Below are positions 1 through 47,594 of a DNA stretch of 47,594 nucleotides, piece after piece. Source of the DNA: Pseudomonadota bacterium. GTDB lineage: Bacteria > Pseudomonadota > Gammaproteobacteria > Steroidobacterales > SZUA-146. How positions within the stretch are numbered: position 1 is the stretch's first letter; the number at the start of each line of letters is the position of its first letter. Both the position numbers and the translations under genes were made by a program. Location: NCBI GenBank assembly GCA_039028935.1, contig JBCCHD010000029.1, forward strand, positions 1-47,594, written 5' to 3'. The notes under the pieces are model-generated. The model did not search any database, was not told the DNA's origin, and saw only the letters and a program-made list of their open reading frames with translations.

Positions 1-186
1 GTCGACGAACGTCACCATCTGCGTCTTGTTGGCCAGCTCCAGACCATCGATGATCTTGGCGGTCGCGCCATCGCCGAGCGCAGCGAGACGCTCGATGGCT
101 TTCTCGGCTTCCGGCGTATCGTGATGACGCAGGGTAATAAGCTGGTTGACCAGTTTATCCGCGCGCAGACCGCTAAAAAGTTTCAT
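1..186 (-). CDS. HEAT-repeat-like protein, N-terminal fragment (cut by window start)
   Basis: Reading the minus strand from the ATG at 184-186 gives 62 codons open to the window edge. The protein begins MKLFSGLRADKLVNQL and continues with amphipathic helices (a run around EAEKAIERLAALGDGAT) typical of a HEAT/ARM-type helical repeat start. No catalytic motif is visible in this piece. It is divergent from apbC across a 306-base gap. The helical pattern and the continuous frame support a real gene. The HEAT assignment is by resemblance only; the rest of the protein lies outside the window, so the function is not known. Confidence 0.6.
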   Translation of the reverse strand, partial: MKLFSGLRADKLVNQLITLRHHDTPEAEKAIERLAALGDGATAKIIDGLELANKTQMVTFVD

Positions 187-492
187 CGACACCTTCAAAA
201 GTCGGAGCTGTGTGACGCGTGGCGAGTGTCAGCGCTCGCCGCGCGCTCCCTGGAGGACCGCAAGCGCGGCCGACTGTCCATAATCTCGCGTAATAGTAAC
301 AAATATATCAACTTCTTATGGCATCGAATGTGATATTTTTTGACCTAGCGCACAGGTCGACGAGCCGCTGTCGCCGCCATGCTGGCCAGCAGGTCGCAAG
401 GCGCGTATAACAGGTCGCCGAGTGGCCGGTGCATTTAGACCGGTTTAAGCCGTTATCGCCCGTTTTTGCTCTTTCTGGAGGTGTGCATACGC
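187..492. other. Intergenic gap between the HEAT-like gene and apbC
   Basis: This 306-base divergent gap should contain promoters for both neighbours. The part near 290-340 is AT-rich and includes a T-run followed by TTGACC at about 339, but no well-spaced -10 hexamer was found. A good Shine-Dalgarno (GGAGG at about 478) precedes apbC. No RNA gene or coding frame is supported here. Confidence 0.4.
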
Positions 493-1572
493 ATGGAATC
501 GTCATTGGAAACCTGGCGAGCGCCCCTGCTCGAACTCACGCTGGCACCGTTCGATGAGCCACTGTCGAGTTTGGCCACCGTGTCGGTCAATCAGACCGCT
601 GAGGCGCCGAGGCTGGCGATTGAGTTTGGCGTACCGGTGGCGCGAAGTGAGGCGGCGCTGCGCGAGCAGATTGCCGAGAGTCTCCCCGCCCTCGATCAGT
701 CTCAGCTCGATCTGTCCTTCCAAATCAAAACGCACGCCGTGCGGCGCAATCTCAAGCCGCTGGGCGACATTCGCAATATTATCGCTGTCGCCTCGGCCAA
801 GGGCGGAGTGGGCAAGTCGACAACGACGATTAATCTTGCGCTGGCGTTAGCCAGCGAGGGTGCCCGGGTCGGCGTGCTGGATGCCGATATCTACGGCCCG
901 AGCGTACCGCGCATGTTGGGCGTTGCCGACAGTCGGCCGCGCAGTGACGACGGCAAAATCATTCAACCGGTCGAAGGGCATGGGCTCAAGTGCATGTCCA
1001 TCGGCTTTTTGGTCGATGAAGATCAGCCGATGGTCTGGCGCGGTCCAATGGTGACGCAGGCGCTGAGGCAGCTTTTGAACGACACGGCCTGGGGTGAGCT
1101 GGACTATCTCATCGTTGACATGCCCCCCGGGACGGGCGACATCCAACTCACGCTGTCGCAGCAGGTGCCGGTCAGCGGCGCGATAATTGTCACGACACCA
1201 CAGGACATCGCGCTGCTGGACGCGCGCAAGGGGCTGAAGATGTTCGAAAAGGTGGAAGTGCCGGTGCTCGGCGTGATTGAGAATATGAGTGGTTATTTGT
1301 GCCCCAAATGCGGACATGAGGCTGACATTTTTGGGTCGGGTGGCGGTGAGCTCATGGCGCATGCGGATTCGGTGCCGTTTTTAGGTGCGGTGCCGCTCGA
1401 TATTCGCATTCGTCAAGAGCTCGACGCGGGCCACCCGACGCTGATTCAAGACCCCGATGGGGAATTGGCCACTCGCTATCGACACATGGCGCTCAAAGCG
1501 GCGGCGAAACTTCGCGCGGGTGGCACCGATTACAGTCGGCTGTTTCCCAATATCGTGGTGGAGAACAGCTAG
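493..1572 (+). CDS. apbC: ApbC/Mrp iron-sulfur carrier ATPase
   Basis: P-loop NTPase of the Mrp/NBP35 family, which carries and transfers 4Fe-4S clusters to apo-proteins in the cytosol. Seen: deviant Walker A KGGVGKST at residues 103-110, DADIYGPS at 130-137, the DMPPGTGD segment near 209-216, and the family C-x-x-C (C270, C273) that holds the bridging cluster between two subunits. The first ~90 residues stand where MIP18-like domains sit in this family but are divergent. The ATG at 493 was chosen because GGAGG lies about 10 bases upstream; an upstream in-frame TTG at 466 has no such site. 359 residues is normal for the family. Confidence 0.95.
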   Translation: MESSLETWRAPLLELTLAPFDEPLSSLATVSVNQTAEAPRLAIEFGVPVARSEAALREQIAESLPALDQSQLDLSFQIKTHAVRRNLKPLGDIRNIIAVASAKGGVGKSTTTINLALALASEGARVGVLDADIYGPSVPRMLGVADSRPRSDDGKIIQPVEGHGLKCMSIGFLVDEDQPMVWRGPMVTQALRQLLNDTAWGELDYLIVDMPPGTGDIQLTLSQQVPVSGAIIVTTPQDIALLDARKGLKMFEKVEVPVLGVIENMSGYLCPKCGHEADIFGSGGGELMAHADSVPFLGAVPLDIRIRQELDAGHPTLIQDPDGELATRYRHMALKAAAKLRAGGTDYSRLFPNIVVENS

Positions 1573-1717
1573 TTCCGCCGTTCGCGGCTCGATCGGTGCG
1601 TCGCCGGCACGTTCAATTTGCGCATCAAGTTAGTGTAAGATCGCGGCGGTTCGGTTACCACGCGGACCGATGCGTAATACCGGGTGTGGGATGATCTTTT
1701 CTTAACGAGGACACAGT

Positions 1718-2284
1718 GTGACCATTAAAGCTGACCGCTGGATACGCGATATGGCCGAGAATCACGGCATGATCGACCCCTTCGAACCGGGTCAAATTCG
1801 CACTGTCAACGATCAAAAGGTGATTTCGTATGGCACGTCGAGCTATGGCTATGACGTGCGCTGTGCGGAAGAATTTAAGATCTTTACGAATATCAATTCG
1901 GCAATTGTCGATCCGAAATCATTTGATTCGAGCAGTTTCGTCGATATGAACAGCAGCGAATGCATCATTCCACCGAATTCATTCGCCCTGGCCCGCACCG
2001 TGGAGTATTTTCGTATACCGCGTAACGTGTTGACAATTTGTCTTGGCAAATCGACGTATGCGCGCTGTGGCATCATCGTGAACGTCACACCCCTGGAGCC
2101 GGAATGGGAAGGCCACGTAACGCTCGAATTTTCCAACACCACGCCGCTGCCGGCGCGTATTTATGCGAACGAGGGTGTGGCGCAGATGTTGTTTTTTGAG
2201 TCAGACGAAGAGTGTGAGACGTCCTATGCCGACCGTGCGGGTAAGTATCAAGGACAAAAAGGGGTGACGCTGCCGCGGGGTTAG
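1718..2284 (+). CDS. dcd: dCTP deaminase
   Basis: Trimeric enzyme converting dCTP to dUTP, the main source of dUMP for thymidylate synthesis in gammaproteobacteria. Seen: the GKSTYARCG segment at 110-118, the catalytic Glu at 137 within VTLEFSN (equivalent to E138 of the E. coli enzyme), and the C-terminal [14 protein letters not shown] lid that closes over the nucleotide. 188 residues matches the family. It starts at GTG 1718 with GAGG nine bases upstream. It follows apbC on the same strand after a 145-base gap and may have its own promoter. Very secure. Confidence 0.97.
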
Positions 2285-2337
2285 TCCCACTCTGACAGGC
2301 CTCGAAGACGGCGTGCGGGCGTGGATCGGGCGCCGGC

Positions 2338-3186
2338 CTAGCGCTCTGTTGGCGCTTGATTGTCGTCGTTGACCGTATCGATCTCCGCCGGCGTTTTTTC
2401 CGGTGTCTCGTCACCGTCATCGACGGTGTTCTGGCTAGACGAATGACCGCCACTCACAGCGTCGGCCACGCCAGATTGAATCCGTGTCGCCGTGAGCACC
2501 GTACGGGGTTTGTCGTTTTTAAACTGCGCCATTTTCACGGTCGCGAAATCATGCTCTTTGGCAAGCCAAATGTGATAATGACGGGACGACCCCTCGCGCT
2601 GTTGTTTAATCTTGATGGTGTGAAAGCGGCCAGCGGGCGTATCCAGCAGCTCTTCACCCAGCGGCGTATAGCGATAGACTTTGATCGCGTCGCGATCGAG
2701 AAGCCGGTAGGTCTCGCGCATAGCGTTTTCGCCTAGGTCGCGCATGAGTAGCGCTTGTAACGCCAGCCGATCCGCCAGAGGGTGATCAAGTTCTAACTCA
2801 AACGTTTCCTCCTTGTATCGGCTCACTGCGCGACCGACTTCCCAATCAAATTCGATCGCACGGTTGCGCTTACCTGAGCTTGAACCATCGTCAAACTCGT
2901 AATCGATACCCCGCATGTCGTTGTCGCCGGTAAATTCAAAACGCGAATGCTCAATTACCGGCGCACGTCTTAATAGTGCGGCGAAGCCACGTGGGTGCGT
3001 GGTTGACGACATGGAAAACGAATCGCGGTTGATGCGCGTGAGCATGACGGTCGACTCGGCAACGCGCGCGCCGGAGTAATGAACGTCGTACACCGCAATA
3101 AACGGGGTGGGGCGGTCACCCGCTAGGGTTGATGCGGCGACAAACAGCGTGAGAATGAGCAGAATGTGGCGCTTGGGATCAATCAT
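2338..3186 (-). CDS. DUF3108 exported protein
   Basis: 282-residue protein with an N-terminal signal peptide (hydrophobic run about residues 9-21 ending in STLAG), then a beta-rich domain matching DUF3108, in which family members carry a conserved Y-D-V-x-Y/H segment near the mature N-terminus (here FIAVYDVHYSG). The tail after about residue 240 is acidic and low in complexity. The ATG at 3184-3186 overlaps the purN stop by eight bases, so translation is probably coupled; purM-purN-DUF3108 is a recurrent order in gammaproteobacteria. The molecular role of DUF3108 is unknown. An upstream in-frame start inside purN would remove the signal peptide from the N-terminus, so it was rejected. Confidence 0.85.
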   Translation of the reverse strand: MIDPKRHILLILTLFVAASTLAGDRPTPFIAVYDVHYSGARVAESTVMLTRINRDSFSMSSTTHPRGFAALLRRAPVIEHSRFEFTGDNDMRGIDYEFDDGSSSGKRNRAIEFDWEVGRAVSRYKEETFELELDHPLADRLALQALLMRDLGENAMRETYRLLDRDAIKVYRYTPLGEELLDTPAGRFHTIKIKQQREGSSRHYHIWLAKEHDFATVKMAQFKNDKPRTVLTATRIQSGVADAVSGGHSSSQNTVDDGDETPEKTPAEIDTVNDDNQAPTER

Positions 3187-3838
3187 CGCGAATCCATGAG
3201 TTTGTTTGCTCGTCGACGCGGCCACGCAATGGTACGTCCAGCGCCACGTCATCGAGCCAGGCTCTTCCTTCCTTTTGCCGCAGTCGCCCGTGTGCAAACC
3301 AGTCAATGACCGTGGGGTAAAGCACTCGCTCGGCGCGCTGAACGCGCGTGGATAACGACGCGGGCGTATCGTCATTTTCTACCGTCACGACCGCCTGTGC
3401 AATCAAAGGGCCGCCATCGAGCACGTCATTGACAAAATGAACCGTGCTGCCGTGTTCCGAACGTTGGTCGGCTAACGCCCGCGCATAGGTATCCAGTCCT
3501 GGATAAAGCGGTAGCAGTGAGGGGTGAATATTGAGAAGTCGGCCATCGAATGCGCGCACAAAGTCGGGACTGACAATGCGCATAAAGCCGGCCAACACCA
3601 CCAGGTCCGGATCGGTGCGTTCAACCGCCTCGAGCAGAGCCGCATCAAACGCCGGGCGCGAAGCAAACGTGGAATACGGCACGCAATGCGTGGTGATACT
3701 GCGTTGGTGAGCGCGCTCAAGACCATAGGCGTCGGGATTATCACTGATCACGTGTGTGATGGCGACGCGTTCGTTGGTGGCGGCCTCGATCGCGGCGAAC
3801 GTCGTCCCGCCGCCGGATAATAAAATAGTGGTTCGCAT
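3179..3838 (-). CDS. purN: Phosphoribosylglycinamide formyltransferase (GART, PurN)
   Basis: Third step of purine synthesis: transfers formyl from 10-formyl-tetrahydrofolate to GAR. Seen: N-terminal glycine loop SGGGTTFAAI, the catalytic Asn-x-His in LLNIHPSLLP, and the catalytic Asp in the VLDGGPLIAQ loop. Odd points: the glycine loop reads GTT where most PurN have GSN, and the usual GLHTH motif is GLDTY, so two conserved histidines (H119 and H121 in E. coli numbering) are Asp and Tyr. ATG 3836-3838 starts right at the first beta strand; a TTG six codons upstream is possible. It lies 19 bases after purM and is probably co-transcribed with it. Confidence 0.92.
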   Translation of the reverse strand: MRTTILLSGGGTTFAAIEAATNERVAITHVISDNPDAYGLERAHQRSITTHCVPYSTFASRPAFDAALLEAVERTDPDLVVLAGFMRIVSPDFVRAFDGRLLNIHPSLLPLYPGLDTYARALADQRSEHGSTVHFVNDVLDGGPLIAQAVVTVENDDTPASLSTRVQRAERVLYPTVIDWFAHGRLRQKEGRAWLDDVALDVPLRGRVDEQTNSWIRDD

Positions 3839-3857
3839 CGGAAGCGATGAGGTCAAG

Positions 3858-4883
3858 TTAAGACTCCAACATCAACGCATCGCCGTTGCGCGCCGCGACT
3901 TCTCCGATCTGCCAGGCGTGCTCGCCGGCATCGGTGAGTTGCTGGATGGCATCGTCTGCTCGGTCGCCGGGCACAAAAACAGTCATGCCCACACCGCAGT
4001 TGAAGGTGCGCAGCATTTCGTGATGCGCAATGTTGCCGGTATCTTGCAGCCAACGGAAGATATCGGGCATGGCCCAGGTCGATTCATTAATCACGGCGCA
4101 GACCGCGTCGGGTAAAACACGCGGAATATTTTCCAGCAAACCACCACCGGTGATGTGCGCCAATCCATGAACCGGCATTGCGCGGAATAAACTGAGTAAC
4201 GGTTTCACATAGATACGAGTAGGGGCCAATAGCTCGGCGACGGGCGGCGCATCAAGGCCTTCATCACGTGCCATATCGAGAAGCTTGCGAATGAGCGAGT
4301 AGCCATTGGAGTGCGGACCACTTGAGCCGAGCGCAATGATCGCATCACCCACGCCAATCTGGCTGCCTGTAATGAGTTGATCCTTTTCCACCGCGCCGAC
4401 ACAAAAACCCGCTAAGTCGTAGTCGTCATTGGCGTACATGCCGGGCAACTCGGCCGTTTCGCCGCCGATTAGCGCCGCGCCGGCAATCTCGCATCCTTTC
4501 GCGATACTCGAGATGACCTCACTGGCGGTATCGACGTCAAGATGACCGGCGGCATAGTAATCCAGAAAAAAGAGGGGTTCAGCCCCTTGGACAATCAGGT
4601 CGTTGACGCACATGGCAACGAGATCAATGCCCACGCCGCGATGGTCGTTGTGCGCCAAGGCGAGTTTCAGTTTGGTGCCGACCCCGTCGGTGGCGGCGAC
4701 CAGCACGGGTTGTCGATAGCGCGCCACATCCAGCTCAAAGAGAGCGCCAAAACCGCCGAGACCGGAGAGCACGCCAGGTCGTCGCGTGGCGGCCACGCGC
4801 GGTTTAATGCGCTCAATGAGCGCGTTTCCAGCGTCGATGTCGACGCCGGCACTTCGATACGTGACTGGGGTTTTTGTCGTCAT
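3858..4883 (-). CDS. purM: Phosphoribosylformylglycinamidine cyclo-ligase (AIR synthetase)
   Basis: Fifth step of purine synthesis: ATP-dependent closure of FGAM to AIR. 341 residues, full length. Seen: N-terminal [17 protein letters not shown], the [12 protein letters not shown] segment, [22 protein letters not shown] and [11 protein letters not shown], all hallmarks of the PurM/PurL fold. First gene of purM-purN-DUF3108. The divergent gap of 293 bases to the DUF2066 gene should carry its promoter. No PurR-like operator was confidently recognised there. Confidence 0.97.
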
Positions 4884-5176
4884 GCTGATTGTGGTTTCGC
4901 TAGATTGGGTTGAGTGAGGCGTGAGCCGACGGGCGGTTCACGGGTTTATTGGCAAATCCGTTGCGTGCATTGTAGGCGTTTCCAAGCTCGAATTAGCGTT
5001 GCCAATGTGCGCCTCGTTGACCCATGTCATGGCGCAGTAAAACGGCAAATCCAGTGCCAGGCAGTGCCTGCTGAGCGCTTTTTTAACGCGCCGCTAGTAC
5101 CCATCTTCAAATGGCGGGTAGAATGGCGTAATTGTACACTACGCGGTCGCCGCGCGCGGGACCGGGGAGCACGAAC
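4884..5176. other. Divergent purM / DUF2066 intergenic region
   Basis: 293 bases between divergent genes. Nothing coding is supported. Promoters for both operons are expected here, but no pair of hexamers at proper spacing stands out; TAGAAT at 5119-5124 is a possible plus-strand -10 without a good -35. GGGGAG at 5164-5169 is the ribosome binding site that fixes the TTG start of the next gene. Confidence 0.35.
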
Positions 5177-6196
5177 TTGTCGTATCCGAAATGCTCGATT
5201 GGCCTACGCTGGGCCGTGTGTCTGGTGCTGGCTGTCGTTGGGTCAGCGAGCGTGGCGGCACCCGCGGGCAATCTGTTTGCGGCCGAGGTGCCGATCAGCG
5301 AGCGAACGCAGGACGCTCAAAAAGCCGCAATGCGTCAGGCGCTTGCCGTTGTCATGGTCAAAGTCTCTGGTAGCCGGTCGATCGCCCGACAAGCCAATGC
5401 ACAGTTGATTCTTGACGATGCTCAGGGCTTCGTGCAGCAATATCGCTACACGCCAAACAATACGCTTCTCGTTGCGTTCGATGGGCGCAAGCTTCAAGCC
5501 GATATGCGCACTGCGGGACTGCCCGTATGGGGGGCCGATCGGCCTGCCACGCTCGTCTGGCTGGCGATCGATCGCGGTGACGGCGAGCGCCAGCTAATGT
5601 CCGCCGCGGATCAGGGCGAGATCCGTACTGAAATCGAAACGCTTGCCGCCGCCCGTGGCATTCCGTTGGTCTGGCCACTGTATGATTCCACTGATCGCGC
5701 CCAAGTTGAGGTGGCGGATGTCTGGGGTGGTTTCACGGATAACATTGTGGAGGCATCCCGACGCTACGGAACGGAGGCCGTGTTGGTCGCGCGCATGAGC
5801 CAAGGCGCATCCGGTTCACTCTATGGAACATGGGCGCTGAATCTTGAGGGCGAAGCGGATAACTGGCGCGGTAACTTCGAGAACAGCATCAACCGTCTCG
5901 CTGATTTTTACGCGCAGCGTTTGGCGGTTTCGGCGGCGGATGGGCCCGCCACGCGTGTGCCGATGACGATCAGTAACCTCACGAGTGCCACCGCGTATGC
6001 CGAGGCGATTAATACCGTGCAGAAACTCAGTGCGGTGGAGCGCATCGATGTGGTTCAGGTCATGGGCGATCGCGTGGTGCTAGAGCTCAGTCTGCGCGGC
6101 GACGCCAACCAGGTTAGTCGGGCACTCGGCCTCAGTCGATCTTTGCGACCGGATCCGGACAGTGCCGGTACGCTCGCGTATCGCTTCGGTCGCTGA
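5177..6196 (+). CDS. DUF2066 exported protein
   Basis: 339-residue protein. TTG at 5177 was chosen because GGGGAG lies seven bases upstream and this start yields a clean signal peptide (LRWAVCLVLAVVGSASVAA). The rest fits DUF2066: an N-terminal region rich in conserved Ala/Gln/Arg (DAQKAAMRQALAVVMVKVSG) followed by a segment giving DGRKLQADMRTAGLPVWG. Function of the family is unknown; it is commonly found beside purM and hda in gammaproteobacteria, as here. The stop shares one base with the next ATG (TGATG), so it heads a four-gene coupled operon. An upstream TTG at 5132 lacks a binding site. Confidence 0.85.
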   Translation: MSYPKCSIGLRWAVCLVLAVVGSASVAAPAGNLFAAEVPISERTQDAQKAAMRQALAVVMVKVSGSRSIARQANAQLILDDAQGFVQQYRYTPNNTLLVAFDGRKLQADMRTAGLPVWGADRPATLVWLAIDRGDGERQLMSAADQGEIRTEIETLAAARGIPLVWPLYDSTDRAQVEVADVWGGFTDNIVEASRRYGTEAVLVARMSQGASGSLYGTWALNLEGEADNWRGNFENSINRLADFYAQRLAVSAADGPATRVPMTISNLTSATAYAEAINTVQKLSAVERIDVVQVMGDRVVLELSLRGDANQVSRALGLSRSLRPDPDSAGTLAYRFGR

Positions 6197-6771
6197 TGCT
6201 CAAACATATCCCAAATCTGTTATGTGTGGCCCGGATTTTTTTGGTGCTGCCGCTGCTCATGCTCATGTTGGAGGGCGAGTACTTTTGGGCGTTCGTTATT
6301 TTTGCGGTGGCCGGCATTACCGACGGACTCGATGGGTTTTTGGCGCGACGCTTCAATTGGCGCTCTCAGCTTGGCGCAATCCTAGATCCGATTGCCGACA
6401 AGTTTCTGATGGTGTCTGTTTTTTTAGTACTGGCCGCGACCGACATGGTACCGGTGTGGCTCGCGCTGCTGGTGATCGGTCGCGATTTGCTCATCGTCAC
6501 AGGTGTGGTGTGTTACCGCACGCTCATAGGACCGGTGGCGGCGGATGCCTCGATGGTGAGCAAGTTCAACACGCTCGTGCAGCTGGTTTTTGTGCTCGCG
6601 GTACTGGCCAACGCGGGCACCGGCGTGCCGCGCGAACTTTGGGTGACGTTTCTCGGCGCCATTGTTGCGGCAACGACCTTGGTCAGTGGACTGGATTATG
6701 TGCGCGAAGGCATTGTGCGCGTGTGGGCTAACAACGATTCGGGATTGGAAGGAAAAGGAGAAGCCACGTGA
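6196..6771 (+). CDS. CDP-alcohol phosphatidyltransferase family membrane protein
   Basis: 191-residue integral membrane enzyme of the CDP-alcohol phosphotransferase family. The full signature is present: D46-G47-x2-A50-R51-x8-G60-x3-D64-x3-D68, the metal- and CDP-binding site. About five to six hydrophobic helices. The length and motif resemble PgsA/cardiolipin-synthase-type enzymes, so the acceptor could be glycerol-3-phosphate or phosphatidylglycerol; sequence does not decide. It sits between DUF2066 (one-base overlap) and the AI-2E-type permease (four-base GTGA overlap). PssA, the serine enzyme, is encoded separately at 14081, so this paralogue uses a different alcohol. Confidence 0.9.
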   Translation: MLKHIPNLLCVARIFLVLPLLMLMLEGEYFWAFVIFAVAGITDGLDGFLARRFNWRSQLGAILDPIADKFLMVSVFLVLAATDMVPVWLALLVIGRDLLIVTGVVCYRTLIGPVAADASMVSKFNTLVQLVFVLAVLANAGTGVPRELWVTFLGAIVAATTLVSGLDYVREGIVRVWANNDSGLEGKGEAT

Positions 6772-7988
6772 GTGACCAACGACTGATCACACTCGCGCTG
6801 ATTGCGGCAGGAGGGTGGCTGCTACTGCAACTGGCGCCCATTCTAACGCCGTTTGTTGCCGCTTTTTTGTTGGCGTATCTGGGTGATCCGCTGGTCGATC
6901 GACTGGAAACCTACAAACTCAAACGCACTCCTGCGGTGATGGTGACGTTCTGTCTGACGTTTTTGTTTCTCGGCGCGGTGTTTTTTCTTCTTGTCCCAAT
7001 GGTGAAGAGTCAGGGTTCTGCGCTGGCCTCAAAACTGCCCGAATACGTGCGCTGGATCGAGAGCCATTGGATGCCCACGATCGTGGAGTGGATCGGTGCG
7101 AATACCGACGGCGAATCACTGGGCCTGGCGGCGGTTTTAAGCGAATACGGCGATAAGATCGCTCAGGTTCTGACCGGTGCATTGGGCACAGTTGGGCGAT
7201 CAGGTGGCGCGCTGTTTACCGGTCTGTTCAACATTATTCTTATCCCGGTACTGTCGTTTTACTTGCTTCGAGATTTTGACGTGATCGTGCAAAGAGCCGG
7301 GCGCTTAGTGCCGCCGAGTCGGCGCAAGCGGGTATTTTTGATCGCGCGCGAATCGGATGTTGCTCTGAGCAATTTTTTAAAAGGCCAAACGGTGGTCATG
7401 CTGGGCCTGGCGGTGATCTGGTCGGTTGGACTGACGATCGTCGGACTGGATCATGCGCTTGCGATCGGTGTGTTGTCCGGAATCTTGAGCTTTGTGCCGT
7501 ATCTGGGTCCGGCGGTGGGTGTCATTCTCGGTGGCATCTCAGCGCTCGTGCAAGGATCTGATCTGTGGATGTTGGCGGGCGTTGCGGTGGTCTTTGTGGT
7601 GTCGCAGGGCATTGAAAATTATTTCCTAACGCCCAAATTCGTCGGTGACCGGATTGGGTTGCATCCCGTTATGGTGATTTTCTCGGTCATGGCGGGTGGG
7701 CAACTGTTTGGCTTCTTCGGTGTGCTGCTGGCGCTGCCGGTTGCGGCGGTTGTTACGGTATTCGTGCGGCATTTTTATGAGTGGTATGGCGAGACGCCCG
7801 CTGTCGCGACAGACCAACCACCACCCCGTTCCGCGGGGGTGGCAGGGAGTAATACCACTGCCCCCTTTGATGCCGCATCGGGTGCCATCGCCTCGGTCGA
7901 GTTACCGAACACCGAGGACGCCGATTTATCGAACGTGACGGAATCGCCGCCGCCGCGTAAGACGGACGCCGATCCTCCCGATGCGTGA
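6768..7988 (+). CDS. AI-2E family transporter (PerM-like)
   Basis: 406-residue polytopic membrane protein. Seen: N-terminal hydrophobic pair, a soluble segment with the EYVRWIESHW-like region, and the conserved C-terminal half (GQTVVMLGLAVIW, FVPYLGPAVG, GIENYFLTPKFVGDRIGLHPV) diagnostic of the family. Members include TqsA and several cation/H+ antiporters, so the substrate is not defined. After about residue 340 there is a long Pro/Thr/Asp-rich tail that is probably disordered and unusual in length. GTG 6768 overlaps the upstream stop by four bases, and its own end overlaps hda by eight. The order permease-hda is conserved in gammaproteobacteria. Confidence 0.92.
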   Translation: MSDQRLITLALIAAGGWLLLQLAPILTPFVAAFLLAYLGDPLVDRLETYKLKRTPAVMVTFCLTFLFLGAVFFLLVPMVKSQGSALASKLPEYVRWIESHWMPTIVEWIGANTDGESLGLAAVLSEYGDKIAQVLTGALGTVGRSGGALFTGLFNIILIPVLSFYLLRDFDVIVQRAGRLVPPSRRKRVFLIARESDVALSNFLKGQTVVMLGLAVIWSVGLTIVGLDHALAIGVLSGILSFVPYLGPAVGVILGGISALVQGSDLWMLAGVAVVFVVSQGIENYFLTPKFVGDRIGLHPVMVIFSVMAGGQLFGFFGVLLALPVAAVVTVFVRHFYEWYGETPAVATDQPPPRSAGVAGSNTTAPFDAASGAIASVELPNTEDADLSNVTESPPPRKTDADPPDA

Positions 7989-8635
7989 CCAGCAGTTGCC
8001 GCTACGCGTCAAGCTTCCCGACCATGCGGTGTTCGACAATTTTTATGCGGGACCGAATGAGGAGCTGGTCGCGTATCTTTGTGATCAACCGCAAGCGATG
8101 ACATGGGTATGGGGCGAGCCGTCGACCGGCAAAACCCATTTGCTGCAAGCGTCGGCCGCGCGCTTTTCGCAGTCAGCGTATTTGCCGCTAGCCGACGTGC
8201 AGCACTATGGGCCGCGCATACTCAGTGGGTACGGCGCTTTTGATCAAGTGTGTTTGGATGACCTTGATCAGGTGGTAACCGATGACGCCTCGTCTTGGGA
8301 AGATGCCTTGTTCGAGCTGTTTCAAGATCTCAGCGAACGCGGCGCGACACTCATCGTGGCGTCACGCGCAGCGCCCCAGAACGTGGCGCTCTCGATGGCG
8401 GATTTGAAATCGCGCTTGTTGTCGGGGCCCGTTTATCGCCTACAGGTACTCGATGATGACGAGCGACTCAAAGCGATGCAGCTGCGCGCGTGGCGACGCG
8501 GTCTAAAACTGCCGGATGCCACAGGGGAGTATTTGCTCAAGCGCTTGCAACGCGACATGAAGAGTCTCTGTGACTTTTTGGATCATTTGGATACCGCCTC
8601 ACTGGTGCGTAAAAGCAAGCTTACAGTGGCATTGG

Positions 8636-9935
<1,300 letters not shown>

Positions 9936-9960
9936 AGGGATCCTTTTGTGTGAGCCGCTT

Positions 9961-9966
9961 ATTATA
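9961..9966 (-). promoter_or_regulatory. Putative -10 of the arsC-wrbA-DUF2069 operon
   Basis: On the minus strand this reads TATAAT, a perfect sigma-70 -10, 26 bases upstream of the arsC start codon. No good -35 is found at 16-18 bases, so the call is tentative. It lies within 10 bases of the opposing candidate promoter for the DUF4398 gene. Confidence 0.35.
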
Positions 9967-9975
9967 GGCCGGAGC

Positions 9976-10005
9976 TTGACCTAATCGCGACGCGTTTGCT
10001 AGTTT
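9976..10005 (+). promoter_or_regulatory. Putative promoter of the DUF4398 lipoprotein gene
   Basis: TTGACC (9976-9981) and TAGTTT (10000-10005) separated by 18 bases, about 30 bases before the GTG/ATG region of the downstream gene. The -35 matches five of six, the -10 is weak. No other candidate was seen in this 100-base divergent gap. Confidence 0.35.
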
Positions 10006-10035
10006 GCTCGCATCTAGGTCTAGGCAGGTGGCTGT

Positions 10036-10350
10036 ATGCGCGCTTTGGTGGCGTCAAGGTTTCGTTGGCTCAAAGTTGGGTGGTTGCTCGTGGCGCTCGG
10101 TTTGGGTGCGTGTGCAACCAATCCGCCGTACCAGGAAATGAGTGATGCCCGTCAGGCGGTGGCCGCTGCCGAAGAGGCCGGTGCTCGCGAGACAAGTCCC
10201 TATCTGTTTCGCCTAGCCAATCGACATCTTAGCAATGCGCGCACCGCGATGAAGGAACGACGGTTTAACGCGGCGCGTAATGAAGCCGTACTGGCTCACC
10301 GCAAAGCGACCGAAGCGCTTGACGAGTTGCAAACGTCGGATCGCGATTAG
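10036..10350 (+). CDS. DUF4398 lipoprotein
   Basis: 104-residue protein with a lipoprotein signal: basic N-terminus, hydrophobic core WLLVALGLG and lipobox LGAC (Cys at about residue 26). The mature part is one helical hairpin, heavy in Ala/Arg/Glu (MSDARQAVAAAEEAGA, LANRHLSNARTAMKERRFNAARNEAVLA), as in DUF4398. Such proteins sit in the outer membrane and are often paired with OmpA-like proteins; no such partner is next door here. Exact role unknown. Same strand as the acylphosphatase after a 55-base gap. Confidence 0.85.
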   Translation: MRALVASRFRWLKVGWLLVALGLGACATNPPYQEMSDARQAVAAAEEAGARETSPYLFRLANRHLSNARTAMKERRFNAARNEAVLAHRKATEALDELQTSDRD

Positions 10351-10405
10351 GGCGACGCATTCGCGACATCGCGTTGGCCGGTTTTGCATCGAAAAGGCGA
10401 CCAAC

Positions 10406-10693
10406 ATGACCATTCCCTCTACTCACCAGTGCCGACGAATGCGCGTGACCGGGCGCGTGCAGCGCGTCGCTTTTCGCGCGCACACAGCGCGCGAGGCGCT
10501 TAGGCTCGGACTCGTGGGTTCGGCGACAAACCAAACGGATGGCAGTGTTGTCGTGATCGCTCAGGGATTGCCGACGCAACTCGATGCGCTGGTGGCGTGG
10601 CTCCATAAGGGGCCTGCGCTCGCGCGTGTCGAGGCGGTGGAGTGTGACACCATTGAAGTGGATCCGACGCTTGACGGTTTTGCGCGTCGATAA
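10406..10693 (+). CDS. acyP: Acylphosphatase
   Basis: 95-residue enzyme that hydrolyses carboxyl-phosphate bonds such as in carbamoyl or acyl phosphate. Seen: the phosphate-binding loop GRVQRVAFR with the catalytic Arg, and the catalytic Asn in ATNQTDGSV. The loop normally reads GRVQGV; here the second Gly is Arg, a notable change right beside the active site. ATG 10406 gives the normal family length; a longer frame starting at 10280 runs through the previous gene and is rejected. Converges on the lytic transglycosylase gene with a 22-base gap. Confidence 0.88.
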   Translation: MTIPSTHQCRRMRVTGRVQRVAFRAHTAREALRLGLVGSATNQTDGSVVVIAQGLPTQLDALVAWLHKGPALARVEAVECDTIEVDPTLDGFARR

Positions 10694-10715
10694 GGTCGGT
10701 GGACTGTCGGTGCCG

Positions 10716-11324
10716 CTAGCGCTTGTACCAGCGCTCGCGCAGTCGCTTGAGTACCTTGTCCGAGTACACACGTCGACCAACACTGCCATTGTAGCGCGCC
10801 AGTCCTTTGGCCAAATCACCGCGTTCGCGATCGATATACAAGCGCAGTATGGTGCAGCCAAAACGCAAATTGGTGGGCACATCGAACAGGTTGTCGTCCG
10901 GCCGCCCAATTTCTTTGAGCCAGAACGGCATGATTTGCATCATGCCGCGGGCACCCGCGTACGACAGCGCATAGCGATCAAAATTACTTTCAATATCGAT
11001 CACGGCGAGAATCAACTCGGGCGGTAAATCAACGCGGTGTGCTTCCGCGTGAACGAGTTTGAGCAAGTCCAGCCGCTCTTTGTCGTCAGGCATTTTGCGT
11101 TTGAGTCGATGGGACATATCGACCAGCCACACTTGCGCGTCGTACTGGTCCTCGAACGTCGAGGAATCGTTGACCGCCTCGCGGAGTAACGCCCGGAACG
11201 ACTCGTCCGGTCGCTCGGTGGTGGCTGACCACACGGGCAATGTGGCCATCAGCGCCAAACCACACACCAATGCCTTGCGTAGGCATTGGCCGGACGGCGA
11301 TGGTTGGTGGGCAAGGTAGGTCAT
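10716..11324 (-). CDS. Lytic murein transglycosylase, SLT family
   Basis: 202-residue exported enzyme that cleaves the MurNAc-GlcNAc bond forming 1,6-anhydro ends. Seen: signal peptide about residues 16-33, catalytic Glu112 in DIESNFDRYALSYAGARG, then the MMQIMPF and ARYNGSVGRRVYSDKVL segments, a textbook single-domain SLT (PF01464) layout. It begins one base after the proS stop on the same strand, so it is likely transcribed with proS; that link is seen in other gammaproteobacteria. No additional domain (LysM, MltC-type) is present. Confidence 0.92.
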   Translation of the reverse strand: MTYLAHQPSPSGQCLRKALVCGLALMATLPVWSATTERPDESFRALLREAVNDSSTFEDQYDAQVWLVDMSHRLKRKMPDDKERLDLLKLVHAEAHRVDLPPELILAVIDIESNFDRYALSYAGARGMMQIMPFWLKEIGRPDDNLFDVPTNLRFGCTILRLYIDRERGDLAKGLARYNGSVGRRVYSDKVLKRLRERWYKR

Positions 11325-11325
11325 A

Positions 11326-13020
11326 TCAGTCCAGGATGGATTTGAGCTCCGTGGCGTCAATATCCCGCGGTTTATCGTCGCTCCGTCCCTTGTACTCGAG
11401 CGTGCCGGCATCAAGGCCGCGATCGGTGACAACCAGGCGGTGTGGAATGCCCAATAATTCCATGTCCGCAAACTTGATTCCGGGACGTGCGTCACGGTCG
11501 TCCAGCACCACTTCGTACCCGTTTTCAGTAAGTTGTTGATAGAGCGCGTCGGCGGCCTCACGCACGCGTATCGATTTGTGCGCATTCAGCGGCACGATGG
11601 CGATTTGAAACGGCGCGAGTGCCTCGGGCCACAAAATGCCCTTATCGTCATGATGTTGCTCAATGGCCGCCGCCATTACTCGGCCGATGCCAATGCCATA
11701 ACACCCCATCAGCATTGACACATTGCGGCCCTGCTGGTCGAGCACGGTGGCGCCCATTGATTCGGAGTATTTGGCGCCGAGCTGAAAAATATGGCCGACC
11801 TCAATGCCGCGCGCAATGCGAAGCGTGCCTTGACCGTCGGGTGACGGATCGCCGTCGATCACGTTACGCAGGTCCGCGGCGCGCGCGAGTGGCAGATCGC
11901 GGTCCCAACAAACGTTTGCGTAGTGGTAATCATCCTTGTTTGCGCCGCACACGAAATGGTCCATGGCGAGCACCGCATGATCGGCGATAATATCGATGTC
12001 CAATCCGACGGGGCCGACAAAACCTGGGCTGCACCCGGCGGCGCGCGCAAGTGCCTCAGCGCTGGCCAATTTGATCGGCGATACCACACCCTCCAGTTTG
12101 GCGGCCTTTACCGTATTCAATTCGTGGTCGCCGCGCACGAGCAGCGCCACCACCGTTTGGTCGACGCCCTCGACGAGCAAGGTTTTGACGCACTGTTCGG
12201 GGGCCACCTTCAACAGATCGCACACGGAAGCAATGGTTTTTGTACCGGGCGTTGAGACGTTTTCCATCGGGGCGTCCGCGGGTTGTCTCGCGGTCGCCGG
12301 TGGCACCGCCACCGCCATTTCCAGGTTGGCGGCGTAGTCGCTATCGGTGGAGTAGGCGATCACATCTTCGCCCGACGCGGCCAACACCTGAAACTCATGT
12401 GACACCGCGCCACCGATGTTGCCGCTGTCGGCCTGCACCGCTCGAAAGCGCAACCCAAGGCGGGTGAAGATCGCGGTGTAAGTGTCGTACAGAACATCGT
12501 AGGTGTCTTGCAGCGATGCTTGATCGATGTGAAAAGAATACGCGTCTTTCATAATGAATTCGCGCGCACGCATCACACCGAAACGCGGTCGGGTTTCGTC
12601 GCGAAATTTGGTCTGAATTTGGTAGTAGGTGACCGGCAACTGTTTGTAGCTGCGCAGTTCCCGTCGGGCGATATCGGTAATCACTTCTTCATGCGTTGGG
12701 CCATAGCAAAAGTCGCGTCCACTGCGGTCGGTCATGCGCAGTAGTTCATCGCCCATGGCGTCCCACCGCTGGCTCTCCTGCCATAATTCCGCGGGCTGAA
12801 CCGCCGGCATCAGTACCTCAAACGCCCCCGACCGATTCATTTCCTCGCGTACGATGCGTTCGATTTTTTGCAGAACGCGCAAGCCTAGCGGTAACCATGA
12901 GTACAAACCGGCCGCGAGCTTGTGGATGAGACCGGCGCGAAGCATCAGCTGGTGGCTGCTGATTTCCGCGTCACTGGGGGTTTCTTTGAGCGTGCCAAGA
13001 GGCAATTTCGATAAGCGCAT
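11326..13020 (-). CDS. proS: Prolyl-tRNA synthetase, bacterial type with editing domain
   Basis: Class II aminoacyl-tRNA synthetase charging tRNA-Pro. 564 residues, full length. Seen: motif 1/2 region ([42 protein letters not shown]), an inserted YbaK-like editing domain about residues 230-380 ([18 protein letters not shown]) that clears Ala-tRNA-Pro, motif 3 [16 protein letters not shown], and the C-terminal anticodon-binding domain. ATG 13018-13020 matches the start of known orthologues (MR-S-K-x-L-x-x-TLKETP); the upstream extension to 13122 is spurious. Confidence 0.97.
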
Positions 13021-13367
13021 GGTTTCGCCGAGCATTAAGTTAATTGACCAGGGCGTGATTGTAGCGACTGCCAGACTGGCATGCACCTCGCGTGTGAGCG
13101 ATGTCGCCAAATTGTGCATCAAGAGTTGATTTTGTCCACATCCGGGCGTAGCGTTAGCGCCCCGTCACCCCCGGGCGAGAATGATCCACGAAGGGGGCGG
13201 AGCACGGATAAAGAACGCTATACGAGGCTCACACCAACCAGCTCGATCGCTGTCGCGCCATCAACATTGTGAACAGTACGCTCAAAAACCATTACACCTG
13301 CCGCGCGGCGTCTGACCGCGCCGCGGCAACCCACGGGATTAACGCGCCGCGTCCGCGCTGATTGGCT
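13021..13367. other. Divergent proS / psd-like intergenic region
   Basis: 347 bases. No protein frame is supported: small frames here lack binding sites and recognisable features. A GC-rich imperfect inverted repeat lies at about 13301-13326 without a T-run. Promoters for proS (minus) and the psd-like gene (plus) are expected, but no confident hexamer pair was found. Confidence 0.35.
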
Positions 13368-13988
13368 ATGCGTCAATTTCCGCTCATTGCTCGAGAGGGC
13401 TGGCCATTTATTCTGGCGGTGTTGTTGTTGCTGATCGGCTCATTTCGTTTGGGCGGGTTGCCGCTGGTGCTGCCGTGCATGGTTCTGCTGTTGTTATTGG
13501 TGCTGTTATTTCGCGATCCCCATCGAGATGTGCCCTCGAAGCCGCTGGCGGTTGTCTCTCCTGTAGACGGTCGCATCTTGTCGGTGGAACCGACTGATAA
13601 AGGGGTGCTTCAGCGTGAGTCGATTCGTATCGTGATCCGGATATTCGCGGTGGGGGCCTACACAGCCCGCAGTCCGACCGAAGGCAAAGTGCTCAATCTC
13701 ATCGACAATCTGACCGATGGGTCGAGACTATTGGGAGTGGGTGGGCTTTGGGTGCGCACCGATGAGCGTGACGATGTCGTCGTCCTCATGAAGGGGCGAA
13801 GAGGCTGGTCTCGCCCCGTCTCGTTTGTCGGTTATGGTGAGCGTCTCGGTCAGGGGCAACGCTTTGCGTTTATGCGGTTGGCGCGACAGGCTGAAATCTA
13901 TGTGCCAATTAACAGCAAACTGCAGGTTAAGCAGGGTGATCGGGTTCGTGCCGGATCAGATATACTCTCAATGTTCGTTCATAAATAA
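13368..13988 (+). CDS. Phosphatidylserine-decarboxylase-family protein lacking the catalytic residues
   Basis: 206 residues. Two N-terminal membrane helices (about 13-27 and 31-47), then the short-form Psd domain: FRDPHRDVP and SPVDGRI with the conserved Asp67. Two essential features of the family are absent. The His of the D-V-H-V-N-R motif aligns with Tyr98 (VGAYTARSP), and the Gly-Ser self-cleavage site that makes the pyruvoyl group (normally I-R-F-G-S-R) reads MRLARQ (169-174), so the nucleophilic Ser is Arg173. The flanking Y-x-P and G-D-x-V-x-A-G landmarks align, so this is not a frameshift. It precedes pssA, the order expected for a real psd. Probably a pseudoenzyme; role unknown. Start could be TTG 13362. 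Confidence 0.82.
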   Translation: MRQFPLIAREGWPFILAVLLLLIGSFRLGGLPLVLPCMVLLLLLVLLFRDPHRDVPSKPLAVVSPVDGRILSVEPTDKGVLQRESIRIVIRIFAVGAYTARSPTEGKVLNLIDNLTDGSRLLGVGGLWVRTDERDDVVVLMKGRRGWSRPVSFVGYGERLGQGQRFAFMRLARQAEIYVPINSKLQVKQGDRVRAGSDILSMFVHK

Positions 13989-14080
13989 CTATAAAATATA
14001 GATAAAATAGTTCTATAATTGACGTTAAGTGCCGTTTTCACACCGGCTGTGGCATTATTCGCTCTCGCCTAGGAACGACT
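13989..14080. promoter_or_regulatory. AT-rich spacer with inverted repeats upstream of pssA
   Basis: The spacer is strikingly AT-rich at its start. AACTAT and ATAGTT form an inverted repeat around it, and CTATA-AAA-TATAG nests inside. A perfect TATAAT occurs at 14014-14019 but has no good -35. It may hold a separate pssA promoter; weak evidence. Confidence 0.35.
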
Positions 14081-14947
14081 ATGAAACGCAAGCATTCTCA
14101 ACGCGCATCGCGGCGCCCAGCCCGCCGGGGGCGCGGCATTTATTTACTGCCCAATCTGTTTACGACGGCCGCATTGTTCGCTGGCTTTTTTGCCGTCATT
14201 GTCGCGATGCAGGGCGACTTCCAGTCGGCGGCGATCGGCATTCTCGTCGCGATGTTTCTCGATGGCCTGGACGGGCGTGTGGCGCGATTGACGAACACGG
14301 CCACCGATTTTGGCAAGGAATACGACAGCATGTCGGACATGGTGTCATTTGGTCTTGCTCCCGCACTTGTGGTGTATCAGTGGGCCGCGCAGATGATGGC
14401 GGGCATGCCGTCGGCGTGGGGTCGCCTCGGCTGGCTGGCCGCCTTTTTCTATACCGTGGCGGCGGCGCTGCGTCTCGCGCGATTCAATAGCAACACCGAC
14501 ACCACCAGCGGGCACTATTTTCAGGGCCTGCCTAGTCCCTCGGCGGCGGGTTTGGTCGGAAGCTCTCTATGGCTCGCTACGGATTTAGGGTTTGAGGGGC
14601 CCATCGTGCTGGCCGGCGCGTATGCACTGACCATTTTTGCCGGTGGCTGTATGGTCAGTAATTTCCCGTATCGCAGTTTCAAAGATTACAACCTGGTTAA
14701 TCGGGTCGGATTTCGGCATCTGTTGTTGATACCGGTGTTGTTTATTGTGATTGCCGCTGATCCGCCGCTCACACTGACCGGCATTTTCATGCTTTACGCC
14801 ATTTCCGGACCGCTGCTCTACCTCTGGAAACGCATGCGTGGCATGCCGCTCGATTTACCAGCGGTTTCGTGGTTTCGCCGGGACTTGGAGCCTGGGAATG
14901 ACAGTGATGGTGTGGACAATGATGACGACCGCACTGGCACCGTCTGA
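14081..14947 (+). CDS. pssA: CDP-diacylglycerol--serine O-phosphatidyltransferase
   Basis: Membrane enzyme making phosphatidylserine, the precursor of phosphatidylethanolamine. 288 residues. The CDP-alcohol signature is complete: D64-G65-x2-A68-R69-x8-G78-x3-D82-x3-D86, followed by the SFGLAPALV and RLARFNSN segments that mark the PssA (type II, serine) subclass. Basic N-terminus, about eight hydrophobic helices and a short acidic tail (DSDGVDNDDD). Follows the inactive Psd homologue. A competent Psd must exist elsewhere if this cell makes phosphatidylethanolamine; none is in the window. Confidence 0.94.
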   Translation: MKRKHSQRASRRPARRGRGIYLLPNLFTTAALFAGFFAVIVAMQGDFQSAAIGILVAMFLDGLDGRVARLTNTATDFGKEYDSMSDMVSFGLAPALVVYQWAAQMMAGMPSAWGRLGWLAAFFYTVAAALRLARFNSNTDTTSGHYFQGLPSPSAAGLVGSSLWLATDLGFEGPIVLAGAYALTIFAGGCMVSNFPYRSFKDYNLVNRVGFRHLLLIPVLFIVIAADPPLTLTGIFMLYAISGPLLYLWKRMRGMPLDLPAVSWFRRDLEPGNDSDGVDNDDDRTGTV

Positions 14948-14956
14948 CGCGGAACG

Positions 14957-15748
14957 ATGAGTCACGACGCGCGCTCGGCCGAACGTATTCGGCGTCTGCA
15001 GCTAATGGGGATAGCCGTATGGCAGGACCGAGAGCGGATTCAGTCGATCGCCGATACGGACGCCGCCGAGCCGATTGTGGTGGCCTCGCTGGACGACAAG
15101 GCCGCGCGCCCACCATCGTCTCGCCCGCCGCCCGTTCCGTCGATGGCGACAGCCAACGCTCCCGTGTCGACAATCGATTGGCGAACATTAGACTGGCAGC
15201 AGCTTCGAGCGGCGGCCGCCGGCTCAGCGTGTGGTCAGTGCGGCAGTCGCTACGATGCGGTGTTGGGATCAGGCAATGCGTCCGCCCGCATCATGATCAT
15301 CGACGAAGCAGGTGGCAGTGATGGCACGCACCGCGGTGCGGCCGCGGATGGGCAAGCAGGGCGGTTATTTGGCGCGATGCTTCAGGCGATAGGTGTGCAG
15401 ACGGCCGATGTGTTTTTTGCCCAAATGCTTGATTGCGCGCAGTCGGGCGCCGACGCGGAGGCGGCCTCGACCTGTCGCGCCTTAGTCGACCGACAAATCG
15501 CCTTGGTCCAACCGGATTTACTCATCACATTGGGCCGGCTGGCGACGCAACAACTTCTTAAGACTAAAAAATCGTTGGGTCGATTGCGGGGCCAGATTCA
15601 CCAATATGGTGATGCGCAAATACCGCTTGTCGCAACCTATCATCCGGCTTATCTTCTGCGCTCACCCGCGCAGAAGCGCAAGGCCTGGGAAGACCTTCTT
15701 ATGAGTCAGACAATTATCGCGTCGAGCACGACGGAGCCGGCATCGTGA
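14957..15748 (+). CDS. Divergent family-4-like uracil-DNA glycosylase
   Basis: 263 residues. The first ~75 are poorly conserved and Pro/Ala-rich. The rest follows the Fe-S uracil-DNA glycosylase layout: C-x-x-C (CGQC), then Cys in QMLDC and STC, enough for a 4Fe-4S cluster; LGRLATQQLL; and the terminal YHPAYLLRSP. However motif A, normally GEAPG, reads DEAGG, and the usual T-N-V-V-K-C is FAQMLDC, so glycosylase activity is uncertain. It lies between pssA (nine bases) and rimI (four-base GTGA overlap). A divergent gene of this family upstream of rimI is common in gammaproteobacteria. Role in DNA repair is inference from family. Confidence 0.83.
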   Translation: MSHDARSAERIRRLQLMGIAVWQDRERIQSIADTDAAEPIVVASLDDKAARPPSSRPPPVPSMATANAPVSTIDWRTLDWQQLRAAAAGSACGQCGSRYDAVLGSGNASARIMIIDEAGGSDGTHRGAAADGQAGRLFGAMLQAIGVQTADVFFAQMLDCAQSGADAEAASTCRALVDRQIALVQPDLLITLGRLATQQLLKTKKSLGRLRGQIHQYGDAQIPLVATYHPAYLLRSPAQKRKAWEDLLMSQTIIASSTTEPAS

Positions 15749-16266
15749 GCGCTGCGATGGACAGTCCTGCGCTGCACGTTCGTCCGATGACTGAGTCTGA
15801 TGTGCCGCGGGTAATGGAAATTGAAGCGGATGGCTATGACTTTCCTTGGACGCCTGCGATTTTTCTGGATTGCCTGTCCGCCGGCTACCACTGCTCGGTC
15901 TTAACCTGCGATGAGGTCGTGGTGGCCTACGCCATTGTGACGGTGGCGGCGGGTGAGGCGCATTTATTAAACGTGTGCGTTCACAGTGAGCGCCGAGGCC
16001 AAGGTTGTGGCAGCCTTTTGCTCAGCCATCTGATCATGCGGGCACGTCAAGCCGGCGCCGACGATTTGTTTCTGGAGGTGCGCCCGTCCAATCGTCGCGC
16101 GCTAGCGCTGTATCAACGCTACGGTTTTCGCAACATCGGAACGCGACCGAGCTACTATCGCGCGATTGATGGGCGCGAAGACGCCCTGGTGCTGACGCGC
16201 GCACTGAGCGACGACGAGCCGTCCGTCTTCACGTCACTCAGTGCCACCGGCCGACACGCGCACTAA
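15745..16266 (+). CDS. rimI: Ribosomal-protein-alanine N-acetyltransferase RimI
   Basis: GNAT-fold enzyme acetylating the N-terminal Ala of ribosomal protein S18. Seen: HLLNVCVHSERRGQGCGSLLL with the acetyl-CoA pyrophosphate loop (R-R-G-Q-G-C-G), LEVRPSNRRALALYQRYGF and the terminal YYRAIDGREDALVL motif typical of RimI. 173 residues, slightly long because of a C-terminal tail. GTG 15745 overlaps the previous stop by four bases; ATG 15757 is an alternative start. Followed by prfC after 45 bases. Confidence 0.93.
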   Translation: MSAAMDSPALHVRPMTESDVPRVMEIEADGYDFPWTPAIFLDCLSAGYHCSVLTCDEVVVAYAIVTVAAGEAHLLNVCVHSERRGQGCGSLLLSHLIMRARQAGADDLFLEVRPSNRRALALYQRYGFRNIGTRPSYYRAIDGREDALVLTRALSDDEPSVFTSLSATGRHAH

Positions 16267-16311
16267 TTTTTTCCGCTTTACGCATCCACGCTCGCGCTCC
16301 TTGGACACCCC

Positions 16312-17913
16312 ATGACCCATCCTGTACTCGAAGAGGAAGTGAATCGGCGTCGCACGTTCGCCATCATTTCTCACCCTGACGCTGGTAAAACCACGCTGAC
16401 CGAAAAGCTCTTGTTGTTCGGCGGCGCCATCAACATGGCTGGCACAGTCAAAGGCCGCAAAGCACAGCGTCATGCGACGTCCGACTGGATGGCGCTTGAG
16501 CAGCAACGCGGCATTTCAGTGACGTCGTCGGTCATGCAATTTCCCTATGGCGAGACGGTCGTTAATCTGCTCGATACGCCCGGTCACGAGGATTTTTCCG
16601 AAGACACCTACCGGACGTTGACCGCCGTGGATTCGGCGCTCATGGTGATCGACTGCGCAAAAGGTGTTGAGGAACGAACGGTTAAATTGATGGACGTGTG
16701 TCGACTGCGAGACACGCCGATCATGACGTTTATCAATAAACTCGACCGTGAGGGGCGAGAGCCGCTAGAACTGCTCGATGAGGTCGAGAGTGTGCTGAAT
16801 ATCGATTGCGCACCCATTACCTGGCCGATCGGTATGGGTCGCGAACTCAAAGGCGTGTATCACCTGCAAAACGATGCCGTGTATCTCTACGAGCCGGGCG
16901 CCAAAGGCGAGCAGGGCAACACGCGCGTGATTGCGGGTCTGGAATCTGCCGAAACCAAGGCGGCGCTTGGTGATTGGGCCGAGCGCGTGGCCGACGAAGT
17001 CGAGTTGGTGCGGGGCGCGAGTCATGAGTTTGACCGCGATGCGTATCTTGCCGGTCAACAGACGCCCGTGTTATTTGGATCGGCTATTCAGAATTTTGGT
17101 GTACGCGAGTTATTGGATACGTTTACCGAACACGCGCCCAGCCCGTTGGGGCGAAGTGCTGGTTCTCGCACTGTGGCGCCCAACGAAACCAAACTATCGG
17201 GATTTATATTCAAGGTTCAGGCCAATATGGATCCAGCACATCGTGACCGCATTGCGTTTATGCGCCTGTGCTCAGGTAGCTACAGTCCGGGTATGAAGCT
17301 GCATAACGTGCGCACCGGTAAAGTCGTGCGCGTATCGGATGCGCTGACCTTTCTTGCTGCAGACCGGCAGCACGCCGAAATCGCCTACGCCGGCGATATT
17401 CTGGGTCTTCATAACCACGGTACGATCAATATCGGCGATACGTTTACCCAAGGCGAACGGCTGGCTTACGAAGGCATTCCCAGTTTCGCCCCCGAGCTCT
17501 TTCGACGTGCGGTGCTCAAAGATCCGCTCAAGTCCAAGGCACTCAACACGGGGCTGGCCCAGTTGTGCGAAGAGGGGGCAACCCAGCTGTATCGGCCTCT
17601 TGTGCGCAACGAGCTAATTTTGGGTGCGGTCGGCGTGCTGCAATTTGATGTCGTGGCACACCGTCTTCAGCACGAATACAACGTGCAATGTCAGTTCGAG
17701 GCGGTCAATGTCGCGACTGCGCGTTGGGTGGAGTGCGAGGATGAAAAAATGTTCAAGCAGTTCAAGGAACGTTGCGCCGACAACCTGAGCCTCGATCATG
17801 GGGGTGATCTGGTTTACATCGCCCCCACACGAGTGAATTTGGATTTGGCGATCGAGCGCTGGCCGGATGTCCGTTTTTTGGCCACACGAGAGTTCAAGTT
17901 GTTTGACGATTGA
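16312..17913 (+). CDS. prfC: Peptide chain release factor 3
   Basis: Translational GTPase that recycles RF1/RF2 after peptide release. 533 residues, full length. Seen: G1 [12 protein letters not shown] near residue 20, switch region [26 protein letters not shown]3 [15 protein letters not shown]4 NKLDRE, and the C-terminal [16 protein letters not shown] region typical of RF3 rather than EF-G. Its 3' end overlaps the convergent tgpA-type gene by 20 bases. Confidence 0.97.
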
Positions 17914-19921
17914 CGCGTTTGCGGCGTCTAAACCGAGGCAGCGCTGCCAACAGAGCGCTCATGTCACGCAGCCCGTCCTGAACCGGCGATCGACCGTATC
18001 GAACGTCGAGATAAAGCCGACAAAACCGTTCGATGTAGACGGCAAGGTCGGGATGCGCGGCACCGGCGCGCACCGCATAGTGGCGCGCATCTTCGGTTGG
18101 GCGCGCTTCGATGCCAAGGCGCTCGAGGCGTGATTGAAACCGGCGGTAAAGTCGTTGTGCCGGATCGATGTGGCGAGTCTCACCGGCGTGTCGCAACCAC
18201 AGCGCGAGCATCAAAAGGGTGAGTGTGACGCAGACGGTCAGTACAATCACTAGGCTGGTGAGATCGCGGTCTTTGAGGCCAAGTTTTCGCAGCAGCGACC
18301 ACTGCCGTTCATCCGAGTAGCCCAATACCCAGTTGTTCCAGTTGGCGTTAATGGCGTCCATGGCCTGCCGCAGTCCGGTCATTACGCCGGAGCTGCTCAT
18401 CATGAGCGTCGGTAAGAACTCGCCATCTGGCAAGGCTTCGGTGATGCCTTGCTCGACACGCTCAGGCGCGACCGCTGCCGTCGGGTCTATGCGTACCCAA
18501 CCGCGATCTTCAAGCCACACCTCGGCCCACGCGTGGGCATCGGATTGGCGCACGGTGAGGTGTCCGGTGAGCGTATTGATTTCACCACCCATGTAGCCGG
18601 TCACCACGCGTGCGGGGATCCCGGCGTAACGCATCAGCAACGTAAACGACGAGGCGTAGTGTTCGCAAAAGCCGCGTCGTCGGTCAAATAGAAAGCGGTC
18701 GATGGTGCGTGTGCCGTCGATCCGCGCATCGGTCAGCGAATACACGAACGGCTCCTGGTTATAGTGGTCGAGCGCCGCCTGGACAATGGCCTGTGGCTGC
18801 TTGTGTTGCGCGCGCCAGGATTCCGCTAGCCGTTGAGTTTGCGGGTTGTCTGTCGAGGCGGTATGCAAATTCAGCGCTCGCTGCGACGCATCCAGCTGCG
18901 CCGCGAAGGCGTAATCAGGGTGTGAGGTCAGTGAAAAGCGCAACCGCTCCGTCACGACTTTGCGCGACACGAGTTCGCCTGTGGTTTCGAATTCACTAAA
19001 GCGCGGCAGCGACTGTGGATTGGCAAATTCCAGTCCCAAAAGCCAGTTTGATTGATGGGGCTCTAGAACCATGGTGTAGTCGATTCCGGGTCCGTACAGC
19101 TGCACGTCGGAGGGCACGGTTTGCACCGTTCGCGGTGTCCATTCCCCGCCTTTTAGCGTCTCGAGCACCGGACCGCGCCAGTACAGCTGATGACGCGGTG
19201 GTGGCGGGTCGTCAAAGTAAACACGAAAGGCGATTTCGCTTGATTCCAATAGGTCGCTGATGCTGCCTGGTGACATGCTGTTGGACAAGCCAGTCGTGCC
19301 TGTATCAGTACTTGGTAGGGCCCAAAACGGACCGGGAATTCGGGGGAACAGTACGAATAAAATGAGCAGGAGCGGTACGGCGTGTAGCACGATTCGCCCT
19401 GCTTTTTTTGCGGCCCGCACGGGTTGCTCGGGCGTCGAGTCGCGATTGACCTGCACGAGCGTCGTGGCGCCAAACCAGACGAGCAAAATGGCAATGGCGG
19501 TGCTGGCGAGCGATTGATCGAACAAAAAGGCGGCCAGAATCATAAAAAACGACATGAACACCAGTACCAGCAAATCGCGCGCCGTGACCGTCTCGAGCAG
19601 TTTCATTGCCGCCATGACCAGCAGTAATGAGCTGCCCGGTTCAATGCCATTAAACGTGCCGAACGTGGCGTACACAACCAACGCCGCGCCGATCGTCAGC
19701 GCAAAACGAATCACGGCGTGCGGAATGCTGCCTTCCCGGCGACGCAGCCACCAGCGCCAGAGTACGGTGCCGAGCAACAGCAGAACGGGCCACACCGGCA
19801 GGTGAACAATAAAAGGCAAGCTGGCTACGCTAAGAAAGCACAACGTCCAATTGAGTTTGATGGCGTCGATCTTTGGGCTAAGCCGACGTTGGTCGCGCAG
19901 TGTCAGTCGTCGTTTGGCCAT
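17894..19921 (-). CDS. TgpA-type membrane transglutaminase-like protein (DUF3488, transglutaminase core)
   Basis: 675 residues. Order: about six N-terminal membrane helices (DUF3488, roughly 25-200), a periplasmic transglutaminase core with catalytic triad Cys419 ([11 protein letters not shown]), His463 (SDAHAWAEV) and Asp479 (VRIDPTAA), one more membrane helix near 570-590, and a cytosolic C-terminal region. The Pseudomonas homologue TgpA is essential and periplasmic; its substrate is uncertain. The ATG at 19919-19921 shares one base with the DUF58 stop (TGATG). Third gene of MoxR-DUF58-TgpA, a conserved module. Confidence 0.93.
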
Positions 19922-20886
19922 CACGACGACGCCACGCCGTACAAGGCGAGCGCTTTTAGGCAGCGATTTCGATGGGCCGCACCCGTGTCAGGTCGGTGTT
20001 CGGTACCGGGTAGTCGAAGGCCGTAGTTGAGTTGGCGTTCATCTGCGTCCATTACCCATACGCACAGCTGCGAGAGCCGCTCTTCTGGGTCATGAGCGGC
20101 GACCGCCGACCAGTCGAGCCACAATTCGACACCGGCACTTCCCTCAAACGACTTGCTGTGTAGTTGGCCGGTTCGCGCATAGTGCTTCCACGCTACGCGA
20201 TTGAGCGGATCGCCGCGCTGGTAGCTGCGCAATTCCGCAAAGTCTTCGTCGCCCGCGCCGGGTGTCGACGACGATTCGTCGCCGTAACCGGTGCCGGGAA
20301 ACGGCTGGTCACCGATGGGTTCTGGGTAGACCAATAATTTGGCATCCCAGTAAATCCAGGTCCACGTCCGAAACAGTCCAGCTGGATAGCGTGAGCGAAT
20401 GCTTAGGCGCGGCAAGGTGTGCACACCGCGTGTGATGGCAGGAACATTGAGCGTCACACACGTGCTTTGCTGAGGCTCGACATTGACGGCGCGCTCATCG
20501 GTGTGCTCAAGATGGGCCACGATGTCGGAACGCGTGTGTGTCAGCGTGTTGTGCAAGGCCACGTGAACCTTCGCGTGTTGTTTTGCGAACACCGGTGCGG
20601 GCACTTGGTAGGTCACCGACAGGCCCAGTAGATTACGATGACAGTGATGCATGGTGACCAGCATGATACTGCCAAGAAAAAAAGACAGACCCAGGCCCAT
20701 GCTGTTGTTGTAGTTCATCGAGCCTAGCAGCATGACCAGCAACATCAATGCAAACACCAAGCCTGAGCGAGAAGGTAAGATATAGAGTCGGTTGTTGCCG
20801 AGCTTTACCGGGCTACGTTGAACACCGTGGCGTCGTCGCGCCCAGGCGTTCAGTCTTGGTGCAAAGAAGCCGGATTTGGCTGACAT
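19921..20886 (-). CDS. DUF58 domain protein
   Basis: 321 residues. Two hydrophobic helices near residues 35-75 (SGLVFALMLLVMLLG, MGLGLSFFLGSIMLV), then a beta-rich stretch and the DUF58 core (FAELRSYQRGDPLNRVAWKHYARTGQL) with a vWA-like segment GVELWLDWS. DUF58 proteins are thought to work with MoxR AAA+ ATPases as an assembly or chaperone pair; that is family knowledge, not shown here. ATG 20884-20886 is 16 bases after moxR; the upstream extension to 20955 runs into moxR and is rejected. Confidence 0.9.
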   Translation of the reverse strand: MSAKSGFFAPRLNAWARRRHGVQRSPVKLGNNRLYILPSRSGLVFALMLLVMLLGSMNYNNSMGLGLSFFLGSIMLVTMHHCHRNLLGLSVTYQVPAPVFAKQHAKVHVALHNTLTHTRSDIVAHLEHTDERAVNVEPQQSTCVTLNVPAITRGVHTLPRLSIRSRYPAGLFRTWTWIYWDAKLLVYPEPIGDQPFPGTGYGDESSSTPGAGDEDFAELRSYQRGDPLNRVAWKHYARTGQLHSKSFEGSAGVELWLDWSAVAAHDPEERLSQLCVWVMDADERQLNYGLRLPGTEHRPDTGAAHRNRCLKALALYGVASS

Positions 20887-20902
20887 GCGGAGGCGAGCTC
20901 GA

Positions 20903-21856
20903 TTATGGGATGGGTACCGCGCCGAGCAAGTACTCTGCGGCGCTGGTCGTGTCAAGATCGGCCGAAGTGCGCAGCGTCAGCCGATGATCCACCACTGGCC
21001 CCATCACATCTTGCACATCTTGTGGTATCACGGCGTCGCGATGATCGACCATCGCCCAGGCGCGGGCGGCGTGAAGCAGCATTAACGACGCACGCGGTGA
21101 AATACCGTTTAGAATCGTGCCATCCACACGCGAGAATTCGACCAGATTCTGCACGTAGTCCAGTAACGGCTCCGCGACGTGCACATCGTGCACTCGGCGT
21201 TGCAGTTCACTGAGCCGATGCGCATCCAGCACGGCATTCAATGTGGCAAGCGCGGCGCGACGATCCCCGCCAGTGAGCAGCTCGCGCTCGAATGCTCGAT
21301 CGGGATAGCCCAGGCTTAGTCGCATTAAAAAACGATCCATTTGCGATTCGGGTAGCGGATAGGTACCGACCTGCTCCGATGGGTTCTGCGTCGCGATAAC
21401 AAAAAACGGAGCAGGCAAGGTGTGTGTAACGCCGTCGATACTGATCTGTCGTTCTTCCATTGCCTCAAGCAGTGCGCTTTGGGTTTTGGGTGTGGCTCGA
21501 TTGACTTCGTCGCCCAGAACAACCTGGCTGAACAACGGCCCTTTGTGCAGCTCAAATTCACCGGTGTCCTGTTTGAGAATCGACACGCCAATCACATCTG
21601 ATGGCAGCATGTCTGACGTAAATTGGATGCGGGTGAAGTGAAGCCCAAGGGTCGCCGCCAGCGCGTGTGCCAACGTGGTCTTGCCAACGCCGGGCACATC
21701 TTCAATCAGCAAGTGGCCATTGGCTAACAAGCACGACAGAGCTAGGCGCAATTCGTGCGGTTTGCCGAGTACGACCTGGTCGAGTGTGTTGAGCACACGA
21801 TCGATGGCCTTGTGGGAATTAAGTTCGGGCGGCGCCGATACGCTGAGCTGGCTCAT
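20903..21856 (-). CDS. MoxR family AAA+ ATPase
   Basis: 317-residue AAA+ ATPase. Seen: Walker A EDVPGVGKTTLA, Walker B FSQVVLGDEVNRA, sensor-1 region FFVIATQNPSEQVGTYPLPESQMDRF, and the C-terminal lid GISPRASLMLLHAARAWA, all MoxR hallmarks. Two start codons lie close: ATG 21860-21862 directly abuts AAAGG, while ATG 21854-21856 sits five bases after AAAGGA and was chosen. First gene of the three-gene module ending with TgpA. Likely ATP-driven remodelling partner of DUF58. Confidence 0.94.
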   Translation of the reverse strand: MSQLSVSAPPELNSHKAIDRVLNTLDQVVLGKPHELRLALSCLLANGHLLIEDVPGVGKTTLAHALAATLGLHFTRIQFTSDMLPSDVIGVSILKQDTGEFELHKGPLFSQVVLGDEVNRATPKTQSALLEAMEERQISIDGVTHTLPAPFFVIATQNPSEQVGTYPLPESQMDRFLMRLSLGYPDRAFERELLTGGDRRAALATLNAVLDAHRLSELQRRVHDVHVAEPLLDYVQNLVEFSRVDGTILNGISPRASLMLLHAARAWAMVDHRDAVIPQDVQDVMGPVVDHRLTLRTSADLDTTSAAEYLLGAVPIP

Positions 21857-22015
21857 AGACATCCTTTGACGGGCAAATTACGCATGCTTATTCACAGACT
21901 CGTCGCGTCGCGTTTAGTTGCGCACGACAAGTACGTCGTCAAATGTGACGGTAGGCGCGGCCGCGACACGCGGTCGACCGAACCACGCCGCGCCATTGGA
22001 ACGGCAGCGTGTCGG

Positions 22016-24763
22016 TCAGAGCGAGTCTACCGTCGCGATCTGAGTGTCGAGCTGCTCGATGGCCAACGTGAGCTCGGAAACGCGTTGTCGCACGGTTTCC
22101 ACCACCTCGGCTGGGGCATTATTGACGAACTTTTCATTGCCGAGTTTATTCTGATTTTGGGTCAAATCCTTGCGCAGCTTCTCAATTTGGCGGTTCAATC
22201 TCGCCTTTTCGGCGTCCGGATCGATCAATCCGGCCATCGGCACCAACACCTTCATATTGCCGAGCAGCGCCGTCGAGGCGGCTGGTGGCTCCTCCTCCAG
22301 TACCGTAATGCTCTCCAGGCGCGCCAAACTGATCAGCAAATTGCTGTGTTTCTCGATGCGCTCACGATCTGAGGCGGACGCGTTTTGACACAGAACCGGC
22401 ACAGGTTTGCCCGGCGAAAGGTCCATTTCCCCACGAATATTTCGAATGCCAACGATGAAGCCCTTGACCCACTCGATGTCGTGTTCGGCCGCGTCGTCAC
22501 GTGGCCAGTCGCCGGTCTCGGGATAGCTGGCGTTGATAATCGAACCGTTCGCTTGGGGTTGTACGCGTGCCCAAATTTCAGCGGTGATAAACGGCATCAC
22601 GGGATGTGCGAGTCGAAGCACCGTTTCGAGAACCTGTACCAGCGTATAGCGCGCAGCCTGCTGGGCCCCCGTATCCTCGTCGTTTTGCAGGACAGGCTTA
22701 GTGAGTTCGAGATACCAGTCGCAATACTCGTGCCAGATAAACTCATAGAGCGTTTTGGCAGCGAGGTCGAAGCGATACGATTCCATGTGACTGCGCACGT
22801 CGGCGATGGCGGCACTCAGACGTGACTGAATCCATCGATCAGCGAGCCCCACGGCGTCACCATTCATGGGTTGGTCTTCGCAATTCATGAGCACAAAACG
22901 CGACGCGTTCCACAGCTTATTGCAAAAATTTCGATAGCCTTCCACCCGCGCTAAGTCAAAGCGAATGTCGCGACCGGTTGTCGCCAGCGCTGCGAACGTA
23001 AACCGCACCGCGTCGGTACCGAACGCGGGAATGCCGTCGGGAAACTGCTTGCGCGTCGATTTTTCCACGCGCTTTTTCATGTGGGGTTGCATCATCGATG
23101 CAGTGCGTTTGGCGACGAGCGATTCAAGGTCAATGCCATCGATCAGATCAAGTGGATCGAGCACGTTACCTTTTGACTTTGACATCTTGTCGCCGTTTTC
23201 ATCTTTGACCAGACCATGTATGTACACTTCATGAAACGGTACGTCGTCCATGAATTTGATGCCCATCATGATCATGCGCGCGACCCAGAAGAAAATGATG
23301 TCAAACCCGGTGACCAACACTGCGCCGGGATAGTATGACTTGAGGGAGTCTGTGTGTTCGGGCCAACCTTGCGTGGAGAACGGCCACAGCGCCGAAGAGA
23401 ACCACGTGTCCAATACGTCTTCGTCCTGACGTAATGAGATGCTGTCATTGAGACCGTGGCGCGCCCGTACATCCGCTTCGTCGGTTCCCACGTAGACGGC
23501 GTCGTTGTCGTCGTACCAAGCGGGAATTCGATGGCCCCACCAAAGCTGACGACTGATACACCAATCCTGAATGTTGCGCATCCATTCGTAGTAGGTTTTG
23601 TCCCAGTTTTGTGGCACAAATCGAATGTTACCGCGCTCGACCGCGTCGATAGCCGGCTTGGCCAACGGTTCGATTTTCACGTACCACTGGTCGGTGAGAT
23701 ACGGCTCAACCACACTGTTACTGCGATCCCCGCGGGGAACCATCATGCGATGGTCTTTCACCGAATCGAGAAGACCGAGCTCGTCGAGTGCCTTCACTGC
23801 GCTCGTGCGCGCTTCTTCGCGAGGCAATCCGACAAACGCGACTGGCGCGTTGTCGTTCATGGCGGCATCGTCGGTCAGAATGTTGATTTGCGGTAGGTTG
23901 TGGCGCAGGCCGACCTCGTAGTCATTGAAGTCGTGCGCGGGAGTAATCTTCACACAGCCTGAACCAAATTCAGGGTCGACATAGTCATCGGCGATGATCG
24001 GAATCTGACGACCGGTGAGCGGTAGCTCGACGTGCTTGCCCACCAGATGGGCAAACCGTTCATCCTCCGGATGCACCGCCACGGCCGAATCGCCAAACAT
24101 CGTTTCTGGACGCGTGGTGGCGACGATTAGGTGCGTGGGGTCGCCTTCTTGGGCGTCGACGAGCGGATAACGCAAATGCCAAATCGAGCCTTGCTCTTCT
24201 TCGGAGAGCACCTCCAGATCAGACAGCGCAGTGTGCAAAACTGGGTCCCAATTGACGAGGCGCTTCCCTCGGTAAATGAGCCCTTCATTATACAGGTCGA
24301 TAAACACTTTCTTGACCGCTTCGGAGCAGCCTTCGTCCATGGTAAATCGATCGCGTTCCCAGTCCACCGACGCACCCATACGCCGTAGCTGCTGACTTAT
24401 CGTGCCACCCGATTCGGCTTTCCACTCCCAGACTTTGTCGACAAAAGCTTCGCGTCCCAAGTCGTGTCGCGTTTGTCCTTGCTCATTGATCTGTCGTTCC
24501 ACCACCATTTGTGTCGCGATACCGGCATGGTCTGTGCCCGGTTGCCAAAGCGTGTCGCGACCCAGCATACGGTGGTAGCGGGTGAGCATGTCCATGATCG
24601 TGTCTTGGAAGGCGTGCCCCATGTGCAGCGAGCCGGTCACATTCGGCGGAGGGATCATGATGGCGTAGGGTTCACCTTCGCCCGACGGGCGAAAGCAGCC
24701 ATCCTGTTCCCACTGTGAATACAGACGTTGCTCAATGGCGCTGGGATCGTAGGATTTATCCAT
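22016..24763 (-). CDS. valS: Valyl-tRNA synthetase
   Basis: Class I synthetase charging tRNA-Val, 915 residues. Seen: HIGH-type motif HMGH at 47-50, a CP1 editing domain with [10 protein letters not shown], the KMSKS loop ([12 protein letters not shown]), the anticodon domain, and a C-terminal coiled coil ([18 protein letters not shown]) that binds the tRNA elbow. Third gene of pepA-holC-valS, the usual gammaproteobacterial order. A 153-base gap follows before moxR; no clear terminator was seen there. Confidence 0.98.
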
Positions 24764-24809
24764 AGTGCTGTGAATTAGTGACCTTGCGATTAACGAATGT
24801 GGCGCGCGA

Positions 24810-25247
24810 TTACAAGTTGTGACTATTTAGGTTGTAGCCGCGGTCCCGATAAAATTTGAAACGCTCACGTGCCGCGCCGCGCGTATTGGCGTCGCCACCG
24901 ACGATTTCCATCACGCGATCATAGCGTGAAAAAAAATCGGGTACGGTGTTGGTTAAGTTGATCAAGATATCGGTGTTGGCACGTGGTTCCTGCCCATGCC
25001 CAATCTTGACCGGTACGAGCGAGTCGTGTTGATTGGTGATGTCGTCGTCTGCCAACGCATGCGGGATGAAACTACCATCACGAAACGTCCACATGTGCGC
25101 GTCGAGTGATTGTGCGGCCGATTTTGATTCGGTGTGGACATGGACAGTTTGTCCATGCGCGTGCGCTTTTTCGGCCAGTCGACACACAACCGTAAGCCGC
25201 GCCGCATCCGATTCGTCGGCGATCACATAAAAATCAACGCGGGTCAT
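24810..25247 (-). CDS. holC: DNA polymerase III chi subunit
   Basis: 145-residue protein that links the clamp loader (through psi) to single-stranded DNA-binding protein. Seen: [50 protein letters not shown] and the [25 protein letters not shown] block, characteristic of HolC. It lies 13 bases after pepA and 46 bases before valS. The psi subunit gene (holD), often upstream of rimI, was not found in the window. Confidence 0.95.
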
Positions 25248-25260
25248 GGCGGCGGGGCGC

Positions 25261-26751
25261 TTATCCTTTATTCAAGATGTAATTGACAAGCAGCCCGACA
25301 GGACGACCGGTCGCGCCTTTTTGCGCGCCGGTTTTCCAAGCGCTGCCCGCAATGTCCAGGTGCGCCCAGTTTTGGTCTTTCATGAAACGCCACAAGAAGC
25401 AGGCTGCCGTCACCGCGCCGGCCGGTCGGCCACCGACATTGGCAAAATCAGCAAAATTGCTCGACAGGCGCGATTGATATTCCTCTGTAACGGGCATGCG
25501 CCATGCGGTGTCGCCCGCTTCTACGCCAGATTGAATCAGGTCGTTGGCGAGGCCATCGTTGGGTGACATGAGCCCCGAGAAATGTTCGCCCAGCGCGATG
25601 ACACACGCACCGGTTAACGTTGCTACGTCGATAATCGCTTTGGGCTTAAATTTCTTGGTGTAGGTGAGCGCGTCACACAGAATCAATCGGCCCTCTGCGT
25701 CGGTGTTGAGGATCTCTACAGTGTGGCCCGCCATGGTCGTGACGATATCGCCGGGACGACTCGCATTGCCGCTCGGCATGTTTTCACACGCCGCAACCAC
25801 CGCGACAAGATTGAGATTGGGTTGCAGCATGGCGACCGATTTGAATGCGCCGATGACGGCGGCCGCGCCGCACATATCGAATTTCATTTCATCCATGGTG
25901 GCGGGCGGCTTGAGTGAAATACCACCCGTGTCAAACGTGATGCCCTTGCCGACCAGCGCAACAGGCGCTTCTTTTGCGGCCGCGCCTTTGTAGCGCATCA
26001 CAATCAGGCGGGGTGGTGTGTCGGCACCCTGTGTCACAGAAATAAACGCACCCATGCCCATGCGTTTGAGGTCTTTCATGCCCATAACCTGCACCGACAC
26101 GTTCTTGTAGTCGCGTGCAAACTGACGTGAGGTTTTTGCTAGGTAGTCTGGTGTGCACACGTTGGCGGGCAGATTACCCAGGTCTTTGGTCAGGGCTACG
26201 CCCTTAGCGACGGCGTCAGCGGTTTTGAATTCGGCCTTGGCTTTGTTGCAGGCGGCGCGGGAGGAAAAGCCAAACACGATCTTGTTGATCTTCGACGGAC
26301 GCGTGCGCGCCTTGCTCGACTTTAGCTGATTGAAGCGATAGACCGCGCGATGAACCGCAGCGATGGAGGCGCTGGTGACACGCGCTGGTTCGTCGAATCG
26401 TTCACTGTTGCTACCGAGGTTGAGTGCCACAGACTTAACGCTCGTGTTGGCCAGTGCCCGGATGGCCGATTCGGTGGCCCGCTCCAGCTGTTTGATGCAA
26501 AACTCGTTCTTGGGACCGAGGCCAACGACCAGCACGCGCCGGGCTTTGACTCCTTTGAGGTCGCGAAGAAGGGTGCTCGCACCAGGATTCGACGGCAGAT
26601 CGCCGGCCTTGGCGAGCTTGCTTAAGTAGCCGCCCGACGCCTCATCGATCGCCGAGGCGGCGCTGTTCAGTCCACGCTTGGTGTAAGCGCCGACGATGAC
26701 ACAATCCGCTGATTGTCGCGCCGCGCTGCTGCCGCTTGCGTTGTACTGCAT
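25261..26751 (-). CDS. pepA: Leucyl aminopeptidase (M17)
   Basis: Hexameric two-metal aminopeptidase; in E. coli PepA also binds DNA in cer recombination and carAB control. 496 residues. Seen: metal-site Lys269 and Asp274 in GKGITFDTGG, the NTDAEGRL signature at 349-356, and the C-terminal WAHLDIAGSAW segment. ATG 26749-26751 was preferred to GTG 26760 because GGGAG lies eight bases upstream of the ATG but only one base from the GTG. Divergent from lptF; leads pepA-holC-valS. Confidence 0.97.
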   Translation of the reverse strand: MQYNASGSSAARQSADCVIVGAYTKRGLNSAASAIDEASGGYLSKLAKAGDLPSNPGASTLLRDLKGVKARRVLVVGLGPKNEFCIKQLERATESAIRALANTSVKSVALNLGSNSERFDEPARVTSASIAAVHRAVYRFNQLKSSKARTRPSKINKIVFGFSSRAACNKAKAEFKTADAVAKGVALTKDLGNLPANVCTPDYLAKTSRQFARDYKNVSVQVMGMKDLKRMGMGAFISVTQGADTPPRLIVMRYKGAAAKEAPVALVGKGITFDTGGISLKPPATMDEMKFDMCGAAAVIGAFKSVAMLQPNLNLVAVVAACENMPSGNASRPGDIVTTMAGHTVEILNTDAEGRLILCDALTYTKKFKPKAIIDVATLTGACVIALGEHFSGLMSPNDGLANDLIQSGVEAGDTAWRMPVTEEYQSRLSSNFADFANVGGRPAGAVTAACFLWRFMKDQNWAHLDIAGSAWKTGAQKGATGRPVGLLVNYILNKG

Positions 26752-26860
26752 GGTGTTCACTCCCTGGTTCGATTGGTGGTGCGTGCGGTGGCGGGCTGGT
26801 TACCGGGTAGAGGCGGGTGTTAGGGCTCGCTTCGGCCGGCACCGTCATCGCGCGGCGAGA

Positions 26861-26873
26861 CGTAAATTTTACG
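26861..26873. promoter_or_regulatory. Short perfect inverted repeat in the pepA/lptF divergent region
   Basis: CGTAAA-T-TTTACG is a perfect 6-base inverted repeat with a single central base. It lies immediately beside the -35 of the candidate lptF promoter, a position suited to an operator, but no known regulator site was recognised. Confidence 0.3.
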
Positions 26874-26902
26874 CTGTCAGACTCGCCAAACCGACGTACA
26901 AT
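26874..26902 (+). promoter_or_regulatory. Putative sigma-70 promoter of lptFG
   Basis: CTGTCA (26874-26879) and TACAAT (26897-26902) are spaced by 17 bases, four of six and five of six matches to consensus. It would start transcription about 50 bases before the lptF GTG. Confidence 0.45.
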
Positions 26903-26962
26903 GGGGGCTGAGTTTACCGGAATCCGGCGGTTAAGGCGATGCGACAGTGAGCGATACAGATT

Positions 26963-28066
26963 GTGCGAATTCTTGACCGCTACATCCTCAAAGAGGTCGG
27001 GCAGACCTGGTTGGCGGTGACCGGTGTGTTGCTGGTGATTTTGGTCGGTAATCAGTTTGCGCGGATTCTCGGGGATGCGGCGGCGGGCGAGCTACCGCGC
27101 GATGCGGTGGCCACGCTTCTGGGCCTCACGTCGCTCAATTACCTCACCATTTTGGTGCCCGTCGGTCTGTTTCTCAGCATCATGCTGGCGATGGGGCGAC
27201 TTTACAAAGACTCCGAGATGGCGGCCATCGTGGCATGCGGTGTGGGGCCTCGCATGCTGTATCGACCACTGGCCATTTTCGCGCTACTCGTGGCTGGGCT
27301 GCTGGCGGTGCTGTCGCTGGAGGGCGCGCCCTGGGCCATGCGTCAGATCCATACACTCAAAGAAGTCGCCCAGCAGGAAGCCGAAGTGGGTGCACTCGCC
27401 GCCGGACGTTTTCGAAGTACGGGGTTCGGTGTGGTGTTTTATGCGCAGAGCGCGACGGCCGACGGACGCCTGAAGGATGTCTTTCTCGAACATCGACGTG
27501 GCGACGTGGTGGAAGTGGTGGTAGCCGAATACGCGGAGCAGCTTCGCGATCCGGAACGCAACCTGCGTTTGATGGTGTTGTACGACGGGGTGCGCTTCGA
27601 GGGCGTACCAGGAGAGCCCAGTTTCCGCACCACCGAGTTTCGTGAACATGGCATTCCCATTCAGCTCGATGAAGCCTCTTCGGCGCTGGATGATATTGAG
27701 GCGCAACCCACCTCAATGCTGCTCGCCGCGAACACACGTGAGGCGCGCGCCGAACTTCAATGGCGATTGTCGGCCCCCGTATCGGCGTTGATGCTCGTTC
27801 TTTTGGCACTGCCCCTGTCGCGCACCACGCCGCGACGCGGACGCTACGGCAAACTGGCTATCGCCATTCTTGTTTACATTGTGTATTCCAACTTGCTCGG
27901 TGCCGCGCGAGTATGGCTCGAGCAGGAACGTGTTCCAGCATTCTTAGGACTGTGGTGGGTCCATCTACTGATCTTCGGTTTTGCGTTGTACCTGCTTCAT
28001 CGTAATTTCGGCGCCGCCTCGGTGCGCTCGTCTGCGGCCAAAGGAGGCGATGATGACGCTGATTGA
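26963..28066 (+). CDS. lptF: LPS export ABC transporter permease LptF
   Basis: Inner-membrane subunit of the LptB2FG complex that extracts lipopolysaccharide and pushes it onto the LptC/A bridge. 367 residues: N-terminal helices starting RILDRYILKEVGQTWLAV, a periplasmic beta-jellyroll in the middle (about 130-260), and three C-terminal helices (SAPVSALMLVLLALPLSRT). GTG 26963 aligns with known LptF starts. Its last 14 bases overlap lptG. Confidence 0.95.
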   Translation: MRILDRYILKEVGQTWLAVTGVLLVILVGNQFARILGDAAAGELPRDAVATLLGLTSLNYLTILVPVGLFLSIMLAMGRLYKDSEMAAIVACGVGPRMLYRPLAIFALLVAGLLAVLSLEGAPWAMRQIHTLKEVAQQEAEVGALAAGRFRSTGFGVVFYAQSATADGRLKDVFLEHRRGDVVEVVVAEYAEQLRDPERNLRLMVLYDGVRFEGVPGEPSFRTTEFREHGIPIQLDEASSALDDIEAQPTSMLLAANTREARAELQWRLSAPVSALMLVLLALPLSRTTPRRGRYGKLAIAILVYIVYSNLLGAARVWLEQERVPAFLGLWWVHLLIFGFALYLLHRNFGAASVRSSAAKGGDDDAD

Positions 28067-29120
28067 TCGCCATCTGTTTGTCGCCATCATTCAAACCACG
28101 ATGCTGATATTGGGTGTGCTGCTGGCGTTGTCAACGTTTGTTGGTTTTGCCGGTCAGGTAGACAATGTCGGCACCGGTTCGTATTCGCTGCCGGATGCGC
28201 TGACCTACGTGGCGTTGACGATCCCGCAGCAGGCGTACGAGTTGTTACCGGTTGCCGCGCTCATGGGCGCGCTGTTGGGGTTGGGTGCGTTAGCGTCGAA
28301 CAGTGAACTGATTGTGATTCGTGCGGCGGGCGTTTCGGTGTGGCGCCTTGCGTGGTCGGTAGTTGGCGCGGGCGTGGCGCTCGCACTTTTGGCGCTCATT
28401 CTTGGCGAGCTGATTGGACCACCTGCGGAGCAATACGCCAAAACGCAGCGCGCCCAAAAGTTGCACAAACAGTTGAGTTTCGCTGGCGGTCAGAGTGGCT
28501 GGATTAAGGACGGCAATGTGATCGTGAACATTGGCGAATTGCTGGAAGGTGGTCGGGCAGGCGCTATTGGCATCTATCAGTTCGACCCGGAGGGGCGGCT
28601 AATGGGCATTGCGGCGGCCAGTTCCGCAAACGTGACCGATGACGCCACCTGGCATCTTGAGAACTATCGGGAGACGCGCTTTACCCAAGACGGCGTGTTC
28701 GCGCGTAAGCAGCGAATGGAACGACGCGATTCGACGTTGAGTCCTGAGTTACTCAAACTGTCGGTCGTCGACCCCGATCAATTCAGCGCGCATCGCCTCA
28801 ATCAGTATGTGAATCATCTTCGCGCGAACAATCTGGATTCGGATCGGTATGAAATCGCGTTTTGGTCGCGTATTGCCAACGTGGTGTCGGTCATACTGAT
28901 GTGTTTGTTGGCTGTCCCGTTTGTGTTTGGTTCGCTTCGAAGTGTGGGGGCAGGCACCCGTGGCATTGTCGGCATTCTGTTCGGAATTGCCTATTATCTC
29001 GCGTCGAAATTGCTCGCTAATTCTGGGACGGTGTACGGCCTCGATCCAGCTCTCACGGCTTGGCTACCGACGATCGCACTGACGGTGGTTACGCTCATCC
29101 TACTGCAGCGAGTGCGATGA
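28053..29120 (+). CDS. lptG: LPS export ABC transporter permease LptG
   Basis: Partner permease of LptF. 355 residues: N-terminus TLIDRHLFVAIIQTTMLILGVLLAL, central periplasmic jellyroll, C-terminal helices (ANVVSVILMCLLAVPFVFGSLR). Two adjacent ATGs exist at 28050 and 28053 after AAGGAGG; the second has the better spacing (five bases) and was chosen. Overlap with lptF by 14 bases indicates coupled synthesis of the two subunits. Converges on the RDD gene with a 32-base gap and no clear terminator. Confidence 0.95.
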   Translation: MTLIDRHLFVAIIQTTMLILGVLLALSTFVGFAGQVDNVGTGSYSLPDALTYVALTIPQQAYELLPVAALMGALLGLGALASNSELIVIRAAGVSVWRLAWSVVGAGVALALLALILGELIGPPAEQYAKTQRAQKLHKQLSFAGGQSGWIKDGNVIVNIGELLEGGRAGAIGIYQFDPEGRLMGIAAASSANVTDDATWHLENYRETRFTQDGVFARKQRMERRDSTLSPELLKLSVVDPDQFSAHRLNQYVNHLRANNLDSDRYEIAFWSRIANVVSVILMCLLAVPFVFGSLRSVGAGTRGIVGILFGIAYYLASKLLANSGTVYGLDPALTAWLPTIALTVVTLILLQRVR

Positions 29121-29152
29121 TTGACCGCTCCGGCGCGCGGTGATCATAGTGA

Positions 29153-29614
29153 TTATTGGTGTCGGACCAGCACGATGCGCGATCGGCTCAAACGATCGTG
29201 CACGGCCAGACGCTCGCGATCGACAAGGCTCCACAACCAGCCCAGGCCAAACGGCAGTAAGCCCAGCGCCGCGGTGATGCCGCGAACGAGGAGCTGTGCG
29301 TATCCCGGTGGTGTGCCGTTATGACTCACGAGTTTAATTTTCCATGCACGCATCCCCAGGGTTTGCCCGCCTTTGCGCCAAAACAATAGAAAGAACCCTC
29401 CCACCACGAGCACCAAGTAGAGTTGAAACCACCGATTGCCCGCGTCGAACGCTTCGCCGTCATTGAGGGGCAGCAGCAGCGCGGTTGCGATCATCAACAA
29501 CGCCGCCACAATCAGTGAGTCATACAGCAGGGCCGCCAGCCGCCGCCAAAACGGTGCATTCGGTAAATCAATCCACGGGTTGTGACGGGTCGTGGCGCCA
29601 GTCTGATCAACCAT
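29153..29614 (-). CDS. RDD family membrane protein
   Basis: 153-residue protein with the RDD domain: FWRRLAALLYDSLIVAALL (Arg, Asp) in helix 1 and the GQTLGMRAWKIKLVSHNG motif in the middle, then a hydrophobic pair and the VHDRLSRSRIV tail. Function of most RDD proteins is unclear, with transport or ion exchange suggested. ATG at 29612-29614 overlaps the terC stop by eight bases, so it is translated with terC. An RDD gene beside lptG is common in gammaproteobacteria. Confidence 0.9.
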   Translation of the reverse strand: MVDQTGATTRHNPWIDLPNAPFWRRLAALLYDSLIVAALLMIATALLLPLNDGEAFDAGNRWFQLYLVLVVGGFFLLFWRKGGQTLGMRAWKIKLVSHNGTPPGYAQLLVRGITAALGLLPFGLGWLWSLVDRERLAVHDRLSRSRIVLVRHQ

Positions 29615-30395
29615 TGGGTTTCAGTTTGTTGGCTTTGGCCAGCAGCTTTTTCTGATAGCGCGACTGCACAATATCGGTCAGCACCAGTACCGCCACCACA
29701 AAATAGAACGTGGCCTTAGTCATCGGCATGATTTCGGCGCCAAACAGTTTGAGGTGAGCAAGGTGCGCGCCTTCTGTGAGGAGCATGATGCCAACCACCA
29801 GCAAAATGAACAGACCCAGTACTTCGAACATGCGATTTTTTTGCAAGAAGTCCGAGACGCGGTCGGCCAGCGCGATCATCAAAATGCCGCCAATAATGAT
29901 TGCAGTCGCCATCACGGCAAAGACCTTGGTGAGCGCCATCGCGCTCAAGATGGAGTCGAACGAAAACACCAAATTCATGATGACGATGTAGAAAATGATG
30001 ACGTTCGGAGAAGTCGGCTTGCGATCCACCTCGTGGGACTCCTCGAGCAGCATCATATGGAAGATTTCCTTCACCGCCGTGTACAAAATGAACACGCCGC
30101 CGATCAAGACGATGATCGCGTGGAGATTGAACACGCCTTCGGCGACGCCTTTAACGTCCAACGAGAACACGGGATTTTGAAAGTAATCGATGACTTTGAG
30201 CAACAAAAACAACAGACCGATGCGAAACACAACCGCCAATATGATGCCCATTCGGCGAACAGAGGCCTGTTTGTCAGCGGGTGCGCGCTTTGACTCGAGC
30301 GAGATGTACAGAAGATTGTCAAAGCCGAGTACTGCCTGCAGCAGTGTCAGCATCAGGAGTGTGAATAGATTATCCAGCGTGAATAACTCGGCCAT
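29607..30395 (-). CDS. TerC family integral membrane protein
   Basis: 262 residues with about seven membrane helices. Seen: GFDNLLYISL in helix 1 and NLVFSFDSILSAMAL, the two acidic-residue motifs that mark TerC/Alx proteins; recent work ties several members to manganese export, which is family knowledge. ATG 30393-30395 follows GAGG by five bases; the longer frame to 30770 is spurious. Its leader was inspected for the manganese-sensing yybP-ykoY riboswitch and no convincing core was found. Confidence 0.9.
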   Translation of the reverse strand: MAELFTLDNLFTLLMLTLLQAVLGFDNLLYISLESKRAPADKQASVRRMGIILAVVFRIGLLFLLLKVIDYFQNPVFSLDVKGVAEGVFNLHAIIVLIGGVFILYTAVKEIFHMMLLEESHEVDRKPTSPNVIIFYIVIMNLVFSFDSILSAMALTKVFAVMATAIIIGGILMIALADRVSDFLQKNRMFEVLGLFILLVVGIMLLTEGAHLAHLKLFGAEIMPMTKATFYFVVAVLVLTDIVQSRYQKKLLAKANKLKPNG

Positions 30396-30585
30396 GTCGC
30401 CCTCACAATGTGCCAAAAACGGCCGCCATTCTACCAGCACCGGCGCGTGCTTCGACACCGACGACGTGAACAAAGGCAACACTGTCGGCGGATCGTTGTA
30501 AGATCCTGGGCAACAATCGGGCAGTCGACCGGCCTCGGGTGGCGTCAACGGGCCTTCCAGCACGTCTCTGAGGTGCGAATTGCTG

Positions 30586-30614
30586 TTGATTAACCCATTA
30601 AAAAACAATATATT
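30586..30614 (+). promoter_or_regulatory. Sigma-70-like promoter of the pcnB operon
   Basis: TTGATT (30586-30591) and TATATT (30609-30614), spacer exactly 17 bases in an AT-rich stretch. It matches consensus at four of six and five of six. Predicted start is near 30621, giving a leader of about 90 bases before the TTG start codon of pcnB. Confidence 0.6.
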
Positions 30615-30626
30615 ACGAAATGTCAG

Positions 30627-30651
30627 CACGCCTGTGAGACGGCGTGTTTTT
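30627..30651 (+). terminator. Terminator-like hairpin in the pcnB leader
   Basis: CACGCC (30627-30632) pairs with GGCGTG (30641-30646) across an eight-base loop and is followed by five T (30647-30651). It looks like a modest intrinsic terminator reading toward pcnB, yet it lies only a few bases downstream of the predicted start site, where no gene ends. It could attenuate pcnB or simply shape the leader. Confidence 0.45.
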
Positions 30652-30654
30652 CGG

Positions 30655-30669
30655 CCATCGGGCCGATGG
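30655..30669 (+). promoter_or_regulatory. Second leader hairpin before pcnB
   Basis: CCATCG, loop GGC, CGATGG: a perfect six-pair stem directly after the T-run of the first hairpin and about 40 bases before the start codon. No T-run follows. It overlaps TATGAT (30670-30675), which could be another -10 but lacks a -35. Confidence 0.35.
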
Positions 30670-30710
30670 TATGATCGCGCCGCCGATCCGTTACTGTAAG
30701 AGACCTTCAC

Positions 30711-32054
30711 TTGAGTCCACCCGCAAAGGCGAATAAGCGCCAGCCCGTCATCATCGAGCGCAGTGATCATCCTGTGTCTCGTTCGACGATTAGCGAACCC
30801 GCGCTTAAAGTGCTTTACCGTCTAAAGAACAGCGGCCACCAGGCATTCTTGGTGGGCGGTGCTGTGCGTGATCTGATGCTGGGTATTCAACCGAAAGACT
30901 TTGATGTCGCCACCGATGCGACGCCAGAGGAAGTGCACAGCCTCTTTCGTAACAGTCGGCTGATTGGCCGTCGCTTTCGCTTGGTGCATGTCCGCTTCGG
31001 TCGCGAGATTATCGAGGTAGCAACGTTTCGCGGCGACGCTTCTTCGCACGACGACGATGATCGCAAACGGGACAATACCGGCCGCATCTTGCGTGATAAT
31101 GTCTATGGTGACATCGACGATGACGTTTGGCGCCGCGATTTCACCGTGAATGCGCTGTACTACAATATTGCCGATTTCTCGGTATGGGACTACGTGGGCG
31201 GCGCAAAGGATGTCCGCCAAAAACGACTTAAGCTCATCGGTGATCCACTGGTGCGCTACCAGGAAGATCCGGTGCGTATGCTGCGCGCGGTTCGGTTCGC
31301 GGCGAAACTCGGGTTTGATATTGCGCCTGGCTCCGAAAAACCGCTCACCGAACTGGGTCACCTGCTCGACAATGTGCCGCCGGCGCGGATTGCCGATGAG
31401 GCGATCAAGCTGTTCTTGGGTGGCCATGCGTCCGCAACACTGAAACTACTGCGTCGATACGACCTGTTTCGAGTGCTTTACGATCAGACTGAGCAGTTTT
31501 TAACCGATCCGGAGCAGACGGCAGCGGCGGAACAAGCATTGGCCTTGTTTTATGCGGCAACGCGCAACACGGATGAACGCATCGCGGCGGACAAACCGGT
31601 CACGCCAGCCTTTCTAATCGCGGTTTTTCTTTGGCCTGTCGTCAACGAAAAGATGCTAGCGCTTCGGGCAGACGGGAAAGGACCGATCCAAAGCGTGATC
31701 ATGGCGTGCGATGCGGTTGTCAATCAGCAGCAGTCTTCGATGGCTGTAGCTAGGCGCGTGATCTTGCCTGTTAAAGAAATGCTCACCATGCAAATTCGGC
31801 TTCGTCATCGACGGGGCGTGCGGGCATTGAGGTTACTCGATCACCCGCGATTCCGAGCGGCCTATGATCTCTTAGTACTTCGCGCCGAAGTGGGGGAAGA
31901 ACCCCAGGAACTCGCGGACTGGTGGACGCATATCCAGACGCAGTCGGAGGCCAAGCGCAAGGAGCTTGTGGGTATGAATCAAACGGGGCGGCGTAACACC
32001 AAAAAATCGTCGCGTCGTCGTCGACCGCGACGTAAGAAAAAGCAGAACGATTGA
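30711..32054 (+). CDS. pcnB: Poly(A) polymerase I
   Basis: Adds 3' poly(A) tails to RNAs and so speeds their decay; class II nucleotidyltransferase related to CCA enzyme. 447 residues. Seen: FLVGGAVRDLMLG at 46-58, catalytic Asp63 and Asp65 in KDFDVATDA, RRDFTVNALYY, and QEDPVRMLRAVRFAAKLGF. The tail is strongly basic (RRRRPRRKKKQ), as usual for PcnB and unlike CCA enzymes. The only sensible start is TTG 30711 with a poor binding site; the E. coli gene is known to use the rare AUU start, so weak initiation may be conserved by design. The stop overlaps folK (TTGA). Confidence 0.95.
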   Translation: MSPPAKANKRQPVIIERSDHPVSRSTISEPALKVLYRLKNSGHQAFLVGGAVRDLMLGIQPKDFDVATDATPEEVHSLFRNSRLIGRRFRLVHVRFGREIIEVATFRGDASSHDDDDRKRDNTGRILRDNVYGDIDDDVWRRDFTVNALYYNIADFSVWDYVGGAKDVRQKRLKLIGDPLVRYQEDPVRMLRAVRFAAKLGFDIAPGSEKPLTELGHLLDNVPPARIADEAIKLFLGGHASATLKLLRRYDLFRVLYDQTEQFLTDPEQTAAAEQALALFYAATRNTDERIAADKPVTPAFLIAVFLWPVVNEKMLALRADGKGPIQSVIMACDAVVNQQQSSMAVARRVILPVKEMLTMQIRLRHRRGVRALRLLDHPRFRAAYDLLVLRAEVGEEPQELADWWTHIQTQSEAKRKELVGMNQTGRRNTKKSSRRRRPRRKKKQND

Positions 32055-32572
32055 GAGACGCAGTCTGGCAACCGGTTTTTATCGGCATCGGGAGTAATCT
32101 CGATGGTCCACGTGAGCACGTTGCCAAAGCGTTTGTTGAGTTGGGTGAGGTCTCGGCCACCTGTGTGGTGTCACGATCACCGTGTTTCTACTCCGATCCT
32201 GTGGGCCCGCCCGGTCAGCCGGACTATGTCAACGCGGTGGTTGGTTTGCTCACGCAGCTTGAACCCGAGGCGCTGCTCGATGCGCTGCATGAGGTTGAGC
32301 AGCGTCATGATCGCCGGCGCGATGGCGAACGGTGGGGCGCGCGTACGCTCGATCTGGATATCTTGGCGTTTGGCAACCAAGTAATTCGGTCGGCGCGACT
32401 CACCGTGCCGCACCCGGAGCTAAGCCGTCGCGCCTTTGTGCTCGTGCCGTGGCGCGCGATTGCGCCGGATTTTATGGTGCCGGACAACGGTCGTGTGGCG
32501 ACGCTTGCTCAACAAGTGGATCACGGTACACTTCGGCGTATCAACGACGAGACGCCGCGCGGAGTGGCATGA
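32051..32572 (+). CDS. folK: 2-amino-4-hydroxy-6-hydroxymethyldihydropteridine pyrophosphokinase (HPPK)
   Basis: Folate synthesis: pyrophosphorylates hydroxymethyl-dihydropterin. 173 residues. Seen: FIGIGSNLDGPREHV at the N-terminus, PDYVNAVVGL, the metal-binding DLDILAFG and the VPHPELSRRAFVLVP motif. Start is TTG 32051, overlapping the pcnB stop by four bases; no ATG fits. pcnB-folK is a conserved pair. Confidence 0.95.
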   Translation: MRDAVWQPVFIGIGSNLDGPREHVAKAFVELGEVSATCVVSRSPCFYSDPVGPPGQPDYVNAVVGLLTQLEPEALLDALHEVEQRHDRRRDGERWGARTLDLDILAFGNQVIRSARLTVPHPELSRRAFVLVPWRAIAPDFMVPDNGRVATLAQQVDHGTLRRINDETPRGVA

Positions 32573-32593
32573 CCAAAGCGATTAGACGTGTCG

Positions 32594-33244
32594 ATGCTAA
32601 ATACGCATTTTAAGTACATTGCCATTGAAGGTCCAATCGGCGTTGGCAAAACGTCGTTGGCGCGACGGTTGGCGGACACGTATGACTGCGATCTGGTGCT
32701 TGAGGAGCCGCAGGATAATCCCTTTCTCGAGCGGTTTTACCAGGACCGGCAGAGCAATGCGTTGGCCACGCAGCTTCACTTTTTGTTTCAACGCTCTCGC
32801 CAGTGCCAGCAGATGCGCCAAGCCGATATGTTCGACCCGGTACGCGTGTCCGATTTCATGCTCGACAAGGATCAACTGTTCGCGCAGCTGACCTTAGACA
32901 ATGAAGAGTACAAGCTGTACGAGTTGGTCTACGAGCGGTTAGCGATCGACGCGCCACAGCCGGATCTTGTGATTTACTTGCAGGCAACCGTCGACACGTT
33001 ACTCAAGCGAATTGCCACGCGAGGCATCGAGTATGAACAAACGATCGAGTCGACCTATCTACGCGACCTGAGCGATTTGTACACACGCTTTTTTCATCAA
33101 TACGATCGCGGACCACTGCTGATTGTTAACACCGAGGAGGCCGATTTTGTGAACAGTGATCATGATTACGATCAACTGCTCGAGCAACTTCAAGGCCTCA
33201 CCAGTGGGCGTCGCTATTTCAACGCGTTTAAGCCCGAATCCTAA
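32594..33244 (+). CDS. Deoxynucleoside kinase
   Basis: 216 residues, P-loop kinase of the deoxyadenosine/deoxyguanosine kinase (dNK) family that salvages deoxynucleosides. Seen: Walker A EGPIGVGKTSLA near residue 15, EEPQDNPFLERFY, the SDFMLDKD segment (replacing DRY/ERS-type motif) and the lid arginines RIATRGIEYEQ. Specificity for purine or pyrimidine is not readable. ATG 32594 was preferred to GTG 32588; both lack a strong binding site. A kinase of this type between folK and panB is a common gammaproteobacterial arrangement. Confidence 0.9.
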   Translation: MLNTHFKYIAIEGPIGVGKTSLARRLADTYDCDLVLEEPQDNPFLERFYQDRQSNALATQLHFLFQRSRQCQQMRQADMFDPVRVSDFMLDKDQLFAQLTLDNEEYKLYELVYERLAIDAPQPDLVIYLQATVDTLLKRIATRGIEYEQTIESTYLRDLSDLYTRFFHQYDRGPLLIVNTEEADFVNSDHDYDQLLEQLQGLTSGRRYFNAFKPES

Positions 33245-33316
33245 CTCAGCGACGACACGCTTGACCCACCAGTGGGGAGTTTGTAGCGTAGCGCTGCCCT
33301 TATAACGGAAGCTGTC

Positions 33317-34147
33317 ATGTATACCCATCTACAAAGCAAAGCCCGCGAAGAACCGCCGGTGACCTTGAGCACACTTCGGCAGATGAAGGCCGATCGTGAA
33401 AAGATCGCCTGCATCACCGCGTATGACGCAAGCTTTGCCACTGTGGTCGACAATGCCGGCGTCGATCTTGTGCTGGTCGGCGACTCGCTTGGCATGGTGA
33501 TCCAAGGGCACGACACGACGATCCCGGTGAGCATGGACGATATGATTTATCACTGTCAGTCGACGCTGCGTGGACTGTATCGACCGTTTCTGGTGGCGGA
33601 CTTGCCCTTTATGAGTTACGCCACACCCGATCAGGCCGCCGCGAATTCCGCGCGGCTCATGCAGGAGGGCAAGGCCAGCATGGTCAAGCTGGAGGGTGGT
33701 GCACCGCAGCTGCATGTTGTCGAGCATCTGGCCAAGTGCGATATCCCGATTTGCGCGCACATTGGTCTGACGCCGCAGTCGGTTCACAAACTCGGTGGTT
33801 TTCGCGTGCAAGGACGAGCAGAAGACGAGGCCGCTGAAATGGTGCAAGCGGCGAAAGATCTGGAGTCAGCGGGTGCCGACATGGTCTTACTTGAGTGTAT
33901 TCCAAACGAACTGACCGCCCGCATTTATGAGGCGGTGAGTGTGCCCGTCATCGGCATTGGCGCGGGTCCGGATGTCGACGGTCAAATTTTGGTGCTGTAC
34001 GACGTGCTGGATATCACGCCGGGTCGCAAACCGCGTTTTTCCCATAATTTCTTAGCGGGTAGAGAGTCGGTCAATGCCGCGATCAAGGCGTATGTCGATG
34101 ACGTCAAATCGGGCGCTTACCCGGCTCCAGAGCATTGTTTTGTCTGA
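33317..34147 (+). CDS. panB: 3-methyl-2-oxobutanoate hydroxymethyltransferase
   Basis: First committed step to pantothenate: adds a hydroxymethyl group from methylene-THF to ketoisovalerate. 276 residues. Seen: ITAYDASFA, the Mg-binding LVGDSLGMV, VKLEGG, HIGLTPQSVHKLGGFRVQGR, and ECIPNELT with catalytic Glu, then GIGAGPDVDGQILVLYD. GGAAG is upstream of the ATG. Its stop overlaps the panC start by eight bases. Confidence 0.97.
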   Translation: MYTHLQSKAREEPPVTLSTLRQMKADREKIACITAYDASFATVVDNAGVDLVLVGDSLGMVIQGHDTTIPVSMDDMIYHCQSTLRGLYRPFLVADLPFMSYATPDQAAANSARLMQEGKASMVKLEGGAPQLHVVEHLAKCDIPICAHIGLTPQSVHKLGGFRVQGRAEDEAAEMVQAAKDLESAGADMVLLECIPNELTARIYEAVSVPVIGIGAGPDVDGQILVLYDVLDITPGRKPRFSHNFLAGRESVNAAIKAYVDDVKSGAYPAPEHCFV

Positions 34148-35015
34148 TCCGCTCATTGTTCATCACCGCATCGCCGAGATCGCCGCACTGAGCCAAGAGT
34201 GGCGAGCGCAACGGCTGCGCGTTGGGTTTGTGCCGACCATGGGCAATCTGCACGACGGCCACATGGATTTGTTTCGAACCCTTGCTCCACATTGCGATCG
34301 CATTGTGTGCAGTATTTTTGCGAACCCACTTCAGTTTGGTGAAGGCGAGGATTTTGCGGCCTATCCTCGCACGTTCGAGGCCGATCAGCGCCGATTGGTG
34401 GACATTGGCTGCGACGCGTTGTTCGCGCCGACGGTCGATGAGATGTACGGACCGCTGGGGATGTCGCACACAAAGGTGTCGGTGAAGCACTTGAACAATC
34501 GCTATTGCGGCGCATACCGTGAAGGGCACTTTATCGGTGTCGCCACGGTCGTCAACAAGCTGTTTAATATCGTGTTGCCGCATGTCGCGGTGTTTGGTGA
34601 GAAAGACTTTCAACAGCTCGCGGTGATTCGGCAGATGGTCCGCGATCTCAGCATGAGCGTCGAGATCTTGGGCTCGCCGACCTATCGTGAAGACAGCGGT
34701 CTTGCGTATAGCTCCCGCAACCAATATTTAACACAGGAAGAAAAGCATACGGCCGCCCATCTGTACGCGGTGCTGGTGGCGGTCCGCGACGCGTTGGCGG
34801 CGGCGCCCGTCGAGTCGCGACAGTCTGTCGCCGCGCGCGGCATCCAAGCAGGGCTTGACGTACTCACTCGACATGGGTTCACACCGGATTATCTGGAGGT
34901 GGCGGATGCGCAGACGCTGGAACCGTTTGACGCGCAGTCATCGCAGGTGGTGATTCTGGCCGCAGCCCGACTCGGCCGAGCACGTTTGATCGATAACCTT
35001 CAGCTCGCGCTGTAA
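34140..35015 (+). CDS. panC: Pantothenate synthetase
   Basis: ATP-dependent joining of pantoate and beta-alanine. 291 residues. Seen: FVPTMGNLHDGHMDL (HIGH-like), FANPLQFGEGEDFAAYPR, GVATVVNKLFNIVLPHVAVFGEKDFQQL and the SSRNQYL (KMSKS-like) motif. TTG 34140 is the chosen start because it places the first strand as in E. coli PanC; upstream in-frame starts lie deep in panB. No panD is in the window. Confidence 0.95.
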   Translation: MSDPLIVHHRIAEIAALSQEWRAQRLRVGFVPTMGNLHDGHMDLFRTLAPHCDRIVCSIFANPLQFGEGEDFAAYPRTFEADQRRLVDIGCDALFAPTVDEMYGPLGMSHTKVSVKHLNNRYCGAYREGHFIGVATVVNKLFNIVLPHVAVFGEKDFQQLAVIRQMVRDLSMSVEILGSPTYREDSGLAYSSRNQYLTQEEKHTAAHLYAVLVAVRDALAAAPVESRQSVAARGIQAGLDVLTRHGFTPDYLEVADAQTLEPFDAQSSQVVILAAARLGRARLIDNLQLAL

Positions 35016-35030
35016 TTCACTTGGCGTGCG

Positions 35031-36005
35031 CTAAACGCTGACGCGATTGCGACCGAGTCTTTTTGCGCGGTACAACGCTTCATCCGCGCGTTGAATGAGC
35101 GTTTCGAGCGTGTCCTTAGCCAACAATTCGCTCATGCCGATGGAGACCGTCACCGCATGTCCCGCCGGATGTACGCGATCGATGCGTCGCATGATGCCGT
35201 CGCGCACGCGCTGACCAACCTGTTCTGCATTCTTCAAGCTCGTGTCCGGTAGCAAAACCGCGAATTCGTCTCCGCCAAACCGAGCCACAAGATCCGTGGG
35301 GCGAAAGAGATCGCGAATCGCACCGGCGACCGTTTGTAATAACGCGTCCCCTTTTTGATGGCCAAACGTGTCGTTAAATTGCTTGAAATGATCGAGATCG
35401 AGAATCGCCATGCACACGGCGCGATCGTCGCGCTGCGCGCGCTGAATCTTGCGCGTAAACATGACCTGCATCCAGTAACGATTGTGCAGATCGGTCAGCG
35501 CGTCGGTGATGGCATTGCGTCTAAATTGTTCGATGATGTCGCTGCGACTCACAATGTGATCGTTGTCAAAACGGATGCGACTGGACAAGATTTCCAGCAA
35601 ATTGCGGGCAACGCCATGTGAACCGCCGATCAGCGCCCACACGGTGTCCGTATCCATCGCCAACAACGTACACGGTTCGTGTGCCTCGACGTAGGCCGAT
35701 GGTGGGGCGTCTTCGATGATTGCCATCTCGCCAATGCACTGACCTTTTTCCAACACGGTAAGCGGTGTGTCGATGGTCTCTTCGAGCCGCACCGCGACGG
35801 CGCCATCGAGGATGATATACAGATGACGATCGCAGGATGACGGATCGATCACACGCGTGCCTTGGGCGAGTGTGCGTATTTGACAGTGTTCAAGATGCAC
35901 ACCGATGGCTTCGGGTCCAACGCCACGAAACAACGCCGCATGCGTGAGCGCCTGGTCAATATCGCGGGCGTCGGCGGCGCGCCACTCCGAACCTGTTGGC
36001 GGCAT
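35031..36005 (-). CDS. Diguanylate cyclase with N-terminal cNMP-binding-like domain
   Basis: 324 residues. N-terminal cyclic-nucleotide-binding fold (about 20-145: LYIILDGAVAVRL, GQCIGEMAIIEDAPPSAYVEA) then a GGDEF domain with intact GGDEF at 244-248, metal Asp in LDLDHF (203-205) and an inhibitory I-site R235-P-T-D238 five residues upstream. So it should make c-di-GMP with product feedback. In the phosphate-binding cassette the Arg that grips cyclic phosphate is missing (PPSA instead of P-R-x-A/T), so the sensor may not bind cAMP. No membrane segment. The ATG shares one base with the ppk2 stop (TAATG). Confidence 0.92.
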   Translation of the reverse strand: MPPTGSEWRAADARDIDQALTHAALFRGVGPEAIGVHLEHCQIRTLAQGTRVIDPSSCDRHLYIILDGAVAVRLEETIDTPLTVLEKGQCIGEMAIIEDAPPSAYVEAHEPCTLLAMDTDTVWALIGGSHGVARNLLEILSSRIRFDNDHIVSRSDIIEQFRRNAITDALTDLHNRYWMQVMFTRKIQRAQRDDRAVCMAILDLDHFKQFNDTFGHQKGDALLQTVAGAIRDLFRPTDLVARFGGDEFAVLLPDTSLKNAEQVGQRVRDGIMRRIDRVHPAGHAVTVSIGMSELLAKDTLETLIQRADEALYRAKRLGRNRVSV

Positions 36006-36865
36006 TACGAGTCGATCAGGAGGCGTTTTCGCGCCTCATCGAGACCGGCTTTATCGTCCGGAGTTAGGGTAGGGTAGGCGAGCGGCATTGTTTCCAGTGT
36101 CGACAATAATATTTCGGCGACCCGGGCGCGCATGCATTTTTTGTTGTCGGCAGGAATGGCGTACCACGGTGCCCACGGTCGCGAGGTGGCGTTGAGCGCC
36201 TGCTCGTAGGCCGCCATGTATGCCGGCCAATGCGCGCTCTCATCCAGATCTGCGTGAGAGAACTTCCAGTTCTTTTCCTGCGTGTCGATGCGGCTTAGAA
36301 AGCGGCGATGCTGCTCTTCTTGCGACACATTAAGCCAAAATTTGAGGATCACGGTGCCATTACGTGACAAGTGTTTTTCATGATCTCGGATAGACTCATA
36401 CCGGTCTTCCCATATCGTCTCTGGCACATGCGGCAGTCTTTGGTAGCCAAGGATCTCAGGATGCACCTTAACCACCAACACTTCTTCGTAATAGCTGCGA
36501 TTAAAAATACCGATGCGGCCGCGTTCCGGTAGGTTGATGGCCGAGCGCCACAGAAAGTCATGGTCCAGCTCGAGCTTGGAAGGCTTTTTAAAGGAAAATA
36601 CCTGACAGCCCGTCGGATCAATGCCGGTCATGACCGCGCGGATGGTGCTGTCTTTACCGGCTGCATCCATCGCCTGGAAAACCAGGAGTAGCGAGAATTT
36701 GTCCTGAGCCAGTAGTTTGCGCTGTAGCTTACTGATGCGTTTAATGCTCTTGCGCAAGCTCGTTTTGGCGTCCGCGTCGCATCGGTCATCCAGTGTGGGT
36801 CGCTCGTCGAGACGAAACGTGCCGTCAAACGGCACCAGAAAATTGTTTTTTATCGGCTCAATCAT
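36005..36865 (-). CDS. ppk2: Polyphosphate kinase 2 family protein
   Basis: 286 residues, single-domain PPK2. Uses polyphosphate to phosphorylate nucleotides (class I ADP, II AMP, III both); class is not settled by eye. Seen: Walker A-like FQAMDAAGKDSTIR, FNRSYYEEVLVVKVHPE (Walker B region), FWLNVSQEEQHRRFLSR lid and PWYAIPADNKKCMR. ATG 36863-36865 overlaps the queG stop (ATGA), and the gene is coupled to the GGDEF gene, an unusual partnership for both. Confidence 0.93.
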   Translation of the reverse strand: MIEPIKNNFLVPFDGTFRLDERPTLDDRCDADAKTSLRKSIKRISKLQRKLLAQDKFSLLLVFQAMDAAGKDSTIRAVMTGIDPTGCQVFSFKKPSKLELDHDFLWRSAINLPERGRIGIFNRSYYEEVLVVKVHPEILGYQRLPHVPETIWEDRYESIRDHEKHLSRNGTVILKFWLNVSQEEQHRRFLSRIDTQEKNWKFSHADLDESAHWPAYMAAYEQALNATSRPWAPWYAIPADNKKCMRARVAEILLSTLETMPLAYPTLTPDDKAGLDEARKRLLIDS

Positions 36866-38004
36866 GCTCTCTCCTCATGGGTATTGTGCCCATTCCCCTG
36901 ATGCTGTGCCAGCGCCCAATGAATGTGCTCACGTACCACTTCATCGGGAAAGTCAATGCGCGCTTGCAGCGCGCGAACAGTCTCGGGTGTGGTTGGCGCA
37001 TTGCCAAGCGCCACCGAGAGATTGCGCAACCAGCCGCGATAACCTGTGCGACGGATGGCGCTGCCGCGCGTGTTGAGGTCGAAATCATCTTCACTCCACG
37101 CAAACAACTCAATTAGCGTGGCGCTGTCGAGTTGATGTCGAGGCGCGAAGTCGCCAGGCGTCTCGGAGCGCGCAAATTTGTTCCATGGGCAAAATAGCTG
37201 GCAGTCGTCGCACCCGTAGATTCGATTGCCCATGGCTTTGCGAAACTCCAACGGGATTGCCGCTTTGTTTTCAATGGTCAAATACGATATGCAGCGCCGT
37301 GCATCGACTTGATAGGGCGCCACAATCGCTTGGGTGGGACACACATCTAGACAGGTCGTGCAGGTGCCACAGTGGTTGGTAGCCGGCTTATCGATCGGCA
37401 GCAGAAGATTGGTGAACAGCTCGCCGAGGAAGAACCAAGAGCCGCCCTTAGCGTTGATTAGATTAGTGTGTTTGCCAATCCAACCCAAGCCCGCGTCGCG
37501 CGCGAGCGCTTTTTCTAATACCGGTGCGCTGTCGACAAATACCCGTTGCTGTAGCGGCGCCAGGTCGCGCGCGGAGTGGGGCGGTGGATCAATCTTGCGT
37601 TCTAAGCAGATTCCCTTGATCCGCTCAGCCAGTTTCTTTAACCGCTTGCGCAGAACTTTGTGATAGTCCCGACCTAGTGCGTAGCGTGAGACGTAGGCGT
37701 GATGGGGGCGCTTGAGGGCGTTAATGCCGTCCACCGCATGCTCGTCAGTGTAATCACAGCGCACAGAAATTACCCTCAGCGTACCGGGTAACAACTCAGT
37801 TGGTCGGCTGCGTTTGGTGCCGTGCGCGGCCATATAGTCCATCGAGCCGTGGTAGCGATTTGCGAGCCATCGTTTCAAAAAGGCTTCGTCTTCTTTAAGA
37901 TCGACAGCGCTAATACCGACGTCCTGAAAGCCCAGCTCTCTGCCCCAGTGTTTGATGTCCTGGGCGAGCTGAGACAGGTCATGTGATGTGCGTGCGTCGG
38001 TCAT
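36862..38004 (-). CDS. queG: Epoxyqueuosine reductase
   Basis: Last step of queuosine synthesis in tRNA: B12- and Fe-S-dependent reduction of epoxyqueuosine. 380 residues. Seen: two 4Fe-4S motifs, CGTCTTCLDVCPTQAI and the GCDDCQLFCPWN region, the GLGWIGKHTNLI and GSWFFLGELFTNL segments, and a C-terminal HEAT-like part. First gene of queG-ppk2-GGDEF; divergent from nnr with a 24-base gap, so the promoters of the two operons must overlap the 5' ends of the genes. Confidence 0.96.
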   Translation of the reverse strand: MTDARTSHDLSQLAQDIKHWGRELGFQDVGISAVDLKEDEAFLKRWLANRYHGSMDYMAAHGTKRSRPTELLPGTLRVISVRCDYTDEHAVDGINALKRPHHAYVSRYALGRDYHKVLRKRLKKLAERIKGICLERKIDPPPHSARDLAPLQQRVFVDSAPVLEKALARDAGLGWIGKHTNLINAKGGSWFFLGELFTNLLLPIDKPATNHCGTCTTCLDVCPTQAIVAPYQVDARRCISYLTIENKAAIPLEFRKAMGNRIYGCDDCQLFCPWNKFARSETPGDFAPRHQLDSATLIELFAWSEDDFDLNTRGSAIRRTGYRGWLRNLSVALGNAPTTPETVRALQARIDFPDEVVREHIHWALAQHQGNGHNTHEERA

Positions 38005-38028
38005 GATCAGCAGAGTATAAGCGAGCCT

Positions 38029-39525
38029 ATGGATTCACGACGACTTTCGATCTTCTCCACGGCCGATGTGCGCGCCATCGACCGGCGCGCCATCGAGCAG
38101 CACGTCGACGGTTATACGCTGATGACCCGGGCGGCGGCGGCGAGCCTGGACGTGCTGGTTGCAGGCTTTTCCCGTGTGCGGCGGGTGATCGTGCTGTGCG
38201 GTGTCGGAAATAATGCGGGTGACGGTTTCGTCTTCGCGCGTTTGGCCATGGCCGACCCGCGCACACGCGGTTGGCTGTTGGAAGTGGTGGCGTGGGGTGG
38301 CGTCGACCGGTTGACGGGCGATGCGGCAACAGCATGGCACGACTTCGAGAAAAACGGTGGCACGCTGGCCACCTTCGACCCGCATTCCGTGCACACCGAT
38401 GACGTGGTCGTGGATGCATTATTGGGGACCGGATTAGATCGACCGCTGACCGCTTCGTGGCTTGAGCTGATTCAAACGCTTAACGACCGTCGACCGCGCG
38501 TGTTGAGTCTCGATGTGCCGAGTGGCCTCTGTAGTGACTCGGGCCAACCTCGACCGGCGGCACTTCACGCAACGCATACCGCGACGTTTATCGCGCCCAA
38601 ACCGGGTCTGTTTGCCGGACAGGGTGCGCGCTTTTGTGGTCAGGTGTCGTGCCATGACCTTGCCGTGCCCGCCGAGCTATTTCATGGGAAGGAGCCCAAA
38701 GGCACCCTCATTGAGGCGCGTGCCGTTCATCGCGTGTTGGCTCGCCGATCTCACGATGCGCATAAAGGTGAATTCGGGCGTGTTCTGATCATCGGTGGCC
38801 ATATCGGCATGGGCGGCGCAGTCATGTTAAGCGCGTTGGCGGCGTTGCGTAGCGGTGCAGGTATGGTGACGGTTGCGTGTCATCCGGATAACCGTCATGT
38901 CACCGCCGCACAGCCCGAGATAATGTGCCGAGCGGTGGCCGATGTGGCCGACGTGCACCCGTTAATCGAACACGCGGACGTGGTGGCAATCGGGCCGGGT
39001 CTTGGTCGCGACACGTGGGGTGAGGCATTGCTCGATAGCGCATTGACCCGCGCACCGAGACTGGTGATCGATGCCGATGCATTGAGGCTGCTCGCGACAC
39101 GTTCGCGTCCGTTTTCACATCCGGCTTGTGTACTCACGCCACACCCCGGTGAGGCGGCTGCGCTTCTGGGTACCACCACCGACGCGGTTCAATCCGATCG
39201 ACTTCATGCGGCTTCTCAGCTTGTGGAGCGGTTTCCGTCGGTGTGCGTGCTCAAGGGTGCGTCGTCGATCGTATTGGAGCCGGATGCGCTGCCGGCCTTT
39301 TGCAGTCTTGGCAATCCCGGCATGGCCACGGCGGGCAGTGGCGATGTGCTGACCGGTATTATGGCGGGCATCTGGGCACAAGGCCGAGCAGTACAAACCG
39401 CACACGCGGTCGCCGCGGCATCGGTGTTTGTGCACGCTTCCGCCGGCGATAAGGCCGCTGTCGATGGCGAACGGGGGCTGATCGCCAGCGATATCATTGA
39501 TCGGATTGCATCATGCGTGAACTGA
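38029..39525 (+). CDS. nnr: Bifunctional NAD(P)H-hydrate epimerase / ADP-dependent NAD(P)HX dehydratase
   Basis: Repairs hydrated NAD(P)H. 498 residues: N-terminal epimerase (NnrE/YjeF_N, about 1-215; CGVGNNAGDGFVFAR, SLDVPSGL) and C-terminal dehydratase (NnrD, about 230-498; GRVLIIGGHIGMGGA, IGPGLGRD, LTPHPGEAAALL and the GSGDVLTGI motif). ATG 38029. Its last 13 bases overlap tsaE. nnr-tsaE-ami-mutL-miaA is a conserved run. Confidence 0.95.
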   Translation: MDSRRLSIFSTADVRAIDRRAIEQHVDGYTLMTRAAAASLDVLVAGFSRVRRVIVLCGVGNNAGDGFVFARLAMADPRTRGWLLEVVAWGGVDRLTGDAATAWHDFEKNGGTLATFDPHSVHTDDVVVDALLGTGLDRPLTASWLELIQTLNDRRPRVLSLDVPSGLCSDSGQPRPAALHATHTATFIAPKPGLFAGQGARFCGQVSCHDLAVPAELFHGKEPKGTLIEARAVHRVLARRSHDAHKGEFGRVLIIGGHIGMGGAVMLSALAALRSGAGMVTVACHPDNRHVTAAQPEIMCRAVADVADVHPLIEHADVVAIGPGLGRDTWGEALLDSALTRAPRLVIDADALRLLATRSRPFSHPACVLTPHPGEAAALLGTTTDAVQSDRLHAASQLVERFPSVCVLKGASSIVLEPDALPAFCSLGNPGMATAGSGDVLTGIMAGIWAQGRAVQTAHAVAAASVFVHASAGDKAAVDGERGLIASDIIDRIASCVN

Positions 39526-40112
39526 CCCTCAATACGTGGTTGGCTGACGAGCAGGCTACGCGTCGTGCGGGTGCGCAGCTGGCCGAAACGCTCGTGCAGG
39601 TGGCGCATGACCGGGCGCTCACGGTGTTCGTGCGCGGCAATCTTGGTGCGGGAAAGAGCACGCTGGTGCGCGGTTTCCTGTCGGCGCTGGGTGTATCGGG
39701 CGTGATGCCCAGTCCCACGTATTCACTGGTCGAGCCCTATGAGGTGGCTGATCTTCGGCTGTTTCATATGGATGCCTATCGAATGGGGGATGCCGTTGAG
39801 CTCGACTACTTAGGTCTCGACGACCTGGACGAGCCGGGCACGATGCTGCTGGTCGAGTGGCCGGATCACGTTCGAGACGCGTTGCCAGCACCGGCCCTGG
39901 AAATTGAGTTGGAGGTGGCTCCCGACCCGAACATCGATGCTCATGGCGATCACGGCGAGGCCCCTACCGGAACACGATCGGTCGCGTCGTCGGGCACGCC
40001 CGTGTCCGATGACACTGACATGCTGCGCAGCGGCATTGGTCGTCAGCTCACCCTTCGCTCCAGGCTGCTGCCAGGCTCGCTTTGGGCTCAGCTTGAGCGC
40101 GCGATAAACTGA
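39513..40112 (+). CDS. tsaE: tRNA t6A biosynthesis ATPase TsaE
   Basis: ATPase of the TsaBDE complex that makes t6A37 in ANN-decoding tRNAs. Seen: Walker A GNLGAGKST at 42-50, the SPTYSLVEPYEV switch and HMDAYRM, and LVEWPDHVRDALP. 199 residues, longer than the usual ~150: about 40 extra Asp/Gly/Ser-rich residues (roughly 135-175) lie between the last two beta strands and look like a disordered loop. The start is inside nnr. Confidence 0.93.
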   Translation: MRELTLNTWLADEQATRRAGAQLAETLVQVAHDRALTVFVRGNLGAGKSTLVRGFLSALGVSGVMPSPTYSLVEPYEVADLRLFHMDAYRMGDAVELDYLGLDDLDEPGTMLLVEWPDHVRDALPAPALEIELEVAPDPNIDAHGDHGEAPTGTRSVASSGTPVSDDTDMLRSGIGRQLTLRSRLLPGSLWAQLERAIN

Positions 40113-40177
40113 CGGCATTCTACTCGAGTGACCACATTAGAAAAAGTTCCTATCTAATTAAAAAATATATAGATGTT

Positions 40178-40205
40178 TTGATTTTTCAGTCGAATCAAGT
40201 ATGCT
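40178..40205 (+). promoter_or_regulatory. Putative promoter of amiC
   Basis: TTGATT (40178-40183) and TATGCT (40200-40205), 16-base spacer, in an AT-rich 102-base gap. Predicted start is near 40212, only about three bases before the amiC ATG, so the transcript would be almost leaderless if this promoter is used. Confidence 0.4.
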
Positions 40206-40214
40206 TACTCTGTA

Positions 40215-41531
40215 ATGTTCCATGGCTTAAAAATCCGCGTGTTCCCGCTCTGGTTGTGCCTGTTTTTGGCGCCGATGGCGTCGGCGGCCGTCGAGCTCGA
40301 AACCATGCGCATTGTGCAGTCGCCAAGCCACACCCAGCTTGTGGTGCAATTGAGCGGACCGGTCAAGCACTCGCTGTTCGACTTGGATAGGCCAGCGCGA
40401 GTCGTACTGGATCTTGAACGCACCCGGCTTGAAGCGCCGACCGTGCCGCCCGCGGCGGGCTTCATCAAAAAGGTGCGTACCGGTAAGCCCGACAAGCAGA
40501 CTCTTCGCGTGGTGCTGGATTTAACTGAATCGGTCAAGATGCGCAGCTTTCAGCGCACGCCCGAAGAGGGCAATCGGCACGAGTTGGTCGTAGAGCTTTA
40601 TTCTGGCGCGACCCGTGAGCCGGTCAAAACAGCGGCGCAGTCGACCCATGGTCGAGACGTGATCGTTGCGATCGACCCGGGACACGGCGGCATCGATCCG
40701 GGCGCGCTGGGTAAAAAAGGCACACGCGAAAAGGATGTGGTGCTGGCGATCTCGCGGCGGTTGCAAAAAGCGATTTCAAAACACCCCGGTTTTAAAGCGG
40801 TATTGATCCGCGACAAAGACGAGTTTCTCCGTCACCGCGATCGCATGCGCATTGCACGTGAAAAACGGGCCGACCTATTTGTTTCAATTCATGCCGATGC
40901 CTTCAAAGATGCCCGCGCACACGGCTCGACGGTATACGTACTGTCCGAACGCGGGGCGAGCAGTGAAGCGGCCCGCTGGCTTGCTGAGCGGGAAAACGCC
41001 GCCGATCTGATGGGAGGCGTGTCACTGGGTGACAAGGATGATGTGCTGGCGTCGGTGCTGCTCGATTTGTCGCAGACTGCGACGCTCGATATGAGCATCG
41101 AGGCGGGCAATCATGTGGTGAAAGAACTTGGCAAAGTCGGGCGCGTGCGTCGAGTTAAAGTGCAGCACGCTGGCTTTTTGGTTCTGAAGAGCCCGGATAT
41201 CCCCTCGATTCTTGTTGAGACTGCCTTTATTTCCAATCCGAATGAAGAGCGGCGCTTACGTCAAGCGGAGTCTCAGCAGGCTTGGGCGGACGCGATCACA
41301 GATGGGGTTGTCAAGTATTTTCATGCCAATCCGCCCACGGGCACACTCGTCGCCGAGCGGCAGCGTCTTGATCGACCACAGGAGATTGCCTACACCATCG
41401 CGCGCGGTGACACGCTGTCCGGTATTGCCGATCGCTTCAATGTTCGCCTTCGATCACTTCGCAAAGTGAACAACATTCGCGGTGATCGAATCCGCGTAGG
41501 CCAGGTTATTCGTATTCCCGGCAGTTCCTGA
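40215..41531 (+). CDS. amiC: N-acetylmuramoyl-L-alanine amidase with AMIN and LysM domains
   Basis: Periplasmic zinc amidase that splits septal peptidoglycan. 438 residues: signal peptide 1-24 (cleavage after MASA), AMIN domain about 30-130 (septal targeting), amidase_3 about 150-370 with zinc ligands in AIDPGHGG, TREKDVVLAI and SIHADAF and catalytic Glu in LVETAFISNP, and a C-terminal LysM at about 393-436 (YTIARGDTLSGIADRFNV). A LysM at this end is typical of the gene next to mutL in many gammaproteobacteria. amiB is an equally fair symbol. Confidence 0.94.
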   Translation: MFHGLKIRVFPLWLCLFLAPMASAAVELETMRIVQSPSHTQLVVQLSGPVKHSLFDLDRPARVVLDLERTRLEAPTVPPAAGFIKKVRTGKPDKQTLRVVLDLTESVKMRSFQRTPEEGNRHELVVELYSGATREPVKTAAQSTHGRDVIVAIDPGHGGIDPGALGKKGTREKDVVLAISRRLQKAISKHPGFKAVLIRDKDEFLRHRDRMRIAREKRADLFVSIHADAFKDARAHGSTVYVLSERGASSEAARWLAERENAADLMGGVSLGDKDDVLASVLLDLSQTATLDMSIEAGNHVVKELGKVGRVRRVKVQHAGFLVLKSPDIPSILVETAFISNPNEERRLRQAESQQAWADAITDGVVKYFHANPPTGTLVAERQRLDRPQEIAYTIARGDTLSGIADRFNVRLRSLRKVNNIRGDRIRVGQVIRIPGSS

Positions 41532-41635
41532 TTGCTCCACGGATTTTCCACAGTTATCGTGGCCGCGCTCGGCGGCGGGGATGTTTTTACGCGCTTTAAA
41601 TAGGTATATTGCGGTCCAGTTTCTCAGGTACTGCT

Positions 41636-43441
41636 ATGCCAATTCTCGCGCTCCCTGACCATCTCGTTAACCAAATCGCGGCGGGCGAAGTCGTCGAGCG
41701 GCCCGCGTCCGTTTTAAAAGAGCTGATGGAAAATGCGTTGGACGCGGGTGCCACGCATGTCAGTGTGGACGTTGTCGAGGGTGGGATCAAACGCCTCAAG
41801 GTGCGTGACGATGGTAGTGGTATCGCTCCGGATGAATTACCGATGGCGGTCGCGCGACATGCGACGAGTAAAATTGCCACACTCGATGATTTGATTAACG
41901 TGTCGTCGTTGGGGTTTCGCGGTGAAGCTTTGCCGAGTATCGCCTCGGTATCGCGTTTGAATATTGCTTCTCGCACGTCTGATTATGATCATGGTTTTGA
42001 AATCAGTGTGCGCAACGGGGAATGCAGTGATCCAGCGCCGTTGCCACACCCTGCGGGCACCACGATTGACGTGCAGGATCTGTTTTATAACGTACCAGCA
42101 CGCCGCAAGTTTCTTCGCACAGTCAAAACAGAATACTCACACATTGAGCAGGTGTTTACTCGCGTTGCGCTGAGCAATTTTCCCGTGGCATTCACATTGA
42201 CTCATAATGGACGTGTGACGCGTAATTTGCCGATGGCCACTACGCGCGAGGCGATGGAGAAACGACTCGCAACGCTGATCGGTGACGAGTTTGTTGAGCA
42301 GTGTTTTCACATTGAGAATCACTCGTCAACACTGCGGCTTTCGGGGTGGATCGCTGTGCCCACGTTTTCGCGCAGCCAAGCCGATCGTCAGTACTTTTTT
42401 CTTAATGGCCGCATGATTCGCGACAAGGTGATCAGTCATGCAGTACGGCTCGGTTATCAGGACGTATTGTTTCATGGGCGTCATCCGGCGTATGTGTTGT
42501 CGTTAACGCTCGATCCGTCAAAAGTGGATGTCAATGCGCACCCAACCAAAATGGAAGTACGGTTTCGCGATAGTCGGGCCGTGCACGAATTCGTGTTTCG
42601 AACCGTTGAGCAGGCCCTGTCGAAAACACGTCCCGGGTCGGGTGTTGATCCTGTTCAAGCAAATCCGCGTGCACTCACCCATGATGTGAGTGGTATGGCC
42701 TACACCACTGGCGCGTTGTCGCTGCGTCCAGGCGGCTCGGTAGCGGACTCGCGCGACTTCTATCGGCAGATGACCAGCGCCGACATCGCGAACGCCATTG
42801 GCGATGAACGCGCGTCGGGGGAACGGCGCTCGCCCGCCGTGCTGGATGCGGATGACGATATGCCGCTGGGCGTCGCGCTAGCCCAATTACACGCGATTTA
42901 TATTTTAGCCCAGAACCAACAAGGCTTAGTGGTGGTCGACATGCACGCAGCGCACGAACGTATTACGTATGAACGGCTCAAGAAGCAGCACGAGCAAGGT
43001 GGTGTCGCCTCGCAAGCCTTGCTCTTCCCGTTGTCGGTTTCGGTGTCCTTGCAAGAAGCCGATTTTGTCGAAAACGAATTGCTGGAGTTTAAGTCGCTCG
43101 GCTTTGACATCGATCGATCCGGCCCGGAACAGGTGACCCTGCGAGCTGTGCCGCTTGTGTTGGAGGGCAGTAACGCCGAAGCGCTTGTGCGCGATGTGCT
43201 TGCCGATTTGGTTGCAGAAGGGTCAAGCGGTCGGCTGCGTCAGGAGATTAATGACGTGTTATCGACGATGGCCTGTCACGGTTCTGTGCGCGCCAACAGG
43301 AAGCTCACGATCGACGAGATGAACGCCCTGTTGCGCACGATGGAGGAGACCGAGCGGGCTGATCAATGTAATCACGGCCGGCCTACCTGGACGCAGCTGA
43401 GCATCCACGATCTGGACCGTTTGTTTTTGCGCGGTCGATAA
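41636..43441 (+). CDS. mutL: DNA mismatch repair protein MutL
   Basis: 601 residues. N-terminal GHKL ATPase: LKELMENALDAGA, DDGSGI, and GFRGEAL at 93-99. C-terminal part has DMHAAHERITYE near 435-446, fitting the D-x-H-A-x2-E-x4-E metal motif of MutL endonucleases, plus ACHGSVRA and CNHGRPTW of the zinc site. So it is the nicking type used where MutH is absent, unlike E. coli MutL. The ATG at 41636 starts the conserved PILALPDHLVNQIAAGEVVERP; the extension to 41609 is rejected. MiaA follows after five bases. Confidence 0.96.
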   Translation: MPILALPDHLVNQIAAGEVVERPASVLKELMENALDAGATHVSVDVVEGGIKRLKVRDDGSGIAPDELPMAVARHATSKIATLDDLINVSSLGFRGEALPSIASVSRLNIASRTSDYDHGFEISVRNGECSDPAPLPHPAGTTIDVQDLFYNVPARRKFLRTVKTEYSHIEQVFTRVALSNFPVAFTLTHNGRVTRNLPMATTREAMEKRLATLIGDEFVEQCFHIENHSSTLRLSGWIAVPTFSRSQADRQYFFLNGRMIRDKVISHAVRLGYQDVLFHGRHPAYVLSLTLDPSKVDVNAHPTKMEVRFRDSRAVHEFVFRTVEQALSKTRPGSGVDPVQANPRALTHDVSGMAYTTGALSLRPGGSVADSRDFYRQMTSADIANAIGDERASGERRSPAVLDADDDMPLGVALAQLHAIYILAQNQQGLVVVDMHAAHERITYERLKKQHEQGGVASQALLFPLSVSVSLQEADFVENELLEFKSLGFDIDRSGPEQVTLRAVPLVLEGSNAEALVRDVLADLVAEGSSGRLRQEINDVLSTMACHGSVRANRKLTIDEMNALLRTMEETERADQCNHGRPTWTQLSIHDLDRLFLRGR

Positions 43442-43446
43442 ACGAC

Positions 43447-44376
43447 ATGCGTCACCTACCGGTTGTGTTTGTGATGGGGCCGACGGCCTCAGGCAAAACA
43501 TCGCTCGCGATGGAGCTTGTGCAACGATTGGATGCCGACATCATCAGCGTTGACTCGGCGATGATCTATCGCACAATGGACATCGGGACCGCTAAGCCCA
43601 CAGCGGATGAATTGGCCCGCGCGCCACACGCGCTGATTGATCTATTGGATCCTTCGCAATCGTGGTCGGTGGGCGAATTTTGCGCCTCCGCCCAGTCGCT
43701 CATCGAACGCAGTCATCGCCAAGGGCGTGTTCCGCTGCTCACGGGTGGCACGATGATGTATTTTCGGGCGTTTGAGTCTGGGCTCAATGCGCTGCCGCAG
43801 GCCGATGCCGATACTCGCGCACAGATCAATCAACAGGCCGACACGGTCGGGTGGCCAGCCTTGCATGCCGAACTCGAGCGCCTTGATCCAGAGGCCGCAG
43901 CCCGGATCCACCCTAATGATGCACAGCGCATTCAGCGAGCGCTGGAGGTGTTTAGGGTGAGCGGTCGCCCGATCAGTGCAATACACAATGAAACGACTCA
44001 CCCACTGCCGTATCCCGTGCTCAAATTTGCGCTGTCAGTCGGTGAACGATCGACCCTGCACGAGCGGATTCATCAGCGCTTTGATCAGATGATCGAGTTG
44101 GGGTTTGTGGATGAGGTGGCGTCTCTCCACGCCCGAGGCGATCTTCACGCCGATCTGCCATCGATCCGTTGCGTGGGTTACCGACAGCTGTGGGCCTACT
44201 TGGAGGGTGACATCGGTTTGGCAGACGCGATAACGCGCGGTAAGACCGCGACGCGTCAATTGGCCAAGCGCCAGCTTACTTGGTTGCGCAGCTCGCGCGA
44301 CCTTACTACGGTCGATCCGCTGAGTCCTAGCGCTGCGCAGACCGTGGCGGAAGTTATCCAAGCCGCCGTGGGTTAA
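43447..44376 (+). CDS. miaA: tRNA dimethylallyltransferase
   Basis: Adds the isopentenyl group to A37 of tRNAs reading UNN codons. 309 residues. Seen: P-loop GPTASGKT at 11-18, SVDSAMIYRTMDIGTAKP, VPLLTGGTMMYFRAF, HPNDAQRIQRALEV and VGYRQLWAYLEG. The C-terminal FDxMIELGFVDEV region is normal. In most gammaproteobacteria hfq follows closely; here an 893-base gap intervenes. Confidence 0.97.
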   Translation: MRHLPVVFVMGPTASGKTSLAMELVQRLDADIISVDSAMIYRTMDIGTAKPTADELARAPHALIDLLDPSQSWSVGEFCASAQSLIERSHRQGRVPLLTGGTMMYFRAFESGLNALPQADADTRAQINQQADTVGWPALHAELERLDPEAAARIHPNDAQRIQRALEVFRVSGRPISAIHNETTHPLPYPVLKFALSVGERSTLHERIHQRFDQMIELGFVDEVASLHARGDLHADLPSIRCVGYRQLWAYLEGDIGLADAITRGKTATRQLAKRQLTWLRSSRDLTTVDPLSPSAAQTVAEVIQAAVG

Positions 44377-44465
44377 GCGAGACCGAGTCGGTTAATCCAA
44401 GAATACGATACCGTGATACCGCCCGCCACGGCGCCATGAACCTCGCCAGAAAATCCCCCTTACAC

Positions 44466-44833
44466 GTTCGACTCAGGCCGTGCGATGCGGACAGACGCCT
44501 CTGCCGGTTCGACACGGACCGTTCGACGCGGACAGTTCGACGTGGACAGGCACACCGTTCGACTCAGACGGTCGGGCCGGTTCGACCTGGACAGGCACGC
44601 CGTTCGTCTCGGATAGGCATGCCCGCCTGTCGTGAGGTCAGATGACACCACGTTGGACTCATGTTGGATTCACAGTGGACGGATTCACATTGGACAGTCA
44701 CTCGGTGTCGAACACGCGATGACCAGCCCGGGTCGAACAGCTTGGACAGTCACACACTCTTGTCACCAATACGCTGAGGTCGCCCGCCGGACAGTCACAT
44801 CGAAGTGCCAAGCGCTTAGCAATGGATAGTCAT
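44466..44833 (+). repeat. Degenerate tandem repeat array built on GTTCGAC and GGACAG
   Basis: Left part: units starting GTTCGAC at 44466, 44507, 44521, 44535, 44557, 44580 and (GTTCGTC) 44602. Within a unit GTTCGAC is followed by two variable bases and GGACA (or GGACC, GGATA); three units add GGCACRCC, so unit lengths are 14, 14, 22, 23, 22, 22. Right part: GGACAGTCAC at 44692, 44744 and 44789, GGATAGTCAT at 44824, and GGATTCAC, GGACTC variants at 44655-44688. All copies face the same way. Lengths are not multiples of three, so this is not a protein repeat. Origin unknown; it may be the worn end of a mobile element or a noncoding RNA. Confidence 0.75.
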
Positions 44834-45151
44834 CTCGCGAGCACCGGGAATACGCTACGTGATCTGCGGAGACTAGACCGAAGGTCTCTGAGTGCGGTCA
44901 AGTTTTAAGGTGCGGTGCTATCTGACTAAGTGGATACCCTGAACTTGAGCGCATCGGTATCGCGGTTGTCTGTACAACGTAGCGCTCGCGACTGGCGAGG
45001 CGGTCAACAACAACAAAACACGGAAGATGAATTCAAATGCGGTTCAATTGCCGTGGTTTGGCCGAAATTAAATACATTTCGTCCGATTCGATTAATGCGT
45101 CGTGGTGTGTCCAGATTTGTCCGTTATTTTGCGAAAAACACTGGTGTTGCG

Positions 45152-45161
45152 GGGCATGCCC
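45152..45161. repeat. Perfect 10-base palindrome upstream of hfq
   Basis: GGGCATGCCC, immediately followed by TATGCT (45162-45167), about 110 bases before the hfq start. TATGCT could be a -10 hexamer but has no fitting -35; the palindrome would overlap its spacer like an operator. Tentative. Confidence 0.3.
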
Positions 45162-45269
45162 TATGCTAGACTTCCAGCGTGGGGTTCATGGATGAGCTGC
45201 AACCACCGCGGACTAAAAAACCAAATTCCAATAACACGACTTATAAGAAAGCCTCCAAAGGAGAATCCC

Positions 45270-45521
45270 ATGGCAAAAGGGCAATCCCTTCAGGACCCAT
45301 TTTTGAACGCGCTTCGACGCGAAAAAATTCCGGTATCTATTTATCTGGTGAACGGCATTAAATTGCAGGGGCAAATCGACTCGTTCGATCAATTTGTTGT
45401 TTTGCTTAAAAATAGCGTAAGCCAGATGGTCTACAAACACGCCATTTCAACGGTGGTTCCGGCGCGGAATGTGCGTCTGGGTTCGGACGACGGCGACGCG
45501 GATGCGCAAAGCGGCGACTGA
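45270..45521 (+). CDS. hfq: RNA chaperone Hfq
   Basis: Hexameric Sm-like protein pairing small RNAs with messages. 83 residues. Seen: [22 protein letters not shown] (Sm1 start) and FDQFVVLLK, then the Sm2 signature [10 protein letters not shown] with the uridine-binding His. The C-terminal tail is short (about 15 residues, Asp/Gly-rich) compared with E. coli Hfq. Start ATG 45270 with AAAGGAG six bases upstream; GGAG of that site can pair with CTCC at 45253-45256 over a three-base loop. In E. coli Hfq represses its own translation through its leader, so such a hairpin could matter. Followed by hflX after 35 bases. Confidence 0.97.
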
Positions 45522-45556
45522 CGTCGTTCGGCGGGTTTTCGATAGAGGGTGAATGA

Positions 45557-46873
45557 TTGTTTGAACGCCCGGGCGTCGGTAATCGCGCCGTTCTAGTGAA
45601 TGTGGGTCTAGAAGCCCCCCTCGAAGACCGCGAAATCACTGAATTTCAAGATCTTGCCACAGCGGCAGGCGCGGAGTGCGTGGGCCATGTCGACACGTTA
45701 CGGAAGCGGCCCGATCCTCGTTATTTCGTCGGTACGGGTAAGGTTGACGAGATTGTTGAGCAGATCCGGCGCGGAAACGCGGATTTGGTGCTGTTTAATC
45801 AAGGCCTGACCCCCGCGCAAGAGCGCAACTTAGAGCGGCGGTTTCGCTGTCGGGTACTCGATCGAAGCGGGCTCATTCTGGACATTTTTGCCCAGCGAGC
45901 CCGCAGCCATGAGGGTAAGCTCCAGGTTGAGCTGGCTCAGTTGAGGCATTTATCGACCCGCTTGGTTAGAGGGTGGACACACCTTGAGCGACAAAAAGGT
46001 GGCATTGGCTTGCGCGGTCCAGGTGAAACGCAGCTGGAAACCGACCGACGCCTCATCGGGGCGAGGATTAAATCGCTTAATGATCGACTCGCCCGCGTGG
46101 GCAAACGACGCGCCCAGAATCGGCGCAACCGGCAGCGGGCGGGCGTGCCGGTGGTGTCGCTCGTGGGGTATACCAACGCCGGTAAATCGACCTTGTTCAA
46201 CCGGCTTACAGATGCTGGGATTTATGTTGCAGATCAGTTGTTTGCGACGCTCGATCCCACTTTGCGGCGCGTCGAACCGGCACAGGGGTCACCCTTTGTT
46301 CTCGCGGATACAGTCGGGTTTGTTGAGAGTTTGCCGCATGAGCTAGTAGCGGCGTTTCGGTCTACCCTCGAGGAGACGCTCGATGCGACGCTCCTACTTC
46401 ATGTGGTCGACGCGAGCGACCCTGAGCGGCGCGAACGCATCTCTCAGGTAAACGGCGTGCTGCGTGATATAGGTGCTGAAGATATCCCTCAACAGATTGT
46501 TTTCAATAAAATTGACTTGTTAAATGAGACGGACGTCCCCATGACAGACCCAGAGCAGGGCGTGGTGTGGGTGTCCGCCGAGCGGGGCGATGGTATTGAT
46601 GGCCTGCTGGGCCGCATCGATCATGAGCTGCGTGGCAAGCGACGGCAGGGTTGGATGCAGATTGCCGGAAGCGAGGGACGGCTACGGGCCGCTCTTTATG
46701 AATTGAAAGCCGTTCTGGATGAGCAGACACTTGAGAACGGCGATTTAGTACTCAGTCTTGATCTCGATGAACAATCTATTCGTCGAATACAGCGGGAACA
46801 GGCTGTAGTATTACCAGTCCAACTCGGGGCGACACCCGCGTTGGCCACACTTCACACTACGACAAGGCATTAA
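45557..46873 (+). CDS. hflX: Ribosome-splitting GTPase HflX
   Basis: Obg-HflX family GTPase that splits stalled ribosomes. 438 residues. Seen: N-terminal HflX domain (DPRYFVGTGKVDEI, VLFNQGLTPAQERNLE, ILDIFAQRARSHEGKLQVELAQL), the GGIGLRGPGETQLETDRR linker, and a G domain with G1 GYTNAGKSTLFN, G3 DTVGF and G4 NKIDL. Start is TTG 45557 with GAGGG a few bases upstream; no ATG is in frame nearby. Confidence 0.95.
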   Translation: MFERPGVGNRAVLVNVGLEAPLEDREITEFQDLATAAGAECVGHVDTLRKRPDPRYFVGTGKVDEIVEQIRRGNADLVLFNQGLTPAQERNLERRFRCRVLDRSGLILDIFAQRARSHEGKLQVELAQLRHLSTRLVRGWTHLERQKGGIGLRGPGETQLETDRRLIGARIKSLNDRLARVGKRRAQNRRNRQRAGVPVVSLVGYTNAGKSTLFNRLTDAGIYVADQLFATLDPTLRRVEPAQGSPFVLADTVGFVESLPHELVAAFRSTLEETLDATLLLHVVDASDPERRERISQVNGVLRDIGAEDIPQQIVFNKIDLLNETDVPMTDPEQGVVWVSAERGDGIDGLLGRIDHELRGKRRQGWMQIAGSEGRLRAALYELKAVLDEQTLENGDLVLSLDLDEQSIRRIQREQAVVLPVQLGATPALATLHTTTRH

Positions 46874-46878
46874 CCCTT

Positions 46879-47514
46879 ATGGCATGGAACGAACCTGGCA
46901 AAGATAACGATCCCTGGAAGCGGCCTGGCAATAACAATCAGCGCCCTCCTGAGCTCGATGAGGTAGTCAAAAAGTTGCAGAAACGATTTGGCTCGGTGCT
47001 TGGCGGTAATGGCGGTGGCTCCGGCGGCGATGTGCCACCGGTCCCAGGTGTTGTCAAAGCACTGATCGCGTTCGGTCTGTTGTTGGCAATTGCTGCCGCA
47101 TCGGCATTTCGCGTGGATGCTGGCGCCATAGGGGTGGTACAGCGGTTTGGTGAATTTGTAAAAGAGGCTCAGCCAGGTCTTAATTGGCGTGTCCCAGTGA
47201 TCGACACCGTCACGATTGTGCGCGTAGACCTGTCTCAAGAGTTTGATACGCAAAACGAGATGCTAACCGGTGACGCCAACATCATTAATGTAAGCCTTAA
47301 CGTGCAATATCGACACGCCACAGCCAAAGACTATGTCTTCAATGTTCGAGCGCCGGATGAAACACTACAGTACGTGACGGACGCCGCCATTCGTGCGGTC
47401 GTGGGTAAATACAAACTTGAGGATATCCAGCGCGACAAGCGAGACCAGGTCGCGTCGGAAACCAAAGACCTGCTTCAAGGCAACTTAGACCGGTATGGCA
47501 GGAGGATTAGTTGA
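46879..47514 (+). CDS. hflK: FtsH modulator HflK, truncated at the 3' end
   Basis: Membrane SPFH/band-7 protein that with HflC cages the FtsH protease. 211 residues are read before a stop; family members are near 380-420. Present: Gly/Asn-rich N-terminus, one membrane helix (about 58-78), and the first half of the SPFH domain (GAIGVVQRFGEFV, PGLNWRVPVIDTV, YVTDAAIRAVVGKYKLEDI, LLQGNLDRYG). Homology stops right after DRYG; the expected Gly-Ile-x-Val continuation with PPEPV is absent in all frames. So it is broken by a rearrangement or an assembly junction at about 47500-47508, not by a frameshift. Confidence 0.85.
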   Translation: MAWNEPGKDNDPWKRPGNNNQRPPELDEVVKKLQKRFGSVLGGNGGGSGGDVPPVPGVVKALIAFGLLLAIAAASAFRVDAGAIGVVQRFGEFVKEAQPGLNWRVPVIDTVTIVRVDLSQEFDTQNEMLTGDANIINVSLNVQYRHATAKDYVFNVRAPDETLQYVTDAAIRAVVGKYKLEDIQRDKRDQVASETKDLLQGNLDRYGRRIS

Positions 47515-47592
47515 TTGCTCTTCCTGTTGCTGCCGGTTTCTTTCTGCCAAATCCTCTTCGACACTTGTCTTAAGTTGCTCCACCTCCTCCTG
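47485..47592 (-). CDS. Fragment of a charged, Gln/Glu-rich protein on the minus strand at the window end
   Basis: Minus-strand frame open from the window edge, 35 residues (QEEVEQLKTSVEEDLAE, then RNRQQQEEQSTNPPAIPV) and a stop at 47485-47487. The composition (Glu/Gln heptads) is that of a coiled-coil end, and base composition differs from hflK. Its last three residues are read from antisense hflK sequence, so its true end was probably lost at the junction. Not identified; coding status is plausible, not proven. Confidence 0.35.
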   Translation of the reverse strand, partial: QEEVEQLKTSVEEDLAERNRQQQEEQSTNPPAIPV

Positions 47593-47594
47593 TA

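Follow-up and report, generated by a model that had tools for sequence, protein, structure and literature searches.

A degenerate repeat array beside hfq as a candidate terminal array of a RAYT-type transposase system

How repeats are spread by TnpA-REP (RAYT) enzymes is described as an unsettled question (PMC8266576). In the available part of that account, these enzymes form a 5'-P-Tyr link and leave a 3'-OH able to prime synthesis or to rejoin, both of which are options for REP spread, and the enzymes studied cut at CT sites. The available text of the 2018 survey by Quentin et al. (PMC6006769) sorts TnpA-Y1 proteins into subclasses, among them subclass 2.3, which is RAYT-like, with a median length of 325 aa, an insertion of ~55 aa between strand 3 and helix C and a long C-terminal tail; as far as that text goes, the survey identified no REP-like sequences next to members of subclasses 2.1 and 2.3. 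TIRtrons and TIRYT, described by Di Nocera and colleagues (2013, PMC3733652, available part), have terminal inverted repeats (TIRs) that often carry GGGGWSAS and that occur also as dimers and clusters. The same source describes REP clusters as reiterated in tandem together with flanking DNA of variable length.

The window analysed here is a stretch of 47,594 nucleotides, contig C29 of a 4.1 Mb genome (G000) of a pseudomonadotal bacterium in the order Steroidobacterales. The original prediction placed a degenerate array between miaA and hfq, and this array of ~370 bases is real and lies far beyond chance, as judged from 400 dinucleotide shuffles of 44466-44833 (Table 1). Exact GTTCGAC occurs there six times on the plus strand and eight times if one mismatch is allowed; the shuffles give a mean of 0.15 and a maximum of 2 exact copies. 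Exact GGACAGKCAC is found five times on the plus strand and never on the minus strand (shuffle mean 0.00, maximum 1), and TRF reports periods of 14, 22, 11 and 15 across the array. Two claims need correction. About thirteen GGA[CT]A copies had been counted, whereas exact GGACA plus GGATA come to 9; and the single orientation that had been claimed holds for the GGACAG[GT]CAC cores (5/5) but fails for GTTCGAC, because two copies sit on the opposite strand.

The junction was said to be normally tight, and comparison within the order confirms this. The gap between miaA and hfq is 893 bases in the window and about 92-371 bases in 12 other order genomes (92-159 in 10 of the 12, 180 and 371 in the others), lengths that may include up to 23 unaligned C-terminal residues of MiaA. 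The core GGACAG[GT]CAC is absent from the compared loci of these 12 genomes. Of the two sampled congeners, G001 has an assembly in which neither miaA nor hfq was found, and G002 has a junction of ~130 bases that aligns with the window only from the hfq leader onward, the leader DNA being ~74% identical. As regards hfq, the array probably sits between the two genes as a mere passenger, because the leader conserved in G002 still adjoins hfq. None of three open reading frames across the array and its right flank has a Pfam match, and a decayed gene, which the original prediction had named as a possible outcome, is unlikely since the junction is at most 371 bases long in 12 relatives.

Table 1. 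Features of the miaA-hfq junction, in window coordinates.
Feature	Position	Strand	Basis
miaA, left neighbour	43447-44376	+	PF01715 E 3.6e-88; ORF
Stretch without counterpart in the G002 junction, contains the array	44377-45131		G002 comparison
First sub-array: eight contiguous units, lengths 14, 27, 14, 14, 22, 23, 22, 23	44466-44624	+	parse and statistics
Core GGACAGGCAC	44544-44553	+	pattern count
Core GGACAGGCAC	44589-44598	+	pattern count
Second sub-array: short units, words ending ATTCACAGT / ATTCACATT	44652-44701	+	parse, TRF
Core GGACAGTCAC closing the second sub-array	44692-44701	+	pattern count
Core GGACAGTCAC	44744-44753	+	pattern count
Core GGACAGTCAC	44789-44798	+	pattern count
Decayed core GGATAGTCAT, two mismatches	44824-44833	+	pattern count
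hfq leader, conserved in congener G002, downstream of the array	45132-45269	+	DNA identity
hfq, right neighbour, frame intact	45270-45521	+	PF17209 E 4.4e-30

The conserved part of the repeats is the 10-mer GGACAG[GT]CAC (the core), with a locus-specific short word before it and a variable tail after it. In the first sub-array, every unit consists of a 9-base word of the GTTCGACNN type and a complete, cut-off or mutated GGACAGGCAC tail. The word is GTTCGACNN in six units and a mutated form in two; the tails are GGACAGGCACACC-like, and two of the eight are altered. The unit lengths follow as 9+5 = 14, 9+13 or 14 = 22 or 23, and 9+18 = 27, with the end of the last (eighth) unit set by us, and the 14- and 22-23-base periods are therefore one word followed by the same tail at either of two lengths. 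Starting at 44652, the region has other words before its GGACAGTCAC cores and is less regular than the first sub-array. The window array has neither an inverted partner nor a transposase.

When the array itself served as a DNA query, G000 yielded no second copy, and in 38 relatives there was one match, to the hfq leader only. Such a search fails to find other arrays because the 10-mer is all that they have in common. Counted against a reversed-pattern control, the core is enriched in G000 (42 vs 11), G001 (95 vs 10) and G002 (86 vs 18), and also in family f4 (35 vs 15 in G019, 46 vs 16 in G032 and 15 vs 2 in G005), while counts in most other genomes of this search are similar to or below the control. 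Close core pairs on the same strand number 4, 28 and 22 in G000, G001 and G002, with 0 for the control in each. At least 100 close pairs occur in 12 of the 196 order genomes sampled, compared with 5 for the reversed pattern.

Further arrays in G000 lie at C13:85030-85190 and C59:538-761. The layout recurs with unrelated words in G000, in both sampled congeners and in other bacteria: each array has its own word (for example GAATCGCCT, GGTGCAAGT, GGGCGTTCA or AAATTATT) and sometimes two or three, and these words precede GGACAGGCAC or a cut-off piece of it. The run of bases shared before the core averages 0.65 between arrays and 5.25 within arrays. A scan of genome contigs for three close cores returned at least 120 stretches, and the 80 loci among the matches listed span several phyla, many of them showing the word-core layout by eye; L123, L127, L131 and L141 have another layout and resemble simple coding repeats. 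The arrays of G001 and G002 are identical by eye to L180 and L125, and the congener, order-genome and scan sets overlap, because six or more loci of the 80-locus scan (L125, L137, L180; L130, L191, L192; by eye) duplicate congeners or order genomes. The search of the genome and its relatives that the original prediction proposed as a check has thus turned out positive, with further copies in G000 and, in relatives, many copies beside transposase genes.

Several side observations concern the distribution of the core. Metagenome-assembled genomes of Clostridia (L128, L151, L157, L159, L170, L177, L178) hold many regular 35-base repeats that contain GGACAGGCAC and may belong to another RAYT-like enzyme, L170 having a weak match (E 9e-8). 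In G019 and G032, the core often stands in REP-like inverted pairs ~22-31 bases apart, and despite these pairs no close RAYT of the linked subfamily was found there. On contig C62 of G000, an intact open reading frame that looks alpha/beta hydrolase-like by eye (L055:2449-3423) contains three GGACAGTCAC cores, all on the coding strand, and a frame that looks like a PLP-dependent decarboxylase by eye (L048:8199-9644) holds three core-like copies in ~150 bases on both strands. Cores also lie upstream of a gene that is zwf-like by eye, both in G000 (C62, L048:4200-4245, as an inverted pair) and in G001 (C104, L103:1225-1322), which suggests an old shared insertion or a preferred site.

What kind of enzyme accompanies these arrays? 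The partner in G000 is encoded on contig C62 (L055:1112-2065), a 317-aa protein that is the sole full-length match of the linked transposase type in this genome, so that the predicted lack of a transposase gene in the window holds for this type; a shorter query gave an additional 31-residue match on C39 (E 3.4e-4). A PF01797 search of G000 missed the gene, which was spotted by eye and then confirmed with NF047646 and PF01797. The NCBIfam model NF047646 (REP-associated tyrosine transposase) matches the protein at E 2.5e-13 with 50.1 bits, below its cut-off of 80, and PF01797 scores 25.7 bits, just above its cut-off of 23. The HUH motif and the catalytic tyrosine are present, H74, H76 and Y184 (L155 numbering) being invariant in 11 aligned proteins. 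An AlphaFold model of the homologue L155, of modest confidence (pLDDT 65.9), has as its best match 4ER8, TnpA-REP with a REP hairpin (E 8.5e-5, TM-score by query 0.34), and the ISDra2 and IS608 structures match at weaker E-values. Neither PADLOC nor a sequence search of the PDB (E up to 1) gave a match.

Across the order, core arrays track this transposase subfamily. Core pairs are present in 9 of the 10 genomes that encode a RAYT scoring at least 280 bits to the C62 protein and in 3 of the 186 others (Fisher 2e-12), a limit picked after the list had been seen; with a 150-bit limit the figures are 9/19 vs 3/177, and with any RAYT match at E 1e-3 they are 11/73 vs 1/123, as counted by hand. Within a single genus (g6, 28 of the sampled genomes), pairs occur in four of the five genomes with the RAYT subfamily and in none of the 23 without it. 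Among the pairs listed, 11 of 14 such RAYT genes have a core pair no more than 700 bp away, a distance likewise picked afterwards. The exceptions are the C62 gene itself, which has no core pair within 700 bp and a single core ~0.5 kb downstream, the gene on G002:C260, with one core nearby, and G162, which has a close RAYT and no core pairs. Conversely, pairs without a close RAYT occur in G019, G032 and G047, with weak matches in G019 and G047. Cores within 1 kb of 14 RAYT genes in the fetched loci point inward, toward the gene, in 71 of 80 cases and outward in 9, a count summed by hand over cores that are not independent within one array and excluding partial RAYT genes (L158, L183, L186 and the second and third matches in L191). 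Of the 80 listed array loci, 13 contain a RAYT homologue, some only as a fragment or weak match, and 67 have none in the stretch examined; loci not picked for arrays had none in 29, a weak control because it covers 91 kb vs 569 kb. Taken together, these arrays are very probably linked to a RAYT-type transposase.

The boundaries of the repeats were described by two lengths, s, the identity between successive word copies upstream of the core, and p, the same downstream. Perfect tandem steps were dropped from both (15 pairs in the congeners, 139 in the 80 scan loci). Word copies entered these tests only with 5 or 6 identical bases upstream of the core, so that shorter sharing cannot show. For the congeners, 19 fetched loci went into the boundary and polarity tests, which leave out the clusters G001:C18 and C41 and G002:C12, C14, C133 and C149. 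In 101 congener pairs, s was 7 in 3, 8 in 25, 9 in 23, 10 in 16 and 11 in 7, with 5 or 6 in 22; in 86 pairs from 13 RAYT-linked loci it was 8 in 5, 9 in 24, 10 in 10 and 11 in 10, with 5 to 7 in 25. In contrast to this upstream boundary the 3' boundary floats, p ranging from 0 to 28 in the congeners. Median s is 8-10 in 24 of 28 congener word families and in 17 of 29 RAYT-linked ones (11 of these at 9), vs only 32 of 81 in loci without RAYT. The congeners have an offset of 8 or 9 bases, and most other RAYT-linked loci have one of 9.

When mismatches are allowed, identity between successive complete cores in the congeners (n 50) is 0.72-0.92 at positions -1 to -8 and 0.20-0.44 beyond -9, the drop running from -8 (0.78) through -9 (0.46) to -10 (0.28); in RAYT-linked loci (n 51) it falls gradually, through 0.69, 0.55, 0.47 and 0.25 from -8 to -11. 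Cut-off words on the 5' side of the first complete core outnumber those that follow the last one on the 3' side by 11 to 0 in 10 congener arrays (5 contributing), by 23 to 7 in 26 RAYT-linked arrays and, a weak polarity, by 47 to 29 over all 96 eligible scan arrays. Two copies at L104 have an interior identical at 40/40 positions, share exactly 9 upstream bases and then differ. A conserved cleavage dinucleotide at -10/-9, the inferred cut, was not found. Because the words are unrelated between loci, the fixed offset most likely arises from something reading the core. Element copies from different places were also compared in a pool, but the outcome, dominated by coding-like repeats (L123, L127, L131, L141, L148, L174), was set aside as too noisy.

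How do these arrays and their partner compare with described systems? The C62 protein fits subclass 2.3, matched to its published description only, in its length, its HUH motif and tyrosine and its long C-terminal tail; in the L155 model, residues 79-133 form a stretch of ~55 residues between the HUH strand (71-78) and a helix (134-152), and a long tail follows the tyrosine. Unlike subclass 2.3 as described in the available text of the survey (PMC6006769), the members here are flanked by GGACAG[GT]CAC arrays. With TIRYT, as far as the available part of its description goes, the relatives share a tyrosine transposase between inverted repeats, the cores around it pointing mainly inward. As to GGGGWSAS, it is fitted by GGGGACAG, which is present in many loci, but GGACAG often follows two bases other than GG, and the cores in the window are preceded by T or C. 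The relatives differ from TIRYT in that their ends are one-directional 10-mer arrays, made of cut-off copies and of words of 8-9 bases that are specific to the locus; the solo array in the window, moreover, has no inverted copies flanking a transposase gene. As in REP, BIME and REPIN, short repeats are spread with a RAYT, but the upstream segment here is near-fixed in length. The array itself was also considered as a REP or REPIN, and neither a core on the other strand nor a fold better than that of shuffles was found. From these comparisons we file it with the RAYT/TIRYT-associated repeats, as a new variant among them. In the open-access literature, as far as its text was available, the word-core architecture was not found in print, and the papers listed for two forms of the motif bear titles from unconnected fields. 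That such a system writes repeats is a stronger claim than this classification, and we infer it with lower confidence.

On balance, we favour reading the hfq array as a terminal array that stands alone and is decaying, that belongs to a RAYT-type system (TnpA-REP-like, HUH Y1) with the core GGACAG[GT]CAC, and that grew by nicking, extension and rejoining. Support comes from the relatives, because their RAYT-subfamily genes are adjoined and pointed at by core arrays of the same architecture, and from the window, because its units obey the same rule of a 9-base word plus 5, 13, 14 or 18 bases. Instead, a RAYT element could have deposited the core, after which replication slippage without the enzyme expanded the arrays as neutral minisatellites, a course that we consider unlikely. 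Imperfect and mixed units, the perfect tandem steps that were set aside above (15 congener pairs, 139 in the 80 loci) and the weak polarity across all arrays (47 to 29) are what slippage would give, yet slippage offers no reason for a constant 8-9-base 5' boundary in unrelated words beside a floating 3' boundary, nor for cut-off units solely on the 5' side in the congeners. It is improbable, too, that the 10-mer is the binding site of a host factor and that RAYT elements prefer landing beside its clusters: pairs do lack a close RAYT in three genomes, as do 67 of 80 array loci in the stretch examined, but within one genus pairs track the RAYT subfamily (4/5 vs 0/23), and the cores form inward-pointing ends around the gene.

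The remaining two readings were those of the original prediction. A noncoding RNA beside hfq, displaying its repeated GGA motifs to a regulator, for example, would agree with the repetition of GGA on one strand, but it is very improbable, since the array folds no better than shuffles (z 0.03), its two Rfam matches both fall far below the gathering scores, no promoter-like site was found for it, and the equivalent junction of 12 relatives has no comparable stretch. Hardly any credence attaches to a Tn7/Mu/IS21-type element whose end would carry multiple transposase-binding sites. Its ~22-base repeats on the same strand are indeed present; against it, the gene found beside the arrays encodes a Y1 HUH transposase, in flanks searched for the RAYT type alone, and the words vary from locus to locus. 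The proposal of transposase-linked repeats was right in kind, the family found being a different one, and a fixed set of binding sites gives way to a conserved 10-mer after a locus-specific 8-9-base word.

For the terminal array of a RAYT-type system, we propose growth by nick, extension and rejoining, a mechanism that we hold possible at slightly under even confidence. The transposase would bind the core on single-stranded DNA, and its HUH domain would nick at a fixed point 8-9 bases 5' of the core, leaving a 3'-OH and a tyrosine-bound 5' end. The 3' end would then be extended, re-copying the 9-base word and a variable stretch of the core, and would attack the tyrosine link, so that the strand is rejoined with one unit added on the 5' side of the complete core. 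After repeated rounds, the 5' boundary would be fixed and the 3' boundary floating, and complete units would have cut-off ones on their upstream side. The same cut could carry word and core to new places, and single pairs such as the two L104 copies fit this. In G000, the gene is elsewhere, on contig C62, and the hfq array looks degenerate now.

More tentatively still, subclass 2.3-like HUH transposases might recognise a bare 10-base linear core, cut 8-9 bases upstream of it in any sequence and manufacture local minisatellites by nicking, short synthesis and rejoining. If true, this would be an enzyme that writes repeats, and its product would preserve where the strand was cut and how far each round of synthesis ran. 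The finding also proposes a DNA partner for a transposase subclass reported without one, in named organisms such as Pseudomaricurvus alcaniphilus (L155) and Marinobacter aromaticivorans (L171), some of the hosts being cultured. The arrays, with their near-fixed 5' and floating 3' ends, would serve as a molecular fossil record that makes the nick-extend-rejoin route directly testable, and they may offer an origin for degenerate intergenic minisatellites of an easily overlooked type.
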